Part shown: one piece after another, positions 1-64,000 of the stretch
Position numbering within the stretch: the first letter of the stretch is position 1
How the letters are laid out: each line of letters begins with the position of its first letter
Source of the DNA: Yoonia sp. R2331
GTDB taxonomy: Bacteria > Pseudomonadota > Alphaproteobacteria > Rhodobacterales > Rhodobacteraceae
Direction of reading: 5' to 3'
Assembly (NCBI RefSeq): GCF_041103235.1
Contig: NZ_JBGCUN010000001.1
Span: 2,418,001 to 2,482,000, forward strand
DNA length: 64,000 nt
The notes under the pieces: generated by a model
What the model saw: the letters and a program-made list of their open reading frames with translations, nothing else
Told to the model about the DNA's origin: nothing
The model's database searches: none
Position numbers and translations under genes: made by a program

Positions 1-68
1 TTTCGCTACGGGACGAAGAAATCGCGCAATTATCCACCGCGCTCGAAAAACTGGCTGAAATCGACTAA
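1..68 (+). CDS. 3' end of a truncated gene, product unknown
   Basis: An open frame enters from the left edge (first full codon at 3) and ends at TAA 66-68, giving a C-terminal tail of 21 residues that ends EKLAEID. The tail is charged and looks helical, as at the end of many small regulators, but there is too little to assign a family. The gene is cut by the window edge. Confidence 0.5.
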   Translation, partial: SLRDEEIAQLSTALEKLAEID

Positions 69-92
69 GGCTTTCTTTTGAATAAAAATATG

Positions 93-113
93 CCCGCCGG
101 AGGCACCGGCGGG
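93..113 (-). terminator. hairpin terminator candidate read leftward
   Basis: Perfect 8-bp inverted repeat CCCGCCGG / CCGGCGGG with a 5-base loop. On the minus strand it is followed by a T-rich stretch (TATTTTTATT). That orientation would terminate transcription of the small minus-strand gene at 236-388, though about 120 nt beyond its stop. On the plus strand there is no T tract, so it is less convincing for the gene ending at 68. Confidence 0.5.
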
Positions 114-235
114 TGACGCAACGCAAGCGCGCGTCAAAAGGGCAGAACGCCGTATCGTTGCGCCAGACTGTCGTGCGGGCCACCGGCCCGCCCCGCTGTT
201 TCAATCATGGTAAACGCCGCCGCCGTGACGGTCAC

Positions 236-388
236 TTAACGAAACACCACTTTCTCCACCGCGCGCATCCCGCCCAATGCCTTGTCATAAACCAGCGTCA
301 AAATACGCCGCTCGCGCAGCACAACCGGCACAAACCGCGCCACGCCAGCAGCGCCGGTGATTGCCAAAAAACCACGTCTGTTCAACAT
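236..388 (-). CDS. 50-aa protein with a twin-arginine signal-like N-terminus
   Basis: A short reading frame starts at ATG (388) behind a good ribosome-binding site (AGGAGAGGC, 7 nt upstream) and ends at TAA. The N-terminus MLNRRGFLAITGAAGVARF has the twin-arginine, hydrophobic and alanine pattern of a Tat signal. Only about 30 residues follow (VPVVLRERRILTLVYDK and onward), so any exported mature part would be tiny. No family is recognised. It is transcribed divergently from the aminotransferase at 473. The Shine-Dalgarno and Tat pattern argue for a real gene, but length alone does not prove it. Confidence 0.55.
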   Translation of the reverse strand: MLNRRGFLAITGAAGVARFVPVVLRERRILTLVYDKALGGMRAVEKVVFR

Positions 389-472
389 CTTGCCTCTCCT
401 TTGTTCGGGCCGGATGACACCCTATCCCATTGCCCCATTGCAGCCACGGGGCGAACATGGTGATCTTTCCCC

Positions 473-1588
473 ATGACCCAGGACCCTCGCCTTACCCCGC
501 TTGCCGCCGCCCTGCCTGCCACCGTCCCTTTCGTCGGACCAGAAGCGCAGGAAAGGCAACGAAATCAGACCTTTACCGCCCGGTTGGGCGCCAATGAAAA
601 CGGCTTCGGCCCGTCTCCCCACGCGCTCCGCGCCATGCAAGACGCCGCGCAGGATGCTTGGATGTATGCCGATCCCGAAAACCATGACCTGCGCCAAGCC
701 CTTGCAAATGCTCATGGAATCGCCCCCGACCACATCGCCATCGACGCAGGCATCGACACCCTACTGGGCCTTTTGGTGCGCCTCACCATTCGCCCCGGCG
801 ACGCCGTTGTCACCTCTGCCGGTGCCTATCCGACCTTCAATTATCACGTCGCTGGGTTTGGTGGAAAACTGCACAGTGTGCCCTATGCCGGTGACTTCGA
901 GGACACCGACCGCCTGATCGCCAAGGCCCGGGAAACACAGGCAAAACTGATCTACATCGCCAATCCCGACAACCCGATGGGCAGCCATCACAGTGCCGAA
1001 ACCATGGCGCGGATGATCGCTGCCGTCCCGCAAGGCTGCCTGCTGATTCTTGATGAGGCCTACGTCGAACTGGCCCCCGACGGCACCTCCCCCGCCGTTG
1101 CACCCGATGACCCCCGCGTCATCCGATTACGCACCTTTTCAAAGGCTTACGGCCTCGCTGGCGCCCGCATCGGCTATGCGCTTGGGTCAAAACCCCTCAT
1201 CATGGCCTTCAACAAAGTCCGCAATCACTTCGGCATGTCGCGCATCAGCCAAGCCGCTGCATTGGCCGCCCTGCAAGACGAAGACTGGCTGGCAGAGGTC
1301 AAAACGCGCGTCGCCAACTGCCGCGACAGGATCGGCGCGATTGCACTGGAAAACGGGCTGACACCACTGCCCTCGGCCACAAATTTCGTCGCCATTGACT
1401 GCGGCCAGGACGGGGATTTTGCCCGCAAGGTGCTGAAATCCCTTGTGGAACAGGGCATCTTTGTCCGCATGCCCTTCGTCGCTCCGCAAGATCGCTGCAT
1501 CCGTATTAGCTGCGGCCCAGCCGCCGAAATCGCGGCCTTTTCCGCCGCATTGCCCAAAGCGCTGGCCGCGGCCCGATCAGATCAATGA
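473..1588 (+). CDS. PLP-dependent aminotransferase, histidinol-phosphate aminotransferase-like
   Basis: A 371-aa fold-type I aminotransferase. The PLP pocket is visible: N167 in NPDNPMG, D194 and Y197 in ILDEAYVEL, and the Schiff-base lysine K224 in TFSKAYGLAGARIGY, followed by the expected arginine. Length and motifs match the HisC subfamily, which transfers the amino group between glutamate and imidazole-acetol phosphate. Related proteins act on aromatic amino acids or L-threonine phosphate (CobD). No his genes are adjacent, so the exact substrate is open. The ATG at 473 has no clear Shine-Dalgarno. The gene is followed by a small membrane protein at 1631. Confidence 0.8.
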   Translation: MTQDPRLTPLAAALPATVPFVGPEAQERQRNQTFTARLGANENGFGPSPHALRAMQDAAQDAWMYADPENHDLRQALANAHGIAPDHIAIDAGIDTLLGLLVRLTIRPGDAVVTSAGAYPTFNYHVAGFGGKLHSVPYAGDFEDTDRLIAKARETQAKLIYIANPDNPMGSHHSAETMARMIAAVPQGCLLILDEAYVELAPDGTSPAVAPDDPRVIRLRTFSKAYGLAGARIGYALGSKPLIMAFNKVRNHFGMSRISQAAALAALQDEDWLAEVKTRVANCRDRIGAIALENGLTPLPSATNFVAIDCGQDGDFARKVLKSLVEQGIFVRMPFVAPQDRCIRISCGPAAEIAAFSAALPKALAAARSDQ

Positions 1589-1630
1589 TTTTTCAATCTT
1601 TTGCGCTATCTTGGCGGTGACGGAGGCTTC

Positions 1631-1810
1631 ATGCGCGACAACAAACACCCCGGCCGGGTCGAGGATTACACAAATGCCTTCCTTGGCACCCTGTGGGTGA
1701 TTCTCTTTATGGGGCTTTGGGTCATTGCCGCAATTTTCGGATTTCTCTGGGCCGTCATCACCTCAGCCCTGATTGATCTTGGCCTGCGGCACATCACGCG
1801 GTCGCGATAA
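1631..1810 (+). CDS. small single-pass membrane protein
   Basis: A 59-aa protein, MRDNKHPGRVEDYTNAF and onward, with one long hydrophobic segment (roughly residues 16-48) and a basic C-terminus (RHITRSR). The ATG at 1631 is preceded by GGAGG at 1622, which favours it over an upstream in-frame start at 1601. It lies 42 nt after the aminotransferase and may share its transcript. Its 3' end overlaps the convergent class V aminotransferase by 17 nt. It resembles small conserved membrane proteins of Rhodobacteraceae of unknown function. Confidence 0.65.
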   Translation: MRDNKHPGRVEDYTNAFLGTLWVILFMGLWVIAAIFGFLWAVITSALIDLGLRHITRSR

Positions 1811-2969
1811 CGGCAGCCGCTGCATCCAGTGCGCCGCCTCCGTGCGGGATCTCCAGTGCGGTCAACCCCGCCTCAATCGTGCCCAGCACACCCAGGATCA
1901 TATGCCCGTTCACATGGCCCATATGCCCCAGCCGAAACCAACTGTCCGCCGGCGTGCGGCCCAGACCGATCCCAAGGGTTAGACCCGCCTTGTGCTCGCA
2001 CCACTGTCGCAGCCGGTCCGCGTCCCCGGGTCCGGTGCCAATTGATGTCACCGCGCAGGAACGTTTGCCAGGGTCACTGATATTGAGCCGCATCTCACCT
2101 TCGTCTGACCATTTCTCGAACGCGGCCCAGATCGCATTGGCCAGCTTTTCGTGGCGGTTCCAGATCGCGTCCATTCCTTCGGCATGGATGATATCAAGCG
2201 CTGCGCGCAGCCCGTAAAGGTGATGTGTAGGCGCCGTGCCATCGAATTTTTGCCAATACCCTTCAGGGTTTACCCTTGGGCGCCAGTCCCAGTAATGGGT
2301 CACCAGATCGCCGCGCGCCGCATGGGCGCGGTGGTTGAAAAACACAAGGCTGATACCCGGCGGGGTCATCAACCCTTTCTGGCAGGCCGCGACAGTGACA
2401 TCGACACCCCAGGCATCCATCTCATACCGGTCACACCCCAAAGACGCGATGCAATCGGCCATCAGAAGGGCCGGATGTACGGCCGCATCCAGCACTGTGC
2501 GCAGCCCCGCAATGTCATTGCGGACAGAGGTTGAAGTATCCACATGCACCGCCAAAACCGCCTTGATCGCATGGGTCTTGTCAGCAGCAAGTGCCGCGGC
2601 CACCTGATCCAGATCGACATCAGATGCATGGCCGTAATCAATGATCTGCACGTTCAAGCCAAGGGCCTTCGCCATGTCGCCCCAGCTTTTGCAGAACAGC
2701 CCTGTGGCCAGCACCAGCACCGTGTCACCGCGCGACAGCGTATTGGCCAACGCCGCCTCCCACGCGGCGTGACCGTTGCCAATATAGATCGCCACATGGT
2801 GTTGGGTACGCGCAACGGCGCACAGGTCCGGCATCAAGCTGTCGGTCACATCATAAAGCTCGCCTTCGTAGATGTTGGGCGACGCACGATGCATCGCCCG
2901 CAACACCGCATCAGGCACGACCGATGGGCCGGGAATGGCAAGGTACGGGCGTCCGTTGGCAAGGGTCAT
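1794..2969 (-). CDS. class V aminotransferase, serine/alanine-glyoxylate type
   Basis: A 391-aa class V PLP enzyme. The PLP lysine is K198 in ACQKGLMTPPG, and the substrate-loop signature IPGPSVVPDAV and GNGHAAWEAAL are present. This family (AGT/SGAT) transfers the amino group of alanine or serine to glyoxylate. Serine-glyoxylate aminotransferase works in the serine cycle and photorespiratory-type C2 metabolism, but no serine-cycle genes lie next to it here. It is monocistronic and convergent with the small membrane gene. The start has only a weak Shine-Dalgarno. Confidence 0.8.
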   Translation of the reverse strand: MTLANGRPYLAIPGPSVVPDAVLRAMHRASPNIYEGELYDVTDSLMPDLCAVARTQHHVAIYIGNGHAAWEAALANTLSRGDTVLVLATGLFCKSWGDMAKALGLNVQIIDYGHASDVDLDQVAAALAADKTHAIKAVLAVHVDTSTSVRNDIAGLRTVLDAAVHPALLMADCIASLGCDRYEMDAWGVDVTVAACQKGLMTPPGISLVFFNHRAHAARGDLVTHYWDWRPRVNPEGYWQKFDGTAPTHHLYGLRAALDIIHAEGMDAIWNRHEKLANAIWAAFEKWSDEGEMRLNISDPGKRSCAVTSIGTGPGDADRLRQWCEHKAGLTLGIGLGRTPADSWFRLGHMGHVNGHMILGVLGTIEAGLTALEIPHGGGALDAAAAVIATA

Positions 2970-3116
2970 GGGCGGCTATCCATTAGGGGTGATTTCCCCG
3001 GACCCTAGCCGCCTGCCCGGCCGCGTCAACACCCTCAATCGCTTGCCAAACTTGCCCACAGACCCCATTTGCGCATAGACCCGTTTCATCACGCATCGCG
3101 ATCCGAAAGCCCCCTT

Positions 3117-3791
3117 ATGTTGCGCAGACTTGTTCAGACCCTGACGACGCGCGACGACAGGTATGGCCGCGACATCGACGACCCGGTGCAACGTGCGCGA
3201 TCCCACCGGTACCTACTTTGGAAAGACCACGGTATCCTGCGCACCTTCTGGACCAACTTTGGACAAGTCACCCCCGATGTGTTCCGGTCGAACCACCCCA
3301 CGCACAAACGGCTTCAAGCCTACCGTGATCAGGGGATCAAGGCGGTGTTGAACCTGCGCGGCCAAGGCATGCGCGCGCCTTATCTGTTTGAAGTTGAAAG
3401 CTGCGAAGCCCTTGGCCTGACCCTTGTCAGCGTTGATCTGCAGGCCCGTAAACCGGCGCCGGTCGACAGCCTGTTGGCACTGTTTGAGGCGTTTGACACC
3501 ATCCCCCGCCCCTTTGTGATGCACTGCAAATCAGGTGCGGATCGGGCCGGTCTGGCCTCTGCCCTTTATGTGCTGGATCAGGGCGGCACGGTGGCCGAGG
3601 CACAGCGGCAATTGTCACTGCGCTACCTGCATTTGCGCTTTACCAAAACCGGCGTGCAGGACCACATGCTGGACCTTTATGCCGAGCGCCTATCGCGCGG
3701 CTCGATCAGCATCCGCGACTGGGTGCGCACTGAATATGACCCCGCGCAATTGGCAGCCAGTTTCGCCAACAAAAAGGTCCTGCCAGTATGA
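3117..3791 (+). CDS. dual-specificity/tyrosine phosphatase family protein
   Basis: A 224-aa protein with the Cys-X5-Arg phosphatase loop HCKSGADRAG (C137 and R143), preceded by the core QGIKAVLNLRG. It should hydrolyse phosphoester bonds through a cysteinyl-phosphate intermediate, on phosphotyrosine or a small phosphorylated molecule. A TTG 48 nt upstream is also in frame, but the ATG at 3117 fits the conserved N-terminus better; neither has a strong Shine-Dalgarno. The stop overlaps the start of the MsbA-like gene (ATGA, 3788-3791), so the two are translationally coupled. An envelope-linked substrate is therefore plausible, by inference. Confidence 0.75.
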   Translation: MLRRLVQTLTTRDDRYGRDIDDPVQRARSHRYLLWKDHGILRTFWTNFGQVTPDVFRSNHPTHKRLQAYRDQGIKAVLNLRGQGMRAPYLFEVESCEALGLTLVSVDLQARKPAPVDSLLALFEAFDTIPRPFVMHCKSGADRAGLASALYVLDQGGTVAEAQRQLSLRYLHLRFTKTGVQDHMLDLYAERLSRGSISIRDWVRTEYDPAQLAASFANKKVLPV

Positions 3792-5539
3792 CCGCGCGCA
3801 GTGGCCCTTTGCTGCGTTGGCTGTGGCGTGACTATCTGCGCCCGTTCCGCAAGACGTTGGCGCTGGCGGTACTGCTCATGATGATCGAAGGGTCGATGCT
3901 GGGCGTCCTGAGCCGGATGATTCAGCCGATGTTCGACACCGTCTTTCTGGCTGGTGACCAGAGCGCGCTTTGGTGGGTCGGGTTGGGCATCCTTGTGATT
4001 TTTTGCGTCCGCGCGATCAGTTCCGCAGGCCAGCGCATCTTGCTAACCCGCGTCAGTCAACGCGCCGCGGCCGAAATGCGCAGCATCTTGTTGCGCCATC
4101 TGATGCGGCTTGATTCAGGCTATCATCAGGTCAATCCGCCCGGCGCGCTCATCGAGCGTGTGCAAGGCGATGTGACGCTTATCAACACTACATGGGCGGG
4201 GCTCTTGACCGCCGTAGGCCGCGACCTGATTGCAGTGATTGTGCTGTTTTCGGTGGCATTGTCAGTGGATTGGCGCTGGACCGCTGTTGCCCTGATCGGC
4301 ATTCCCTTTCTGGTGCTGCCGTCACTGCTGGCGCAGGCCTATGTGCGCCGCCGGTCCTCTGCGGCACGCGAATTGGCGGGCCGCATGTCCACCCGGCTGG
4401 ACGAAGTCTTTCACGGCATCAATCCCATCAAACTCAACGGGTTGGAGGCTTATCAGGCCGACCGCTATGACGCCTTGTCAAACGAGCGTGTCAGATCAGA
4501 GGTGAGCGCCGCCACCGGTCAGGCCACTGTGCCAGCGCTGGTGGACATCATGACCGGCGTCGGGTTCCTCGGCGTGATGATCTATGGCGGCGGAGAGATC
4601 ATCGACGGCACCAAGACGGTTGGTGAGTTCATGTCGTTTTTCACCGCGATGAGCCTTGCCTTCGAACCTCTACGTCGACTTGGGCTTATGAGTGGTCAGT
4701 GGCAAATCGCGGCGGCCAGCATCTTGCGGGTCCGCAGCGTACTGGCAGAAGAGCCAACCCTGACCTCGCCAGCCACACCGACGAGTGCACCTCAAGACGC
4801 GCCCCAAATCGTGTTTGACGATGTGAAACTGGCCTACGGCGAATTGCCGGTTCTGAACGGCACGAGCTTTGTCGCCGAGGCTGGAAAAACCACCGCCTTG
4901 GTCGGTGCGTCAGGCGCGGGGAAATCAACCGTGTTCAACGTGTTGACCCGTCTCGTTGACCCAGCCTCTGGCGCGGTGACAATTGGGGGCACGGCTGTTG
5001 GCGCGATGGATCTAGCGGCGTTGCGCGGGCTCTTTTCAGTCGTGGCACAGGATGCCGCGCTTTTTGATGACAGCCTGCGCGATAACATCCTGTTAGGGCG
5101 CACAGATGTGGCAGATGCAGCGTTACGCGATGTGCTTGACGCCGCTCATGTCAGCGATTTTCTAGACAAACTTGATGACGGATTGGACAGCCCAGCGGGG
5201 CCGCGCGGATCGAACCTGTCCGGCGGGCAGCGCCAGCGCGTGGCGATTGCCCGCGCGCTGTTGCGCAACACGCCGATCCTGTTGCTGGACGAGGCGACAA
5301 GCGCGCTAGATACCAAGTCAGAAGCGGTGGTGCAGAAAGCCCTTGAGCGGCTGTCTGAGGGGCGCACAACGCTCGTGATCGCGCACCGCTTGTCGACGGT
5401 ACGCAATGCAGACAAGATTGTTGTGATGGACAAGGGGCGCGTGGTGGATGCAGGAACCCATGACGCGCTGATCGCCCGAGACGGGCTTTATGCCGACCTG
5501 CACCGCCTGCAATTCGCCCAAGGAGAGGCTGATGACTGA
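3788..5539 (+). CDS. MsbA-like ABC exporter (fused permease-ATPase)
   Basis: A 583-aa half-transporter. An N-terminal six-helix ABC exporter domain (about 20-310) is followed by a nucleotide-binding domain (about 340-575) with Walker A GASGAGKST near 373, signature [14 protein letters not shown], Walker B ILLLDEATSALD and H-loop VIAHRLSTV. The architecture matches the MsbA/lipid-A or multidrug exporter family, which works as an inner-membrane homodimer. It overlaps the upstream phosphatase by 4 nt and the downstream ygfZ by 8 nt, so the three form one unit. The exported substrate cannot be read from sequence. Confidence 0.85.
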   Translation: MTARSGPLLRWLWRDYLRPFRKTLALAVLLMMIEGSMLGVLSRMIQPMFDTVFLAGDQSALWWVGLGILVIFCVRAISSAGQRILLTRVSQRAAAEMRSILLRHLMRLDSGYHQVNPPGALIERVQGDVTLINTTWAGLLTAVGRDLIAVIVLFSVALSVDWRWTAVALIGIPFLVLPSLLAQAYVRRRSSAARELAGRMSTRLDEVFHGINPIKLNGLEAYQADRYDALSNERVRSEVSAATGQATVPALVDIMTGVGFLGVMIYGGGEIIDGTKTVGEFMSFFTAMSLAFEPLRRLGLMSGQWQIAAASILRVRSVLAEEPTLTSPATPTSAPQDAPQIVFDDVKLAYGELPVLNGTSFVAEAGKTTALVGASGAGKSTVFNVLTRLVDPASGAVTIGGTAVGAMDLAALRGLFSVVAQDAALFDDSLRDNILLGRTDVADAALRDVLDAAHVSDFLDKLDDGLDSPAGPRGSNLSGGQRQRVAIARALLRNTPILLLDEATSALDTKSEAVVQKALERLSEGRTTLVIAHRLSTVRNADKIVVMDKGRVVDAGTHDALIARDGLYADLHRLQFAQGEADD

Positions 5540-6266
5540 TCGCACCGTTCTGGCGCTGACCGGAGATGATCGAGAGACGTTTTTGCAAGGGCTGATCACC
5601 AATGACGTAGCGCAGGCCAGGGATGGGATCGTCTATGCCGCGCTGTTGACGCCACAGGGCAAGTTTATCGCGGATTTCTTTGTGGTGGGCACGGGCGACC
5701 AGTTGTTGATCGACGTCGCCAGCGGTTTTGCGGCCCCTCTTTTTCAGCGGTTGAACATGTATCGCCTGCGGGCTGATGTGCAGATCGCAGAGACACCGCT
5801 GATCGTCTCGCGTGGCACCGGTGCTGCACCAGAAGGCGCTTTGCAAGACCCACGACACCCTGCCTTGGGCTGGCGCGCTTATGGGGCAAAGGATCACAGT
5901 CAGGACGCTGATTGGGATGCACTTCGCGTGGCACATGCAATCCCAAAAACCGGGATCGAACTGACGCAAGACAGCTATATCCTCGAAATGGGGTTCGAAG
6001 CGTTGAATGGCGTCGATTTCCGCAAAGGCTGCTACGTCGGCCAAGAGATCGTGGCCCGCATGAAGCACAAGACCGCGCTGCGCAAAGGTCTGGCGCGTGT
6101 CGCGATTGATGGCGCGGCAAAACCGGGTGATCCGATCACGGCGGGCGGCAAGGCTATTGGCACATTGCATACCGTATCGGGCGACAAAGGCCTAGCCTAT
6201 CTGCGCTTTGACCGTGCGACGGACGACATGCAAGCCGGTGACGCGCAATTGCGGATCGACGATTGA
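5532..6266 (+). CDS. ygfZ: YgfZ/GcvT-domain folate-binding protein
   Basis: A 244-aa protein with the hallmark motif KGCYVGQE (165-172, including C167) of the YgfZ family. This tetrahydrofolate-dependent factor supports assembly or repair of some iron-sulfur enzymes and is related to GcvT. The ATG at 5532 is chosen because AGGAGAG at 5521 precedes it directly. The start lies inside the last codons of the exporter gene, so translation is probably coupled. No enzyme that obviously depends on it is adjacent. Confidence 0.88.
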   Translation: MTDRTVLALTGDDRETFLQGLITNDVAQARDGIVYAALLTPQGKFIADFFVVGTGDQLLIDVASGFAAPLFQRLNMYRLRADVQIAETPLIVSRGTGAAPEGALQDPRHPALGWRAYGAKDHSQDADWDALRVAHAIPKTGIELTQDSYILEMGFEALNGVDFRKGCYVGQEIVARMKHKTALRKGLARVAIDGAAKPGDPITAGGKAIGTLHTVSGDKGLAYLRFDRATDDMQAGDAQLRIDD

Positions 6267-6351
6267 AGCAGCCAAGACCTGCCAGACACGCTTAAATTGC
6301 ATTGGTTACGAATTGTTAAGGTATTGGGCGCAAATTGGGCGCGACGTATTT

Positions 6352-6372
6352 CAGGCGGGGACATGCCGCCTG
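6352..6372. other. hairpin in the gap between ygfZ and efp
   Basis: The 218-nt gap 6267-6484 holds no gene. It contains a perfect 7-bp inverted repeat CAGGCGG / CCGCCTG with a 7-nt loop. There is no T run after it on either strand, so it is at best a weak terminator for ygfZ. The stretch just before it is locally AT-richer (GAATTGTTAAGG). Confidence 0.3.
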
Positions 6373-6433
6373 TCACGTTTCACCGTAGGACGCCGACGAT
6401 ACCCCCTATGCAGACCACTCGCGTAAACACAGC

Positions 6434-6465
6434 ATGACCCGGGCCGCACACACAGCCCGGGTCAT
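6434..6465 (-). terminator. strong stem-loop downstream of efp
   Basis: Perfect 11-bp inverted repeat ATGACCCGGGC / GCCCGGGTCAT with a 10-nt loop, 20 nt beyond the efp stop. No clear T tract follows on the minus strand. On the plus strand it is followed by AGTTATTTCTG. It may work in both directions between the convergent ygfZ and efp units. Confidence 0.6.
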
Positions 6466-6484
6466 AGTTATTTCTGCAATTGGA

Positions 6485-7048
6485 TCAGGCGCGCTCGACG
6501 TACTCGAATAGCTCTGTATTGACCACGATGTCTTCGTCTTGGCCGACGAACGGCGGGATCATCACGCGCAAACCATTGTCGAGGATCGCGGGCTTGAAGC
6601 TGTTGGCGGCGGTCTGGCCCTTTACCACCGGCTCTGTCTCGACGACTTTGCAGGTCACACGGGCGGGCAAAGTGACGTTCAGCGCCTCTTCACCGTAATA
6701 TTCGATATGAACCACCATACCGTCCTGCAGGAACGGGCGACGGTCGCCCAGGATGTCTGACGGCAAGGCGATCTGATCAAAGGTCACGCTGTCCATAAAG
6801 GTCAACATCTCGTCGGCTTCATAAAGGAACTGCTGGTCCTTTTGATCTAAGCGCACGCGCTCCACTTTGTCTGCCGACCGAAAGCGTTCGTTCAGCTTGC
6901 GGCCATCGCGCAAATTCTTCAGTTCGACCTGCGCAAAAGCGCCACCCTTGCCGGGTTTGACGTGGTCCACTTTGACTGCGGCCCAAAGGCCACCATCATG
7001 CTCCAGCACGTTGCCGGGGCGAATCTCATTTCCGTTGATTTTGGGCAT
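6485..7048 (-). CDS. efp: elongation factor P
   Basis: A 187-aa protein of standard EF-P length with the KOW-like N-terminal domain, central OB domain and C-terminal OB domain. The modifiable lysine is K34 in KPGKGGAF, the position lysinylated in many bacteria. EF-P relieves ribosome stalling at polyproline stretches. The gene is monocistronic, with a strong stem-loop downstream. The modification enzymes (EpmA/EpmB) are not in this window. Confidence 0.95.
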
Positions 7049-7272
7049 TGGTCACTTCGTGGCAGAATTATGGCAAAAGGTTGATCTAAGGATGACGCAG
7101 CCTATATCTGGCGGGGAGGAACCTGGCAAGACGACTAGATAGGCGGTGTTCAGCCGATGAGCTATGCACAAAATGCATAGCAGGCATTCGAAAACTGTCC
7201 CCCCGAATCGATCTGTTTAGGGCATATTGCCCTTCACGCCGGGACTACAAGAGCAAAAGTAAAGGACAACTG

Positions 7273-7596
7273 ATGAAAGATTTCGTCGACGGCACAGCGT
7301 TCAACAACGAGCAAGGCAACCGCGCACGCAAGCTTTTTGCTGCCGTGGTTTTGGCTGCTTTGGACGACGCAATTGCTGATGACAAGAAGTACGGCAACGG
7401 CCCCGAACAGATCGCCCGCTGGGCGCGTTCGCGCGACGGCCGTGAGGTGTTGTCTTGCGCTGGTATCGACCCCAACGAGCGGGTTGTGCTGGGCCTGATG
7501 GAATTCGTCGGCAAGGGTGTGCGCACATCTGTCGCGCTGTCACGCGAAGAAAGCGAACGCCGCAACGCTGCCGAACAAGAAGCACGCGCTGCTTAA
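7273..7596 (+). CDS. conserved small alphaproteobacterial protein, DUF6280-like
   Basis: A 107-aa soluble, charged, mostly helical protein beginning MKDFVDGTAFNNEQGNRARK. I recognise it as a highly conserved single-copy Rhodobacteraceae protein, tentatively DUF6280; its function is unknown. It starts at ATG 7273 behind AAAGGACAAC and is followed by a textbook terminator, so it is monocistronic. No cofactor motif, membrane segment or signal peptide is visible. Confidence 0.75.
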   Translation: MKDFVDGTAFNNEQGNRARKLFAAVVLAALDDAIADDKKYGNGPEQIARWARSRDGREVLSCAGIDPNERVVLGLMEFVGKGVRTSVALSREESERRNAAEQEARAA

Positions 7597-7629
7597 CCAA
7601 CACCGTAAGGTCTGCGGACCGACATGGTG

Positions 7630-7662
7630 AAAAACGCGGTCCTCTGCTCGGGCCGCGTTTTT
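7630..7662. terminator. bidirectional rho-independent terminator
   Basis: Inverted repeat AAAAACGCGG / CCGCGTTTTT with a 13-nt loop, followed on the plus strand by CTTTGTCT. The A and T ends of the stem let it terminate the small gene ending at 7596 and also the convergent membrane-protein gene ending at 7676. Confidence 0.85.
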
Positions 7663-7675
7663 CTTTGTCTGCCGC

Positions 7676-8251
7676 TCAGGTGATTGCGCCCATGACATAG
7701 GCCCCGGCTGCTGCCAATTGCAGGGCGGTCAGCACGGCAATTACCCCCCGCTCCCACCGTTTGCGAAAGCGGACAAATAGCCAAACACAGGCGACAAGAG
7801 AGGCCGCGACCTCTACCGGGCCAACGATGTGGCCGTAGTAACGGCTGTCCCAATAGCTGACCAGACTGATGAACTTCCAATCGGTGATCGGCCAGAAATG
7901 CGCACGGGCATCGTCGTTGTGCAGCGGAAAATCCAGAAAAAGGTGCAACAGCGCCGCCCCGCAAAGCGCGATCACCACTTTAGCGCGAAACATGATCCCC
8001 AGCATCAGCGTAATCGCCCAGAGCACTATCGAATTGTCGATCCGAAAAATTGCCTGCCAGCTTTCGGAATAATAGAGCTGTCCAAACACCACCTGCGGTG
8101 GCGTGTTTAAGACGAACAAATGCGCCCCCGCCAGCAGATAGAGCGAAGCATCTGGAATGAAAGAACCGGCAAGTGCGGCCAACGTGATGCGGCTGTTTTC
8201 GGGCTTGCCGAATGCGGCCATCCCGAAAATCAGATGGGTTTGTGACATCAT
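7676..8251 (-). CDS. YdjM/DUF457-like integral membrane protein
   Basis: A 191-aa protein with about five hydrophobic helices. It carries conserved polar residues at H6 (SQTHLIFG), the FIPDASLYL segment and [13 protein letters not shown]. The His/Asp layout resembles membrane-bound YdjM-type proteins, described as possible metal-dependent hydrolases. Homologues are sometimes labelled as cobalamin proteins only because they sit beside cobQ, and nothing in the sequence supports a role in B12 synthesis. It is divergent from cobQ with about 50 nt between the starts. Confidence 0.6.
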
Positions 8252-8302
8252 TGGCTTTTCCCCGCGCGCACTGCCACTTATGACCTAGCGCAGGAGGTGG
8301 AG

Positions 8303-9760
8303 ATGACCAAGGCGATCATGATCCAAGGTGCGGGATCCAATGTCGGGAAATCGATGTTGGTGGCCGGGCTCGCTCGGGCAGCCGTGCGGCGTGGTCTTCG
8401 CGTTGCGCCGTTCAAGCCACAGAACATGTCCAACAACGCTGCCGTCACCGTAGATGGAGGAGAGATCGGGCGCGCGCAAGCCCTGCAAGCATTGGCTTGT
8501 AGGATGCCCCCAGTGGTGGATATGAACCCCGTGCTGCTGAAGCCCGAAAGCGAGATCGGGGCGCAGGTGGTCGTGCAAGGGCAGCGTCTGACGACGATCA
8601 AGGCGCAAGAGTACAGCGCGCTGAAGCCCTCGCTGCTGCCGCGTGTCCTGGAAAGTTTCAACCGACTTAGCAGGAAGGTTGATCTGGTGATCATCGAAGG
8701 CGCCGGCAGCCCGGCAGAGGTGAACTTGCGGGCCGGTGACATTGCCAACATGGGCTTTGCTGCTGCCGCAGGTGTGCCTGTGGTTCTGGTCGGCGACATT
8801 GACCGGGGTGGTGTCATTGCGCAGTTGGTCGGCACCCATGCGGTGCTGGCGGCTGACGACAACGCGCTGATCAAAGCCTTTGCAATCAACAAGTTCCGCG
8901 GTGACCCATCGTTGTTCGACGACGGTATGCACGTGATCTCCGACCGTACGGGCTGGCAGGGACTAGGCATTGTGCCGTGGTTTGCGGATGCCTGGAAGTT
9001 ACCGGCAGAGGATGTCATGGATATCACTGGCAGCGAAGGTGGGCCGATAAAAGTCGCCGTGCCACACCTGAACCGCATCGCGAATTTTGACGATCTGGAC
9101 CCGCTGGTGGCCGCTCCAGAGGTCAGTGTCGAGATCGTTCGCGCGGGAAGCCCCCTGCCCGGCGACGCTGATCTGGTGCTGATCCCTGGGTCAAAGTCGA
9201 CCATCGCTGACCTTGCCCACTTCCGCACCCAGGGTTGGGATGTGGACCTGACGGCGCACATTCGGCGCGGCGGGCATGTGCTGGGCATTTGTGGTGGCTA
9301 TCAAATGCTAGGTCGTCGGATCATTGACGCAGATGGGATAGAAGGCCCCCCCGGCGAGGTCGCAGGGCTTGGTCATCTAGATGTGGATACGGTGATGAAG
9401 CCGCAAAAGCGGCTTGCACTGTCAAACGCGACCTTTCGTGCGACGGGTGATACAGTCGCAGGGTACGAGATCCACATAGGTGAAACCGATGGCCCTGACA
9501 CGGCCCGCGCCTGGCTTGACCTTGATGGCCGCCTATCGGGAGCGGCAAGCGCCAATGGGCGGATCATGGGTTGCTATTTGCACGGGTTGTTTGTCGCTGA
9601 TGCGTTCCGGGCCACCTATCTTGCGCGGTTCGGTCAGACCGTCAGCGATATGGACTACAATGCAGGCGTCGAGGCGACACTGGATGCGCTTGCCGATCAT
9701 CTTGAGGCACATTTGGACGTTGCAGGCCTATTGGCCCATGCGGCAAAGGTTCGTACTTAG
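8303..9760 (+). CDS. cobQ: cobyric acid synthase
   Basis: A 485-aa glutamine-dependent amidase of the cobalamin pathway. It amidates four side-chain carboxylates of adenosylcobyrinic acid diamide. The N-terminal dethiobiotin-synthetase-like ATP domain starts [12 protein letters not shown], and the C-terminal class I glutamine amidotransferase domain has the nucleophile near C330 in [10 protein letters not shown] and a late histidine in CYLHGLF. The ATG at 8303 is chosen because AGGAGG at 8292-8297 precedes it. Its stop overlaps the stop of the convergent PopZ-like gene. No other cob genes are nearby. Confidence 0.92.
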
Positions 9761-10737
9761 TCGAAGTCCTGCGCGTTCAGCACGCGCATGATTTCCCGCC
9801 GCACCAGCTTGCGCACATTGCGGGTGATCCGTTCGCCCAACTTGCCGTTCAGCTCTTGGCGCACGATTTCGAGCACCATTTGGCGTAGAGCTTCGTCCTC
9901 AGGCTGGTCGGCCTGTGTGTCGGGGTCAGCGTGTGTGCTGCCGATCAGATCGTCACTTGGGGTCACTAACGCGCGATCAAGATGCTGGAACGCAACGCGC
10001 CCCATCTCTTCCGTTTCAGCAACGTCGGGTTCGGACACGGCGATCGCCTCGTCCGCGACGACCTCGACCGGAGTTTCGGCCTCATTCACCAAGTTTGACG
10101 CGGTCGGTGCAGCCTCAGCCCAGTGATCCGCAGTGTCCTCTTCGGCCTCTTCAGGTGTTTCGTCGTGGGCTATGGCATCTTGTTCCTGAATGTCCGGTTT
10201 GGCAGCAGCAGCACGGCGCGAGAACCAGCCAGCAGTGCTCACATCATGGGTCGGGCGATCCATTGCAGCGGCCAATCCTGCACCCACTTCTTGTGTTGCA
10301 GCCTCTGCAGCAGCCTCTTCCACGGCCTCGAACAGCGTGCGGTCCCAATTGGGTTTGTAGTCATCGGTCTCGCTGCCATCGGGCTCCCACTCATCGGGTT
10401 GCTCGGTCACGGCGGCCTCAAGCTCTGCAATCGTCGCTTCAAGGTCGGCGCGGTCGGTGGGCGACGGATCGTCGGCGACATCCTCTTCTTCGACCTCAGT
10501 CGATTCGGTCAGGACAAGAAAGTCATCGGCCGCGGGGCTTTCCAGTTCTGCAGCAGCCTCAGGCTTTTCCGGCTCATCAACGCGAAACGCAGGTGTCAGT
10601 ACCAATTTTTCAGGGGTTTCGCTCCGCGCGTCTACTGCGGCAGCCGCTTCGCGTCGGGGCTTTTCACCTTCGGACACAAGCCGACGGATAGACGACAGCA
10701 CGTCCTCAATTTCTACATTTGTTACCGGGTCGGACAT
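9757..10737 (-). CDS. PopZ-like (DUF2497-type) polar organising protein
   Basis: A 326-aa, very acidic, low-complexity protein. A short N-terminal helix ([16 protein letters not shown], about 7-22) resembles the ASIRRII motif of PopZ. A disordered region rich in E, A and D (about 30-275) follows, then a basic helical C-terminus (about 280-326, with [18 protein letters not shown]) typical of DUF2497. PopZ forms polar hubs that anchor centromeres and signalling proteins in alphaproteobacteria. The ATG at 10737 has AGGAAC upstream. Homology is inferred from architecture and the two terminal motifs. Confidence 0.65.
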
Positions 10738-10829
10738 TCTGGGTTCCTGCTTTGGCCTCGCGGCAAACCTAACCCGAGAACACGATCCAAACAACAGATG
10801 CGCGCGCATTTGAACTTTTCAGATTTGAT

Positions 10830-12188
10830 TCACTTGCCAATGGCCCGCAACACACGGTCCAGCGCCTGACCCTGCTCTGACGTGACCGTCGGCGCGTCCT
10901 TCACCAGATTGTAGTAAGCTGCCGGGTCGTACTGCTGCACCGGCAGGCGCAGATGCTGGGCTGTCAGCAAACCCATCGACGACAGGACAGAGTATGACGC
11001 GATGACCTCATCCGCTTGCGCAGAGATGGCGTTGGCTTGTGCGTCCAGCAATTCCTGTTCCGCATTCAGCACATCTAGCGTGGTGCGGGCGCCCAATGTC
11101 GCCTCTTCCCGGACACCGCGAAATGCAACCGTCGCCGCACGCGTCTGCTGGTCCGAGGCTTGACGCGACGCGCGCGCCACTTCGAGGAAGGAATAGGCAT
11201 TGCCCACCCCTTGTTCGGTGTTGTGGTTGGTGATGTGCAGGTTGGCCCGTTCGGCATCACGCCGGGCCATGAACTGACGCACCTGCGCCGATAGACGTCC
11301 ACCTTGATAAATTGGACCAGACAGATTGAGCCCGAATTCCCGCCCATAGTCGAGATCCTGGTTCACGCCAGCGCGCGCTGTGGCCGAAAGATTAGGGCCA
11401 AATGCTGTTTCGGCCCGGCGGATATTCAGCTCTGCCGCAGTCACAGCGTGACGGGCGCGCAAGACATTGGGGTGGTTGCGGATCGCAAAAGCCTTTGCAT
11501 CTGCCAATGACCGCGATACCGGAGCGGGGCCAACCGGGCGAAGGTTGTTCGGCGCGCGGCCTACGGCCACGCGAAATTCCTCGATCGAACGGGCCAGGTT
11601 GCCTTGCGACGAGGCCAGAAGGCTTTTGGCAGAGGCAAGCCGCGCTTCCGCCAGCGACACATCCGTGCGGGTCACCTCGCCGACGTCAAACCGGTCCTGT
11701 GCCGCGCGCAATTCCTGGGTGATCACCCGCACATTGTTTTGCCGCAACGCCAGAAACTCTGAATCGCGGCGCACGTTCATGTAGGCTTCGATTGCGCGTA
11801 GCAGCACCTGCTGTTCGACGTTGCGCAACGACTGCCGGGTACCAAGCACCAGCTCTTTTTGGGCTTCAATCGCAAGCTGGTTGGCACCGCCATCATAAAG
11901 CGTCAGCGAACCGGAGATCGCCGCGTTCAGCGCAATCAAGTCGCTGCCCGGCGCGCGCGGTTCCTGCTGGGTCGCCGAGATCGACCAGTTGATCACCGGC
12001 ATGGTGGCAGAGACGGCAATGGCTACATCTTCGTCTGCCGCGCGCAACAAGGCGCGGTTCTGCTGCAACAGGCCCGAATGCTCGTAAGCATGCACAAGCG
12101 CGTCATTCAGCGTTTCCGCCTTTGCAGGTGTCGCGATTGCAAGCCCGATCAGGGCAGCCATTGAAGTCAGCGTCGTGCGTAATGTCAT
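10830..12188 (-). CDS. tolC: TolC-family outer membrane efflux protein
   Basis: A 452-aa protein with a signal peptide (MTLRTTLTSMAALIGLAIATPAKA) and two outer-membrane-factor repeats. The diagnostic motif RFDVGEVTRTDVSLAEARL and a later LYDGG/IYQGG pair are present. It should form the trimeric outer-membrane and periplasmic tunnel used by type I secretion and RND or ABC exporters. ATG 12188 is preferred over the upstream TTG. The PCMT-like gene lies 54 nt upstream in the same orientation. No exporter partner is adjacent. Confidence 0.85.
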   Translation of the reverse strand: MTLRTTLTSMAALIGLAIATPAKAETLNDALVHAYEHSGLLQQNRALLRAADEDVAIAVSATMPVINWSISATQQEPRAPGSDLIALNAAISGSLTLYDGGANQLAIEAQKELVLGTRQSLRNVEQQVLLRAIEAYMNVRRDSEFLALRQNNVRVITQELRAAQDRFDVGEVTRTDVSLAEARLASAKSLLASSQGNLARSIEEFRVAVGRAPNNLRPVGPAPVSRSLADAKAFAIRNHPNVLRARHAVTAAELNIRRAETAFGPNLSATARAGVNQDLDYGREFGLNLSGPIYQGGRLSAQVRQFMARRDAERANLHITNHNTEQGVGNAYSFLEVARASRQASDQQTRAATVAFRGVREEATLGARTTLDVLNAEQELLDAQANAISAQADEVIASYSVLSSMGLLTAQHLRLPVQQYDPAAYYNLVKDAPTVTSEQGQALDRVLRAIGK

Positions 12189-12242
12189 TCCAGCCCTCAA
12201 CTTGTCTCGCCCTACCCTCTACGTGGGGTGTCTATTCCCGGA

Positions 12243-12896
12243 TCAAAGGGCAAAAGCCGCCTTCTTTTTGAAACCATCCAGAACAGGTGCGCCGGCATTG
12301 AACGAAAACCGCCAGTTCACGCGGCCGTCGGCTTTGTGGCCAATACGGACAACGCCCAATGCGCCTTCGGCAAAGATTGCACCGATGTGCCCGCCTTCGC
12401 GGAGTTGATCGGTGATCGTTTCCGGCACTTCTTCGACACCACCATTGATCAGGATCGTGTCATAGGGGCCTGATTTCGCGGCACCTTCCTCAAGAGGGCC
12501 AGAAATGACGGCCGCATTGTCAACATCATGTGCTGACAAAATCGCCTGAGCTTCGTCAGCACGGGGCTCATCATCTTCGACCCCCACAACGAATTCGGCC
12601 AGACGCGCCACAAGTGCTGTCGAATATCCCAACCCACAGCCCAGATCCATCACCACATGATCGGGCTGAATATTCAGTGCGTCCAACATCTTTGCCAAGG
12701 TGCGCGGATCCAACATGGTGCGGCCGCCGGGCAAAGTCAGGTTTTCACCGACATAAGCCGCCTCGCGCATTGCGTCGGGCACATAGGCCTCGCGCGGGAT
12801 ATCGAGCATCGCATCGATGATCGGAAATTTTGTTACATCAGAGGGTCGCACCTGCGTGTCGACCATCATTGTCCGTCGGGTTGTGTAGTCTGCCAC
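12243..12896 (-). CDS. protein-L-isoaspartate O-methyltransferase family protein
   Basis: A 217-aa SAM-dependent methyltransferase of the PCMT family. Motif I is DLGCGLGYSTALVARL, preceded by the family segment GGRTMLDPRTLAKML. Classical PCMT methylates isoaspartyl residues so that damaged proteins can be repaired. This shorter form paired with tolC may have diverged, so specificity is uncertain. It is the first gene of a likely two-gene unit with tolC and is transcribed away from tRNA-Cys. Confidence 0.75.
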   Translation of the reverse strand: MADYTTRRTMMVDTQVRPSDVTKFPIIDAMLDIPREAYVPDAMREAAYVGENLTLPGGRTMLDPRTLAKMLDALNIQPDHVVMDLGCGLGYSTALVARLAEFVVGVEDDEPRADEAQAILSAHDVDNAAVISGPLEEGAAKSGPYDTILINGGVEEVPETITDQLREGGHIGAIFAEGALGVVRIGHKADGRVNWRFSFNAGAPVLDGFKKKAAFAL

Positions 12897-13048
12897 GATC
12901 TAAACTCTTTCGTTCACATCTGTTGAAAGTGTGATGCCACAAAGGATTGCAGGCAGCAATGTTGGAATCCGGCCAAGTTGCCGTTTGCAGCCGCTTCTCG
13001 CGCTTGCGCGTCAGAAAGCCTTGGTATATCCGACGCTCACACCAGGAC

Positions 13049-13122
13049 GGCGAGTTGGCGGAGTGGTGACGCAGCGGATTGCAAATCCGTGTACACCGGT
13101 TCGATTCCGGTACTCGCCTCCA
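13049..13122 (+). tRNA. tRNA-Cys (anticodon GCA)
   Basis: A cloverleaf can be drawn. The acceptor stem GGCGAGT (13049-13055) pairs with ACTCGCC (13112-13118). The anticodon arm GGATT-GCA-AATCC contains GCA at 13081-13083 region. The T arm is ACCGG-TTCGATT-CCGGT. The discriminator is T, typical of tRNA-Cys, and CCA is encoded in the DNA at 13120-13122. Confidence 0.95.
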
Positions 13123-13514
13123 TTCTTTTCAAGCCTTGGCCGGGATTTCGCCGAAATGCGCGAAATTTGGATACGGACACTTGAAATCTTGTACTGAGCC
13201 TTCCTCGCTGTACCAACTCCTAACCAGAGCGGATGTGCGCGACAATAAGGTGGCGACCCGAACATTGCGGGCCATCAAAAAATCAAGAAACAGTTTTCGT
13301 CGGGACTATCCCCACATTGCTGCCGCTTATCGAACTCCAATGAAGGTATGGAGGTCGGACTTTTCCGACAATGGATTTTTCCGCTTCGCCACAGCGGCGT
13401 CAGTTTGCAATTGCAACGCCAGTGTTGAAATGCAGCGGCGTGGGTCACCAATCCGATCATTCGCTGGTCTGGATATCGTCCGGAAGGAAACTGCTCGCTC
13501 GCCTCAGGCTGATC
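13123..13514. other. gene-free stretch after tRNA-Cys
   Basis: About 390 nt without a convincing gene. The short open frames on either strand lack ribosome-binding sites and have no recognisable protein character. A local imperfect inverted repeat (CGGACTTTTCCGACAATGG followed by ATTTTTCCG) lies near 13353-13381. It could belong to a dispersed intergenic repeat, but only one copy was noticed here. Confidence 0.4.
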
Positions 13515-14234
13515 TTATGCCTCAGGCGCGGGCTGATCTAGGTAGCGAACCCTCATAAATTCCTGCATGCGAGCGTGCAGCACTTGGGTATGTTCATGGG
13601 CCAGTTTGTCCGCCGTCTCTTCATCCTGTGCCTCGATCGCGTCAACCATGTGATGATGCGCAGGGCTGAGGTGGAATTCAGTGCCGTCTTGCCGAACCGA
13701 AGCATAATGGAAATGCAGAATGCGCCGGCCCTCGTCCAGCAGGCGTTCATAGGCCCGCGCGAGATAAATGTTCCCACCGGCATGTGCGATCAACATGTGG
13801 AAGGTTTTGTTGGCTTCCGACATCGCCAGCGGCTCCCCCTGTTTACAAAGTAGATCGTAGGCCTCTGCCGCGTTGCGCAGGGGCGCAATATCTTCGTCTT
13901 TGCGATGCACCGCCGCAAGCCGCGTGGTCGCGCGTTGCAAATAATCGATGGCTTCAATGAATCGCGGGAGCGTTGCTATGTCGAGCGGGGCAACGATCGT
14001 GGAGCGGTTAGAAAGCATGTGCACAAGCCCCTCTGCCGAGAGCCGGACGATGGCCTCGCGCACAGGAGAACGTGACATTTCGAATCGCTTTGCAATGCTG
14101 GTTTCATCCAAGGCTGACCCCGGTGCGAGTTTCAGCTCCAAGATCTCGTCACGTAGCTCTCGATAGACGCGTCGCGCGCCGTCGCCGCGTTTTGGCCCCT
14201 CTTTTCGGGAGGTTACGGTTGTATTTTGGCTCAT
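13515..14234 (-). CDS. GntR-family regulator (FCD subfamily), local regulator of the Aap-type operon
   Basis: A 239-aa regulator with an N-terminal winged helix-turn-helix (about 18-83; FEMSRSPVREAIVRLSAEGLV is the recognition region) and an all-helical FCD ligand domain (about 88-225). FCD proteins usually repress a neighbouring catabolic operon and release DNA when they bind a carboxylate metabolite. ATG 14234 has AGAGAG upstream and is preferred over an upstream frame start. It is divergent from the amino-acid importer, with repeated TGTCGAC sites in the shared gap. Confidence 0.88.
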   Translation of the reverse strand: MSQNTTVTSRKEGPKRGDGARRVYRELRDEILELKLAPGSALDETSIAKRFEMSRSPVREAIVRLSAEGLVHMLSNRSTIVAPLDIATLPRFIEAIDYLQRATTRLAAVHRKDEDIAPLRNAAEAYDLLCKQGEPLAMSEANKTFHMLIAHAGGNIYLARAYERLLDEGRRILHFHYASVRQDGTEFHLSPAHHHMVDAIEAQDEETADKLAHEHTQVLHARMQEFMRVRYLDQPAPEA

Positions 14235-14320
14235 CAAGCTCTCTGCGTTTGTCGAAAAAACAGGCATAGATCTGGGAAATATCCCAGCATGCTTTCCCAT
14301 TTTGCACAATTGGTTTGACC

Positions 14321-14364
14321 TGTCGACTTTTTGTCGACTAGTCTCAACGAGAAACTTGTCGACA
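14321..14364. promoter_or_regulatory. candidate GntR operator cluster
   Basis: Three copies of TGTCGAC stand at 14321-14327, 14332-14338 and 14357-14363. The first two are exactly 11 bp (one helical turn) apart, and the third extends to the palindrome TGTCGACA. A possible -35 TTGACC (14315-14320) overlaps the start of the cluster. The position between divergent gntR and importer genes fits autoregulation and control of the importer operon. Confidence 0.6.
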
Positions 14365-14411
14365 TAATGTCGGCAAAAAGAAAAATGAACGAAACCGACA
14401 TGGAGAGAAAC

Positions 14412-15425
14412 ATGAAATACCTATCTTATGCTGCCATCGCATTGGGTCTTGCTGCTGGAGCAGCCCAGGCGGAAAGTCGCCTCGACGCAGCACTTGAGCG
14501 TGGAAAACTGCTCTGCAGTGGGCACAACGGCAGCTTTCTGGGCTTTGCTGAAGTTGACGATGAAGGCAACTGGAAGGGCATGGACATTGACCTTTGCAAA
14601 GGTCTTGCCGCGTCACTATTTGGTCAATCCGAAGGCAATTTGGAGATTGTGCCAATTTCTTGGGCCCAGCGCTGGCCGTCCTTACAATCCGGCGACATTG
14701 ATGTTGTGATCAAGCTGTCGGGCTGGACCCAAAGCCGCGATACTGAACTGAATTTGTCCTACTCGCTGCCCTATTTTGTAGGGGCCTTCCACGTGATGGC
14801 CCATGCCGATCTGGGCGCTGAAAGCGTTGCTGATCTGGATGGCGGCTCGATCTGCGTGTCCGCGGGCACATCGACAGAACGTGTTCTGGCGTCCTATCTG
14901 GAAGGCAACGGCATAGATGCCGAGGTCGTCGTTTTCGAAAGCGGCGACGAGGTGAAGACCGCCTATTTCAACCAGCGTTGTGATGGTTTGATCCTGTTCG
15001 CTCCGCCGCTGGCCGCGACCCGCGCTACGGCCGAAAACCCCGAAGCGCATGTGATCCTGCCCGATGTTCTGGGACTAGAACCAGAAGCGATCATCGTGCC
15101 CGAGGGTGACCCAAAGTGGCTGGACGTGCAAAATTGGATGCTGTCCTCGCTGTGGTTCGCAGAAATCAACGGCATCACCCAAGCCAACGTGGACGAGATC
15201 AAGGCGAACCCGGGTTCGGCTCAGATTGAGAAATTCCTTGGTGTGACCCCTGGTTATGGCGAACGCCTCGGCCTGTCCGACGATTGGGCGTACAACCTGA
15301 TCAAAGAGGTCGGCAACTACGGTGAAATCTTTGAGCGCAACATTGCCGCACCCTACGCCCTGCCCCGCGGCATGAATGAACTCTACACCAACGGTGGCGT
15401 CTTCTATCCGCTGACCGTCGATTGA
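14412..15425 (+). CDS. aapJ: Aap-type amino-acid ABC transporter, periplasmic binding protein
   Basis: A 337-aa solute-binding protein of family 3 with signal peptide MKYLSYAAIALGLAAGAAQA. Length and the C-terminal EVGNYGEIFERN segment match AapJ/BztA of the general L-amino-acid transporter of alphaproteobacteria. It captures ligand in the periplasm for the two permeases downstream. ATG 14412 is chosen because GGAGAG at 14402 precedes it and it begins the signal peptide. It differs from a housekeeping Aap set in having its own GntR regulator, so the ligand may be a particular amino acid or derivative. Confidence 0.85.
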   Translation: MKYLSYAAIALGLAAGAAQAESRLDAALERGKLLCSGHNGSFLGFAEVDDEGNWKGMDIDLCKGLAASLFGQSEGNLEIVPISWAQRWPSLQSGDIDVVIKLSGWTQSRDTELNLSYSLPYFVGAFHVMAHADLGAESVADLDGGSICVSAGTSTERVLASYLEGNGIDAEVVVFESGDEVKTAYFNQRCDGLILFAPPLAATRATAENPEAHVILPDVLGLEPEAIIVPEGDPKWLDVQNWMLSSLWFAEINGITQANVDEIKANPGSAQIEKFLGVTPGYGERLGLSDDWAYNLIKEVGNYGEIFERNIAAPYALPRGMNELYTNGGVFYPLTVD

Positions 15426-15437
15426 TACGACCCAATT

Positions 15438-15458
15438 CCGGGGCCGAACCGGCCCCGG
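15438..15458 (+). terminator. intra-operon hairpin after the binding-protein gene
   Basis: Perfect 8-bp GC-rich repeat CCGGGGCC / GGCCCCGG with a 5-nt loop, followed by ATCTTTCCC. It lies between the binding-protein stop and the first permease. In such operons a leaky terminator or 3'-stabilising hairpin at this place lets the binding protein be made in excess over the membrane parts. Confidence 0.6.
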
Positions 15459-15482
15459 ATCTTTCCCAGATAGGGCTTTCCC

Positions 15483-16652
15483 ATGCTCGCTACTTTGAAG
15501 AACAAAACCGTCCGAGACAAGGCGGCGCAGTTCAGCTTTGTTTTTGTCTTATTGCTGCTGATCGTGGTCTTTGCGTTCACTGCGCGCAGCAATCTGCAAG
15601 CGCAAGGAATGACTGCGGGCTTCGACTTTCTGGAACGGGCCACCGGCTGGGGTGTCAGCTTTTCCCTGATCGAATTCAGCACATCTGACACCTATTTGAA
15701 GGTGATTTGGGTGGGCATTCTGAACTCCCTTTTCCTTGGGGTCATATCGCTGGCGCTCGCGACAGCAATAGGCATCGCCATCGGCATTATGCGGGTGTCG
15801 GGCAACAAAATGGCCGAACTGATTGGCACGGTCTACGTCGAAATCTTCCGCAACCTGCCGCTTCTGCTGCAAGCTTTCTTCTGGTACGCGATCCTGACGA
15901 ACCTGCCGCGACCAAAGGATCTGGCTGACGCCTCTGGTCCTGTGTTTCTTACCGGACGCGGAATCTATATGCCGGGCCTGAACGTGACCGGTTTCTCTGT
16001 TTTTCTGATGTTTGTGGCTTTGACCTTTGCCTTTGGGCTATGGCTATGGCTGAAGTCGGCCCGCCGTTTTGCTCGAATGGATGTTGGACGTAAAACGAAG
16101 ATTTCACGCGCGATCTGGCTTACTTGGTTAGTGTTGGCCGTTGTGTTCTTGTGGATTGGCCGTATCCCCGAAACTCCCCTTGTCAGCCAACCATATCTGA
16201 AAGGGCTGAATTTTCGCGAAGGCATTCGCGTTTCACCTGAATTGATGGCCTGTATCATCGGGATTTCGGTCTACGGGGGCGCTTACATCGGAGAAATCGT
16301 CCGTGCCGGTTTCAACGCGGTTGGCAAAGGACAGAGCGAAGCGGGCCATGCCCTTGGCCTGAGCACCTTTCAGACATTCGCCTACATCCGCCTGCCGCTG
16401 GCGGTCCGCGCGGTAATGCCAACACTCATCAACCAATATGTCTGGCTCTTCAAATCCACCACCATTGGGATTGCGGTCGGTTTTGTGGACTTCTTCATGG
16501 TCATCTCGACCTCAATCAACCAATCAGGTCAGACCCTCGAACTCATCGCCATCCTGATGGGCGGCTTCCTAATCATCAATTATTCCATGGCCTGGGTGCT
16601 TAATCGCGTGAACGACGCGATCAAGCTCAAAGGCAATCAACTAAGGACCTAA
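15483..16652 (+). CDS. aapQ: Aap-type amino-acid ABC transporter permease Q
   Basis: A 389-aa inner-membrane permease of the polar amino-acid (PAAT) class with about eight hydrophobic segments. The EAA loop that contacts the ATPase is visible as GQSEAGHALGLSTFQTFAYI. The large periplasmic insertion after the second helix is typical of AapQ/BztB rather than the shorter HisM type. It should pair with the next gene as a heterodimer. It lies 57 nt after the binding protein, with a hairpin in the gap. Confidence 0.85.
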   Translation: MLATLKNKTVRDKAAQFSFVFVLLLLIVVFAFTARSNLQAQGMTAGFDFLERATGWGVSFSLIEFSTSDTYLKVIWVGILNSLFLGVISLALATAIGIAIGIMRVSGNKMAELIGTVYVEIFRNLPLLLQAFFWYAILTNLPRPKDLADASGPVFLTGRGIYMPGLNVTGFSVFLMFVALTFAFGLWLWLKSARRFARMDVGRKTKISRAIWLTWLVLAVVFLWIGRIPETPLVSQPYLKGLNFREGIRVSPELMACIIGISVYGGAYIGEIVRAGFNAVGKGQSEAGHALGLSTFQTFAYIRLPLAVRAVMPTLINQYVWLFKSTTIGIAVGFVDFFMVISTSINQSGQTLELIAILMGGFLIINYSMAWVLNRVNDAIKLKGNQLRT

Positions 16653-16655
16653 GCG

Positions 16656-17726
16656 ATGGCCAAGACATATGCCAAGCCGACGCTAGGCAGCCGGCTGCGT
16701 GCTGACTATTTCTCTTCCCCGGTAAACACAGTTGTGACGCTGACCTTCGCGGCGCTCGTCGCGTGGGCGCTGTGGAACCTGATAAACTGGGGGATTCTGC
16801 ACGCAACATTCAGCCAGACCAACAAAGAAAACTGCGGCCACGGCGCAGGAGGCGCCTGCTGGGCGGTAATCGATGCACGCTGGCGGTTGGTCTTGTTCGG
16901 GCTTTATCCCTTTGAAGAACAGTGGCGGTCTGCCATTGCCTGCATTGCCATTGTGATCACCGGTGCGCTGTCCTGTTTTCCGTGGTTCTGGAGCGGGCGA
17001 CGCATCGCGACACTCTGGATCGTTGGCTTCGCAATCTTCTACTTCCTGATGCGTGGCGGTGTGTTCGGACTAACACCCGTGTTCGAGCAGAACTGGGGTG
17101 GGCTGTCGCTGACGATCTTTATTTTTGCAAGCACGACGCTTTTGGGCATGCCGTTGGCAATCGTCTTTGCCCTCCTGCGCCGTTCAGAGTTGCCTTGGAT
17201 CGCCCGCACCATGGGATTGATTATTGATACGATCCGCTCTCTGCCGCTTTTGTCGATCATGTTCACCTTTGCCATCGTGCTGCCCTTTGTGCTGCCTGGC
17301 TGGTTGATCGGGGACAAGCTTTACCGGGTCATCGTCGGCTACTCGCTCTTCTTTGCGTGCTACCAGGCCGAGATAATCCGTGGTGGGATGCAGGCACTGC
17401 CCGCTGGTCAGGAAGAGGCCGCCAAGGCGCTTGGCATGGGGTATTGGCATCGCATTGGCTATATCGTCTTGCCGCAGGCTTTTCGAAACGCTTTGCCGCC
17501 GACAATCAACCAGTTGGTGATTACATTTAAAGAAACTTCGCTGGTCGTCATCATCGGATTCTTTGAGATTCTCGCGTCGGGCAATGCCGCTTACGGGAAT
17601 GCCGACTGGAACTTTGCCCATGTCGAAGTCTACTGCTTTGTGGGCTTTCTTTACTTCATCTTCGTTTTTGCCCTGTCGCGCTATGGGGCCTATCTGGAAC
17701 GCCGCATGGCCGTGGCAGAGCGCTAG
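16656..17726 (+). CDS. aapM: Aap-type amino-acid ABC transporter permease M
   Basis: A 356-aa permease partner to the preceding gene (3-nt gap). The EAA loop is GQEEAAKALGMGYWHRIGYI. The extended N-terminal part (about 1-130, with extra helices and a cysteine-containing loop NKENCGHGAGGACW) is characteristic of AapM/BztC. Membrane-embedded, with about eight helices. Confidence 0.85.
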   Translation: MAKTYAKPTLGSRLRADYFSSPVNTVVTLTFAALVAWALWNLINWGILHATFSQTNKENCGHGAGGACWAVIDARWRLVLFGLYPFEEQWRSAIACIAIVITGALSCFPWFWSGRRIATLWIVGFAIFYFLMRGGVFGLTPVFEQNWGGLSLTIFIFASTTLLGMPLAIVFALLRRSELPWIARTMGLIIDTIRSLPLLSIMFTFAIVLPFVLPGWLIGDKLYRVIVGYSLFFACYQAEIIRGGMQALPAGQEEAAKALGMGYWHRIGYIVLPQAFRNALPPTINQLVITFKETSLVVIIGFFEILASGNAAYGNADWNFAHVEVYCFVGFLYFIFVFALSRYGAYLERRMAVAER

Positions 17727-17735
17727 GAGCATATC

Positions 17736-18479
17736 ATGACTGGACAGAACGCAGTCCGCATTCAGGACATGGACAAATACTATGGGACGTTTCACGCCCT
17801 CAAAGGGATCAATCTGAACGTCGCCAAAGGTGAGAAAATCGTTGTCTGCGGCCCGTCAGGGTCCGGCAAATCCACCTTGATCCGCTGCATCAACAAGCTC
17901 GAAGATTATCAAGCGGGTTCTATCAACGTGCTCGGCACGGAACTTGATGACAACCTTGATAATATCGACGAAGTCCGACGCGAGACAGGCATGGTGTTTC
18001 AACACTTCAACCTGTTCCCGCATATGACGATCCTTGAAAATTGCATCCTCGCCCCGACATTGGTGCGCAAACAGCCGCGCGCCGAGGCAGAGGCCGTGGC
18101 GATGGAATACCTCACCAAAGTGAAAATCCCCGAACAGGCTGACAAATATCCCGGCCAGCTGTCCGGCGGGCAGCAACAGCGTGTGGCCATCGCCCGCGCG
18201 CTTTGCATGAAGCCCGAAATCATGCTGTTTGATGAACCCACCTCGGCGCTGGACCCCGAGATGATCTCGGAGGTGCTGGACGTGATGACAAGTCTTGCCG
18301 GAGATGGCATGACGATGGTCTGCGTCACACACGAAATGGGCTTTGCCCGGCAGGTCGCTGACCGGGTGATCTTTATGGCCGATGGCGAGATCGTCGAAGA
18401 GGCTGAACCAAACACATTCTTTGACGCACCAAAACAAGAGCGTACAAAAGCCTTCCTAAGCCAAATTCTAGGACACTAA
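17736..18479 (+). CDS. aapP: Aap-type amino-acid ABC transporter ATP-binding protein
   Basis: A 247-aa ATPase of the GlnQ/HisP class. Walker A is [14 protein letters not shown], the Q-loop is [11 protein letters not shown], the signature [15 protein letters not shown], Walker [13 protein letters not shown], and the H-loop VTHEMGFA. It powers the importer encoded just upstream (9-nt gap). The aminotransferase gene follows after 3 nt, so all five genes are probably one transcript. Confidence 0.92.
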
Positions 18480-18482
18480 TCG

Positions 18483-19409
18483 ATGAGTAAAATGGACAGT
18501 CATTCCACCCATGACGCTGAACAGGACGCGCGGAACGAAAACATCCTGATCCATGTAAACGGAGAGCTCGTGCCCAAGGCCGAAGCGGTGGTGTCCGTTT
18601 ACGACAGCGGCTTCATGCTGGGCGATGGAATGTGGGAAGGCCTGCGTTTGTATAACGGCAAATGGGCGTTCTTTGATGAACATATGGATCGGCTGTTCAA
18701 TTCGTTGAAGTCCGTGTCGATCGACATCGGCATGGGCCCCGATGACATTCTGAAAATCCTGAATGACACAGCCGAAGCCAACGGGATGAAAAGCGACGCC
18801 CATTGCCGGCTGATGATCACCCGCGGCCGCAAGGCCAAGCCGTTCCAGCACCCAAACCTATCGCGGTTTGGCTCAACTATCGTGGCCATCGTAGAACATT
18901 CCAAGCCCGCAAGCAGTTTGCAGGCCAAAGGTATCCGCCTGGCCACCGTGCCGCAGGTGCGGGGCCTGCCAATGAGCCAGGATGCGAAATACAACTCCCA
19001 CTCCAAACTCAACTGTGTGATTGGATGCCTTCAGGCCGAACAGGCCGGTGCCGACGAGGCGCTGATGTTGGATCCACATGGTTTTGTGAACACCACCAAT
19101 GCCTGTAACTTTTTCATCGTGCGCCGGGGCGAGGTTTGGACCTCGACAGGCGATTACTGCATGAACGGTGTGACACGGCAAAAGGTGATTGATCTGTGCC
19201 GTGCCAATGGCATTCCGGTTTTTGAAAAGAACTATTCTCTTTACGAAGCCTATGGCGCTGATGAAGCCTTTCTGACTGGCACCTTCGGGGCGCAGACACC
19301 CGTGGCCGAGATTGACGGCAAAACGATTGGCACGGGCGAGCGCAACATGACGCAACGTATTCGTGACCTTTACAAGGCGCTCGTCCGTGAAAATACGGGG
19401 CGCTCCTGA
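18483..19409 (+). CDS. class IV aminotransferase (BCAT/D-amino-acid transaminase fold)
   Basis: A 308-aa fold-type IV PLP enzyme. The PLP lysine lies in SHSKLNCVIG. The segments YDSGFMLGDGMWEGLRLYNG and the late GTFGAQTPVAEIDG are diagnostic for the BCAT/DAAT/ADC-lyase superfamily. It is the last gene of the importer operon, so it probably deaminates the imported compound. The substrate cannot be decided from sequence: branched-chain L-amino acids, a D-amino acid or an omega-amino acid are all possible. A 15-residue charged N-terminal extension precedes the core. Confidence 0.8.
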   Translation: MSKMDSHSTHDAEQDARNENILIHVNGELVPKAEAVVSVYDSGFMLGDGMWEGLRLYNGKWAFFDEHMDRLFNSLKSVSIDIGMGPDDILKILNDTAEANGMKSDAHCRLMITRGRKAKPFQHPNLSRFGSTIVAIVEHSKPASSLQAKGIRLATVPQVRGLPMSQDAKYNSHSKLNCVIGCLQAEQAGADEALMLDPHGFVNTTNACNFFIVRRGEVWTSTGDYCMNGVTRQKVIDLCRANGIPVFEKNYSLYEAYGADEAFLTGTFGAQTPVAEIDGKTIGTGERNMTQRIRDLYKALVRENTGRS

Positions 19410-19541
19410 AGAAGAGAACCGCACAATGGCGCTGGCCCTGTGCATTAACACGGGTAGTGGAATGGTCCTTGCTCAATCAATTGAAGATAACGATCTGAAT
19501 CAAGAATTGGACCGCAGGCGAAACCTAAAGAATGGCAAAGA

Positions 19542-19576
19542 GTTGGGCGACCACACATTTCGTGTGATCGCCCAAC
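19542..19576. terminator. bidirectional terminator between convergent operons
   Basis: Long stem: GTTGGGCGA / TCGCCCAAC (9 bp), continued by CACAC / GTGTG around a short AT loop. It sits between the aminotransferase stop (19409, plus) and the stop of the LuxP-like gene (19599, minus), and can end both transcripts. The rest of 19410-19598 holds nothing recognised. Confidence 0.75.
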
Positions 19577-19598
19577 CAAATTTCATCGCAATCAAGGG

Positions 19599-20738
19599 TT
19601 ACTTGACGGGAGCAAGGCCTGAGTAGCGGAAAGCTTCTGCTTCCAGGGCGTCGATTTCGTCACCAGACATCCCCTTGTGCGCAATCACCATGCGGCCAAG
19701 GAAAACCAGAGGCAACTCATCTGTCCGCCCTTCCAAAACAGCTTTGACGGATTCAGCGGCAGCTGCACCAATGTCATCAGACATACGCATCGGTGTCGCA
19801 TCCAGCGTCCCATCGCGGATTGCGTCAAGCTCTAGCGATGTTCCGCCCCAGGCCGTCGTATAGAATTCCTCGGTCTTGCCTGATGCGATTTGAGCCTCGA
19901 CCGCGCCGATCCCCATAGCAGTGTTCGCCGTGTGGACCACCTCAACTTCGGGGAAGGCTGTCATGATCTGCTCCATCGCAGTGTAGCCTTTCTCGCGGTT
20001 GAAATCAGCGTATTGCTCTGCGACGCGTTCCCAGTTTCCAGTCTCTTCAACGCATTCGGCAAAAGTTTCCGAGCGTAGGTTGTCAATCGACCCCGGAATA
20101 CCCCGGATCAAAGCGTAAGAAAGATCGGAGCCAAGATCTGCGACCATGAAGTCGCAAATGGCTTTGGCGCCTGACGGGGAATCGAAATTGAACCACGTGA
20201 CCGGCTGGGTTGTAAGATCTTTCAACGGCGTGTGGTTGCCCCAGATCATGGTTGTGAACCCTTCGGTATCAACGAGACGCTGGATATTGTCACCTTGCGC
20301 CATCAACTCTGACGGCGCGTACATGACGAAATCCCAGATGTCTTCGTCATTCACGACCTGTGCCACGAACTGGTTCTGGAGTTCCCCTTCGTTCATCCGC
20401 GTGGCGAACTCTGTCGTTTCATAAAGGATGCCAAGCTCGTCGAGCCGCGTCGTAAACGCGATGTAATTGCGGTTAAAGAAATCAGAGGTGTCGGCTGACG
20501 GGTAGATCAGTGCAATCTGAACTGGATCCGTCATCTCTGTTGCCAGTTTGACCGGCGGTGCCGCAATGGCCTCCTGCAAGGCCGCCAGCGCCTCTGGTCG
20601 CGTCACCTGCTCTGGTCGCCAGACCTCACGCTCATCATCGTCTGGTAGCGTGAAAAGTGGCAAGTCTTGAGCCATGAGCGGCGCGGATAGTCCCAAACAC
20701 AGCACCGATGTCACCGTCATTGCGTGAAAAGTTTTCAT
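19599..20738 (-). CDS. LuxP-like periplasmic sugar/AI-2-type binding protein of an ABC importer
   Basis: A 379-aa protein with a signal peptide (MKTFHAMTVTSVLCLGLSAPLMA) and the type I periplasmic-binding fold. By eye it follows Vibrio LuxP along much of its length: IALIYPSADTSDFF, NLRSETF, TAWGGTSLELDAIRDG, MRMSDD and EIDALEAEAFRYS. Positions matching remembered LuxP ligand contacts include S85, N168, R222, T273, W297 and R318; the two arginines are those that face the borate in LuxP. Three other contacts appear changed (Asp, Phe and Ala). Unlike luxP, it follows importer genes rather than a luxQ kinase. ATG 20738 has AGGGAGGAAA upstream. The ligand is inferred only. Confidence 0.75.
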   Translation of the reverse strand: MKTFHAMTVTSVLCLGLSAPLMAQDLPLFTLPDDDEREVWRPEQVTRPEALAALQEAIAAPPVKLATEMTDPVQIALIYPSADTSDFFNRNYIAFTTRLDELGILYETTEFATRMNEGELQNQFVAQVVNDEDIWDFVMYAPSELMAQGDNIQRLVDTEGFTTMIWGNHTPLKDLTTQPVTWFNFDSPSGAKAICDFMVADLGSDLSYALIRGIPGSIDNLRSETFAECVEETGNWERVAEQYADFNREKGYTAMEQIMTAFPEVEVVHTANTAMGIGAVEAQIASGKTEEFYTTAWGGTSLELDAIRDGTLDATPMRMSDDIGAAAAESVKAVLEGRTDELPLVFLGRMVIAHKGMSGDEIDALEAEAFRYSGLAPVK

Positions 20739-20800
20739 TTTTTCCTCCCTAAAAAGTCGTTGGTTCGTTTCTTGGTGGTCGTTTTTCTTGGACGGTTTCG

Positions 20801-21931
20801 TTAGGTCGTCACGCCCCCTGGCAGGGCTGCGCCCAGAAGGAACAACGCGGCAAGTGCAGCGATCAGCCCACCCAGGAATTTGAGAATGGATAGGTTCTGG
20901 CGTGATCCGATTTTCGCCCAGATGTTGCCCGCGACGTCTTTGTCTTTCGACTGAAGCCACGAATAGGCGGCTACAGAGACGACAATCACGATGCCAGCAG
21001 CGACGGATTGCCAGAAGAACTCAATGCGCAAGATGATGGTGGCATTGGTAATCATGGCGAGCAAAATCACACCGCAGAACGCACCCAGCATGGAGGCACG
21101 CCCGCCGAACAGGGAGGTCCCCCCAACCACAACCGCGGCAATTACATGTAGGTTCAGGAAACTGGCCGACGTGGCCTGAATGGAGTTCAGCTTGCCCGCC
21201 AGCATCACGCCGCCCAATCCAGCCAAAGCCCCCATCAGGGAATAGGCATAAACACGTTGCCGATCGACGGCGATGCCCGCCATCTCTGCAGCTTCAGGGT
21301 CGGAACCGATCCCAAGAGCGTATCGGCCAAAAAAGGTGCGCGTCAGAACGAAGTATCCGGCAACTATGGTGACGATCCCGATCAGAACTGGGACGGGCAA
21401 GAAACCCTCGATACGACCACGCCCGATGATTTTGATGATCTCGGGGAACTTTGCCAACACGAGGCCCTTGGCGAGCACAAGTGCAATCCCGCGGTAGATA
21501 AGGTCCATCGCCATGGTCCCGATCAAGTCGGGAACATTCAATTTGGTGACAACTATGCCATTGATCGCACCAAGCGTCGCGCCAATCGTGATGGCAATCA
21601 AAATGCCGACGTAGGGCGAAAACCCGTATTGTTTGATCATGAAGGCCATGATCAACGCGCTCAAGGCCGCGATTGAGCCAATGGACAGATCAATACCGCG
21701 CTGCGCGATGACAAATGTCATCCCAACTGCCATTGGCATGAACATGGCGGCTTCCATCAAAACGATCTCAAAGTTCGAAAGACGGAAGAAGCGCGCTGGC
21801 TCGACGATCAACATGAACGTCATCAGCATTGCGATCATCAAGATAGGGCCAAGGATGGACACGTATGGGCCAATACGCTCCATAAACGATTGTTGCCCTG
21901 GCACCTGAACGTCTGCGGTCGAGTCCATCAT
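20801..21931 (-). CDS. CUT2/Frc-type sugar ABC transporter permease
   Basis: A 376-aa permease of the RbsC/FrcC family with about ten helices. Family motifs include GMTFVIAQRGIDLSIGSIAA near the third helix, and GGTSLFGGRASMLGAFCGV. It is longer than RbsC because of an N-terminal extension of about 30 residues. It overlaps the ATPase gene by 4 nt and is followed after 62 nt by the LuxP-like binding protein. Only one permease gene is present, so it should act as a homodimer. Confidence 0.85.
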   Translation of the reverse strand: MMDSTADVQVPGQQSFMERIGPYVSILGPILMIAMLMTFMLIVEPARFFRLSNFEIVLMEAAMFMPMAVGMTFVIAQRGIDLSIGSIAALSALIMAFMIKQYGFSPYVGILIAITIGATLGAINGIVVTKLNVPDLIGTMAMDLIYRGIALVLAKGLVLAKFPEIIKIIGRGRIEGFLPVPVLIGIVTIVAGYFVLTRTFFGRYALGIGSDPEAAEMAGIAVDRQRVYAYSLMGALAGLGGVMLAGKLNSIQATSASFLNLHVIAAVVVGGTSLFGGRASMLGAFCGVILLAMITNATIILRIEFFWQSVAAGIVIVVSVAAYSWLQSKDKDVAGNIWAKIGSRQNLSILKFLGGLIAALAALFLLGAALPGGVTT

Positions 21932-22725
21932 GCCACTTCCTTCTTTTCCTGTGCCCCGACAATCATTCCGAGCACTTCTTCGTTGGTCGTTTCCGACACA
22001 TTTAAGGTTCCGACCTTCCGTCCACGGCGCATGACCTGAATGCGGTCCGCGACCTCGAAAACGTCGTCAAGCGAATGGGAAATCAGCAAGATTGCGAGAC
22101 CTTGATCACGCAGGTTGCAGATCAGTTTCAGGGTTCGGGCGGTCTCTTGCGGACCAAGTGCCGCTGTCGGTTCGTCCATGACGAGCACACGCAAATCACC
22201 GTGGTAGATAGCGCGTGCGATCGCCACAGCCTGTTTCTGCCCCCCCGACAAGCTCTCGGTCGGGGCGTCCATGTCTGGGAGTTTGGTGCCGAACCGCTCA
22301 AACAGCACACGACTGGCCTCAGATTTCATCCGCGCGTTATCAAGAAAAGGAATGCCCAGAACAGACTTCGTCAGCTCATTGCCAAAAAAGATATTGGCCG
22401 CTGGTGTCAGGTCGCCTGCAATCGCCAGAGTTTGATACACTGCATCAATCCCCAACTGGATCGCATCGTCACGCCCGTTCAGAGATACCTCTTTGCCATC
22501 AATATTAATCCGACCGGCTGATGGGCGCAAAACTCCGGTGAGGATCTTGATCAACGTCGACTTACCCGCGCCGTTATCCCCCACGATCGCCAGCACCTCG
22601 CCCGCGCGGGCATCCAGGTCCACATTGTTCAACGCCACCGCACCACCGAAGCGTTTGGTGATCCCCCGCATCTGGACGAGCGCGTCCCCTTGGGACGATG
22701 GATTATCTGTCGAAGATGTCGTCAT
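21928..22725 (-). CDS. CUT2/Frc-type sugar ABC transporter ATPase (single domain)
   Basis: A 265-aa ATPase with Walker A GDNGAGKSTLIK, Q-loop AVYQTLAI, signature LSGGQKQAVAIARA, Walker B VLVMDEPTAAL and H-loop LISHSLDDV. Most CUT2 ATPases such as RbsA and LsrA carry two fused ABC domains. This one has a single domain, as in the FrcA fructose transporter of rhizobia, so it probably dimerises. It is first in the importer part of the operon; the 117-nt gap before it contains an operator-like palindrome. Confidence 0.88.
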   Translation of the reverse strand: MTTSSTDNPSSQGDALVQMRGITKRFGGAVALNNVDLDARAGEVLAIVGDNGAGKSTLIKILTGVLRPSAGRINIDGKEVSLNGRDDAIQLGIDAVYQTLAIAGDLTPAANIFFGNELTKSVLGIPFLDNARMKSEASRVLFERFGTKLPDMDAPTESLSGGQKQAVAIARAIYHGDLRVLVMDEPTAALGPQETARTLKLICNLRDQGLAILLISHSLDDVFEVADRIQVMRRGRKVGTLNVSETTNEEVLGMIVGAQEKKEVA

Positions 22726-22789
22726 GAGGTTCTCCAGCCTTTCTTTCGCTCTGCGCGAATTGATTTTGAGTATGTCTAATTGTTGATTA

Positions 22790-22803
22790 AATTGTCAACA
22801 ATT
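22790..22803. promoter_or_regulatory. candidate GntR operator before the LuxP-like importer genes
   Basis: A perfect inverted repeat AATTGT-CA-ACAATT lies in the gap between the alpha/beta hydrolase stop and the ATPase start. The same ATTGTYRACAAT-type core occurs at 26071-26082 and, less perfectly, at 27726-27746. This suggests a second regulated promoter inside the operon. Confidence 0.5.
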
Positions 22804-22842
22804 TTAGCGACGACTTTAAACCGTATCATTTTCCCAGTCTTT

Positions 22843-23577
22843 TCAACGCATAACATGCCCTGCGCACCATTCCCGAATGGCGTCTGACGTGCGCTGCGCC
22901 TCTTCGAGGAGAACAAAATGCCCTGCATTCGGGATAATCGCCTGCGTTCCGTCAGGCGCTGCCGCCACGATCTCTGCCCCCATTTGCGTGGACGTAAGCG
23001 CATCTTGCGCGCCATTTATCATCAACAAAGGTGCATCGAAGCGCGCCACATCGGCCAAGGACGATGGCCTTCCAATGGCAAGCTCTATCTGATCAGCGAA
23101 CGTTGAGCAGGGTGTCTTGCAGGCCATATCCATGACCAATTTCTTGATCTCAGGACGCGCGGTCTTCGGGGCCGCAACGTAGAGGGGCCAAAGGTGTGTC
23201 TCTACAAATTCATGCGGCCCTAGTTGCGCGAACCGGCTGACCATCTCCCGTCGCACGGGCGCCATTTCCGGCGCATCTGCATGCGCTGTCGTACTGATCA
23301 AAACCAAACCGATGCACCGCTCAGGATACCGGCGCATGATCTCCATCACGACCTGGCAGCCAAGCGAGAACCCGACGACTTGGAAATTGGGGGCCATGCC
23401 CACCACAGCTTCATCTGCCAGCGCAGCCAATGACGCGCAGTCCAATCGCGGTACAACCCGCACTCCCCCCGACACCGTGGTGTCCAACGCCATAATGACG
23501 GGATCGAATACCCGCGCGTCACACAACGTCCCCGGCACGAACAGCCATGTCGGCGCGTCGTGACCCGGTAATGTCAT
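22843..23577 (-). CDS. alpha/beta hydrolase
   Basis: A 244-aa alpha/beta-hydrolase-fold enzyme. The nucleophile elbow is GFSLG, the acid lies in NGAQDALT and the histidine in NAGHFVLLEE, so the full Ser-Asp-His triad is present. Members include meta-cleavage-product C-C hydrolases, lactonases and esterases. It overlaps the aldolase gene by 4 nt and probably works on the same pathway. No signal peptide, so it is cytoplasmic. The substrate is not deducible. Confidence 0.82.
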   Translation of the reverse strand: MTLPGHDAPTWLFVPGTLCDARVFDPVIMALDTTVSGGVRVVPRLDCASLAALADEAVVGMAPNFQVVGFSLGCQVVMEIMRRYPERCIGLVLISTTAHADAPEMAPVRREMVSRFAQLGPHEFVETHLWPLYVAAPKTARPEIKKLVMDMACKTPCSTFADQIELAIGRPSSLADVARFDAPLLMINGAQDALTSTQMGAEIVAAAPDGTQAIIPNAGHFVLLEEAQRTSDAIREWCAGHVMR

Positions 23578-24344
23578 CCAGCATCCGCCGCACGGCTGTG
23601 ACGAACTGCATCCGACATACCCTGCGTCGCCAAAGCGAAATCATTGCCAGGGGTCACCATTGCAAACCCCTCTGCGATCCGCTGGCGGGCCATCTGCGGG
23701 CTGCTGCAAAAGATGCCAACAGGCACGCCCGCAACCGTCGCGCGATGCAGAATATGGGAAATGGCCTCGCTCGTTTTGCTGGGGCCATTCTCTGCGCCCG
23801 GTGCCTCTCCAAGCGCGAGGGCAAGGTCATTTGGGCCAATATATATCATATCAACCCCCGTAACGGAGAGGATGTCATCAATGTTTGATAGCCCCTCGGC
23901 CGTTTCAATCATTGGAATAACAAGGATTTCTTCGTTGGCATGTTGGAAATAATCTGCGCCGCCATAAAGCTTGCCGCGTGCCGGACCAAAGGACCGGGTG
24001 CCGACAGGCGCATAGCGGCAGGCCGATACGAGCGCCGCAGCATCCTCTTTGTTGGACACCATGGGACAAACGACACCATAGGCACCCGCGTCCAAAAGGT
24101 GCATGATGCCCTCCGGTTCATTGGACGGAGATCGAACAATCGGCACCGCCGGTGTCGACGAAATGGCTTGCAGCATATGCACCGCGAACTCGAACCCAAG
24201 CATCCCATGCTGAAGGTCAACTGCGACACAATCATAACCTTGGTGCCCAGCCCCTTCGGCAAGATAGGCGGATGGAATCGAAAGCCATCCACATACGATT
24301 GGGTCTTGCGCCGCAATCATGTCTTTCAGCTTATTTTTGCGCAT
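23574..24344 (-). CDS. HpaI-family class II aldolase
   Basis: A 256-aa metal-dependent pyruvate aldolase of the HpcH/HpaI family. The catalytic base H46 is in VDLQHGMLG, the pyruvate-binding R71 in IVRSP, and the metal ligands E147 in MIETAEGL and D173 in IGPNDLALA. The family cleaves 4-hydroxy-2-oxo acids to pyruvate plus an aldehyde, as in homoprotocatechuate degradation (HpaI), glucarate (GarL) and rhamnonate (RhmA) pathways. Which aldehyde is released here is unknown. ATG 24344 is preferred to an upstream TTG. Confidence 0.88.
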   Translation of the reverse strand: MRKNKLKDMIAAQDPIVCGWLSIPSAYLAEGAGHQGYDCVAVDLQHGMLGFEFAVHMLQAISSTPAVPIVRSPSNEPEGIMHLLDAGAYGVVCPMVSNKEDAAALVSACRYAPVGTRSFGPARGKLYGGADYFQHANEEILVIPMIETAEGLSNIDDILSVTGVDMIYIGPNDLALALGEAPGAENGPSKTSEAISHILHRATVAGVPVGIFCSSPQMARQRIAEGFAMVTPGNDFALATQGMSDAVRHSRAADAG

Positions 24345-24412
24345 GGACCAATATCCCAACTTCCATTCTGATGCGTTTTAGGTGCCGATTGACGACCCAA
24401 GGAAATCCGACA

Positions 24413-25480
24413 TCAGGCCGCGGTAAGCGCTGATGAAACGTCATACCCATGCTTTTGAGCAAGGGCGCTGATCTCAGCCCTCAGGGACGCTGGAACAGGC
24501 AAGCCGTCCTTCAGACGCGCAATCATCGTTTCGTGTTCGAGCTCTCCCGGAAGCAACATACGCCCGCCCTTTGCAGACATCGGTGAGGCTTTGATGGTTT
24601 TGTGCATGTCGGCCATGCGCGCCTCTAATTGGTCCCGACCCAGAAAGGCGTCAGGATCAATGACGATGAACATGTGGCATGTTTCACTTGGCTCGTCGGG
24701 ATTGGCGTACATACTCTTGATGCCAAATTGATAGGCGCCACCTGTTAATACTCCGCACAGAATATCGACCATCAACGACAGGCCGAACCCCTTGTGACCA
24801 CCCAGCGGCAACAAGAACCCTTCAAACCCCACAAATGGATCATCCGTCGGCTCGCCATCACGGTCAGTCGCCCAGCCAAACGGAATTTTTTCGCCCTTTT
24901 CTTGGGCCAGAAGGAGTTTCCCACCGGCGACCGCGGACATCGAAATGTCAAGGATCATAGGGAATTCTCCACCGGTGGGCGCGCCAAAAGCCAGCGGGTT
25001 GTTTCCGGTTATCGGTTTGGCCCCACCCGGAACAACGAGGTTCGGAATGACATTTGTCATCGCCAGCGCGATCATGCCCGCTTCCGTGGCTTGCTTGATA
25101 TACAAACCCGCAGCGCCAAAATGGTTTGAGTTACGCACAGCGACAGCGCCGATCCCATTGTTTTGGGCCAGCTCAATTGCGCGATCCGTCGCACGATGCC
25201 CTACCACATATCCAAGACCCGCATCCCCATCCCAAACCTCGAAGCTGCCGCGCCCGCCAAGGCACTTGACGTCAGGATGAGTGTTGACTGACCCGTCGGA
25301 GATCCGTTGCGCATAAATCGGTAGTCGCAGCAAACCATGGCTGTCGACACCCCAAAGGTTGGTCTGTACCAAATCTTGGGAACAGGTTTCCGCGTCCGAC
25401 GACGACAGCCCCAAGTGGGAAAGGAATCCAGTCAGAAAATCTGTAAGCTCAGCGGCTGGGATTTTGATATTCTCTGACAT
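24413..25480 (-). CDS. Ldh-family NAD(P)-dependent oxidoreductase
   Basis: A 355-aa enzyme of the malate/L-lactate dehydrogenase-2 family, which has its own fold unrelated to classical LDH. Family motifs are WGVDSHGLLRLPIY (catalytic histidine), AVRNSNHFGAAG, PGGAKPITGNNPLAFGAPT and GGHKGFGLSLMVD. Relatives reduce or oxidise 2-oxo/2-hydroxy acids such as lactate, sulfolactate, 2,3-diketogulonate and ureidoglycolate. It lies 13 nt after the cupin gene and 68 nt before the aldolase. A 2-hydroxy-acid substrate in the same pathway is likely, by inference. Confidence 0.85.
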   Translation of the reverse strand: MSENIKIPAAELTDFLTGFLSHLGLSSSDAETCSQDLVQTNLWGVDSHGLLRLPIYAQRISDGSVNTHPDVKCLGGRGSFEVWDGDAGLGYVVGHRATDRAIELAQNNGIGAVAVRNSNHFGAAGLYIKQATEAGMIALAMTNVIPNLVVPGGAKPITGNNPLAFGAPTGGEFPMILDISMSAVAGGKLLLAQEKGEKIPFGWATDRDGEPTDDPFVGFEGFLLPLGGHKGFGLSLMVDILCGVLTGGAYQFGIKSMYANPDEPSETCHMFIVIDPDAFLGRDQLEARMADMHKTIKASPMSAKGGRMLLPGELEHETMIARLKDGLPVPASLRAEISALAQKHGYDVSSALTAA

Positions 25481-25493
25481 CTCTTGCGTCCTT

Positions 25494-26033
25494 CTACTTG
25501 GAAAACATCGGCAGCGACTTCGCGCTCACCATGACGGACGCAAAGACACAGGGCGCGTTCGAGCGGTTGTGCCACGTGTGGGCTGTCCCCCGCTGGATGA
25601 GCACGTCGCCAGCCTTCAACAAGGTCTCGGCATCGTCTGTTACGGCAATGACCTCCCCGGACAGGATGATGTTGTAGTCAACCGTTTCATTGCGGTGCAT
25701 TGTCGGGTCTTGCGCCCCTTCAACTTGAATATCTGGGGCCGAGATTGCGGCGAAATCGTCATCAACCGCTTCGGCGCGCTGCACATCATCTGGAAGAAGC
25801 TCAACGATCCGAAACCGCGTCCCCCCTTCTGGCGGATGGTGCGTAATTGGGCGCGCGCCGGCGTCTTCTGTTCCGGCATTCGACGCCAAGGGTCCGTCCG
25901 TTTCCCAAAGCTCATAGAACGTGAGCGCCCGACCGGGCTGTTCGGCAATTTGGCTGGGTGGCCCATCATGCAGAATATAGGACCGCCCGTCTTCTGAATT
26001 GGCCGTTACAACCCGTTTAAACTGCAGCGGCAT
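25494..26033 (-). CDS. cupin-domain protein, first gene of the LuxP-like/aldolase operon
   Basis: A 179-aa protein. The C-terminal cupin (about 105-172) shows HRNETVDYNIILSGEV and RGTAHTWHN, the two metal-binding motifs. The N-terminal half (MPLQFKRVVTANSEDGRS and onward) is a lead-in seen in cupins beside aromatic or sugar-acid catabolic genes. ATG 26033 follows AAAGGTGAC and is preferred to starts at 26069 or 26093, which run into the operator. The function could be a metal-dependent isomerase, a dioxygenase or binding. The exact reaction is unknown. Confidence 0.75.
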   Translation of the reverse strand: MPLQFKRVVTANSEDGRSYILHDGPPSQIAEQPGRALTFYELWETDGPLASNAGTEDAGARPITHHPPEGGTRFRIVELLPDDVQRAEAVDDDFAAISAPDIQVEGAQDPTMHRNETVDYNIILSGEVIAVTDDAETLLKAGDVLIQRGTAHTWHNRSNAPCVFASVMVSAKSLPMFSK

Positions 26034-26070
26034 GACGTCACCTTTCTGGCCAAAAGCTCTTTGCGTCATT

Positions 26071-26097
26071 ATTGTTGACAATTTTCTCGACAATTGT
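26071..26097. promoter_or_regulatory. candidate GntR operator upstream of the cupin gene
   Basis: A perfect palindromic site ATTGT-TG-ACAAT (26071-26082) is followed one turn later by CGACAATTGT (26088-26097). It lies between the cupin gene (minus) and the open frame at 26146 (plus). It matches the sites at 22790 and 27726, so the GntR regulator at 26960 is the likely ligand. Confidence 0.6.
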
Positions 26098-26145
26098 AAA
26101 GCTCCTTTCTGAAAGACCCCTCAAGGGCTCACCCAGGGAGGGAAA

Positions 26146-26562
26146 ATGCTCAACGGAATCTCACAGCGAATGGATGCTGGCAGCTTGTTCGCAAGTCGGC
26201 CGCGCAATGCCATGACCGCGCGTGTAGCCGGGGCTAGTTCCTTTCATATCGCCGCTGCAGCAACCGATCTCATCGCTTTATGTCCGGCGACAATTGCGAA
26301 GGAACCGACCTGTCCCGGTGGCGATGTCAGGCTCGGCATCCAACCAATCAAACATTCCATTCAAGGCACCACCCAAAAAGCTTGGGCCTACGATATGATA
26401 CGCCTTGCAGCCGAAAAGCCGGACGGAAAAGGATTGGGTGTTTTTGATCTTTGCCGCTGCGATGAATGCTCTGACATGAACAGCAAAGAAGCCCTTGGAA
26501 TCATGAGAAAATTCCCCGACCCTCGGGCCATCCTGGCTCAAACATCCCAAAGGGCGTCATGA
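26146..26562 (+). CDS. uncharacterised 138-aa protein, possibly a gene remnant
   Basis: An open frame begins at ATG 26146 directly behind a strong ribosome-binding site (GGGAGGGAAA) and faces away from the operator at 26071. The protein has no family I recognise. Its N-terminal half is alanine-rich, and the C-terminal half has a cysteine cluster (FDLCRCDECSD) and ends near TSQRAS. Codon use is acceptable but less biased than in its neighbours. It could be a small orphan enzyme or accessory protein, or the decayed start of a longer gene. Confidence 0.4.
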   Translation: MLNGISQRMDAGSLFASRPRNAMTARVAGASSFHIAAAATDLIALCPATIAKEPTCPGGDVRLGIQPIKHSIQGTTQKAWAYDMIRLAAEKPDGKGLGVFDLCRCDECSDMNSKEALGIMRKFPDPRAILAQTSQRAS

Positions 26563-26661
26563 ACAACCCAATGAGACGTATGCCTATCACAGCGTCGCCC
26601 GACCAAAGCCTTTCCCGAACGCACTTACACCGACATACCAACTCAAGAGGAACACCAAACG

Positions 26662-26955
26662 ATGCTGACATATTACATCACCGAAGAAGTCACACGCGAA
26701 GCAATGATGACCATCGATGAAGCCCCAGAACGCGCCAAAGGCGTTGTCGCCTTTGCAAAGTCTATGGGGGTCACAGTTGAAGAGTTTTTCTTTTGCACAG
26801 CCCACTTTGACTTCATTATGAAAGTGACCGCCGAAAGCGAAGAAGCTGTCGCTGCGTTTTGTATGGCCGTGCGTCGAACCGGCAATGTAACAGCCAAGAT
26901 GACCCGCGCCTACACGCCCGAAGATTGGGGCGACATCGTAGGCCGCCTTCCCTAA
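26662..26955 (+). CDS. GYD-domain protein
   Basis: A 97-aa small ferredoxin-like alpha/beta protein matching the GYD family: ITEEVTREAMMTIDEAPERA, then GVTVEEFFFCTAHFDFIMKV, EAVAAFCMAVRRTGNV and a final TRAYTPEDW. In place of the eponymous Gly-Tyr-Asp it has AHFDF. Its role is unknown; such proteins often accompany catabolic or redox enzymes. It lies between the orphan frame at 26146 and the convergent gntR gene (4-nt gap). AGAGG lies upstream of its ATG. Confidence 0.7.
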   Translation: MLTYYITEEVTREAMMTIDEAPERAKGVVAFAKSMGVTVEEFFFCTAHFDFIMKVTAESEEAVAAFCMAVRRTGNVTAKMTRAYTPEDWGDIVGRLP

Positions 26956-26959
26956 TCCA

Positions 26960-27655
26960 CTAGAGCACGAAGCGGTGCCGCGGACGAATTTTCGCACCAT
27001 TGCTATCGGCGCCGTGGCGCAGGTCAAATTGCTCCCGATACCGATCAATCCGCGCCAAATCGAAATGGGCGCGGATTTGGTCCACCAAGGCACCTTGATC
27101 CGACCCTGACATTGCATCGATGATGCCTTCGTGCTGCGTGATCACATTCTCCATGAGGTCCGGATTGCCGAACTTCATCGCCGTAATCGGATGTGTTCGC
27201 ATTGCGTAATCCTCAATTGCTGCGGCAAGCGCCGCATTCCCGCAATGCGCATACTGAGCCCGGTGAAACTCTGTATTGAGGTGAAGAACCTCACGATATT
27301 GGGCCGCGCGGGTCGCCGCACTATGGCGTGATTGTATTTCTCGCATATTTTCAATGATCGCGACTGGTGCTGGCAAGACCATCAGCTTGATCGCATGGGT
27401 TTCCAGCAATTGCCGAATTTCAAAGAGGTCCGCGACTTCCTTTGGATGCGGTTCGCGCACAAACACGCCCCGATTGGGAATGCGCTCAATAAAGCTCAGT
27501 TCTTCAAGATGACTAAAGGCTTGCCGCAACACATGCCGTTTTGTCCCATAGCGCTCCACCAACTGTTCTTCTCCCAGCTTGGCGCCAAAAGAGAAGGTTC
27601 CAACGACAATGTCCTCATAAAGCTGCGAGAGGACCGTCTGCGAAGTGGTGGTCAT
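26960..27655 (-). CDS. GntR-family regulator (FCD subfamily) of the LuxP-like/aldolase block
   Basis: A 231-aa regulator with a winged helix-turn-helix (about 5-66; ERYGTKRHVLRQAFSHLEELSFI) and an FCD effector domain (about 75-210, with the histidine-rich HLNTEFHRAQYAHCG). ATG 27655 is preferred over a start 51 nt upstream because GGGCAGGAAA precedes it. ATTGTYRACAAT-type sites upstream of this gene and of the cupin gene suggest that it represses itself and that operon. Confidence 0.85.
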   Translation of the reverse strand: MTTTSQTVLSQLYEDIVVGTFSFGAKLGEEQLVERYGTKRHVLRQAFSHLEELSFIERIPNRGVFVREPHPKEVADLFEIRQLLETHAIKLMVLPAPVAIIENMREIQSRHSAATRAAQYREVLHLNTEFHRAQYAHCGNAALAAAIEDYAMRTHPITAMKFGNPDLMENVITQHEGIIDAMSGSDQGALVDQIRAHFDLARIDRYREQFDLRHGADSNGAKIRPRHRFVL

Positions 27656-27725
27656 TTTCCTGCCCAGTTTTCTGCTTGTGACCAACACTTGTGTTGGCAC
27701 CTCCATTCCTGCAGCACTATTGTAT

Positions 27726-27746
27726 TTGTCACGACAATTGTCGACA
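27726..27746. promoter_or_regulatory. candidate autoregulatory operator of the GntR gene at 26960
   Basis: Overlapping palindromes TTGTC-AC-GACAA (27726-27737), CGACAATTGTCG (27732-27743) and TGTCGACA (27739-27746) lie 70-90 nt upstream of the gntR start. They share the TTGTYRACAA core with the other sites in this region. The remainder of 27747-27938 shows no gene. Confidence 0.55.
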
Positions 27747-27938
27747 CGATCGTTCCGTCAATGTGGCAAATGCGGATTGCTCAGGGGGCTTGGACCATCA
27801 TAGTCGTACGCCGCCTATCACGTCGCTCAGCCAATGGTGGAGACGGCTGAGACCGCTTTCGCAGACCTAGCGGCTTGTCGCAAAGGGCTTGGAATAGTCG
27901 CACGGCCCACGCCCAAAGGTCGTCAATCAATCCAACGG

Positions 27939-28895
27939 TTATTCCGCTTCATGGTTCACAATGAAATCACTCGGCAGCTCTGGCCCCCAAAGGTAAATCG
28001 AATCCTCTGGCGGGTAATCCCCGCTGTCCCAGTCACAATCCAGTGGAATATAGTCGATATCTGACGAGTACTCGGAATAGCTGCCCCATGGATCCCTGAC
28101 GTAGTGGAAGTAATTCGACCCAAGAACGTGCCGGCCAAGCCCCCACCCGTCACTGTATCCTTTGTCTGCCATCTGCATGGCCCCTTTTCCGATATCGTTG
28201 ATCGAAGGGACATCCCATGAACAGTGATGCAACCCCGGTGCCGATGACTTAGCAAAGGCAACCAAGTGGTGATCTGACCCGTGGATACCATGCATGAAAC
28301 AAATGCCGTCGCCGGACCGATCCGAAAGCCGCAAACCCAAAACGCGGGCATAAAACTGGATTGCTTTGGGGACATCGGCGGTAAAGATCAGGACATGCGC
28401 AAGGCGGTGGGGTCGCACCTGCGCAACTTTGGAACGCTGCATCGATCCCATCGTGCCGGGCGTTGCACTCAGCATAGAGAACTCTGACTTCGCGTCGGGG
28501 GACGATTTCTCGGCGACCTTGACCTCGATCGTGACCCCATTGTGATCCCGAAACCATATCCCGTTGCTATCAAAGCCCTGCGGCGGGTCCATCAGCTTCA
28601 CACCCTCGGCTTCTGCACGGAGTTTGATCGGTTCAAAATCCTCTTCAAAGACGCCGAAACTCAGAAAATTCAGCTTCTTACGGGCCCCTTCGTTCAGAGA
28701 AGCCCAGCGTTGTTCTGATCCGAAGGTGTAAAGGCCAAGCCCATTCCCCTCTTCGCGCACGTCCAGACCAAAAGACGTATAAAACTCCTCAGCCACCTTA
28801 AGGTCAGGCACCGCCATGTTGAATGTGTCCATGGAATGCACACCCAGTTCACCGGGGCGTTTGTTCACGCCGATCTTTCCACCAATTGCAGTCAA
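27939..28895 (-). CDS. type I extradiol (catechol-type) ring-cleavage dioxygenase
   Basis: A 318-aa protein with two vicinal-oxygen-chelate domains (about 17-130 and 162-285). The catalytic half carries the metal triad H167 (RLAH), H210 (DHHLVAF) and E275, plus the signature GRHVLGSNYFHYVRDPWGSY, matching BphC/catechol 2,3-dioxygenase-type enzymes. It should open an ortho-diphenol ring next to the hydroxyls using Fe(II) and O2. It is the last gene of the operon from 36107 and overlaps livM by 4 nt, so ring cleavage is coupled to uptake. The natural catechol is unknown. Confidence 0.88.
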   Translation of the reverse strand: MTAIGGKIGVNKRPGELGVHSMDTFNMAVPDLKVAEEFYTSFGLDVREEGNGLGLYTFGSEQRWASLNEGARKKLNFLSFGVFEEDFEPIKLRAEAEGVKLMDPPQGFDSNGIWFRDHNGVTIEVKVAEKSSPDAKSEFSMLSATPGTMGSMQRSKVAQVRPHRLAHVLIFTADVPKAIQFYARVLGLRLSDRSGDGICFMHGIHGSDHHLVAFAKSSAPGLHHCSWDVPSINDIGKGAMQMADKGYSDGWGLGRHVLGSNYFHYVRDPWGSYSEYSSDIDYIPLDCDWDSGDYPPEDSIYLWGPELPSDFIVNHEAE

Positions 28896-29950
28896 GTTTC
28901 TGTCCTTTCATGATTGAGGATCAAACGTCGCTGGATCGGGAACAACACGAGACCAGATCGCTGTTGCAAGAGCCCCCAAATGCCCTGCCTTGCAAAGACC
29001 ATCACCGCGACCCCGGCAAGCCCAAGGGCGACCAGATACCATGTGCCAAAGTCCGCAAGCAGAGCGCGCAAAACAAAGAAGACCATAACACCGATAATGG
29101 GGCCCTCGATCGTGCCGATGCCACCAATAACCACGACAAAGATCACAAACGCCGTCCAGTCGGTGACGCTAAAGGCTGAGTCTGGGGAAATCCGAGCCTT
29201 TTGCAGAAAGATCAAGGCGCCAACAATTCCCGTTCCGAAGGCCGCGATCAGATAGGTCATCCACTTCATCGCAACGGCGTTGATGCCAACAGATTTGGCG
29301 GCATCTACATTGTCGCGCACCGCGCTCAGGCCCAATCCTATGCGTTTACGCAGCATCACATAGACAACCGCGATAAAGATCACCGCCATCGCCAAGGCAA
29401 TCCAATAAAGCAGGATATCGCGCGCGGCCGAGGCACTTACGCCAAAGACGGTTTGGATCCATTCCGTCCCGGCCATATTGCGTACCACGTCGCGTGGCAG
29501 CGATGTTCCCGTGCCCCCGCCCAATGCCTTCCATTGGGACACCAGCAAACGGATCACCTCGGCGATGACCCATGAACCGATGGCAAAATATGCACCATCC
29601 AGCCGAAACAGGAAGAACCCGCTTGGAATGGCAATCACCAATGCGGCCAGTCCCCCAATCAGGATCGCGAATAAAGGGTCAATGCCCGCCAAACTTACGC
29701 TTGCAAAAAGCGTATAGGCCCCAAGACCCACAAAGGCCTGCTGTCCAACAGAGACAAGCCCTCCGTACCCTGCGAGCAGGTTCCAGCACTGTGCGAGCGA
29801 CAGCAAAGTGAGGATCAGAAACATATCCTTGATCATGCCGCGCGACGCAAATGCAGGCAGCAAGATCGCTAGGATTACGACACATACCGCAAGCGCCACA
29901 AAAGTGCGGCTTGTACGGGTTGAAGTTTGAATGCGCATCGAAGTCATCAT
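28892..29950 (-). CDS. livM: branched-chain-type (HAAT) ABC transporter permease LivM
   Basis: A 352-aa permease with about nine helices. LivM motifs include CWNLLAGYGGLVSVGQQAFVGLGAY near residue 60 and the ATPase-contact region RDNVDAAKSVGINAVAMKW. The start at 29950 uses the TAATG overlap with the livH stop. In operons with aromatic enzymes, HAAT transporters often import aromatic acids rather than leucine, so that is the likely job here. Confidence 0.9.
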   Translation of the reverse strand: MMTSMRIQTSTRTSRTFVALAVCVVILAILLPAFASRGMIKDMFLILTLLSLAQCWNLLAGYGGLVSVGQQAFVGLGAYTLFASVSLAGIDPLFAILIGGLAALVIAIPSGFFLFRLDGAYFAIGSWVIAEVIRLLVSQWKALGGGTGTSLPRDVVRNMAGTEWIQTVFGVSASAARDILLYWIALAMAVIFIAVVYVMLRKRIGLGLSAVRDNVDAAKSVGINAVAMKWMTYLIAAFGTGIVGALIFLQKARISPDSAFSVTDWTAFVIFVVVIGGIGTIEGPIIGVMVFFVLRALLADFGTWYLVALGLAGVAVMVFARQGIWGLLQQRSGLVLFPIQRRLILNHERTET

Positions 29951-30804
29951 TATTTCGGCAAGAGTCCTTTTGGTCGAATGAGAAGCACCAGCAAGAACGC
30001 CAGGTGGCCGGACAAAATCTGCCATTCAGGATTTATGGCTGCGCCCAGTGTTTGCGCCACGCCGATTATGACCCCGCCTAACAAGGTGCCCCAAAGGCTA
30101 CCAAGGCCGCCGATAATCACAGCCTCAAAAGCATAAAGCAGGCGTGCTGGGCCGATTGTGGGGTCAAAGTTGGCGCGCATGCCAAGGTAGAGCGCCGCAA
30201 TTGTGACAACGACCAACGCCAGCCCCGTCGCAATGGCAAAGATGTTGTTGGGTTTCACGCCCATCAGTTGGGCCGTTGTGGGGTCATCAGCAACAGCCCG
30301 GAAAGCGCGTCCAATGACCGTGTGGTAGAACACCCAGTTTAGCACAACGATGACGACAATCGCGGATCCGAATGTCATCAAAGGCAACACTCCAACTGTC
30401 GACACCCCGATATCCAAGGATTGCGTTTCAAGCGCCCCACCGGGAATGCGTTTGCTATCCGCAGAAAAGGTTTCCTGCATGAGGTTTTGCAAAACAACGG
30501 ACAAGCCGAATGTCACCAGCAACGGCGGCAGAATATCGGTGCCCAGCACGCGGTTCAAAACACCACGTTGCAACACCCACCCTGCCACAAACATCACGGG
30601 CGCCGCGATCAATGCGGCAAGAAATGGGTTCAACCCCAGAACCGTCACGCCCATCAGAATAATGTAGCCCGCACAAATGATCAGATCACCATGGGCAAGG
30701 TTTACAAGGCGCATTATCCCGAAGATCAGGGACAGCCCCGCGGCAAATAGCGCATAAAGCCCGCCCAAAAGAACGCCTTGGACAATGGTATCGACCCACA
30801 TCAT
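29950..30804 (-). CDS. livH: branched-chain-type (HAAT) ABC transporter permease LivH
   Basis: A 284-aa permease with about eight helices and the LivH signature GLSLIFGIMRLVNLAHGD, plus RAFRAVADDPTTAQLMGV for ATPase coupling. It overlaps livF by 4 nt upstream and abuts livM, so these genes are translated together. It pairs with LivM as the membrane channel. Confidence 0.9.
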   Translation of the reverse strand: MMWVDTIVQGVLLGGLYALFAAGLSLIFGIMRLVNLAHGDLIICAGYIILMGVTVLGLNPFLAALIAAPVMFVAGWVLQRGVLNRVLGTDILPPLLVTFGLSVVLQNLMQETFSADSKRIPGGALETQSLDIGVSTVGVLPLMTFGSAIVVIVVLNWVFYHTVIGRAFRAVADDPTTAQLMGVKPNNIFAIATGLALVVVTIAALYLGMRANFDPTIGPARLLYAFEAVIIGGLGSLWGTLLGGVIIGVAQTLGAAINPEWQILSGHLAFLLVLLIRPKGLLPK

Positions 30805-31505
30805 ATGACGGCTCCGAAATATGCGTTGTTGATGTCCTCTCGGCTGAGCTTGTCAGGCGGCCCCTCTAGCGAAATGCGCCCCTCGATCATGCAATAGACA
30901 TAGGATGCGATTGACGTCGCCAGGGTGACGTCCTGTTCCACCACGATGGCGCAAGTTTCGTTCGAGAGTATCTTTGGCATCGCGGCATAGATTTCTTTGA
31001 CGACAATGGGTGCAAGGCCAAGGCTGATCTCGTCAAACAGGATCAGATCGGGGTTGGACATCAAAGCGCGGCCAATGGCGACCATCTGTTGCTGCCCACC
31101 CGACAATGCGGTTGCCGGCCGACTGCGGAACTCCTTCAGGATGGGAAACAACTGGTAGATGCTCGCCAGGTTCCATGGCCCATTCCCTTGCTGTTTGTCG
31201 GCCCCGATCAAAAGGTTTTCTTCGACGGAAAGCGACGGAAACAACCTGCGCCCCTCAGGCACCATGGCAATTCCGCGCCGCATAATCACATCGGCGGGCA
31301 GATCACCGATCGACTGCCCGCGAAACTGGACCTGCGCCGGTGCGTTTTTCAAAACACCCGCAATCGAGCGCATCAATGTCGTTTTGCCAGCACCATTGGC
31401 GCCGATAATCGCCACGATCTGGCCCGGCTTGACCGTGATATCAACGCCAAAAAGCGCGCGAAAATCACCGTAACTGGCCTCAAGTCCCGCTGTTTTCAGC
31501 ATCAC
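30801..31505 (-). CDS. livF: HAAT ABC transporter ATPase LivF
   Basis: A 234-aa ATPase with Walker A GANGAGKTTLMR, signature LSGGQQQMVAIGRAL, Walker B LILFDEISLGLAP and a terminal NAYFGA region typical of LivF. It overlaps livG by 4 nt and livH by 4 nt. It forms the nucleotide-binding pair with LivG. Confidence 0.9.
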   Translation of the reverse strand: MMLKTAGLEASYGDFRALFGVDITVKPGQIVAIIGANGAGKTTLMRSIAGVLKNAPAQVQFRGQSIGDLPADVIMRRGIAMVPEGRRLFPSLSVEENLLIGADKQQGNGPWNLASIYQLFPILKEFRSRPATALSGGQQQMVAIGRALMSNPDLILFDEISLGLAPIVVKEIYAAMPKILSNETCAIVVEQDVTLATSIASYVYCMIEGRISLEGPPDKLSREDINNAYFGAVI

Positions 31506-32221
31506 GCATCAATCCCCAGATAGATTTCGCGCACCGCGGCGCTGGCCATGATCTCTTCAGGGTCGCCATGGCCAATCACCTTACCAAAATCCAGCACCAG
31601 CAGCTCTTCGACGACAGCGGTCAGGGCGTGCAAAACGTGTTCAATCCAGATGATGGTAGTTCCGGTTGCGTGCACGGTGCGAATGGTGTCGATCAATGCC
31701 GCACATTCGCCTTCTGTCAGCCCGCCCGCAATTTCATCCAGCAACAACAAATCAGGATCCGTTGCCATCGCCCGGGCCATCTCAAGGCGCTTGCGATGTA
31801 GCAACGACAGCCCCCCCGCCGCATCGTTGGCGACGGGCAAAAGCTCTGTCGCTTCAAGAATCTGAAAGCACCTTTCGGCAACGTCCTGCTCTGGCAGGTT
31901 GCGCCCAAAAGAGGCCGCCGCGAGGAGGTTTTCAAAGACGGTTAACGACCCAAAGGGCTGCGGAATTTGAAAGCTGCGCCCAATGCCTGCCCGCACTCTT
32001 TGACTGGGCGGCCAAGTCGTGACGTCCCGGTCCTTGAAAACGACAGTTCCACTGTCGGCGCGGATGTTGCCGTTGATCAGGTTGAACAGAGTCGATTTGC
32101 CTGCCCCGTTCGGGCCAATGACGCCAAGCGCCTGGCCCTTGGGCACATCAAAGCAGATGCCATTGGCTACGGTGAGCGCGCCAAATGACTTCTTCACATC
32201 GCAAAGCTGTAGAATTGGCAT
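31502..32221 (-). CDS. livG: HAAT ABC transporter ATPase LivG
   Basis: A 239-aa ATPase with Walker A GPNGAGKSTLFN and Walker B LLLLDEIAGGL. The signature segment is LSLLHRKRLEMARA, which departs from LSGGQ as LivG proteins often do. The C-terminus ends REIYLGI, the LivG tail. It starts 21 nt after the binding-protein gene. Confidence 0.9.
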   Translation of the reverse strand: MPILQLCDVKKSFGALTVANGICFDVPKGQALGVIGPNGAGKSTLFNLINGNIRADSGTVVFKDRDVTTWPPSQRVRAGIGRSFQIPQPFGSLTVFENLLAAASFGRNLPEQDVAERCFQILEATELLPVANDAAGGLSLLHRKRLEMARAMATDPDLLLLDEIAGGLTEGECAALIDTIRTVHATGTTIIWIEHVLHALTAVVEELLVLDFGKVIGHGDPEEIMASAAVREIYLGIDA

Positions 32222-32242
32222 GGCGCGCCCTCTTTTTTGTCT

Positions 32243-33502
32243 TTAGCCCAGCGCTTCCAGAACTCCACCTTTTGGGACTTCCGGCGCTTGGCTGTTTTCG
32301 ACAACGACAAGATCGAAAGACCCATCTTCAGAACGGCGCCATTGACCGCCCGTCAGTTTGGATTTCGTGACGTTGGCTTGCGCAAATGGCGGCACACCGA
32401 CCCCGTTCCATTCGATATCTCCGATCACGGATGACAGTTTCGTCGCGGCAATCGCCTGCGCGGTTGCTTCGCCATCACCAACAGATGCTGTGCGCCCCAT
32501 GACATCAGCCGCCATTTCAAACAGCGAATGCACAAAGCCAATCGGCTGGGTCCACGATCGACCCGTCTGGGCCGTATATGCCGCCGCCAGATCCGCAGCA
32601 GATTGCCCCGAAACGGAAGAAGAGAACGGATGTGTGGGTGTCCACCACACCTCAGACGATAGGTTGTGCCCCGCATCGCCCAAGGCTTCGACGGTTGGCG
32701 GGAACAGGATCGCCTTGGCGACCGTGACAATCTTGGGGGCAAAGCCCTGCTGTTTGGATTGGTTCCAGAACGTCGTGAAATCCGGTGGAATAATGACCCC
32801 AGTTACAATGTCCGATCCGTCCGCCTTAAAGGCGTTGATCTGTGCCGAAAAATCATCCGTAAGGTTCTGGAAACGTCCCGGATCCAACAGGCTGAAACCC
32901 GCGGCGTCAAACCCCGGCCGCACGCCAATGTTGGGATCCCCCCAAGCGTTGCCATCCGCATCATTTGGAAACAAACCACCGACACGTTTGTTCGTTTCAA
33001 GCTGGTTCCACATGGATGTGAAGACCGAAATGATATCTTCCAGCCCCCAGAAATAGTGAAACGAAAAGTCGAACGGCGTCCAAGAGCCCGGATCGCCGGG
33101 GTTGCCTTGTTGGCCAATAAACCAGGGCTGCCATGGCGCCAAAGTCGAGATACACGCGACGCCTTCCAACTCACAGGTTGTGGTAACCGGGTTGGTCGTT
33201 TCAGGCGTTGAGCCGACCAACATCAGGTCAACTTCGTCTTCCACGATCAATTCCTGCGCCACCTCAGCCGCGCGGTTGGGATTGGATTGGCTGTCTTTGA
33301 CAATTACTTCAAAATCTTGTCCCGCATTGCTGCCCAAGAACAGATTGATATTGAAATCATCACTTTCCGAGAACGCGGCCAACGGCCCCGTTTGCGGGCT
33401 GACATAGCCCAACTTGATCTTGGTGCCCCTCGCGATCGCAGGGGCTGCCAATAGCGTGGTAGCCGCAGCCGTGGTTTTAAGCAGATTGCGCCGTGTAATC
33501 AT
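32243..33502 (-). CDS. HAAT-type periplasmic binding protein with Tat signal
   Basis: A 419-aa leucine-binding-protein-family (type I) receptor. The N-terminus MITRRNLLKTTAAATTLLAAPAIA is a twin-arginine signal, so it is probably exported folded. The mature start KIKLGYVSPQTGPLAAFSE is the family opening. ATG 33502 follows AGGGAGGAAAATTA. Given the phenol hydroxylase and dioxygenase in the same operon, an aromatic acid is a likely ligand, by inference. Confidence 0.88.
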   Translation of the reverse strand: MITRRNLLKTTAAATTLLAAPAIARGTKIKLGYVSPQTGPLAAFSESDDFNINLFLGSNAGQDFEVIVKDSQSNPNRAAEVAQELIVEDEVDLMLVGSTPETTNPVTTTCELEGVACISTLAPWQPWFIGQQGNPGDPGSWTPFDFSFHYFWGLEDIISVFTSMWNQLETNKRVGGLFPNDADGNAWGDPNIGVRPGFDAAGFSLLDPGRFQNLTDDFSAQINAFKADGSDIVTGVIIPPDFTTFWNQSKQQGFAPKIVTVAKAILFPPTVEALGDAGHNLSSEVWWTPTHPFSSSVSGQSAADLAAAYTAQTGRSWTQPIGFVHSLFEMAADVMGRTASVGDGEATAQAIAATKLSSVIGDIEWNGVGVPPFAQANVTKSKLTGGQWRRSEDGSFDLVVVENSQAPEVPKGGVLEALG

Positions 33503-33536
33503 TAATTTTCCTCCCTGTTTCCCCGGAACGCCGGGG

Positions 33537-35258
33537 CTATCTGGCCAGTATGTGGCCGATGATCTCCCCAAGTATTTCCCTGGCATTTTCTGGCATTCCG
33601 GCTGATCGCCATCCGACGTAACCGTCTGGCCGCACAAGAACGCAGCCCTCCTCTGAGATCTCGCTGGCGTGATACCAATCTGCGAAAATGTCATAGGCGT
33701 CGCAGCCTTCCGGCCCGATCGTGAGAGCCTCAATACCCACGGCCTTTGCAGCCTCGATCCAGACCTCTCCGCCGATGCCGGTCAAAAGGGTGAACTGGCC
33801 TTTACCCGCAAGATCCTTGGAAGAGACCTTCTCGCCATTCCTGTTCAGCCAAACATGCGGCAAGCGTGCGCCCGGCCATGTCGTCGCGTGGTAATAAAGT
33901 TCCGGGTCGCGTGTGTACTCAGGCTCGGGTGATCCATCGCTAACCACGGCATGCGAGCGATAGCGATTGTTCAGCTCGACACCGTGGCAGTTGAATTCAT
34001 AATTCTTCTGACGGATCGCCTTATAAAGGCTCTCGCGTCGTGAAGCGCCTTGCGCGGTCGCATCTTTGCGGCTTTCGATGGCGGCAGTCGGATCATCAGA
34101 GCCGATCAGACCAAGCGCTTCAAAGATTGGTGGATAGTCACCGATAGACTTGTTGGCCCGCTTGACGATCTTTTCGGCAACAGGCGCACGCTCATCCTGG
34201 TAACTGTTCAACAAAGCCTTACCTGCCTGCCCCTTGAGCACCGCAGCCAGTTTCCAAGCCAAATTCTGCGCATCCTGGATAGAAGTGTTAGAGCCGAGCC
34301 CATTCAAAGGCGGGTGGCGGTGGATCGCATCACCCATGCAGAACACGCGACCTTTCGAAATTTGCGTCGCCCACATTTCATTGACGGTCCAGGTCGATGT
34401 AGACCGCACCTTTACATCAATCGTATCGTCACCAACCAATTGATGGACGATTTTGATGGCCTCCTCCTCGGACAGCTTCATTTCCCCTTCGGAAATGTCG
34501 TAACCCCAGATCGCCAGCCATTCATTCCATGGGCGCACCATGCGGATCACCCCTGCGCCAATGCCACCGATCTGGGCGCCAGGTTGCAGGATCCAATACA
34601 GAACCGATGGGCGATGCGCGGCATATTTGGACAGATCGGCATCGAACAGAATGTTCATAGAGCCCGACAGCCCCATTTCGCCATCCAGCGGCAAGCCAAG
34701 GTCGTCAACAACCTTTGAGCGCGCACCGTCCGCGCCGATCATATACTTCGCACGGATTTCAAAAGTCTCGCCATTCAGGCGATCCTTGATCGTGGCGGTG
34801 ACACCGTCCTCATCCTGCACCAGTGACACATATTCACTATTGAACATGATCTTACTGCCGCGCTGGCCGGCGCATTCCAAGAGCATTGGTTCAAGATAGG
34901 TTTGTGGAAGGTCACACATGCTGCATGGGCTGGCGAGGTCATAATCCGCCTTTCGTGCAGGATGATTGCCCCAAGAAAGAACCCGACCAAACTCTTCCCC
35001 TGCCAGTGAATAACAAAAGGTATTGTTGGCCATCTCGCCCTGACCCGTGGCATGTTTCAGCGCGGCACCTTCAATGCCAAGGTCGCGAAACACCTCCATC
35101 GTGGCTTGGTTGGTGATATGGGCGCGCGGTGTGTCCGCCAGCCAGCCGTATTTTTCGACCACGATATTCGAAACACCGTAGGTCGAAAGCAAAGCCGCCG
35201 ATGACAATCCGGCTGGGCCGGAACCGATAATCAGCACCTCTGTTTCAAATCGTGCCAT
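33537..35258 (-). CDS. FAD-dependent aromatic hydroxylase, PheA/TfdB-like
   Basis: A 573-aa group A flavoprotein monooxygenase. It has the FAD motif LIIGSGPAGLSSAALL (about 8-23), the GADGARS motif, and MGDAIHRHPPLNGLGSNTS, nearly that of phenol and 2,4-dichlorophenol hydroxylases. The C-terminal thioredoxin-like domain (about 410-573) is typical of this larger subfamily. It would use NAD(P)H and O2 to add a hydroxyl beside an existing phenolic one, giving a catechol for the dioxygenase. It lies 3 nt after the FAH gene and 34 nt before the binding protein. Confidence 0.85.
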   Translation of the reverse strand: MARFETEVLIIGSGPAGLSSAALLSTYGVSNIVVEKYGWLADTPRAHITNQATMEVFRDLGIEGAALKHATGQGEMANNTFCYSLAGEEFGRVLSWGNHPARKADYDLASPCSMCDLPQTYLEPMLLECAGQRGSKIMFNSEYVSLVQDEDGVTATIKDRLNGETFEIRAKYMIGADGARSKVVDDLGLPLDGEMGLSGSMNILFDADLSKYAAHRPSVLYWILQPGAQIGGIGAGVIRMVRPWNEWLAIWGYDISEGEMKLSEEEAIKIVHQLVGDDTIDVKVRSTSTWTVNEMWATQISKGRVFCMGDAIHRHPPLNGLGSNTSIQDAQNLAWKLAAVLKGQAGKALLNSYQDERAPVAEKIVKRANKSIGDYPPIFEALGLIGSDDPTAAIESRKDATAQGASRRESLYKAIRQKNYEFNCHGVELNNRYRSHAVVSDGSPEPEYTRDPELYYHATTWPGARLPHVWLNRNGEKVSSKDLAGKGQFTLLTGIGGEVWIEAAKAVGIEALTIGPEGCDAYDIFADWYHASEISEEGCVLVRPDGYVGWRSAGMPENAREILGEIIGHILAR

Positions 35259-35261
35259 GGG

Positions 35262-36107
35262 CTAGACCTCCACCACGGGATTGCGTAGCAGGCCGATCCC
35301 CTCGACCTCTACTTCGCAAACGTCGCCCTGTTGCATCAGAACTTTCGGATCACGTGCCCAACCGATCCCAGCGGGCGTTCCCGAAACAATAATGTCTCCC
35401 GCCTCTAGGGTGATGGCCTCAGAAATGATGTGGATGCAGTCCGCGACCGAAAAGATCATGTCCGAGGTCGTCGCACTTTGCATCACCTCACCGTTAAGGC
35501 GGGTTTCGATCTTAAGGCCCGTGCCACCCGATGGCAGTTCATCGGCCGTGACAAATGCCGGACCGAATGCCCCTGTGTCGTCAAAGTTTTTGCCGACCGT
35601 CCATTGCGGCGCCTTGAACTGATATTCGCGCACCGACCCGTCGTTGAATACCGAATAACCCGCGACGTGGCTAAGGGCATCAGCCTTGGAAATGCTGCGC
35701 CCCGGTTTACCGATGACGGCCACCATCTCTCCTTCAAAGTCGAAAGAGTTTGAAAAGGATGGCTTTACCAAGGATTGCCCATGGCCAATCAACGACGTCG
35801 AAAAGCGATTGAACAACGTTGGATAGTCCGGCTGTTCATACTTACTTTCGATGGTGTGGTCGGCGTAGTTCAAACCAACGCAAATGATCTTGCCCGGCCG
35901 CTGCAGGGGCGGAAGATAAGTGATTAACTCAACGTCCACCTCTGGCGCAGGCGAAAGGGCCTTTGCCAGTGCCTCGATCTGATCGGCCTGCAACGCAGCT
36001 TCAAGCGTCGAAAACGGCAGCTCACCAACTGGCAACCCCCGAAGCACGCCATCCTGCTCAAGCCCGAGCCCAACCGCATTGCCAAGTTCATACCTAACGA
36101 ATCTCAC
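35262..36107 (-). CDS. fumarylacetoacetate-hydrolase-family enzyme
   Basis: A 281-aa FAH-fold enzyme. The catalytic core begins KIICVGLNYADH (about 74). The metal ligands are the two glutamates of DFEGEMVAV and the aspartate of FNDGSVREYQ, and GTPAGIGWARDP follows. Family members hydrolyse acylpyruvates, isomerise or decarboxylate 2-oxo-diacids, or hydrate 2-hydroxydienoates. The start is a GTG at 36107, 6 nt after GGGAGGG; the ATG inside AATGACGTGA is out of frame and stops at once. It is the first gene of the operon and should act after ring cleavage. Confidence 0.85.
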   Translation of the reverse strand: MRFVRYELGNAVGLGLEQDGVLRGLPVGELPFSTLEAALQADQIEALAKALSPAPEVDVELITYLPPLQRPGKIICVGLNYADHTIESKYEQPDYPTLFNRFSTSLIGHGQSLVKPSFSNSFDFEGEMVAVIGKPGRSISKADALSHVAGYSVFNDGSVREYQFKAPQWTVGKNFDDTGAFGPAFVTADELPSGGTGLKIETRLNGEVMQSATTSDMIFSVADCIHIISEAITLEAGDIIVSGTPAGIGWARDPKVLMQQGDVCEVEVEGIGLLRNPVVEV

Positions 36108-36136
36108 GTCATTCCCTCCCGTATTCTGAATTACAT

Positions 36137-36225
36137 CTTTTTTTTGCAAAAAAACTTTTTTTGTCAATAAGTTTTTTTATTGCTGCCTAAGATGGAATTC
36201 TGTAGTGCTGGGGCGTTAGCGCTAA
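36137..36225. promoter_or_regulatory. A-tract-rich divergent promoter region with a palindrome
   Basis: Between the FAH operon (minus, start 36107) and gntR (plus, start 36238) lie several long A and T runs (36137-36179), including two AGTTTTTTT/ACTTTTTTT blocks. A perfect 10-bp palindrome TTAGCGCTAA stands at 36216-36225, 12 nt before the gntR ATG. Bent A-tract DNA plus a palindrome is what a regulated divergent promoter would look like. Confidence 0.5.
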
Positions 36226-36237
36226 AAAGACAAAAAC

Positions 36238-36906
36238 ATGACTTCAAAGGCCCATCGTATAAGCCAACTCGAACGCGCATATGAAACGCTGCGCGATGCC
36301 ATCATATCTTGCGAAATCGCCCCCGAGGCGAAGATCCGGATCGCCGAAATGTGCGACATCTACGGGTTTTCCGCCGGATCAGTTCGCGAAGCCTTGTCCC
36401 GCCTCACCGCTGACGGCCTTGTGGTTGCAGAACCTCAAAAGGGGTTTCGCGCAGCCCCGATCTCGGCAAAGGACCTCAGAGAACTCACCGCCAGCCGCAC
36501 CTATATCGAAGCACTCTGTGTCCGGATGGCGATTGAATTCGCCGGTGTGGAATGGGAGGGGCAGGTCCTTGCCGCGCATCATGCGCTTTCTCGTTTGCCG
36601 ATGCTGATCGACGGCGAAGATAAGATTAGCGCGGACTGGACACGCAAACACTACGATTTTCACGATGCCCTTGCGAAGGGGTGCGATAATTCTTGGATGC
36701 TGCGGATGCGGCGCATGCTTTACGAACAATCAGAGCGCTACAGGCAAATTTCCGTGCCCTTGGACCTTAGCGAGCGCGATGTTGCCCTTGAACATCGTCA
36801 AATCTGCGATGCGGCGATCAATCGTGACGCGCCACAAACTGATCTGTTGATTAAACGTCACATTGAACGAACCGCGCAAATTGTTCTTCAGAACCTGACT
36901 GACTAG
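36238..36906 (+). CDS. GntR-family regulator (FCD subfamily) of the aromatic operon
   Basis: A 222-aa regulator with a winged helix-turn-helix (about 8-75; CDIYGFSAGSVREALSRLTADGL) and an FCD domain (about 80-215, with the metal-ligand-like RKHYDFHDALAKG). It is divergent from the FAH/hydroxylase/Liv/dioxygenase operon and is the natural candidate to control it. No Shine-Dalgarno precedes ATG 36238, so it may be poorly translated or leaderless. A short inverted repeat (TAGGCC/GGCCTA) starts at its stop codon. Confidence 0.85.
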   Translation: MTSKAHRISQLERAYETLRDAIISCEIAPEAKIRIAEMCDIYGFSAGSVREALSRLTADGLVVAEPQKGFRAAPISAKDLRELTASRTYIEALCVRMAIEFAGVEWEGQVLAAHHALSRLPMLIDGEDKISADWTRKHYDFHDALAKGCDNSWMLRMRRMLYEQSERYRQISVPLDLSERDVALEHRQICDAAINRDAPQTDLLIKRHIERTAQIVLQNLTD

Positions 36907-37074
36907 GCCACGCGGCCTAAACTGGGTCTATTCTATATGAAACCGCGAAATGGCGTTGGTAGTACTCGCACATTGCGCCCGCGCAGCCAGTTGACACCTT
37001 GAAACCACAAGCATCTGTTTTGATTGTATTTACGTCCAACTCTCAATCCGAGAAGACAGGTCCTTTCCCCACCT

Positions 37075-40000
37075 CTAAGTCTCTTCGCCAAAGCCGCCCC
37101 CGCCTGGGGACTTCAGGATAAAGATATCGCCGGGTTGCACTTCGGTTTCATCGTTTCCACGCAATGCTTCGACCGAACCATCTGCGCGCTGTACACTGTT
37201 TTCACCGGTTTTTCCCGGCTGGCCGCCAGCCATGCCATGCGGGGCAGTTTCGCGATGAGAGGACAATGTCGTCACTGTCATCGGCTCCAAAAAGCGCAGT
37301 TTGCGGGCAATTCCATCACCGCCAGCGTACCGACCTGCCCCGCCAGATCCATGGCGGATCGAAAATTCCTCTACCCGCACAGGAAACCGGGTTTCCAGCA
37401 CTTCCGGGTCCGTCATACGGGTATTGGTCATGTGGCTGTGCACGGCGCTGGTTCCGTCAAAATCTGGTCCCGCGCCTGTTCCGCCGCAAATCGTTTCATA
37501 GTTCTGATAGCGATCGTTGCCGTAGACAAAGTTGTTCATCGTCCCTTGGCTGCCCGCGATCACCCCTAGTGCGCCGAAAAGCGTATCGGCAATCGCCTGG
37601 CTGACCTCTGTGTTGCCCGAGATGACCGCAGCAGGAAACGACGGGTTGATCATTGAACCTTCTGGGATCACCAGATCAAGCGGTTTCAGGCAGCCTTCGT
37701 TCATTGGAATGTCGCTGCCAACGAGGGTTCGGAAGACATAAAGTACCACAGCGCGACAGATCGCGCGGGGTGCGTTGTAGTTCAAACGGTCTTGAGGCGA
37801 GGTGCCCGTAAAGTCGATGGTTGCCTTGCGCGCCACCTTGTCCACGGTCACAGCGACCTGAATTTTCGCCCCGCTATCAAGAGGATAGGTGAAAGTGCTG
37901 TCATGCAGAACATCCAGCACGCGGCGCACGGATTCCTCGGCATTGTCCTGCACGTGACCCATGTAGGCGTGGACAGTATCCAGCCCGAATTGTTCTGTGA
38001 TTTTAAGGAGTTCACGGACGCCCGTCGCATTGGCCGCAACCTGAGCTGCGAGGTCAGCCATGTTTTCGGGGATGTTACGACAGTGGTATTTTGCACCCGA
38101 CAGAAGGGCGCGGGTTTCGGCATCACGCAATGTGCCTTGATCAACCAGAAGGAAGTTATCAATCAGCACACCCTCTTCTTCGATATGGGTGCTGTCGGGC
38201 GGCGCAGAGCCGGGTGTTTTGCCACCGATATCGGCGTGATGGCCGCGGCTGGCGACGGTATAAATGATGGTCTGGCCACTTGCGTCAAAGACAGGAGTGA
38301 TGACGGTGACGTCAGGCAGATGTGTGCCGCCATTGTAGGGGTTGTTCATCATGAAAACGTCACCGGGGCGCACGGTGCCTGCGTTTTCGCGCAACACGGT
38401 GCGGACGCTTTCGGACATCGACCCAAGGTGCACAGGCACATGCGGGGCATTGGCAACTAGATCACCGTTTTGGTCAAAAATCGCACAAGAAAAGTCGTAT
38501 CTTTCCTTGATGTTGACCGAATAGGCGGTGTTGGCCAGCGTGGCCCCCATCTGATCGGCAATGGACATAAAGAGGTTGTTGAACACCTCGAGCATGACCG
38601 GATCAACGGAGGTCCCAATCGCCTCTTGCCGTTTCAGGGCTACGGCACGGCGCAGGATCAGATTGCCGCCTGCGGCACATTCAGCAGCCCAGCCGGGTTC
38701 GATCACGTTGGTGCCTGTGGGTTCCGTGATGATCGCAGGGCCTGCAACGTTGTCGCCCGTTTTCAAAGCGTTGCGATCAACAAGTGGGACATCGCGCCAT
38801 GCGCCGTTGGTGAACATCTGCACGGTTTGATCGTCGCGCGGCGCTGTAGCAGCGGCGTCCAGCGTGACGGTTCCACCGGTTGAGCCCACGGCCTCTGCCG
38901 TCAAGAGATCAATGATCAGGTGATCAAAAACCGGCGCAAAACCAAAGCGTTGCAAGTGAGCATCTTTGAAGGCGGCGGCCATCGCAGCGGGTGTATCAAA
39001 GGGAACTTCAAGCGTTTGATGCGCGCCGTTGGTGCGGATGTGCGCGATTTGGTTAACCGCGACTGCGGCGGACGGAATGCCTTGGCCTTGAACCTCGGAA
39101 ACGGCTTGATTGGACAGGTCTTTCAACACCTTTTGCGCGGCTGCAACCGCGTCGATCCGTTGTCCGAACTGGTGTTCACGGATTGCCCGGATATCGGCCA
39201 GCCCCATGCCAAAGGCAGACAGAACCCCGGCAAAAGGATGGATGAAAATAGTAGACATTCCAAGGGCATCAGCGACAAGGCAGGCATGTTGCCCTCCCGC
39301 CCCGCCAAAACAATTGAGCGCGTATTTGGTGACGTCATAGCCGCGCTGGACGCTGATCTTTTTGATGGCATTGGCCATGTTCTCGACCGCGATCCGCAAA
39401 AAACCTTCGGCGGTTTCCTCAATTTTTTTATCACCACCAATGTCGGCGTTAAGTGACTGAAACGCATCATGCACAACTGATGCAGAAAGTGGCTGATCAC
39501 CATGCGGGCCAAAAACCGCAGGGAAAACATCAGGCTGAAGTTTACCCAAAAGCACGTTGCAGTCAGTCACTGTTAACGGACCGCCCCGGCCATAGGCCGC
39601 AGGACCGGGATTGGCACCGGCACTTTCAGGGCCCACCTGCATCCGGCCATCGCGGAACGTCAGGATCGAGCCGCCACCGGCAGCGACGGTATGGATCGAC
39701 ATCATCGGGGCGCGCATCCGCACACCTGCCACTTCGGTTTCAAAGCTGCGCTCGTAGTCACCGGCAAAATGACAGACGTCGGTGCTGGTGCCGCCCATGT
39801 CAAAGCCGATGATCCTGTCAAAGCCATGTTCATCCGCGGTGCGCACCATGCCGACGACCCCGCCAGCCGGGCCGGACAGGATCGCATCCTTGCCCTGAAA
39901 GAGCCGCGCATCGGTTAAGCCGCCATTGGATTGCATGAACATCAGGTTTGGCGCGCGGCCTGCGCTATCATTCAGCGCGCCCGCCACCTGTTCGACATAG

Positions 40001-40653
40001 CGGCGCAGGATCGGTGACAGGTAAGCGTCGACAACGGTGGTGTCCCCGCGCGAGACGAGCTTGATCAGTGGACTGACCGCATGAGACAGCGAGATTTGCG
40101 GAAAGCCAATCTCGGCTGCGATTTTCCCCAGCCGTTGTTCATGGGCGGGAAAGCGGTAGCCATGCATCAGCGCGATTGCGACTGACCGGGTGCCCGCGTC
40201 ATAGGCGGCCTGTAGCGCAGCACGCGCGCCATCCTCGTCCAGCGGGGTGACGATGTCACCGTCAGCCGCAAGGCGTTCTGTGACCTCGACCGCTTCTGCA
40301 TAAAGCAATTCGGGCAGCACGATGTTCAGATCGAAGAGCCGCGGGCGGTTTTGGTAGCCGATGCGCAGAAGATCCCGCTGACCCTGGGTGATCATCAGAA
40401 GCGTGCGTTCGCCCTTGCGTTCCAGCAGGGCATTTGTGGCAACGGTGGTGCCCATTTTGACGGCACCGATTTGGTCCGGCGGAATTGGGTCGTCCGGCCC
40501 GAGATCAAGTAGTGTGCGAATGCCATGCACCGCAGCATCGGCATAGCTTTCGGGGTTATCCGATAGCAATTTGTGCGTGACCAACGCGCCATCCGGGGTG
40601 CGTGCCACGATGTCCGTGAATGTCCCGCCACGATCAACCCAGAATTGCCACAT
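37075..40653 (-). CDS. fused hydantoinase A/B (5-oxoprolinase-type) protein
   Basis: A 1192-aa fusion. The N-terminal HyuA-like half (about 1-680) starts with the nucleotide-binding segment [14 protein letters not shown] and contains [13 protein letters not shown]. The C-terminal HyuB-like half (about 690-1190) begins with [18 protein letters not shown] and includes [14 protein letters not shown]. The single-chain order is that of ATP-dependent 5-oxoprolinase, which opens 5-oxoproline to glutamate, but N-methylhydantoinase and acetophenone carboxylase-like members share the fold. It appears monocistronic and is separated from gntR by about 170 nt. Confidence 0.85.
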
Positions 40654-40837
40654 GTCCTGTCTCCCGTTCTGCCTTGGTACAGGCCAGAACGGGGCAGAAT
40701 GGTCAAGCGTCCAACGTTTTCATGGACCGGTACTTGGTAGTCACTGGACCCGGGCTGGTGACCGGCAATTTGGCTTGCTCCGTGACCACTGGCTGTCCTC
40801 ATCTCAGGTCAACGCGTCCACACAGCGCGCACAAAAA

Positions 40838-40867
40838 AGGCGCCCCGGTCTTGTGACCCGAGCGCCT
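40838..40867 (-). terminator. rho-independent terminator of the 5'-nucleotidase gene
   Basis: On the minus strand, stem AGGCGC...GCGCCT with inner GGTC/GACC and an ACAA loop is followed by TTTTTTG. It stands 21 nt beyond the nucleotidase stop. The rest of 40654-40888 is upstream of the oxoprolinase start and shows no gene. Confidence 0.85.
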
Positions 40868-40888
40868 AGTTTAAAGCCGTCGATCGGC

Positions 40889-42451
40889 TTACTTCATCAT
40901 GATGCGACCATCGGTATATGGCGTGTAGGGCGCATTTTCGGCGATAAATTCTGCCGTAACATCGGCCAGATCGGGGCCGAAGTCATAGGCGTTCATCGCG
41001 TCTTCGAACATGCTGTAGCCGTCGCCGCCGTTGCGGACATAGTTGTTGGACACAACACCGTAGACCTTTGCGAGGTCGATGGGCGCACCGCCGACCATGA
41101 CGTCGGACACGCGGGAACCCGGCTCTGCCGCTGCATCAACGGTAAAGGTCATGCCGGCGACCTGCGGGAAGCGGCCTGCGCCCTCTTCAATCTGGCCAAC
41201 GCCGTTTTCAAGCGCCGCGACAATCGCTTCGCCGGTCACTTCAAACGTGGACAGGGTGTTCTGGAACGGCAGAACGGTCAGGACCTCGCCCATTGTGACT
41301 TCGCCCGCATCGATAGAGGCACGCAGACCGCCACCGTTCTGGATCGCGATCATGACACCCTGATCGGCAACCCGTGCCAGCATGGCATCAGCCACAAGGT
41401 TACCCATCGGGCATTCCATCGCACGGCACACGTCGCGTGAGCCTTCGATCATTTCAGCCGCATCGGCAACAACGCGGGTCTTCATCTCTTCGATCGGACC
41501 AGCCAGTTCGGCCACACGCGCCACGATTGCCTCGTCCTCGGCCACGGAAGCGTCCAATAGGATCGTATCACCGCTTGCAGAGGTCACGTTGCCTTCATCA
41601 TCAAAGTCGAGCTTTAGATGACCCACGTACTTGGAATAGGCATAGGCCGACACGACCGGCGTGTCACCGACCATTGTTGGATAGGCCATCGCACCTTCTT
41701 CGGTGTTGGAAAACAGCGTGTGGCTGTGTCCGCCAATCACTGCGTCGATGCCAGTGACGGCTTCGGCAATTTCCATGTCCTTGGTGACGCCAACGTGGGT
41801 CAGGGCGATGATGATGTCGACACCTTCGGCGGTCAGCGCATCAACGTCCGCCTGCAGGCTTTCGATCTCGTCAGTGAAAATCACCGCGTCCGAAGGGGAA
41901 GAGGTTTCGACCGTATCAGCGGCCAAGGCCGAAACGATACCGATTTTCTTGCCGCCCACTTCCAGTACAGTGTGGTTGTCGACTTTCCCGGCCAGAATGT
42001 TGGACTGGCTGACGTCGATGTTGCCAGAAATGATCGGGAAATCCACACCGTCGGGCAGCTTGGCCAGACCTTCGTCACCGTCGTCAAACTCGTGGTTGCC
42101 CACGGCCATGGCATCAAAGCCGATGGCGTTCATCATCTCGATTTCCACGTCGCCCTTGTAGGTCGTGTACATCAGGCTGCCCTGATACTGGTCGCCTGCA
42201 TCCAGCACGATGACGTTCTCATCGGCCAGTTCAGCACGCATCTGGTCGATCATGGTTTTGACACGCGCTACGCCGCCAAAGCATTCGCCAGCGGCGTTAT
42301 CTTCGGCGTTACAGGTCGAATCGAACCGATTGATCGGTTCAATCCGGCTGTGCAGATCGTTGATGTGCAGAATGTTCAGCGAAAAGTCCGCGTGCGCGGT
42401 GCCCGCCATGACGGCCAGAGCTGCGGTTGTTGATAGGATACGGAATGTCAT
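40889..42451 (-). CDS. periplasmic 5'-nucleotidase / 2',3'-cyclic phosphodiesterase family protein
   Basis: A 520-aa protein with a signal peptide (MTFRILSTTAALAVMAGTAHA). The metallophosphatase domain has HINDLHSRIE, LDAGDQYQGS, VGNHEFDDG, ALTHVG and GGHSHT, which supply the two-metal site. The C-terminal substrate domain has NGGGLRASIDAG and a GGDGYSMF loop. It would remove phosphate from periplasmic nucleotides, releasing nucleoside and phosphate. ATG 42451 follows GGGGGAACC. It is monocistronic with its own terminator. Confidence 0.88.
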   Translation of the reverse strand: MTFRILSTTAALAVMAGTAHADFSLNILHINDLHSRIEPINRFDSTCNAEDNAAGECFGGVARVKTMIDQMRAELADENVIVLDAGDQYQGSLMYTTYKGDVEIEMMNAIGFDAMAVGNHEFDDGDEGLAKLPDGVDFPIISGNIDVSQSNILAGKVDNHTVLEVGGKKIGIVSALAADTVETSSPSDAVIFTDEIESLQADVDALTAEGVDIIIALTHVGVTKDMEIAEAVTGIDAVIGGHSHTLFSNTEEGAMAYPTMVGDTPVVSAYAYSKYVGHLKLDFDDEGNVTSASGDTILLDASVAEDEAIVARVAELAGPIEEMKTRVVADAAEMIEGSRDVCRAMECPMGNLVADAMLARVADQGVMIAIQNGGGLRASIDAGEVTMGEVLTVLPFQNTLSTFEVTGEAIVAALENGVGQIEEGAGRFPQVAGMTFTVDAAAEPGSRVSDVMVGGAPIDLAKVYGVVSNNYVRNGGDGYSMFEDAMNAYDFGPDLADVTAEFIAENAPYTPYTDGRIMMK

Positions 42452-42605
42452 GTTTTTTGGTTCCCCCAAATTGGAATAACGATAGCTTGGCCGTGGCCCC
42501 AGACAGAGTCAAACACCCAGATGCCGCATCGGCATAATGCGCCCCTACGTCAGTTCTGTGACGGGCGGGCTTGATTAATCCAAAGGCACACGGCAGACAG
42601 CGGCC

Positions 42606-42938
42606 ATGCTGATTTACAAGATATTTCGCGGGCCCGAATGGCAGGCCCTGTCGGACGCAGGTGAAACGCTTGGCGCGCCGATTGATCTGGCCGATGGCTA
42701 TATCCACTTTTCCACCGCCGCCCAGGCCGAAGAGACGGCAGCAAAGCACTTTGACGGCGTTGATGGATTGGTGCTGGCGGCATTGGACGCTGATGCACTT
42801 GGGGATGATCTGAAATGGGAACCGTCGCGTGGCGGCGCGCTGTTTCCGCATCTATATCGCAAAATGCGGATGGATGATGTGATCTGGATGAAGCCGCTGC
42901 CGCTGGTGGCAGGCAAGCATCAGTTCCCGGCACTATGA
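42606..42938 (+). CDS. DUF952 protein
   Basis: A 110-aa protein matching DUF952: [15 protein letters not shown], then the conserved [19 protein letters not shown] and [16 protein letters not shown]. The fold is thought to be distantly related to ADP-ribosyltransferase-like or glutathione-linked proteins, but no activity is established. It overlaps pyrD by 4 nt, so the two are co-translated. Confidence 0.85.
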
Positions 42939-43972
42939 GCGTGATTGAAAAGATCGGCCTGCGCGCCCTGCGGTCGATTGACCCAGAACGCGCGCATGGG
43001 CTGGCATTGACCGCGCTGAACGCGGGTTTGGGGCCAAAGGGCGGGCCTGTGACCTCTGACCGACTGCGTGTGTCGCTCGCAGGGTTGGACTTGCCGAACC
43101 CTGTCGGGTTGGCCGCCGGGTTCGACAAGAACGCGACCGCATTGGCTGCTTTGTCGCAAACCGCGTTTGGGTTCATTGAGGTGGGTGCCGCGACCCCGTT
43201 GCCCCAGCCCGGCAACCCAAAGCCAAGGTTGTTTCGGTTGACGCAGGATCAGGCTGCGATCAACCGTTTTGGATTCAACAATGACGGCATGGATGTCATC
43301 GGCGAACGGCTGAAAGGGCATCGCGGCCTTGTCGGGCTGAACCTTGGGGCCAACAAGACAAGCGCCGACCGTGCCGGCGATTTTGCAAAGGTGATCGCAC
43401 ATTGCGGACCGCATGTGGATTTCGCGACAGTTAATGTGTCATCGCCCAACACCGAAAAGCTCCGCGATTTGCAGGGCAAGGCGGCCTTGGCGGCATTGCT
43501 GGCGGGCGTGATCGACGCCAATACAACCGGTGTGCCGGTCTTTTTGAAGATCGCACCAGATTTGTCGCCTGACGAATTGGCAGACGTGGCCGAGGTGGCG
43601 AATGCATCGGGAATATCAGGACTGATTGCCAGCAATACGACGCTGGACCGCGACGGTCTGCAAGACCCCCACAAGGGTGAAGCGGGCGGATTGTCAGGCC
43701 AGCCCTTGTTTGAGAAATCGACCCGCGTGCTGGCAGCCTTATCAGGCATGACGGATTTGCCGATCATCGGTGTTGGCGGTGTTGGATCGGCAGAACAGGC
43801 CTACGCCAAAATCCGCGCCGGAGCCTCGGCGGTGCAGCTTTATACAGCGCTGGTTTACGGCGGGATATCACTGGCCGGAAAGATTGCACGCGGGTTGGAT
43901 GACTTGCTGGACCGCGATGGATACGCCACGGTTGCGGATGCGGTTGGCACCGGACGCGGCGACTGGACCTAG
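42935..43972 (+). CDS. pyrD: dihydroorotate dehydrogenase (quinone), class 2
   Basis: A 345-aa flavoenzyme of pyrimidine synthesis. The FMN/orotate motifs are [36 protein letters not shown] and [15 protein letters not shown], whose serine is the class 2 catalytic base, then IASNTTLDR and [12 protein letters not shown]. The N-terminal helix pair associates with the membrane to pass electrons to quinone. It is coupled to the DUF952 gene and converges on the gene at 43969 with a 4-nt overlap. Confidence 0.95.
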
Positions 43973-44457
43973 GCGTCGGGGTCGTCCAGCAAGAATTGCG
44001 AATAGGGCGACCAAAAGTCGTTCTCAAACACCGGCATGCGCACCACAATCCCCTTCCCGCGTGGCGGGACGTTCGGTGGAAGGATCGCCTCTTGCGGGAG
44101 GATGGCGATGACCTGCGAGAGCGCCAACAGATGGCGGCGTTGCTGCGCGAGTGTTTCAAACCTCTTCACGGGTGGCGCGTTGCGGAATGGGAACAGGATA
44201 TGGGCCGCCGTGATACTGCCGGGTGCCACGACCAAGCGGCCGTCCGGCAAGACAGAATATCCCGTGCCGTTTGGGTCGACCGGCATGGACCTGACCCGCG
44301 ACAGGCTGAATGCAACTGCAAAGTCAGCCTCTTGCAGGACAATAAAGGCGGGTTTGTAGTTCTGATCGCGGTCCATCGCCGGGCGCACCAGTGTCGCCGC
44401 GGGCCCGTCACCCAAGGTGACGATCTTGCCTTCATCAGGGTTCCACGCCCAATTCAT
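43969..44457 (-). CDS. conserved hypothetical protein
   Basis: A 162-aa cytoplasmic protein starting [18 protein letters not shown]. It has no signal, no transmembrane segment and no motif I can name. The proline-rich late segment [13 protein letters not shown] and the C-terminus [15 protein letters not shown] are distinctive. Its ATG overlaps the MATE gene's stop (ATGA), and its stop overlaps pyrD. It could assist the transporter or simply share its transcript. Confidence 0.65.
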
Positions 44458-45764
44458 GCTGCAGACCTTTCGAGCCCCGGGTACTTCCACCCCAAGGTCA
44501 CGCCGCGCACCACAAAACTGAACAATAGCCCCAGCCAGAGCCCGTGATTGCCATAGACCGCCATCAGCGGAATGACAGCGGCAAAATATGCAATGGCGGA
44601 CAGGATCATCATGTTGCGCATGTCCGCGGTGCGCGTGGCACCGATGAAAATGCCGTCAAACATCCAGGCTGCAACACCGACAATCGGGGCCGCAACCATA
44701 TAGGGTAGATAGCTGCGCGCGGCCTGCTGAACCTCGGGTGAGATCGTCATGATGTCGATGATCGTACCGCCTGCGAGTGCAAAGCAAAGGGCTAGCGTCG
44801 CGCAAATGCCAGCGCCCCAAAGGCTGGTCAGCAGCGCCCCGCGTCGCAACCGGGCCGCGTTGCGCGCGCCCAAGGCTTGTCCGACCAGGGATTCCGCAGC
44901 GGCCGCGAACCCGTCCAACGCATAGGCCGTGACGTGCAGGAACTGCAGCAAGATCTGATTGGCGGCCAGACTGACGTCACCAAAGTCGGCACCAAAGAAC
45001 AGAAAGCTGACAAAGATCGCCTGCAGCAGAACAGAACGGACCAGAATATCGGAATTGACCACGGCCATGTTGCGCAATCGCGCCGCATCAAACACCCGTG
45101 GCATGTCGCGCCAAGCAGGGCTTGCAAAGGCGTCACGGCACAGCCAGAGGCCCAGCAAAAGGCCGCTCCATTCCGCCAGAAAAGTGGCCCAACCGACGCC
45201 TGCAACACCCCAGCCAAGCCCAAGGACAAACCACAGATCAAGCACGATATTGGTGCCGTTCATCAGCACCTGAATGGCAAAGACGCCGCGCGTGCGTTCC
45301 TGCGCGATAAGCCAGCCGATAATGCCGTAAAGCCCGATGGTCGCAGGCGCCGACCAGACCCGGATTGCCATGTAGTCGCGCGCCAGCGTTTCGACCTCAC
45401 CACTGGCGGGGGAAACCTGAAAGGCCAGCCAGAACAACGGCACCTGCCCCAGGATCATGACCAGCCCTGCGGCAAAGCCAATCAACAAAGACCGCGACAA
45501 GAGGGCGGCGACTTCGGCCCCGTCTTCTGCCCCCGCTGCCTGTGCCGTCAAACCGGCGGTGCCCATCCGCAGAAAGCCAAAGATCCAGTAAAACGCAGTC
45601 AGGATGATGGCACCGATCCCCACGGCACCAATCGCTGCCGGATCGCCCATTTGCCCGACGACGCCCGTGTCCACGACCCCAAGGATCGGCACTGTTGCGT
45701 TCGAAAGCACAATCGGGATCGCCAGATGCAAGACACGGCGATGGGTGACACCTCTGTCAGCCAT
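44454..45764 (-). CDS. MATE-family efflux transporter
   Basis: A 436-aa protein with about twelve helices in two MatE halves. The first begins RRVLHLAIPIVLSNATVPILGVVDTGVVG and includes AAIGAVGIGA. The family (DinF/NorM type) exports organic cations or other small molecules using Na+ or H+ gradients. The ATG at 45764 overlaps the preceding thioesterase gene by 8 nt, so the three to four genes form one operon. The substrate is unknown. Confidence 0.88.
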   Translation of the reverse strand: MADRGVTHRRVLHLAIPIVLSNATVPILGVVDTGVVGQMGDPAAIGAVGIGAIILTAFYWIFGFLRMGTAGLTAQAAGAEDGAEVAALLSRSLLIGFAAGLVMILGQVPLFWLAFQVSPASGEVETLARDYMAIRVWSAPATIGLYGIIGWLIAQERTRGVFAIQVLMNGTNIVLDLWFVLGLGWGVAGVGWATFLAEWSGLLLGLWLCRDAFASPAWRDMPRVFDAARLRNMAVVNSDILVRSVLLQAIFVSFLFFGADFGDVSLAANQILLQFLHVTAYALDGFAAAAESLVGQALGARNAARLRRGALLTSLWGAGICATLALCFALAGGTIIDIMTISPEVQQAARSYLPYMVAAPIVGVAAWMFDGIFIGATRTADMRNMMILSAIAYFAAVIPLMAVYGNHGLWLGLLFSFVVRGVTLGWKYPGLERSAA

Positions 45765-46245
45765 CACGTGGCGGCATCAAAAAATGCCCTGTGGCCTGCG
45801 CAAAAAGTCGGCTTCGGTTGTCCTGCCACGCCTCTACATGGACACTGGCATAACGTCGCCCGAAACGGTTCACCCGTGCGCGGGCGTAAGCATCCCGCGG
45901 CAGCCCAGCGCGGAGGTAGTCAACTGTGAAATCAATAGTCTTGGGCAGGCTGCGGTCCGCAAGATCCGTCGCACCCTGTTCCATGTCATCCCACATGGCG
46001 ACCCAGCTCAGCTCGATAATCGCGGTGACTTCTAGGAAGGCTGCTGTCACGCCGCCGTGGATCGCGGGGATCATGGCATTGCCAATATGCGTGTCGGCAA
46101 AGGGCAGCACGCCTGTCAGCTCATCCCCGCGCCGGTCGAACTTAATGCCCAAAAACTGGATGTAGGGCACGCCACCGACGATCTGATCAAGTGCCGCATC
46201 GCGCCGCGATTTGACCAGTTGCACGGGTTCAGGTTTGCGGATCAT
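45757..46245 (-). CDS. PaaI-type hotdog thioesterase (second of a pair)
   Basis: A 162-aa hotdog-fold protein. The core is [25 protein letters not shown], where HGG is the substrate-loop motif, followed by [18 protein letters not shown]. It would hydrolyse acyl-CoA thioesters. It overlaps the upstream thioesterase by 4 nt and the downstream MATE gene by 8 nt. It differs from its neighbour in a longer N-terminus. Confidence 0.82.
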
Positions 46246-46682
46246 GCAGTACCCCCTTCAACCGTGAAGGCGCCTGTTGCGGTTGCTACCGGGCGCGCGG
46301 TGTCTTCGTCCATCGCCGTTGCGCGTACAAATGCGACAGAGCGGGTGACGTGGTAACAGACCGCCTTGGCCGTGATCCGCTGTCCCGGTGTGGCGGGCCG
46401 CATGTAGTCGATCCGCAGATCAAGCGTGGCTGTGCTGGCCGGTGCAGCAGGGTGCGACATCACCGCAGCCCCACCACAGGTATCCATCAGCGCGGACACG
46501 GCCCCACCATGAATGACCCCGGTTTCCGGGTCGCCAACAAAACGGGGATCATAGGCCATGCTGATCGTTGCCTCGCCATCGCGGACCAATGACAGTTCCA
46601 TCCCCAGCGCACGGGAATGTGGCAAAGCGCCGATGAATTGGCGCACGATGGCGTTGCGATCAGGTGGTGATGTGTCTGTCAC
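46242..46682 (-). CDS. PaaI-type hotdog thioesterase (first of a pair)
   Basis: A 146-aa hotdog protein with [25 protein letters not shown], a clear PaaI/YbgC-like active-site helix, and [15 protein letters not shown]. The start is a GTG at 46682 behind AAAGGAATC. An in-frame extension to 46745 lacks a ribosome-binding site. The tandem arrangement with 45757 suggests either a heteromer or two chain-length specificities. Confidence 0.82.
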
Positions 46683-46733
46683 GGCGGATTCCTTTGGTCG
46701 CAAAATTGTCCCTTGCCAGCATGGGGGCAAGTT

Positions 46734-46758
46734 GAATTTTTGCAATTACGCAAAATTC
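46734..46758. promoter_or_regulatory. palindromic site upstream of the thioesterase operon
   Basis: A near-perfect inverted repeat GAATTTTTGC / GCAAAATTC around AATTA lies about 52-76 nt upstream of the thioesterase GTG, in the 270-nt gap 46683-46952 that also serves merR at 46953. No regulator can be assigned. Confidence 0.3.
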
Positions 46759-46911
46759 GAAGACGTAAGCCCCAGGTCCAAATCGTCACAATGCCCCGCC
46801 ACCTTGGCCCGCACCGTGTGAACCGTTTGATCGTGGCGCAACTCTTTCGGAAGGTGACAAATCGCCTTTGTTTTCTTGCATACGGATTTTTGAACTGACC
46901 GCGTTGCCCTG

Positions 46912-46941
46912 AATACTGTGTCGGGCTAAGTTTCCAGTATT
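46912..46941 (+). promoter_or_regulatory. inverted repeat before the first merR gene
   Basis: AATACTG (46912-46918) and CAGTATT (46935-46941) form a perfect 7-bp inverted repeat spaced by 16 nt, ending 11 nt before the merR ATG. It overlaps the likely ribosome-binding site TTGGAGTG. MerR-type proteins bind such spaced repeats, so it may be autoregulatory. Confidence 0.4.
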
Positions 46942-46952
46942 GGAGTGTACCA

Positions 46953-47321
46953 ATGTCCGAAATCCGACTGACGTTCAAAGAAATGTGCGCCAAGTTCGAT
47001 GTCACGCCGCGCACCTTGCGGTACTATGAATACATCGAACTGCTGCAGCCCGAAAAGCAGGGCAGATCGCGGTTCTATGGCCCAAAGGAATTGGCGCGTA
47101 TGACCCTGATCTTGCGCGGACGGCGGTTTGGGTTTGCGCTTGAAGATATCCGCCAATGGCTGCTGGTCTATGAAAACGAAGGCACCAACGCGCAGATGCA
47201 GCGCTGGATCGAGTTGGCAGACCGTCAGATGGCAGAGCTCGAAGAGCAGCGCAAACAGCTTGATGAGACAATGGCAGAGCTCAAGCGGCTGCGGGATGAG
47301 ACGGCGAAATCGCTTGGCTAG
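46953..47321 (+). CDS. MerR-family transcriptional regulator (paralogue 1)
   Basis: A 122-aa regulator. The N-terminal MerR helix-turn-helix (LTFKEMCAKFDVTPRTLRYYE) is followed by the wing and a C-terminal coiled coil (about 80-120, ending KQLDETMAELKRLRDETA). It has no metal-binding cysteine loop, so it is not a metal sensor. It closely resembles the MerR gene at 49308. Relatives near acyl-CoA dehydrogenase genes (LiuR/PsrA-like) control fatty-acid or branched-chain acid breakdown. It is monocistronic. Confidence 0.85.
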   Translation: MSEIRLTFKEMCAKFDVTPRTLRYYEYIELLQPEKQGRSRFYGPKELARMTLILRGRRFGFALEDIRQWLLVYENEGTNAQMQRWIELADRQMAELEEQRKQLDETMAELKRLRDETAKSLG

Positions 47322-47411
47322 GACAGGTTGGCCGTTTCAAGCAATGATCTGACCCCCAAACGGATGCGCTCCGTGGCATGACCTGACACCTTTCACCTGA
47401 AAGGAGCTGCC

Positions 47412-48026
47412 ATGACACACACAGATCTGACACATGCCTATGACAATGCAGCGCCCAAGTGGGATGCCAAGATGCGCAAATTGGGCTATCTGGCGGCCTA
47501 CCGGGGATTTCTGTCCCACCTGCCCCGCCGCCCGGTTACGCGGCTGTGCGACATGGGTGCGGGCACAGGAGGGTTGACGGCAGCCTATCTGACGCAGGCG
47601 ACCTGCCCACGTGATGTCACCTTGGTTGATCCTTCTGCTACGATGCTGGATGCGGCGACACAGAGACTACCCTTTGCAAGACCAGTGACCGCGCTGCTTG
47701 AAGATTTCACAGACCCCAGTGGGTTTGATCTGATACTTGCGAGCCATGTGATCGAGCATTGCGCAGACCCCAGTACCGCCATGCAAACTCTTGCGGCGCT
47801 CATTCGTCCTGGTGGGACGCTCGCGCTGATCGTCAGCAGGCCACATTGGTGCCAATGGTTCATCTGGCTGCGCTGGCGGCACCGCTGGTACGCCGCCCCC
47901 GATGTGATGTCTTGGGCCGAGGCCGCCGGTCTTCGCCTGCGTCATCTGCACAGTTTTGATGCCGGACCGCCTAGCCGGACGAGCTTTGGCTATATCCTTG
48001 AAAAACCAGAAAGAGCCCTGCCTTGA
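47412..48026 (+). CDS. SAM-dependent class I methyltransferase
   Basis: A 204-aa methyltransferase. Motif I is LCDMGAGTGGLTAAYL (about 45-60), the acidic strand end is VTLVDPSATML, and LILASHVIEHC is post-motif II. The size and lack of extra domains fit small-molecule methylation (UbiE/Coq5-like type 11/25). It has AAAGGAG before its ATG. It overlaps the monooxygenase-fold gene by 4 nt. The substrate is unknown. Confidence 0.82.
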   Translation: MTHTDLTHAYDNAAPKWDAKMRKLGYLAAYRGFLSHLPRRPVTRLCDMGAGTGGLTAAYLTQATCPRDVTLVDPSATMLDAATQRLPFARPVTALLEDFTDPSGFDLILASHVIEHCADPSTAMQTLAALIRPGGTLALIVSRPHWCQWFIWLRWRHRWYAAPDVMSWAEAAGLRLRHLHSFDAGPPSRTSFGYILEKPERALP

Positions 48027-48328
48027 TGATTGCCATCGTTGATTTTCACGTTGCCCCCGCCGATCAGCCCCGCGCGCTAGAGGTACTGTCAGCAGACGGT
48101 GCAACCGCCACCGGCGCGGTGCCGGGCTGTCTTGCCTTCCGCGTTTTTGCCAATCATGGCGACGCCACACACGTCGGCCTGATGCATGAATGGGACGGAC
48201 CGGATGCGCTTGCCGCCTACCTTGGTTCCGATCATTTCGCCAAGATCGGTTCAGTTCTGCGCCCCATGATGAAGGGTCCGCCGGTCAGCCGCCGCTTTGA
48301 GGCGACACTTGTCGAAACTGCGCGCTGA
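48023..48328 (+). CDS. ABM-domain (antibiotic biosynthesis monooxygenase-like) protein
   Basis: A 101-aa dimeric alpha-beta-barrel-type protein of the ABM/YgiN family: MMIAIVDFHVAPADQPRALEV, VPGCLAFRVFANHGD, LMHEWDGPDALAAYLGSDHFA. Members are cofactor-free quinol monooxygenases or haem-degrading enzymes, and many have no proven activity. It is translationally coupled to the methyltransferase and is followed by an AraC gene after 15 nt. Confidence 0.78.
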   Translation: MMIAIVDFHVAPADQPRALEVLSADGATATGAVPGCLAFRVFANHGDATHVGLMHEWDGPDALAAYLGSDHFAKIGSVLRPMMKGPPVSRRFEATLVETAR

Positions 48329-48343
48329 CGTCAGGCTGGGTCT

Positions 48344-49090
48344 ATGCCGCCCTTTGCCTTTACGCTGAATCAGGACTTTCCACCGACCCCACGCACGGCG
48401 TTTCAGATCGGTCGGCATTATCTGTTATACGCGCGTGCGGGCACGATGCGGCTGGAACACAATGGGCTTAGTTGGTCATTGCCGCCTGCCCGCGCGGCCT
48501 TGATCGCTGCGGATACGCCGATCTGGATCAGCATGCGCCACACGCTTTCGGCCTGTTCCGCGCTCTTTGATCCGGCCAAGGTTCCTACCCCGCCGCAACC
48601 TTTGGCAGTGTTCGAAATGACGCCCCTTGCCAGAGAATTGGTGCTGGCCTGCGGCGATTGGGGCGAAGACACCCTGAACCGACCTGCAATGGCCGACCAG
48701 TTGTTTGACACGTTGCAAACGGTTTGCTGGTCACTCTCCGCCACTCCTTTCCCGGGCATGGTGCCATTGGGCCGCTCTGCGCATCTGACCCGTGCCATCG
48801 CGTGGACCGAAGAGAATTTGGCGGACGACCTCACATTTGCGGATGCGGCCGCCGTCGCAGGCTTGTCGGAACGATCGCTGGCCCGCCGTTTCGCCGAAGA
48901 GCTGGGCCAACCTTGGGGACAGGTGCTGCGTCAGATGCGGATGATCCGCGCCCACGAAGAGCTGACGATGACGGACCAGTCGGTCACGCAGATCGCCTTG
49001 GCGGTCGGTTATCAATCTCTTTCAGCATTCCACGCCGCCTTTCGGGGGCACTTTGGCAAGTCGCCGAGTGCCTGCCGGGGCAGTTCGTAG
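48344..49090 (+). CDS. AraC-family transcriptional regulator
   Basis: A 248-aa regulator with an N-terminal cupin-like sensing half (about 1-140; RAGTMRLEHNGLSWSLPPARAALI) and two C-terminal helix-turn-helix motifs (about 150-245; DLTFADAAAVAGLSERSLARRF and VTQIALAVGYQSLSAFHAAFRGHFGKSP). It probably senses a small molecule and controls the two genes just upstream, with which it may be co-transcribed. A strong terminator follows. Confidence 0.88.
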   Translation: MPPFAFTLNQDFPPTPRTAFQIGRHYLLYARAGTMRLEHNGLSWSLPPARAALIAADTPIWISMRHTLSACSALFDPAKVPTPPQPLAVFEMTPLARELVLACGDWGEDTLNRPAMADQLFDTLQTVCWSLSATPFPGMVPLGRSAHLTRAIAWTEENLADDLTFADAAAVAGLSERSLARRFAEELGQPWGQVLRQMRMIRAHEELTMTDQSVTQIALAVGYQSLSAFHAAFRGHFGKSPSACRGSS

Positions 49091-49135
49091 CCACGCAGTC
49101 CTGTATCGGAATCACCACCCAAAGCGCATTGGACG

Positions 49136-49157
49136 GGGAAAAACGCGGGTTTTTCCC
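49136..49157 (+). terminator. rho-independent terminator after the AraC gene
   Basis: Perfect 9-bp repeat GGGAAAAAC / GTTTTTCCC with a 4-nt GCGG loop, followed by the T-rich TCTTATTTTGTTG. It is 45 nt beyond the AraC stop and isolates this unit from the fatty-acid cluster. Confidence 0.85.
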
Positions 49158-49231
49158 TCTTATTTTGTTGCGCGTGACCTAGCGTCACTTTGCCTGACCT
49201 TTCGTCAAGACCGAAATGACGCCACGTTCCG

Positions 49232-49247
49232 TTTACGTCAACGTCAA
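49232..49247. promoter_or_regulatory. LiuR/MerR-like operator upstream of merR and acyl-CoA dehydrogenase
   Basis: The 16-mer TTTACGTCAACGTCAA is a near-palindrome (arms TTTACGT and ACGTCAA) about 60 nt before the merR start. Its ACGT-N2-ACGT spacing is like sites I recall for LiuR-type MerR regulators of acyl-CoA catabolism in proteobacteria. It is the likely binding site of the regulator encoded immediately downstream. Confidence 0.55.
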
Positions 49248-49307
49248 CATTCCTTGTAAGGTTGCTTCGGACCACGCATCTGCCGGGCATGACACCGGCA
49301 TGAATGG

Positions 49308-49718
49308 ATGAAAATGATGACGACCGATACAATGAATATTCGCGAGATGTGCGAGGCTTTCGAGGTCACGCCACGCACATTGCGCTTTTACGAAGCCAAG
49401 GAATTGCTGTTCCCGATCCGCGAAGGACAAAAGCGCCTGTTCACAAAACGTGACCGCGCGCGATTGAAATTGATTTTGCGCGGCAAGCGGTTTGGCTTTT
49501 CACTTGAAGAAATTCGCCAACTTCTGGACCTGTATCACATGGACGACGGGCAACTGACACAGCTCAGCAAATCCTACGAACTTGCCAAGACACACCTTGC
49601 CGACATGGAAGCCCAGAAGGCAGAGCTTGATGAAGCCATTGCCGAACTCAAAAGCCAGATGGCTTGGGGCGAAGCAAAACTGGCCGAAATCGCCAAAAAC
49701 AACACAGCCGCAGCATAA
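49308..49718 (+). CDS. MerR-family transcriptional regulator (paralogue 2)
   Basis: A 136-aa regulator. The helix-turn-helix MNIREMCEAFEVTPRTLRFYE and the LILRGKRFGFSLEEIRQLL segment align residue for residue with the MerR protein at 46953. A coiled coil (about 85-125) follows. It has no metal-sensing cysteines. Several ATGs cluster at the start (49308, 49314, 49317) and the first choice is uncertain. It lies 40 nt before the acyl-CoA dehydrogenase gene and probably controls the beta-oxidation operon. Confidence 0.85.
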   Translation: MKMMTTDTMNIREMCEAFEVTPRTLRFYEAKELLFPIREGQKRLFTKRDRARLKLILRGKRFGFSLEEIRQLLDLYHMDDGQLTQLSKSYELAKTHLADMEAQKAELDEAIAELKSQMAWGEAKLAEIAKNNTAAA

Positions 49719-49758
49719 ATCCTGCGGCCCCAGACCTGACTGACCGGAGACCCCCACG

Positions 49759-51537
49759 ATGCCAAGCTACACCGCACCGACCAAAGACTTTCAGTTCGTC
49801 CTGCATGAACTGCTGAAAGTAAGCGAACAGGACATTCCCGGCTATGCCGATCTGGACGCCGATTTTACCGGTGCTGTGCTGGAAGAGGCCGGCAAAGTGT
49901 CTTCGGAAATCCTGTCACCCTTGAACGCGATCGGCGACACCGAAGGCTGCACGTTGGAAAACGGTGTGGTGCGCACGCCCACAGGGTTCAAAGACGCCTT
50001 TGACCAGATCCGCGAAGGCGGCTGGACCGGCATGGACATCCCTGAAGAATTTGGCGGTCAGGGCCTTCCCTACATCATGCATACCGCTGCACAGGAACCG
50101 ATGGTCAGCGCCAACATGGCATTCAACATGTATCAGGGCCTGACCCACGGTGCGCTGTCTGCCATTCTGGCCCACGGGTCGGATGCGCAAAAAGCGCTTT
50201 ATGCCCCCAAGCTGGCCAATTGCGAGTGGACCGGCACCATGAACCTGACAGAACCGCATTGCGGCACTGATCTGGGGCTGATGCGGACCAAGGCAGAACC
50301 ACAGGACGACGGTACCTTCAAGGTCAGCGGTCAGAAGATCTTTATCTCGGCTGGCGACCACGACATGGCTGACAATGTGATCCATCTGGTACTGGCAAAG
50401 ATACCCGGCGGGCCGGAAGGCATCAAAGGTGTGTCGCTTTTTATCGTGCCGAAAATCCTGCACGATGACGCCGGTAATCTTGGCGCGCGCAACGGCGTGT
50501 CCGTGGGCAAGATCGAAGAAAAGATGGGTATCCACGGCAATTCGACATGCGTGATGAACTATGACGAGGCGACCGGCTATCTGATCGGCGAAGAGCACAA
50601 AGGCATGCGCGCGATGTTCGTCATGATGAACGAGGCGCGGCTGGGCGTTGGCCTGCAGGGCTATGCCCAGGCGGAAGCCGCCCATCAGAACGCGGTGATC
50701 TATGCCAACGACCGTCTGCAAGGGCGCGATGTGACGGGGGCAAAAAACCCCGATGGTCCTGCCGATCCTCTGATTGTGCATCCTGACATTCGCCGCAACC
50801 TGATGGACCAGAAATCCTTTGTGGAAGGTGCGCGCGCCTTCACGTTCTGGGGTGCATCCCTGATCGACCGGGCACACAAAAACGACGATGACGATGCCGA
50901 GGGCCTGATTTCCTTGTTGACCCCGGTCATCAAGGGGTTCCAGACCGACAAGGGCTTTGAATACGCGGTTGCAGCCCAGCAGGTTTATGGCGGCCACGGC
51001 TATATCGAGGAGTGGGGCATGTCCCAGTTCGCCCGCGACGCCCGGATCGCCATGATCTACGAGGGTGCCAACGGCGTGCAAGCACTTGATCTGGTAGGCC
51101 GCAAGCTTGCGCAGGACGGCGGCAAGCATGTCATGGCGTTCTTTGAAATGGTGAAGACGTTCATCAAGGAAAACGAAGCCAATGAGGCGCTGAAAACGGA
51201 ATTCCTGGACCCCCTGAAAGCTGCGTCCAAAGACCTGCAAGCGGCGGGAATGTACTTTATGCAGAACGGCATGAAGAATCCCAATAACGCGTTGTCAGGC
51301 TCCTATGACTTCATGCACATGATGGGCCATGTCTGCCTTGGCCTGATGTGGGCCCGCATGGCGAAGGCCGCAATGGAAGCGCTGGAAAACGGCGCGACCG
51401 ACATCGAATTTTATGAAACCAAGCTGGCAACGGGGCGTTACTACATGCAACGGCAATTGCCCGCCACGGCGATGCATCTGGCCCGCATCAACACAGGTGC
51501 CGAAACCGTGATGGCGCTGAAGGCTGCGAATTTCTAA
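49759..51537 (+). CDS. acyl-CoA dehydrogenase, DmdC/long C-terminal type
   Basis: A 592-aa flavoenzyme, longer than classical ACADs (about 380) because of an extra C-terminal domain (about 465-592). FAD and substrate motifs include [13 protein letters not shown] and [13 protein letters not shown]. The catalytic glutamate is in [19 protein letters not shown]. The form matches FadE-like and DmdC proteins; DmdC oxidises 3-methylmercaptopropionyl-CoA from DMSP in marine bacteria. The thiolase and FadB-type genes downstream argue equally for straight-chain beta-oxidation. CCGGAGACC precedes its ATG. Confidence 0.88.
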
Positions 51538-51543
51538 GGTGGC

Positions 51544-51563
51544 GGTGGGCACACTCGCCCACC
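51544..51563 (+). terminator. hairpin after the acyl-CoA dehydrogenase gene
   Basis: Perfect 7-bp repeat GGTGGGC / GCCCACC with a 6-nt loop, 6 nt past the dehydrogenase stop. There is no T tract, so it more likely stabilises the upstream mRNA end or weakly attenuates than terminates. Confidence 0.4.
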
Positions 51564-51586
51564 CACCATCAAAGGACCCTGCCCCG

Positions 51587-51799
51587 ATGCCAAAGCGCCT
51601 GCGCCTAACCCGCCGTTTCCCAGTTGCAATGACAGAGGGCGGCTATCGCAGGCTCCGCAGGTTCAGCAAAGATGCAGGGTTGGACGAGGGGGAGGCGCTG
51701 TCGTTTTTGTTCGAAAACTTCGACAGCGTGATCAATGATGACACCTTTGGCCACCGGCTGAAGTTGTTCGTCGCAGAATTGGAGGCGCGCAAGACATGA
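51587..51799 (+). CDS. 70-aa hypothetical basic protein
   Basis: A small protein, MPKRLRLTRRFPVAMTEGGYRRL and onward, basic at the N-terminus and helical after it (LDEGEALSFLFENFDSVI). ATG 51587 has AAAGGA upstream; an in-frame extension to 51539 runs into the hairpin. It overlaps the next gene by 4 nt. The N-terminal strand and helix pattern is loosely like a ribbon-helix-helix DNA-binding protein, but this is not certain. Confidence 0.55.
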   Translation: MPKRLRLTRRFPVAMTEGGYRRLRRFSKDAGLDEGEALSFLFENFDSVINDDTFGHRLKLFVAELEARKT

Positions 51800-52482
51800 A
51801 CCGATTTGGCCTGACGGCACTGTTGCTTTGCCTGCCCCTTGCGGTGCAGGGCCAGGTGATCAGTGAAACACCGCGGGCCGTCGGCATCTTTGCGCCCGTT
51901 CAGGGCTATGATGATCTGACCGTAGATCGGTTTGGCACACCTGCATCGCCGGAATTGACTGAACTTGGCCTTGTGCTGGTCAGCCGCATGTTCCGCAACA
52001 CCTGCCTGACGCTGGAACAGGGTGCTGCGTTGGAGGATGCGATGCCTCCGGGTTTTGCGGCCTATGAAAGCAACGCATTCTTCATGGGAACCGCAGTGAC
52101 CGGTGATCGCGATCGTCTTGCGCTTTCGGCCACCGGAAATATCGACACAGTCGATGCTCAAGGTCACCCTGTTCTGGAAATCTCTGCCCGCGACACGGGA
52201 ATGACCTGCCGATTGGAGTGGCGCATGGCTGCGCCGCCTGCCGCTGATCGGCAGGAAAGCATGGCGGTCTACATGGAACAGTGGTTCCCTTATGAATACG
52301 CGCTTGTCCGGGTTGAACGCCCGGCCATGGCATTCACGCCAAACATCACAAATTTCGCTGAATGGGACCGCCCCTGTGGCGACCGCTGGTGTCCGATCTC
52401 GGCGATTTTCAACTTTTCACGGGGCGAGGTTATCTTGGAAACCACGCTCAACATCACTGCCATTGGGGGGACACAACCATGA
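51796..52482 (+). CDS. hypothetical exported protein
   Basis: A 228-aa protein with a signal peptide (MNRFGLTALLLCLPLAVQG). The mature part contains four cysteines (in NTCLT, GMTCRLEW, DRPCGDRW and RWCPIS), which could form disulfides in the periplasm. No family is recognised. It overlaps both neighbours by 4 nt, so it is firmly part of the fatty-acid operon. Confidence 0.6.
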   Translation: MNRFGLTALLLCLPLAVQGQVISETPRAVGIFAPVQGYDDLTVDRFGTPASPELTELGLVLVSRMFRNTCLTLEQGAALEDAMPPGFAAYESNAFFMGTAVTGDRDRLALSATGNIDTVDAQGHPVLEISARDTGMTCRLEWRMAAPPAADRQESMAVYMEQWFPYEYALVRVERPAMAFTPNITNFAEWDRPCGDRWCPISAIFNFSRGEVILETTLNITAIGGTQP

Positions 52483-53105
52483 AGCTGCATTGCTTTGGCG
52501 AAAGTGGGAACAGCTACAAGGCTGCCCTTGCGTTGGAACTGGCAGGCGTTGACTGGGAACCGGTCTTTGTTGATTTCTTCAATGGCGCCGCGCGCACGCC
52601 GGAATGGCGCGCCGTGAACGGTATGGGTGAAGCCCCGGTTCTGGAAGACGGTGATGTCCGGCTCAGCCAGTCAGGCGCCATTCAGCAATACATCACAGAC
52701 AAGACCGGCCTGTTCGGCGGCCCGAAATCCGCCAAGTACGAAGTGCTGCGCTGGGTGCTATGGGACAATCACAAGCTCAGCTCGCAGGCGGGGATGCTGC
52801 GTTTCCTGATGAACTTTTTGCCAGAGGACAAGCGCCCCGCTGAGGTGATTGCCTTTAGCCAAGGGCGGCTCAAGGCCGCATACGGCGTGCTGAATGATCA
52901 CCTTGAAGGCCGCGACTGGATCGTGGGCGACAGCATCACCAATGCCGACCTGTCCTGCTGTTCATACCTTTATTACCCTGAACCCTTTGGCTTTGAACGC
53001 ACCGCGTACCCACATATCAACCGCTGGCTCGACAACGTCGCCGCCGTGCCCGGTTGGAAACATCCATACGATCTGATGCCCCGGGCGCTGCCCGGCACCG
53101 CTTAA
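52479..53105 (+). CDS. glutathione S-transferase family protein
   Basis: A 208-aa GST. The N-terminal thioredoxin-like domain opens MKLHCFGESGNSYKAALAL, where the serine is the likely glutathione activator, and contains GEAPVLEDGDVRLSQSGAI. The C-terminal helical domain ends NADLSCCSYLYY and PHINRWLDNVAAVPGWK. It would conjugate or isomerise electrophiles with glutathione. ATG 52479 follows GGGGGGACAC and overlaps the previous stop. Its position in a beta-oxidation operon is typical of this bacterial group. Confidence 0.85.
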   Translation: MKLHCFGESGNSYKAALALELAGVDWEPVFVDFFNGAARTPEWRAVNGMGEAPVLEDGDVRLSQSGAIQQYITDKTGLFGGPKSAKYEVLRWVLWDNHKLSSQAGMLRFLMNFLPEDKRPAEVIAFSQGRLKAAYGVLNDHLEGRDWIVGDSITNADLSCCSYLYYPEPFGFERTAYPHINRWLDNVAAVPGWKHPYDLMPRALPGTA

Positions 53106-53117
53106 CAGGAGACGAGA

Positions 53118-54329
53118 ATGACCGACGCCTATATCTATGACACCGTGCGCACGCCACGCGGCAAAGGCCGCAAAGACGGCAGCCTGCATGAGGTAACTTC
53201 TGCGCGCCTGTCAGCCGGTGTGCTGAATGCACTGAAAGATCGAAACGGTCTGGAAGGCCATGCAGTTGAAGACGTGATCTGGGGCAACGTAACCCAGGTG
53301 GGCGAGCAGGGCGGATGTCTGGCCCGGACGGCGGTGCTTGCCTCTGATCTAGATGAGAGCATCCCCGGCTTGGCGATCAACCGCTTCTGCGCCTCTGGGA
53401 TGGAAGCTGTGAATTTGGCCGCCAATCAGGTCAAGGGCGGTGCTGGTGGTGCTTATATCGCTGGTGGTGTGGAAATGATGGGCCGCGTGGCGATGGGCAG
53501 TGATGGTGCGGCAATTGCGGTGGATCCCTCTATCGCGATGGAGACATATTTTGTCCCGCAGGGTATCTCTGCCGACATCATCGCCACCGAATACGGCTTT
53601 AGCCGCGACGATGCAGACCAACTGGCAGTAAAAAGCCAGCAGCGCGCCAAGGCAGCCTGGGATGACAGGCGGTTCGACAAATCCATCGTGACCGTGCGCG
53701 ACATAAACGGTCTACCCATTCTGGCCCACGACGAATACATGCGCCCCGGCACCGACATGCAATCGCTTGGCGGTCTAAATCCCGCCTTTCAGGCGATGGG
53801 CGAGGTGATGCCCGGCTTTGATAAGGTCGCGCTGATGAAGTACCCGCACCTAGAGCGGATCAACCATATCCACCACGCAGGCAATTCTTCTGGCATCGTG
53901 GATGGGGCGGCCGGTGTATTGGTCGCGTCCAAGGAATGGGGCGATGCAATGGGCCTCAAGCCACGCGCGCGGATCAAGGCGACGGCCAAAATCGGAACCG
54001 ATCCAACCATCATGCTGACCGGTCCGGTTCCTGTGACCGAGAAGATCATGGCCGATTCAGGCATGTCGATCAGCGACATCGACCTGTTTGAGGTGAACGA
54101 GGCCTTTGCCTCTGTCGTGTTGCGCTTCATGCAGGCCTTTGACGTGGATGACAGCGTGGTCAATGTGAACGGCGGGTCCATTGCCATGGGCCACCCGCTG
54201 GGGGCCACCGGTGCGATCATCATTGGCACCCTGCTGGACGAGCTGGAGCGGACCGGCAAGGGTACCGGCCTTGCAACACTTTGCATTGCATCCGGCATGG
54301 GTGCCGCCACGATCATTGAACGTGTGTGA
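53118..54329 (+). CDS. acetyl-CoA C-acyltransferase (thiolase)
   Basis: A 403-aa thiolase. The nucleophile is C91 in NRFCASGMEAVN, the catalytic pair H359 in GGSIAMGHPLGATG and C389 in LCIASGMGAA, and NEAFA is present. It cleaves 3-ketoacyl-CoA to acetyl-CoA and a shortened acyl-CoA, the last step of beta-oxidation, with FadB encoded 925 nt downstream. It lies 12 nt after the GST gene, with AACAGGAGACGAG before its ATG. Confidence 0.92.
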   Translation: MTDAYIYDTVRTPRGKGRKDGSLHEVTSARLSAGVLNALKDRNGLEGHAVEDVIWGNVTQVGEQGGCLARTAVLASDLDESIPGLAINRFCASGMEAVNLAANQVKGGAGGAYIAGGVEMMGRVAMGSDGAAIAVDPSIAMETYFVPQGISADIIATEYGFSRDDADQLAVKSQQRAKAAWDDRRFDKSIVTVRDINGLPILAHDEYMRPGTDMQSLGGLNPAFQAMGEVMPGFDKVALMKYPHLERINHIHHAGNSSGIVDGAAGVLVASKEWGDAMGLKPRARIKATAKIGTDPTIMLTGPVPVTEKIMADSGMSISDIDLFEVNEAFASVVLRFMQAFDVDDSVVNVNGGSIAMGHPLGATGAIIIGTLLDELERTGKGTGLATLCIASGMGAATIIERV

Positions 54330-54335
54330 TCCGCA

Positions 54336-55262
54336 ATGAAGGACCAAAAGTTTGAAACGGCCAAGGAAGTCTCGGAACATCTGCTGCACATCACGGCACA
54401 AGCCCTGATGGCGCGGGATTTTGAGGCTTTCGCGGATTGTTTTAATCTTCCTCAGCAGATGACCACGGCGAACAGCCGGATCATCGTGCGCAATCGCGAT
54501 GATCTGGAACAGACATTTCACAGCCTTTGCGATCACTTTGAATCGAAAGGTGTCACGCGGCTTTACCGTGAATGTGTCGCAGCGTTGTTTCAGGGGCCTG
54601 ACCGGGTTGAAGCGACCCATGTCAGCTATGTCTTGAAAGATGGTGAGGATGTCGTGCCGCCCTACCCGGTCTTTTCCGTGCTGGAGCGGATCAATGGGCG
54701 GTGGGTCATCACGTCGTCTGACTATGATCTGGACGATCACGACGGCCAGGCCCAAGCCATGCATGCGGTCGAGACAAGCGATCCTGAGGCAATGGCAATT
54801 TATCAGACCCATCTGGATGCAACGGCAGAGGCGCTGATGCAGCAGGACTTTGACAAGATGCGCGCACGTGTGGACCTGCCACATCGCATGACAACCGAGA
54901 CCGCGCTGATTGAAACCACCACGGTCGAAGGGATGCAGCGCAATTTCGAACGTTTCGCGCGCAATTATCAGACCGAAGGCATCTCCGAATTTGTGCGCAC
55001 CGTGAAAGTGGCGCGGTTCGAAAGTGAAAACGAGATCATCGGCACGCATATCTCTCATCAGATGCGCGGTTCAGAACGCGTCGTGCCGCCCTACCCAAAT
55101 CGCATCCGGCTGGTCCGTGGTGCTGATGGACACTGGCGCGAGACGCATTGCGCCAATGCCATCCTGAACAACGCTGAAAATTTTAAGCTTTGGGTCCGTG
55201 TCGCGGAACGACCGCGGCTGCCTGACCTTGCTCCTATCCTCGAAAGGACCTCTGATGACTGA
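54336..55262 (+). CDS. duplicated NTF2/SnoaL-like protein
   Basis: A 308-aa protein made of two tandem homologous halves. Each begins with a helix pair (HLLHITAQALMARDFEAF, 16-33; HLDATAEALMQQDFDKM, 159-175) and then LPxxMTT (38-44 and 181-187). Each has VVPPYP (106-111 and 249-254), a constant offset of 143 residues. The pattern of helices, strands and a terminal WR/RW segment suggests SnoaL/NTF2-like cone domains. Function unknown. It sits 6 nt after the thiolase and overlaps fadB by 8 nt, so a role linked to beta-oxidation is likely. Confidence 0.7.
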   Translation: MKDQKFETAKEVSEHLLHITAQALMARDFEAFADCFNLPQQMTTANSRIIVRNRDDLEQTFHSLCDHFESKGVTRLYRECVAALFQGPDRVEATHVSYVLKDGEDVVPPYPVFSVLERINGRWVITSSDYDLDDHDGQAQAMHAVETSDPEAMAIYQTHLDATAEALMQQDFDKMRARVDLPHRMTTETALIETTTVEGMQRNFERFARNYQTEGISEFVRTVKVARFESENEIIGTHISHQMRGSERVVPPYPNRIRLVRGADGHWRETHCANAILNNAENFKLWVRVAERPRLPDLAPILERTSDD

Positions 55263-57450
55263 CTTTATCCTTGAAAAAGACGCCGATGGCGTCGCGGTGA
55301 TCACCTGGGACGTGAAGTCCAAGTCAATGAACGTGATGACGCGCGACAGCATGAAGTTGTTGAACGAATTGATCGACGAGGCGCTGGGCGACGATGCTGT
55401 CAAAGGCATCGTTATCACCTCTGGCAAGGACAGCTTTGCCGGGGGGATGGACCTGAACGTGCTGGGCACGATCCGCGAAGAGTACAAGGAAAACCCCGCA
55501 GAAGGTCTGTTTGAATTCACAATGAATGGCCACCGCGCCCTGCGCAAAATCGAACGCGCAGGCATGGACCCCAAGACGCTCAAAGGCGGTAAGCCGATTG
55601 CAGCGGCCCTGCCCGGCACGGCGTTGGGCATCGGCCTTGAGGTTCCGCTGGCCTGTCACCGCATCTTTGCAGCTGACAACCCCAAGGCCAAGATCGGCCT
55701 TCCGGAAATCATGGTTGGCATCTTCCCCGGCGCAGGCGGCACAACCCGCCTTGTGCGCAAACTCGGCGCGATTGCCGCCTCTCCGCTGCTGCTTGAGGGC
55801 AAGTTGAACAATCCGCAGAAAGCCAAAGCCGCCGGTGTGGTGGATGAAGTCGTGCCTGCTGACGAACTGCTGGCCAAGGCGAAAGATTGGGTGTTGAACG
55901 CCACCGATGCGGACATCGTCAAACCCTGGGATCAGAAGGGCTACAAGATGCCTGGCGGTGCGCCCTATCACCCTGCCGGTTTCATGAACTTTGTGGGTGC
56001 AAGCGCGATGGTCAACGGCAAGACGATGGGTGTCTACCCGGCGGCCAAGGCGTTGCTGTCGGCGGTCTATGAAGGTGCGCTGGTTCCCTTTGACACAGCG
56101 CTGCAAATCGAGGCGCGCTGGTTCACCAATGTGCTGATGAACCCCTCATCCAGCGCGATGATCCGCAGCCTGTTCATCAACAAAGAAGCACTGGAAAAAG
56201 GCGCCAACCGCCCTGCTGTTGACGACCAAAAGGTGCAAAAGGTTGGTGTGATTGGTGCGGGCATGATGGGCGCGGGCATCGCGCTTGTCTCGGCCTTGGC
56301 CGGAATTCAGGTCGTGCTGATCGACGCCAAGCAAGAGGCGGCAGACAAGGGCAAATCCTACACCGCCGACTACATGGACAAAGGGATCGCGCGCAAAAAG
56401 GCGACACCGGAAAAGAAAGAGGCGGTGCTGGGCCTGATCAACGCGACCACCGATTATGCGGCCCTAGCTGGCTGTGACCTGATCGTGGAAGCGGTGTTTG
56501 AAGATGTGGCCGTCAAGGCAGAGGTGACAGCAAAGGTGCAGGCCGCATGTCCTGATGCGATCTTTGCCACCAACACCTCTACCCTGCCGATCACGGAACT
56601 GGCCAAGGCCGCAAACGACGCGGAAAAATTCATCGGCATCCACTTTTTCAGCCCCGTCGACAAGATGTTGCTGGTTGAGATCATCAAAGGCCAGAAAACC
56701 GGCGATGTGGCGGTTGCCAAAGCGCTCGACTTTGTGCGCCAGATCCGCAAAACACCGATCGTCGTCAATGACGCGCGGTTCTTCTATGCCAACCGTTGCA
56801 TTATTCCCTACATCAACGAAGGCATTCGGATGGTGAAAGAAGGGGTGGAGCCTGCGTTGATCGAAAACGCAGCCAAACTTGTCGGCATGCCACTTGGCCC
56901 GCTGCAACTGACGGATGAGACTTCAATCGACCTTGGCGTGAAGATCGCAAAGGCGACCAAGGCCGCGATGGGCGACGCCTATGACGACGCGCAGGACGAG
57001 GTCCTGTTCTGGATGTTCGACGAAGGCCGTCTGGGCCGGAAGTCCAACTCCGGCTTTTATGCCTATGACGATAAGGGCAAGCGGCAGGGCCTTTGGGACG
57101 GTCTGTCTGCGAAATACCCGGTGGCGGACACACAGCCCGAACTGACCGAAGTGCAGCATCGCCTGCTATTCGCACAGGTGTTGGAAGCGGTTCGCGCCTT
57201 GGAAGAAGACGTGCTGGAAGACATCCGCGAAGGCGATGTGGGCGCGATCCTTGGCTGGGGCTTTGCACCTTGGTCCGGCGGCCCGTTCAGCTGGCTTGAT
57301 ATCATTGGGTCGCCCTATGCGGCAGAGCGGTGCGACCAACTGACTGCTGCTTATGGTGCGCGGTTCACAACGCCAGCGCTCTTGCGCGAGATGGCCGAGA
57401 ACAATCAGTCTTTCTATGGCCGGTTTGGCAAGGCGGCAAAGGCCGCCTGA
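55255..57450 (+). CDS. fadB: FadB-type multifunctional enoyl-CoA hydratase / 3-hydroxyacyl-CoA dehydrogenase
   Basis: A 731-aa fusion. The N-terminal enoyl-CoA hydratase domain (about 1-190) has SFAGGMDLNVLG and both catalytic glutamates, E129 (GIGLEVP) and E151 (GLPEIMVG). The NAD-binding domain (about 322-500) has VGVIGAGMMGAGIALV and the catalytic IGIHFFSPVDKM. Two C-terminal 3HCDH domains follow. It performs the hydration and oxidation steps of beta-oxidation. ATG 55255 is preferred because AAAGGACC precedes it. A strong terminator follows and ends the operon. Confidence 0.93.
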   Translation: MTDFILEKDADGVAVITWDVKSKSMNVMTRDSMKLLNELIDEALGDDAVKGIVITSGKDSFAGGMDLNVLGTIREEYKENPAEGLFEFTMNGHRALRKIERAGMDPKTLKGGKPIAAALPGTALGIGLEVPLACHRIFAADNPKAKIGLPEIMVGIFPGAGGTTRLVRKLGAIAASPLLLEGKLNNPQKAKAAGVVDEVVPADELLAKAKDWVLNATDADIVKPWDQKGYKMPGGAPYHPAGFMNFVGASAMVNGKTMGVYPAAKALLSAVYEGALVPFDTALQIEARWFTNVLMNPSSSAMIRSLFINKEALEKGANRPAVDDQKVQKVGVIGAGMMGAGIALVSALAGIQVVLIDAKQEAADKGKSYTADYMDKGIARKKATPEKKEAVLGLINATTDYAALAGCDLIVEAVFEDVAVKAEVTAKVQAACPDAIFATNTSTLPITELAKAANDAEKFIGIHFFSPVDKMLLVEIIKGQKTGDVAVAKALDFVRQIRKTPIVVNDARFFYANRCIIPYINEGIRMVKEGVEPALIENAAKLVGMPLGPLQLTDETSIDLGVKIAKATKAAMGDAYDDAQDEVLFWMFDEGRLGRKSNSGFYAYDDKGKRQGLWDGLSAKYPVADTQPELTEVQHRLLFAQVLEAVRALEEDVLEDIREGDVGAILGWGFAPWSGGPFSWLDIIGSPYAAERCDQLTAAYGARFTTPALLREMAENNQSFYGRFGKAAKAA

Positions 57451-57473
57451 TCCATTACCAGTCCAACAAAGCG

Positions 57474-57497
57474 GGCGCGGTCAGCAATGACCGCGCC
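57474..57497 (+). terminator. rho-independent terminator after fadB
   Basis: Perfect 10-bp stem GGCGCGGTCA / TGACCGCGCC with a GCAA tetraloop, followed by TTTTCTATTCTCC. It lies 24 nt past the fadB stop and just before the convergent sulfotransferase stop. Confidence 0.92.
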
Positions 57498-57501
57498 TTT
57501 T

Positions 57502-58158
57502 CTATTCTCCTGTATCAAACACATAGCCGCTTCGCGCGATGTCAGCCTGACAAAGTTCTGCGACCAGACCCGCATCGGCATCTGAATAGTACCCGCGCCA
57601 ATCGCGCCTGCGATCAGACACATTTGCGCGCGGAAGATCGATGCGAAACCCAAGATGTTGTGCGAATGGTTCCAGATCATCTTGCCAGTGTTCCAGCCGT
57701 GCAAAATGCGTATCACAAATCCGACCAGCGCCATCGGTCACATAATGCGCGTAAGGGTTGGCGCGCAGCCCGGATTGCGTATGTGCGTGGTTGAGAAATT
57801 CACTGAAATCAAGCGCTTGCGCCAGTTTCACCGCAGGGTGCTCAAAGCGCTGCGCTTGTAGCCAGTGAAAATAGCTGACGATCCGATCCCAAGGATTACG
57901 GACCATAGTGACGACCATGAAATCGGTCATCTCGTCGCGGGTTATCAGCCCTTCGGCATCGGCGAGAGTGCTGTGTTTCCACAACCGGCCAGCTGTTTGA
58001 ACGCCTTTCAATCGCCCGCGTCTGCGCACGGCTTTGGGGGTGTCGCCGATCAGGACATCGTCTTTCATGGCGCGCGCTTCCAGTGCCAACGCCATCGCGG
58101 TGCCGCCGGTCTTGGGAATATGCACAAAGACATAGCGGCGTCCGCGCGAGATGATCAT
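57502..58158 (-). CDS. sulfotransferase-family protein
   Basis: A 218-aa protein with the 5'-phosphosulfate loop FVHIPKTGGTAMA (about 11-23) and the 3'-phosphate motif TMVRNPWDRIVSYFHWL (about 83-99), as in sulfotransferase family 2. It would move sulfate from PAPS to a polysaccharide or other acceptor. It overlaps the EamA transporter gene by 4 nt. The acceptor cannot be inferred. Confidence 0.82.
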   Translation of the reverse strand: MIISRGRRYVFVHIPKTGGTAMALALEARAMKDDVLIGDTPKAVRRRGRLKGVQTAGRLWKHSTLADAEGLITRDEMTDFMVVTMVRNPWDRIVSYFHWLQAQRFEHPAVKLAQALDFSEFLNHAHTQSGLRANPYAHYVTDGAGRICDTHFARLEHWQDDLEPFAQHLGFRIDLPRANVSDRRRDWRGYYSDADAGLVAELCQADIARSGYVFDTGE

Positions 58159-59063
58159 GCGCCCTCACCCCGGCTTCGGATTGCAATGATGATCCCCGCT
58201 GCCGCAATCAGTACCATCCCGAACAATCCCAAAGGCGGCACGGTCTGACCCCACAGGATGTAGGCCCAGACGCTGGCGAAGATCAGCAGCGAATACTCAA
58301 AAACGGCGACAAAGCTTGCCTCGCCCAACTGATAGCCGCGAAAGATCAGCACGATCCCAACCAATGCGCCGATGGCCTGCGCGATGTACCAGGCGATTAG
58401 CGTGGGGGTCAGGGGCATCCAGCCGCGTAACGGGAACCCCTCTGCCCCGCCACCGCCGCCGGCAGGCAAGGCGATGACACCCAAGGCACCAAACAGCGTC
58501 AGCATGCCAAAGAACCACGCGGTCAGGGTTGATGTCGCCTCGCCTTCGCACCAAGCGCGGGTCGCGACCGCCCCTATGGCATATAGCAACCCCGCAAACA
58601 CCGGCAGAAAAGCCACAAGGTTCAGCGCCGCCGGATCAGGCCGGATCACCATGACCGCACCGGCAAAGCCCGCCACAACCGCCAGCCACCGCACCGGGCC
58701 AACGCGCTTGCCTTGGAACAGAACGGTGATCAGCACCACAAAAAGCGGCGCGGTAAACAGCCCCGCCACCACAACCCCGATTGGCAATAGGGCGAGGCAA
58801 CCAAAGTAGATCACCATGGCACCTGCGGTAAACATGCTTCGCCCCAGCACGGCACCGGGCCGCTTTGGCCGCAAGGTGCCGACACCGAATTGCGCCGCTA
58901 TCCCAAGCGCAAACAGGACCAATCCGCCCCGGACCAGATGGAACTGCGAGAGCGAACTGTCAGTGGTCACAAATGGTACGAAATTATCCGTCAGCCCAAG
59001 CGTCATCATGCCCGCGACAATCATCAGTGCAGCGCGACCGGGTTGAACGAAATTGGTTGTCAT
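58155..59063 (-). CDS. EamA/DMT-family transporter
   Basis: A 302-aa membrane protein with about ten helices in two EamA repeats, the first around GRAALMIVAGMMTLGLTDNF and the second from [17 protein letters not shown]. The family moves amino acids, nucleotide sugars or other metabolites. ATG 59063 is chosen since it begins the conserved region; an upstream extension to 59117 has no ribosome-binding site. It is co-transcribed with the sulfotransferase and divergent from the ligase at 59160. Confidence 0.85.
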   Translation of the reverse strand: MTTNFVQPGRAALMIVAGMMTLGLTDNFVPFVTTDSSLSQFHLVRGGLVLFALGIAAQFGVGTLRPKRPGAVLGRSMFTAGAMVIYFGCLALLPIGVVVAGLFTAPLFVVLITVLFQGKRVGPVRWLAVVAGFAGAVMVIRPDPAALNLVAFLPVFAGLLYAIGAVATRAWCEGEATSTLTAWFFGMLTLFGALGVIALPAGGGGGAEGFPLRGWMPLTPTLIAWYIAQAIGALVGIVLIFRGYQLGEASFVAVFEYSLLIFASVWAYILWGQTVPPLGLFGMVLIAAAGIIIAIRSRGEGA

Positions 59064-59159
59064 CAAGTTGCCTGAGTTGGTGCTTTCGCCATTGGCAAAG
59101 TCACATAAGCACAGCAATACTCAACCCTGAAAACGACATCACGGTTTGGGAGGATTACG

Positions 59160-60785
59160 ATGGGCTGGATGCGCGATGAAACAGGGCTGGACAAATGTGC
59201 CGCCAACCATGTGCCTTTGACCCCATTAAGCCATCTGGCAAGGGCCGTACGTGTCTATCCAACCCGCACAGCGCTGGTTTATGGCGACACAGCGCTGAAC
59301 TACGCTGAATACCACGCACGCGTCAGCCAACTGGCGAGCGCTTTGGCCAAGGCCGGTGTTGCACCGGGTGACGTGGTGGCGACAATCCTGCCGAATGTTC
59401 CAGCGCAGTCAGAGGCATCCTTTGCCGTCCCCGCCTGTGGTGCGATCGTCAACACGATCAACACGCGGCTTGATGCTGACACGATCGGTTACATCTTCGA
59501 TCACGGCGAAGCCAAGGTGGTCTTGGTTGACACGCAGTTTCTGCCCGTCGTGACAGAGGCCCTGACACTGATGGAAGGGACGCCGCCCACGATCATTGAA
59601 GTGCCCGACCCGGTGGCAGGTATCGCAGCCACCGGCAACTACCAAACCTATGAGGATTTCGTCGGCACCGGTGATGCCGATTTCCCTTGGATCATGCCCG
59701 AAGACGAATGGGAAAGCCTTGCGCTGAACTACACGTCCGGCACCACAGGACGGCCCAAAGGCGTGGTCTATCACCATCGTGGTGCTTACCTGATGACGAT
59801 GGGTACGCCGATTTCCTGGCGGATGACCCTTTTCCCAAAACTGCTGCAGATCGTGCCGCTGTTCCACTGCAACGGTTGGAACCACACCTGGATGCTGCCC
59901 GCACTCGGCGGGACGGCTGTTTGCTGTCGCGATGTCACGGCGCGCGCGATCTATGATGCGATCGCGGATCACGGTGTCACCCATTTCGGTGGCGCGCCCA
60001 TCGTGCTGAACCTGATCGTCAACGCTGACGATGCGGATCGTCGACCCTTTGATCACACAGTCGAGGTCTTTACAGCAGGCGCGCCCCCGGCGGCCGCCTT
60101 GCTGGCTGCGGTTGGCAAGCTGGGGTTCAACGTCACGCAAGTCTATGGGCTGACCGAGACTTATGGCCACGTCACCGAATGCGTTTGGAACGCAGAGTGG
60201 GATGATCTTCCGGGCGAAGATCAGGCTGCGATCAAGGCGCGGCAAGGCGTGGCCTTTCCGATGATGGAAAACGTGACTGTCGTTGATGACCAGATGGATC
60301 AAGTGACGACGGATGGCGGCACGCAAGGCGAAATTGTCATGCGCGGCAATGCTGTGATGAAAGGCTACCTGAAGAATCCGGAGGCTACAGCCAAAGCCTT
60401 TGCTGGTGGCTATTTCCATTCCGAAGACCTCGCCATCCAGCACCCGGATGGCTACATCCAAATCAGCGACCGGGCCAAGGACATCATTATCTCGGGCGGC
60501 GAAAACATCTCTTCCGTTGAGGTCGAAGGCGCGTTGATGCACCACCCTGCTGTCTCGCTTTGTGCGGTGGTCGCCAAACCGGATGACAAATGGGGCGAAG
60601 TGCCCTGCGCCTTTATTGAACTCAAAGATGGCCAGACTGCTGAAGAGGCTGAAGTGATCGCCTTTACCCGCACGCGACTGGCTGGGTTCAAATGCCCCAA
60701 ACGGGTCGTGTTTCAGGAGTTGCCCAAAACCTCGACGGGCAAGATTCAGAAATTTGAGCTGCGGGGCCTCGCCAAGGCGCTCTGA
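59160..60785 (+). CDS. acyl-CoA synthetase (AMP-forming ligase), DmdB/FadD-like
   Basis: A 541-aa ANL ligase. The P-loop-like motif is YTSGTTGRPKGVVYHH, A5 is GLTETYG, A7 YFHSEDLAI, A8 SDRAKDIIISGGENIS, and the catalytic lysine lies in PKTSTGKIQKFELR. It would activate a carboxylic acid to its CoA thioester. The size and motifs match medium/short-chain ligases including DmdB, which loads 3-methylmercaptopropionate, but chain-length preference cannot be read. It is a single-gene unit near the beta-oxidation operon. Confidence 0.88.
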   Translation: MGWMRDETGLDKCAANHVPLTPLSHLARAVRVYPTRTALVYGDTALNYAEYHARVSQLASALAKAGVAPGDVVATILPNVPAQSEASFAVPACGAIVNTINTRLDADTIGYIFDHGEAKVVLVDTQFLPVVTEALTLMEGTPPTIIEVPDPVAGIAATGNYQTYEDFVGTGDADFPWIMPEDEWESLALNYTSGTTGRPKGVVYHHRGAYLMTMGTPISWRMTLFPKLLQIVPLFHCNGWNHTWMLPALGGTAVCCRDVTARAIYDAIADHGVTHFGGAPIVLNLIVNADDADRRPFDHTVEVFTAGAPPAAALLAAVGKLGFNVTQVYGLTETYGHVTECVWNAEWDDLPGEDQAAIKARQGVAFPMMENVTVVDDQMDQVTTDGGTQGEIVMRGNAVMKGYLKNPEATAKAFAGGYFHSEDLAIQHPDGYIQISDRAKDIIISGGENISSVEVEGALMHHPAVSLCAVVAKPDDKWGEVPCAFIELKDGQTAEEAEVIAFTRTRLAGFKCPKRVVFQELPKTSTGKIQKFELRGLAKAL

Positions 60786-60852
60786 CCATTTGTAGCAGTT
60801 GTCGCCCGGCCCTGCCCCACGCTATGGTAGCAAAAAAGGGCAAATCGAGCGG

Positions 60853-61869
60853 ATGACAGCACTCAAGGAATACGAGCGCCTTGAAAGCGGTGGGTTGTGG
60901 CGTGCGGACGCCACAGCGCAGCGCCGTGATGTCGTTGTGTCCTTTGGCAACGCCACGCTGGTGATCTCCGATGGTGCAGGTCGCCCGCTGACCCATTGGT
61001 CGCTGGCCGCCGTCACACGGCAAAATCCGGGCAAACGGCCTGCAGTGTTTGCCCCTGATACCGACACCGACGAAGCGCTTGAGGTCGAAGACACGTTGAT
61101 GGTCGACGCCATCGAGAAAGTGCGCAAAACGGTGGCCCGCGCCCGGCCCCGCAAAGGCAAGCTGCGGGGTTTGGGGACTGTGGCACTGTTGGGCGGGCTT
61201 GTTGCGCTTGGCGTGTTCTGGCTCCCCGATGCGATGCGCCAGCAAGCCTTAGGCGTTGTGCCAATGTCCAAGCGGGTCGAAATTGGCGTCGTGTTGTTGA
61301 ACAACTTGCAAGGTCTTACCGGACCGGTCTGCCGGGGCGCGGTCGGCACCGATGCGCTGGCGCGATTTGAAACCCGTGTGCTGGGCACAACCCGCGCGCG
61401 GCGTGTGGTTGTCATGCCGCTGGGACAGGAAATCGCCCTGCCCTTGCCGGGCGGGATCACGGCGCTCGACCGGTCCCTGATCGAACGGCTGGATGATCCC
61501 GCGATTGCCGCAGGATTTGTCTTGGCCGCCGAAGAGGCGCGCAAAGCTCAGGACCCACTTTTGCCAATTCTGGAGCGCGCCGGTTTCACCAACACCGTTC
61601 GCCTGCTGGCAACGGGTGATTTGCCAACAGACGTGCTTGATCGTTATGCCGTCGATCTGATTGGCGATCAGGCCCCGTCATTGTCCGAAACAACCCTGCT
61701 TGGCGCGTTTGAGACCGCGCGCATCCCAAGTACCCCCTTTGGCACCTACCGACAGGAAAAAGGCCAGCCCGTGATGGAACTGATCGTGAATGACCCTGTT
61801 CAGGGCACTGATTTCAAAGAAGTTCTGTCAGACGGCGATTGGGTCAGCCTGCAAGGCATCTGCGACTAG
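60853..61869 (+). CDS. conserved hypothetical single-pass membrane protein
   Basis: A 338-aa protein. The N-terminal domain (about 1-90, LKEYERLESGGLWRADATAQRRD and onward) reads as a soluble beta-rich part, with a basic linker (RPRKGKLRG) before one transmembrane helix (about 104-126). A periplasmic C-terminal domain follows. No enzyme motif is seen. It resembles a conserved Rhodobacteraceae protein of unknown role. ATG 60853 is chosen because a start 54 nt upstream lies in the preceding intergenic region. The Shine-Dalgarno is weak. Confidence 0.7.
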   Translation: MTALKEYERLESGGLWRADATAQRRDVVVSFGNATLVISDGAGRPLTHWSLAAVTRQNPGKRPAVFAPDTDTDEALEVEDTLMVDAIEKVRKTVARARPRKGKLRGLGTVALLGGLVALGVFWLPDAMRQQALGVVPMSKRVEIGVVLLNNLQGLTGPVCRGAVGTDALARFETRVLGTTRARRVVVMPLGQEIALPLPGGITALDRSLIERLDDPAIAAGFVLAAEEARKAQDPLLPILERAGFTNTVRLLATGDLPTDVLDRYAVDLIGDQAPSLSETTLLGAFETARIPSTPFGTYRQEKGQPVMELIVNDPVQGTDFKEVLSDGDWVSLQGICD

Positions 61870-61888
61870 GGTCGCGCACCCAAAAAGA

Positions 61889-61908
61889 CCCTGCGCTCGT
61901 CTGCAGGG
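61889..61908. terminator. stem-loop between convergent genes
   Basis: CCCTGC / GCAGGG stem with an 8-nt loop, followed on the plus strand by CCTTTCT and preceded by AAAAAG, so it has U-rich tails both ways. It lies between the hypothetical gene ending at 61869 and the SPOR gene ending at 61927. Confidence 0.65.
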
Positions 61909-61926
61909 CCTTTCTGGGGAGAAACC

Positions 61927-63273
61927 TTAGTTCCGGGTATAGGCGTCAGCAAAGCCCATGCCACGCACCGCGTTCAACGCACGAGCAAGCTCTGCCGGTG
62001 TGTTGAACGGACCCGCTGCAATCACCTTGAGGCTGCCGGATTTGGCCGAGGCGACAGGGAAACCCATGCCACCCAAACGCTGGATCATTCGTGTGGCGTT
62101 GGCCGGGTCACCAAAGGTGCCAACCTGCACATAGCGGTGGGTCATGGTCGCGGCTGCCGCTGGCGCGCGCACCTGAGCGGGTGCTGCGGACCGGGTCGAG
62201 ATCCGCGGGGCTGATTGCGCCACCTGACCGCGCTGTGGGTTGATCCGGCCATCGGTCCAGACCTGTTCATACCCGGCTGGCACCTGTGGCGCGGCCTGTC
62301 GGCTGGCGATGGGGTTGGAGGCGGGGACAGTAGGCGCACCCAGACCAAAGAAGCCCGAAGTGCTGACAGTCGCCGTGCCGCCGCCGGGTGATACTTCGGT
62401 ATATGGCTTCTCGACTTGCGGACCGCAGCGCATGGGCAAAGCCGGGTCGCCATTCAAATGCGGCTTCCCCGGGCAAAGGCCGGTGCTGGCAGCGATTGGG
62501 GCCGGCGCCGTTGTCGGAACAGTGGCCGTCGCAATCACGACCGGGGCCGGCGCGGGCGTGTCACAAACGATGGGTGAGCCATCGGGCCGCACAAAGCGTG
62601 TGCCTGTGGCGGCCACTTCGGCGCAAACTTCAGCCAGCGTCATGCGCAGCGGCTCTGGCGCGGCAGGGACGACAGGCGCAGGTGCGCTGACCGGCACAGC
62701 CGCCGGGGCCGGGCCACAATCAATCGGATCACCGGTGCGGGCGCTGACGAAACCGGGCTGAATGCCGAAACGGCCCTGGCAGGCTTCTGCCAGCGTCACG
62801 CGCGGCGGCTCTGCCGCAGGTGGCGGTGTGATGATCTGTGGTGAAGGTGCGACAACGGGTGTCGCCGGAATAGAAGCGATGGTCTGAATTGGTGCGGTTG
62901 CGGCGCGGGTCCGCACCGGCGCGGGCGATGGTGCAGGCGCGGCAGCGACAGAGGCGGCAGGCGGTGTGATCTCGATGATTGGCGCATCCAGCGGTGCAAC
63001 ACGCCCGCTGCCCGTCGCTGGGCCAGCAACACCTGCGGGGAACGTCGGCTGAAAATTGCAAAGCGGCTGACGTGATCGCGAAACGCGGGGCACCCAATTT
63101 GTGGCCCCACCGATACCCGCCCGGATAAAGGCACATCCATTGCTATCGACGAATTGATTGCCCGCGAAATCCGCTGGCGGAAACTCTGCAGGGAGGTCAC
63201 CCTGCGCAGCTGCACCGCCGGTTGACACCATCAAAGCCAGCACGGCCACCCGCATATGTCCAATTGACGACAT
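61927..63273 (-). CDS. SPOR-domain exported protein with repeated cysteine pairs
   Basis: A 448-aa exported protein. A signal peptide (about 1-23) is followed by a long proline/alanine-rich region and a C-terminal SPOR domain (about 379-448; RYVQVGTFGDPANATRMIQRL), which binds denuded peptidoglycan at septa. Within the linker are four cysteine pairs (C47/C72, C165/C186, C217/C237, C267/C283). Two of these lie in clear repeats beginning TLAEAC and TLAEVC and ending DPIDCG and SPIVCD. ATG 63273 follows GGGGGATA. A septal or envelope role is inferred. Confidence 0.8.
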   Translation of the reverse strand: MSSIGHMRVAVLALMVSTGGAAAQGDLPAEFPPADFAGNQFVDSNGCAFIRAGIGGATNWVPRVSRSRQPLCNFQPTFPAGVAGPATGSGRVAPLDAPIIEITPPAASVAAAPAPSPAPVRTRAATAPIQTIASIPATPVVAPSPQIITPPPAAEPPRVTLAEACQGRFGIQPGFVSARTGDPIDCGPAPAAVPVSAPAPVVPAAPEPLRMTLAEVCAEVAATGTRFVRPDGSPIVCDTPAPAPVVIATATVPTTAPAPIAASTGLCPGKPHLNGDPALPMRCGPQVEKPYTEVSPGGGTATVSTSGFFGLGAPTVPASNPIASRQAAPQVPAGYEQVWTDGRINPQRGQVAQSAPRISTRSAAPAQVRAPAAAATMTHRYVQVGTFGDPANATRMIQRLGGMGFPVASAKSGSLKVIAAGPFNTPAELARALNAVRGMGFADAYTRN

Positions 63274-63339
63274 TCTATCCCCCACAAAATGTTGTGGCAG
63301 GATGCCCGACAATCCCTATTTTGTAAAGCGATTGTTCCC

Positions 63340-63972
63340 TTATTTGGTGCCAAACATGCGGTCACCCGCATCCCCTAGCCCCGGAACAATATATCCATTG
63401 TCATTCAAGTGACTATCCACTGCGGCCGTCACAATCGGCACGTCAGGATGGGCCTCTTTCATCCGTGCGATGCCTTCGGGTGCGGCCAGCAAACACAGGA
63501 ATCGGATGTTCGTAGCGCCCGCCTTCTTCAGCAGATCAATCGCCGCAACAGAGCTGTTGCCGGTGGCAAGCATCGGGTCAACAGCGATCACCAGCCGGTC
63601 TTCCAACTCCGTCGGCACCTTGAAGTAATATTGCACCGGCTTGAGCGTTTCTTCATCCCGGTAAAGCCCGACAAACCCGACCCGTGCCGACGGGATCAGT
63701 TCTAGAATACCGTCCAGCAGCCCGTTACCTGCGCGCAAAATCGACACCAGCGCCAACTTTTTGCCGTCCAGCACGGGGGCATCCATCGGTTCCAGCGGGG
63801 TATCTATGGTCCGCGTGGTCATCGGCAATTCGCGCGTAACCTCGTAGGCCAAAAGCTGGCTGATCTCGCGCAGAAGCTGCCGGAAAACAGCCGTTGAGGT
63901 ATCCGTCTTGCGCATCAGCGTCAGCTTGTGCTGCACCAGCGGGTGGGTCACATGGGTCAGATGTTCGGTCAT
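63340..63972 (-). CDS. upp: uracil phosphoribosyltransferase
   Basis: A 210-aa type I phosphoribosyltransferase. The PRPP-binding loop is [18 protein letters not shown], and the uracil site is near the C-terminus ([14 protein letters not shown]). It salvages uracil to UMP. Its ATG overlaps the stop of an upstream gene cut by the window edge (ATGA). Confidence 0.95.
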
Positions 63973-64000
63973 GCGTCGTCCAATCGTTTCAAAATGCGGT
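63969..64000 (-). CDS. last codons of an upstream gene coupled to upp
   Basis: A minus-strand frame enters from the right edge and ends RILKRLDDA at a TGA (63971-63969) that overlaps the upp ATG. Adenosine deaminase genes often stand beside upp in this bacterial group, so that is the first guess, but nine residues cannot confirm it. Confidence 0.5.

Follow-up and report, generated by a model that had tools for sequence, protein, structure and literature searches.

A LuxP-family periplasmic binding protein encoded with an ABC importer in Yoonia sp. R2331, and related importers within lsr operons

The window analysed here, that is the whole stretch of 64,000 nucleotides from Yoonia sp. R2331, encodes a periplasmic binding protein (hereafter P0001) that can be assigned, from its sequence, to a branch of the LuxP family that consists of importers and has been little described; in another clade of the family, importers lie within lsr operons, where they appear to stand in for the LsrACDB importer. 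The classic receptors of AI-2, LuxP and LsrB, are usually treated as separate, one sensing and the other importing. The two AI-2 systems are joined in operons that retain LsrK, LsrR and LsrG but have a LuxP-type importer, and the finding in the window gains interest because this LsrK-linked clade makes the relation between both systems testable, namely the import of AI-2 via a LuxP-type pocket, with borate going along or not. Besides, the results suggest that the LuxP family also serves cargo other than AI-2; the database label LuxP alone may therefore be no proof of AI-2 reception, and counts of LuxP by name may come out too high in surveys. Taken as a whole, the explanation developed below, which combines an importer built around P0001, a catabolism of the acid or lactone type and an exchange of the AI-2 importer in the lsr-linked clade, is regarded as reasonably probable.

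The open reading frame encoding P0001 is 379 residues long, contains all five motifs by which the initial annotation had likened it to LuxP and begins with a stretch that looks signal-like by eye. The likeness to LuxP extends far beyond chance: using phmmer against solved structures, the top matches are four distinct LuxP sequences (5e-42, residues 51-373 of P0001), with E. coli RbsB coming next at 8.5e-16, and a profile built from 31 family members scores LuxP at 265 bits vs. 92 bits for the runner-up, a ribose-binding protein. A chance match of motifs is ruled out by these values. P0001 matches Pfam Peripla_BP_4, the family also found in RbsB/FrcB importers, which further share a BPD_transp_2 permease with the window, and none of the NCBIfam models reaches its cut-off with P0001.

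The main tree comprised 66 rows, with E. coli RbsB, AlsB and LsrB as well as Peripla_BP_4 proteins of the window genome standing for the outside of the LuxP family, FrcB being absent; left out were 13 family rows (thinning), XylF, YtfQ, two rows of second binding proteins and two rows from the window genome, L155 (XylF-like) and L157 (no match). The seven rows from the window genome represent six distinct proteins, since L156 and L163 are the same ORF covered by two overlapping loci; by eye, no fewer than three of these proteins (L156/L163, L159 and L162) resemble LacI-type regulators. Such a tree had been proposed as a check, and in it the LuxP family stands apart from RbsB, AlsB, LsrB and the six proteins of the same genome with a support of 98/96. 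At the level of sequence, neither a placement with RbsB or FrcB (the latter not in the tree) nor a loss of the pair of arginines discussed below appeared. The assignment of P0001 as LuxP-type and not RbsB-type is supported by these sequence comparisons, and RbsB-type membership is ruled out by the tree, in which RbsB is present and FrcB absent, together with the pocket residues. Within the family, the window protein groups with the Roseobacter-type and Vibrio GGDEF-linked rows (100/99; 88/98 with RbsB as the only outgroup). A clade uniting it with the 12 kinase-linked LuxP rows, four non-Vibrio ones included, is rejected (AU p 0.001), so is a clade with the lsr-linked rows (AU p 0.005), and grouping the window with both LuxP proper and the lsr clade gives an AU p of 0.037. 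Its exact place is less sure because the AU test does not reject a tree in which the window protein branches outside the rest of the family (p 0.13). LuxP proper and the lsr clade are sisters (98/99; 92/77 in a smaller tree), yet a topology that unites all importers in one clade is not rejected either (AU p 0.35), long branches being involved; from these trees, the origin of LuxP from an importer protein would be favoured.

Regarding the ligand pocket, Q77, S79, W82, T266, D267 and W289 are taken here to be ligand contacts of LuxP. In addition, N159, R215 and R310 hold the borate diester in LuxP, according to the accessible part of PMC6452917. Six contacts had initially been listed as kept in P0001, five of which stand, S85, R222, T273, W297 and R318 aligning with S79, R215, T266, W289 and R310, respectively; the sixth, N168, had been paired with N159, whereas phmmer and both MAFFT alignments place G167 opposite N159 and N168 opposite I160. 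By sequence alignment, the count of LuxP contacts kept in P0001 is then 5 of 9, both arginines included as first proposed, and the hydrogen-bonding set of N159, R215 and R310 is not complete, with G in place of N159. The three contacts described as changed to Asp, Phe and Ala are indeed so, as D83, F88 and A274 replace Q77, W82 and D267. Compared with Vibrio LuxP (1jx6, 2hj9), the window protein thus shares the match from residue 51 on, the N-terminal extension in the family profile and the five kept residues, but differs by its ABC partners instead of LuxQ, by Q77D, W82F, N159G and D267A, and by its separate clade.

Across a pocket alignment of 119 rows, some of which are one gene fetched from two collections, S79, R215, T266, W289 and R310 are invariant (119/119). 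Arg at the R215 position is not specific to LuxP since RbsB likewise has Arg there; W289 and R310 separate the LuxP family from E. coli RbsB, which has F and Q at these positions where P0001 has W and R. The RbsB residues D89, D215 and Q235 are not kept in P0001 in the alignment. Q77 and D267 occur together in all nine LuxP rows and in the four LuxP-like rows from outside the Vibrio-rich family, the lsr-linked clade has E at 77 and A at 267 (11/11 rows), and the remaining groups of 27, 5 and 62 rows, as well as the window, have D at 77 and A at 267; the acidic group seems to move between sites 77 and 267 across the family. Site 82 is W in 118 of the 119 rows and F only in the window protein. 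Asn at site 159 is found in LuxP (9/9), in the four other LuxP-like rows, in the lsr clade (11/11) and in 23 of the 27 rows of so-called mid importers, and is replaced by A in all 67 Roseobacter-type and Vibrio GGDEF-linked rows and by G in the window.

P0001 had been described as encoded beside ABC importer genes, and the permease and ATPase genes do lie directly upstream on the same strand (Table 1). From the cupin gene to that of P0001, the mechanical ORF coordinates, all on one strand, leave successive gaps of 13, 53, -4, 117, -4 and 62 bases, the last two values corresponding to the overlap of the ATPase and permease ORFs and to the gap between permease and P0001; this tight spacing would be consistent with co-transcription of the genes from cupin to P0001. 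The cupin gene is separated from the GntR gene by 866 bases. The permease is 41% identical to that of an lsr-linked LuxP-type importer, 33% to RbsC and 29% to LsrC, and the ATPase is 39% identical to that of an lsr-linked importer, 36% to RbsA and 33% to LsrA. RbsA and LsrA carry two ATPase domains each. The window ATPase, unlike RbsA, has a single domain. As for the enzymes, the closest NCBIfam models of the hydrolase are 3-oxoadipate enol-lactonases, far under cut-off, and the aldolase scores 163 bits with the HpaI NCBIfam model vs. a cut-off of 369. No LuxQ-type kinase is encoded next to P0001, where the ABC genes and the enzymes are found instead.

Table 1. Features of the operon encoding P0001 and of its putative regulator (window coordinates).
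Feature	Coordinates	Strand	Basis or remark
P0001, LuxP-family periplasmic binding protein	19599..20738	minus	379 aa; phmmer LuxP, Pfam Peripla_BP_4, tree, pocket alignment
Permease, BPD_transp_2, single	20801..21931	minus	Pfam 1e-29
ABC ATPase, single-domain, 265 aa	21928..22725	minus	Pfam ABC_tran
Alpha/beta hydrolase, possible lactonase	22843..23577	minus	Abhydrolase_6
HpcH/HpaI-type aldolase	23574..24359	minus	Pfam 2e-35
Ldh_2 family dehydrogenase	24413..25480	minus	Pfam 7e-119; no NCBIfam model over cut-off
Cupin protein	25494..26093	minus	Cupin_2 4.5e-9
GntR/FCD regulator, perhaps for this operon	26960..27706	minus	Pfam GntR + FCD

In the proposed mechanism, P0001 would capture the ligand for a LuxP-family ABC importer, binding between its two lobes a small, probably furanose-shaped, oxygen-rich or anionic nutrient and passing it to the permease, with transport driven by the ATPase. 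The hydrolase would then likely open the cargo, after which the Ldh_2 enzyme would oxidise it and the HpaI-type aldolase cleave it, the GntR regulator perhaps controlling the pathway. The operon content suggests a small hydroxy acid or lactone as cargo, and the order of steps could be lactone hydrolysis, oxidation of the hydroxy acid and retro-aldol cleavage to pyruvate. In another genome (G014), a cupin-Ldh_2 pair (57% and 56%) adjoins another sugar-type ABC importer with a GntR relative (48%) nearby, which argues that this enzyme set goes with importers; the same stretch holds an ORF resembling, by eye, 2-keto-4-pentenoate hydratase, and a 4-hydroxy-2-oxo acid intermediate would fit because this hydratase-like ORF lies beside the cupin, Ldh_2 and GntR relatives. 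No relatives of the window aldolase or hydrolase were seen in that stretch, and the LuxP-family protein of G014 is on a different contig. Beyond the GntR gene, the next genes of the window on the same strand (27939-36167) encode a branched-chain-type ABC importer together with FAD hydroxylase, glyoxalase-fold and FAA-hydrolase proteins, perhaps for aromatic catabolism. On the other side of P0001 (13515-19409) are genes for a GntR regulator, an amino-acid-type ABC importer and a class IV aminotransferase.

A scan of the species-genome collection (tblastn at E <=1e-3 after a peptide-pattern filter) returned at least 394 relatives, the best 80 of which were kept and sorted, part by tree and the rest by similarity, into 8 lsr-clade, 25 mid and 47 Roseobacter-type loci. 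Within the fetched flanks, the permease type of the window is shared by 76 and its ATPase type by 75 of these best 80 of 394 loci, which does not support the idea of P0001 as an odd one-off. By group, the permease is found in 7/8 lsr-clade, 23/25 mid and 46/47 Roseobacter-type loci and the ATPase in 7/8, 24/25 and 44/47, several contigs ending inside the flank. The LuxP-family protein is patchily distributed: among the genomes sampled, it is present in 4 of 6 of the genus, in 15 of 295 genomes of the taxonomic family (E 1e-40) and in 16 of 398 genomes of the phylum (1e-25), the own genome being counted each time. The version found in the window was seen in one species only, in two assemblies, and two genus mates have in its place a Roseobacter-type protein at 53%; the link between enzymes and importer rests on gene order because of this restriction to one species. 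A relative of the hydrolase, aldolase, Ldh_2 or cupin at >=40% was found at only one of the 80 scanned loci (45%), and plasmid searches with Ldh_2 and cupin gave 33-42% among the 40 matches listed, of 182 and 68 records. As exemplified by SPO_RS21100 of Ruegeria pomeroyi, which has 53% identity to P0001, the Roseobacter-type importers share with the window D at 77, A at 267, the ABC partners and the clade; they differ by A at 159, by other enzymes and, mostly, by an additional importer that has a binding protein of its own, the latter being present at 41 of the 47 loci.

The most telling setting of the family is that of the lsr-linked clade. On plasmid pRA01 of Roseicitreum antarcticum, the genes of a LuxP-type binding protein, a permease and an ATPase are accompanied by others whose annotations read AI-2 kinase, sugar-binding regulator, RbsD/FucU, antibiotic biosynthesis monooxygenase and class II aldolase. 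The kinase shares 55% identity with LsrK of E. coli and scores 784 bits with NCBIfam vs. a cut-off of 528, the best model of the regulator is LsrR, under cut-off (292 vs. 486), and that of the LsrG-like protein is LsrG, also under cut-off (110 vs. 135). Relatives of LsrK, LsrR and LsrG at >=40% occur in 7 of the 8 scanned lsr-clade loci, with LsrF (62%) in one, and, as far as flanks reach, LsrK at >=40% was found near none of the other 72. The eighth locus belongs to an Anaerolineales genome and lies between LuxQ-like kinase ORFs. Among the 394 family genomes, ten contain LsrK (E <=1e-120): four have the LuxP-type importer (G135, G074, G767 and G688), five have LsrA, C, D and B (G111, G225, G051, G107 and G291), and in one (G709) LsrA, C and D are followed by the end of the contig. 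The G688 locus is taken as that of pRA01, its kinase being 100% identical to the Roseicitreum query and at the same position. For G135 and G074, the two of the four genomes examined for LsrB, the best matches reach 25% and 24%, none being above 25%. A class II aldolase is also found in two LsrB-type operons (50%).

These lsr operons look as if they held an exchanged AI-2 importer, LuxP-type in place of LsrACDB; from gene order, the simplest reading would be one pathway with two exchangeable importers, and the LuxP-type importer of this clade most likely carries AI-2. With LsrACDB, only the lsr-linked LuxP-type clade shares the setting of LsrK, LsrR and LsrG, whereas LsrACDB differs by LsrB lying outside the LuxP family in the tree, by the two ATPase domains of LsrA and by having two permeases. 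The lsr-operon LuxP-type importers (Hoeflea, Stappia, Pseudotabrizicola and Roseicitreum) have in common with the window a binding protein, one permease and a single-domain ATPase; their own features are the LsrK, LsrR and LsrG neighbours, with E at 77, W at 82 and N at 159.

In the accessible text of Rezzonico and Duffy (2008, PMC2561040), LuxP homologues outside Vibrio are given for four bacteria, two of them Oceanospirillales and two delta-proteobacteria; three of these homologues lie in operons with PAS-type regulators, and the table of that paper attributes LsrB, not LuxP, to two Rhodobacter species. LuxP is called exclusive to Vibrio in the accessible part of PMC12503165. From what is available of PMC12268683 (2025), 267 LuxP proteins were counted in RefSeq genomes, AI-2 binding is reported for three and AI-2 is described as being carried into the cell by way of binding to LsrB and LuxP; neither the word LsrK nor the term lsr operon appears in the main text as available, and proteins like those described here may be among the 267. 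No published report of LuxP-type proteins inside lsr operons was found in a search that judged most papers from their listing entry, most subscription papers and bioRxiv preprints lying outside it.

AI-2 is a better fit for the lsr-linked clade than for P0001. The initial annotation had put forward an AI-2-like compound as cargo, and the import of AI-2 by P0001 as a nutrient without LsrK, which appears very improbable, would agree with the five kept contacts, two arginines included, and with AI-2 binding by three LuxP proteins picked at random from the 267 (PMC12268683, accessible text). However, the best matches to LsrK in the window genome reach only 24% and 25% and are read as other sugar kinases, LuxS was not found in this one genome (0 of 1) and the local enzymes fall outside the LsrF and LsrG families (Pfam, NCBIfam). 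AI-2 uptake by P0001 is unlikely because neither LsrK nor LuxS was found, because the AU tests reject a grouping with either LuxP proper or the LsrK-linked importers and because four contacts, Q77, W82, N159 and D267, are changed; the cargo is probably not AI-2, and could be the related branched sugar also suggested. Elsewhere in the genome, an LsrB-like protein (37%) was considered as LsrB and set aside, being read as RhaS-like as it sits in an apparent rhamnose operon with ORFs that resemble, from their length and the start of their sequences, an isomerase, a bifunctional aldolase and a kinase.

An ordinary pentose such as ribose is also an unlikely cargo, though less so: the accessible part of PMC9038784 lists SPOA0253, 0254, 0256, 0257 and 0258 of Ruegeria pomeroyi as a ribose uptake system, their order fits the cluster of the 53% relative of P0001 and SPOA0253 would, from this gene order, be the gene of that relative. 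Yet this cluster has two importers and ribose may belong to the other one, the RbsB residues D89, D215 and Q235 are not kept in P0001 and the window operon has enzymes of the acid type and no ribokinase (Pfam). Another scenario would have the LuxP family begin, in waters rich in borate like those of the sea, as importers of furanose-like borate esters to which the two invariant arginines would hold on, with the LuxP-type Lsr importer taking AI-2 as its borate diester, Vibrio LuxP being a re-used importer protein and the window system importing another borate-esterified hydroxy compound; it is viewed as quite improbable. The reading of P0001 as a sensor for a kinase encoded elsewhere in the genome, with the ABC genes as mere neighbours, can draw on the switching of partners among relatives, LuxP proper going with kinases, the Vibrio group with GGDEF/EAL proteins and the Anaerolineales protein with LuxQ-like kinase ORFs, but the genes adjoin, 62 bases separating P0001 from the permease and the latter overlapping the ATPase by 4 bases, and the triad of binding protein, permease and ATPase recurs across the family, so that this reading is extremely improbable. 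An importer of a small hydroxy acid or lactone stays the preferred reading for P0001.

Differing neighbour genes indicate that the family changes partners between importer, histidine kinase and cyclic-di-GMP enzyme. All four LuxP-like proteins from outside the Vibrio-rich family in the phylum sample adjoin an ORF 25-30% similar to LuxQ. In Vibrio sp. THAF190c and in another genome of the same phylum, G365 (L035:8639-10927 and L146:9056-13824), the genes of a LuxP-family protein similar to that of the window and of a second binding protein, 41% identical to the second one of the Roseobacter clusters, lie head to head, the latter being followed by a gene for a GGDEF/EAL protein (recognised by eye in THAF190c); no ABC permease relatives lie nearby, for THAF190c within the 21 kb fetched. 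In Anaerolineales bacterium HSG24 (Chloroflexota; L053:5662-14014), the lsr-clade LuxP-type protein, lipoprotein-like by eye, lies between two large LuxQ-like kinase ORFs and could serve AI-2 sensing beyond the hosts known for it. On the Ruegeria pomeroyi megaplasmid (L034:6287-25149), two adjacent ABC importers are followed by genes for a TRAP transporter and for PdxA-like, L-rhamnonate dehydratase-like, DHDPS-like and aldehyde dehydrogenase proteins, which would make up a sugar-acid pathway. In Trueperaceae (Deinococcota), LuxP-family importers (L089 and L125), with no LsrK relative in the fetched flanks, are near LsrR-like and class II aldolase-like genes, the former locus being also near an LsrF relative (49%).
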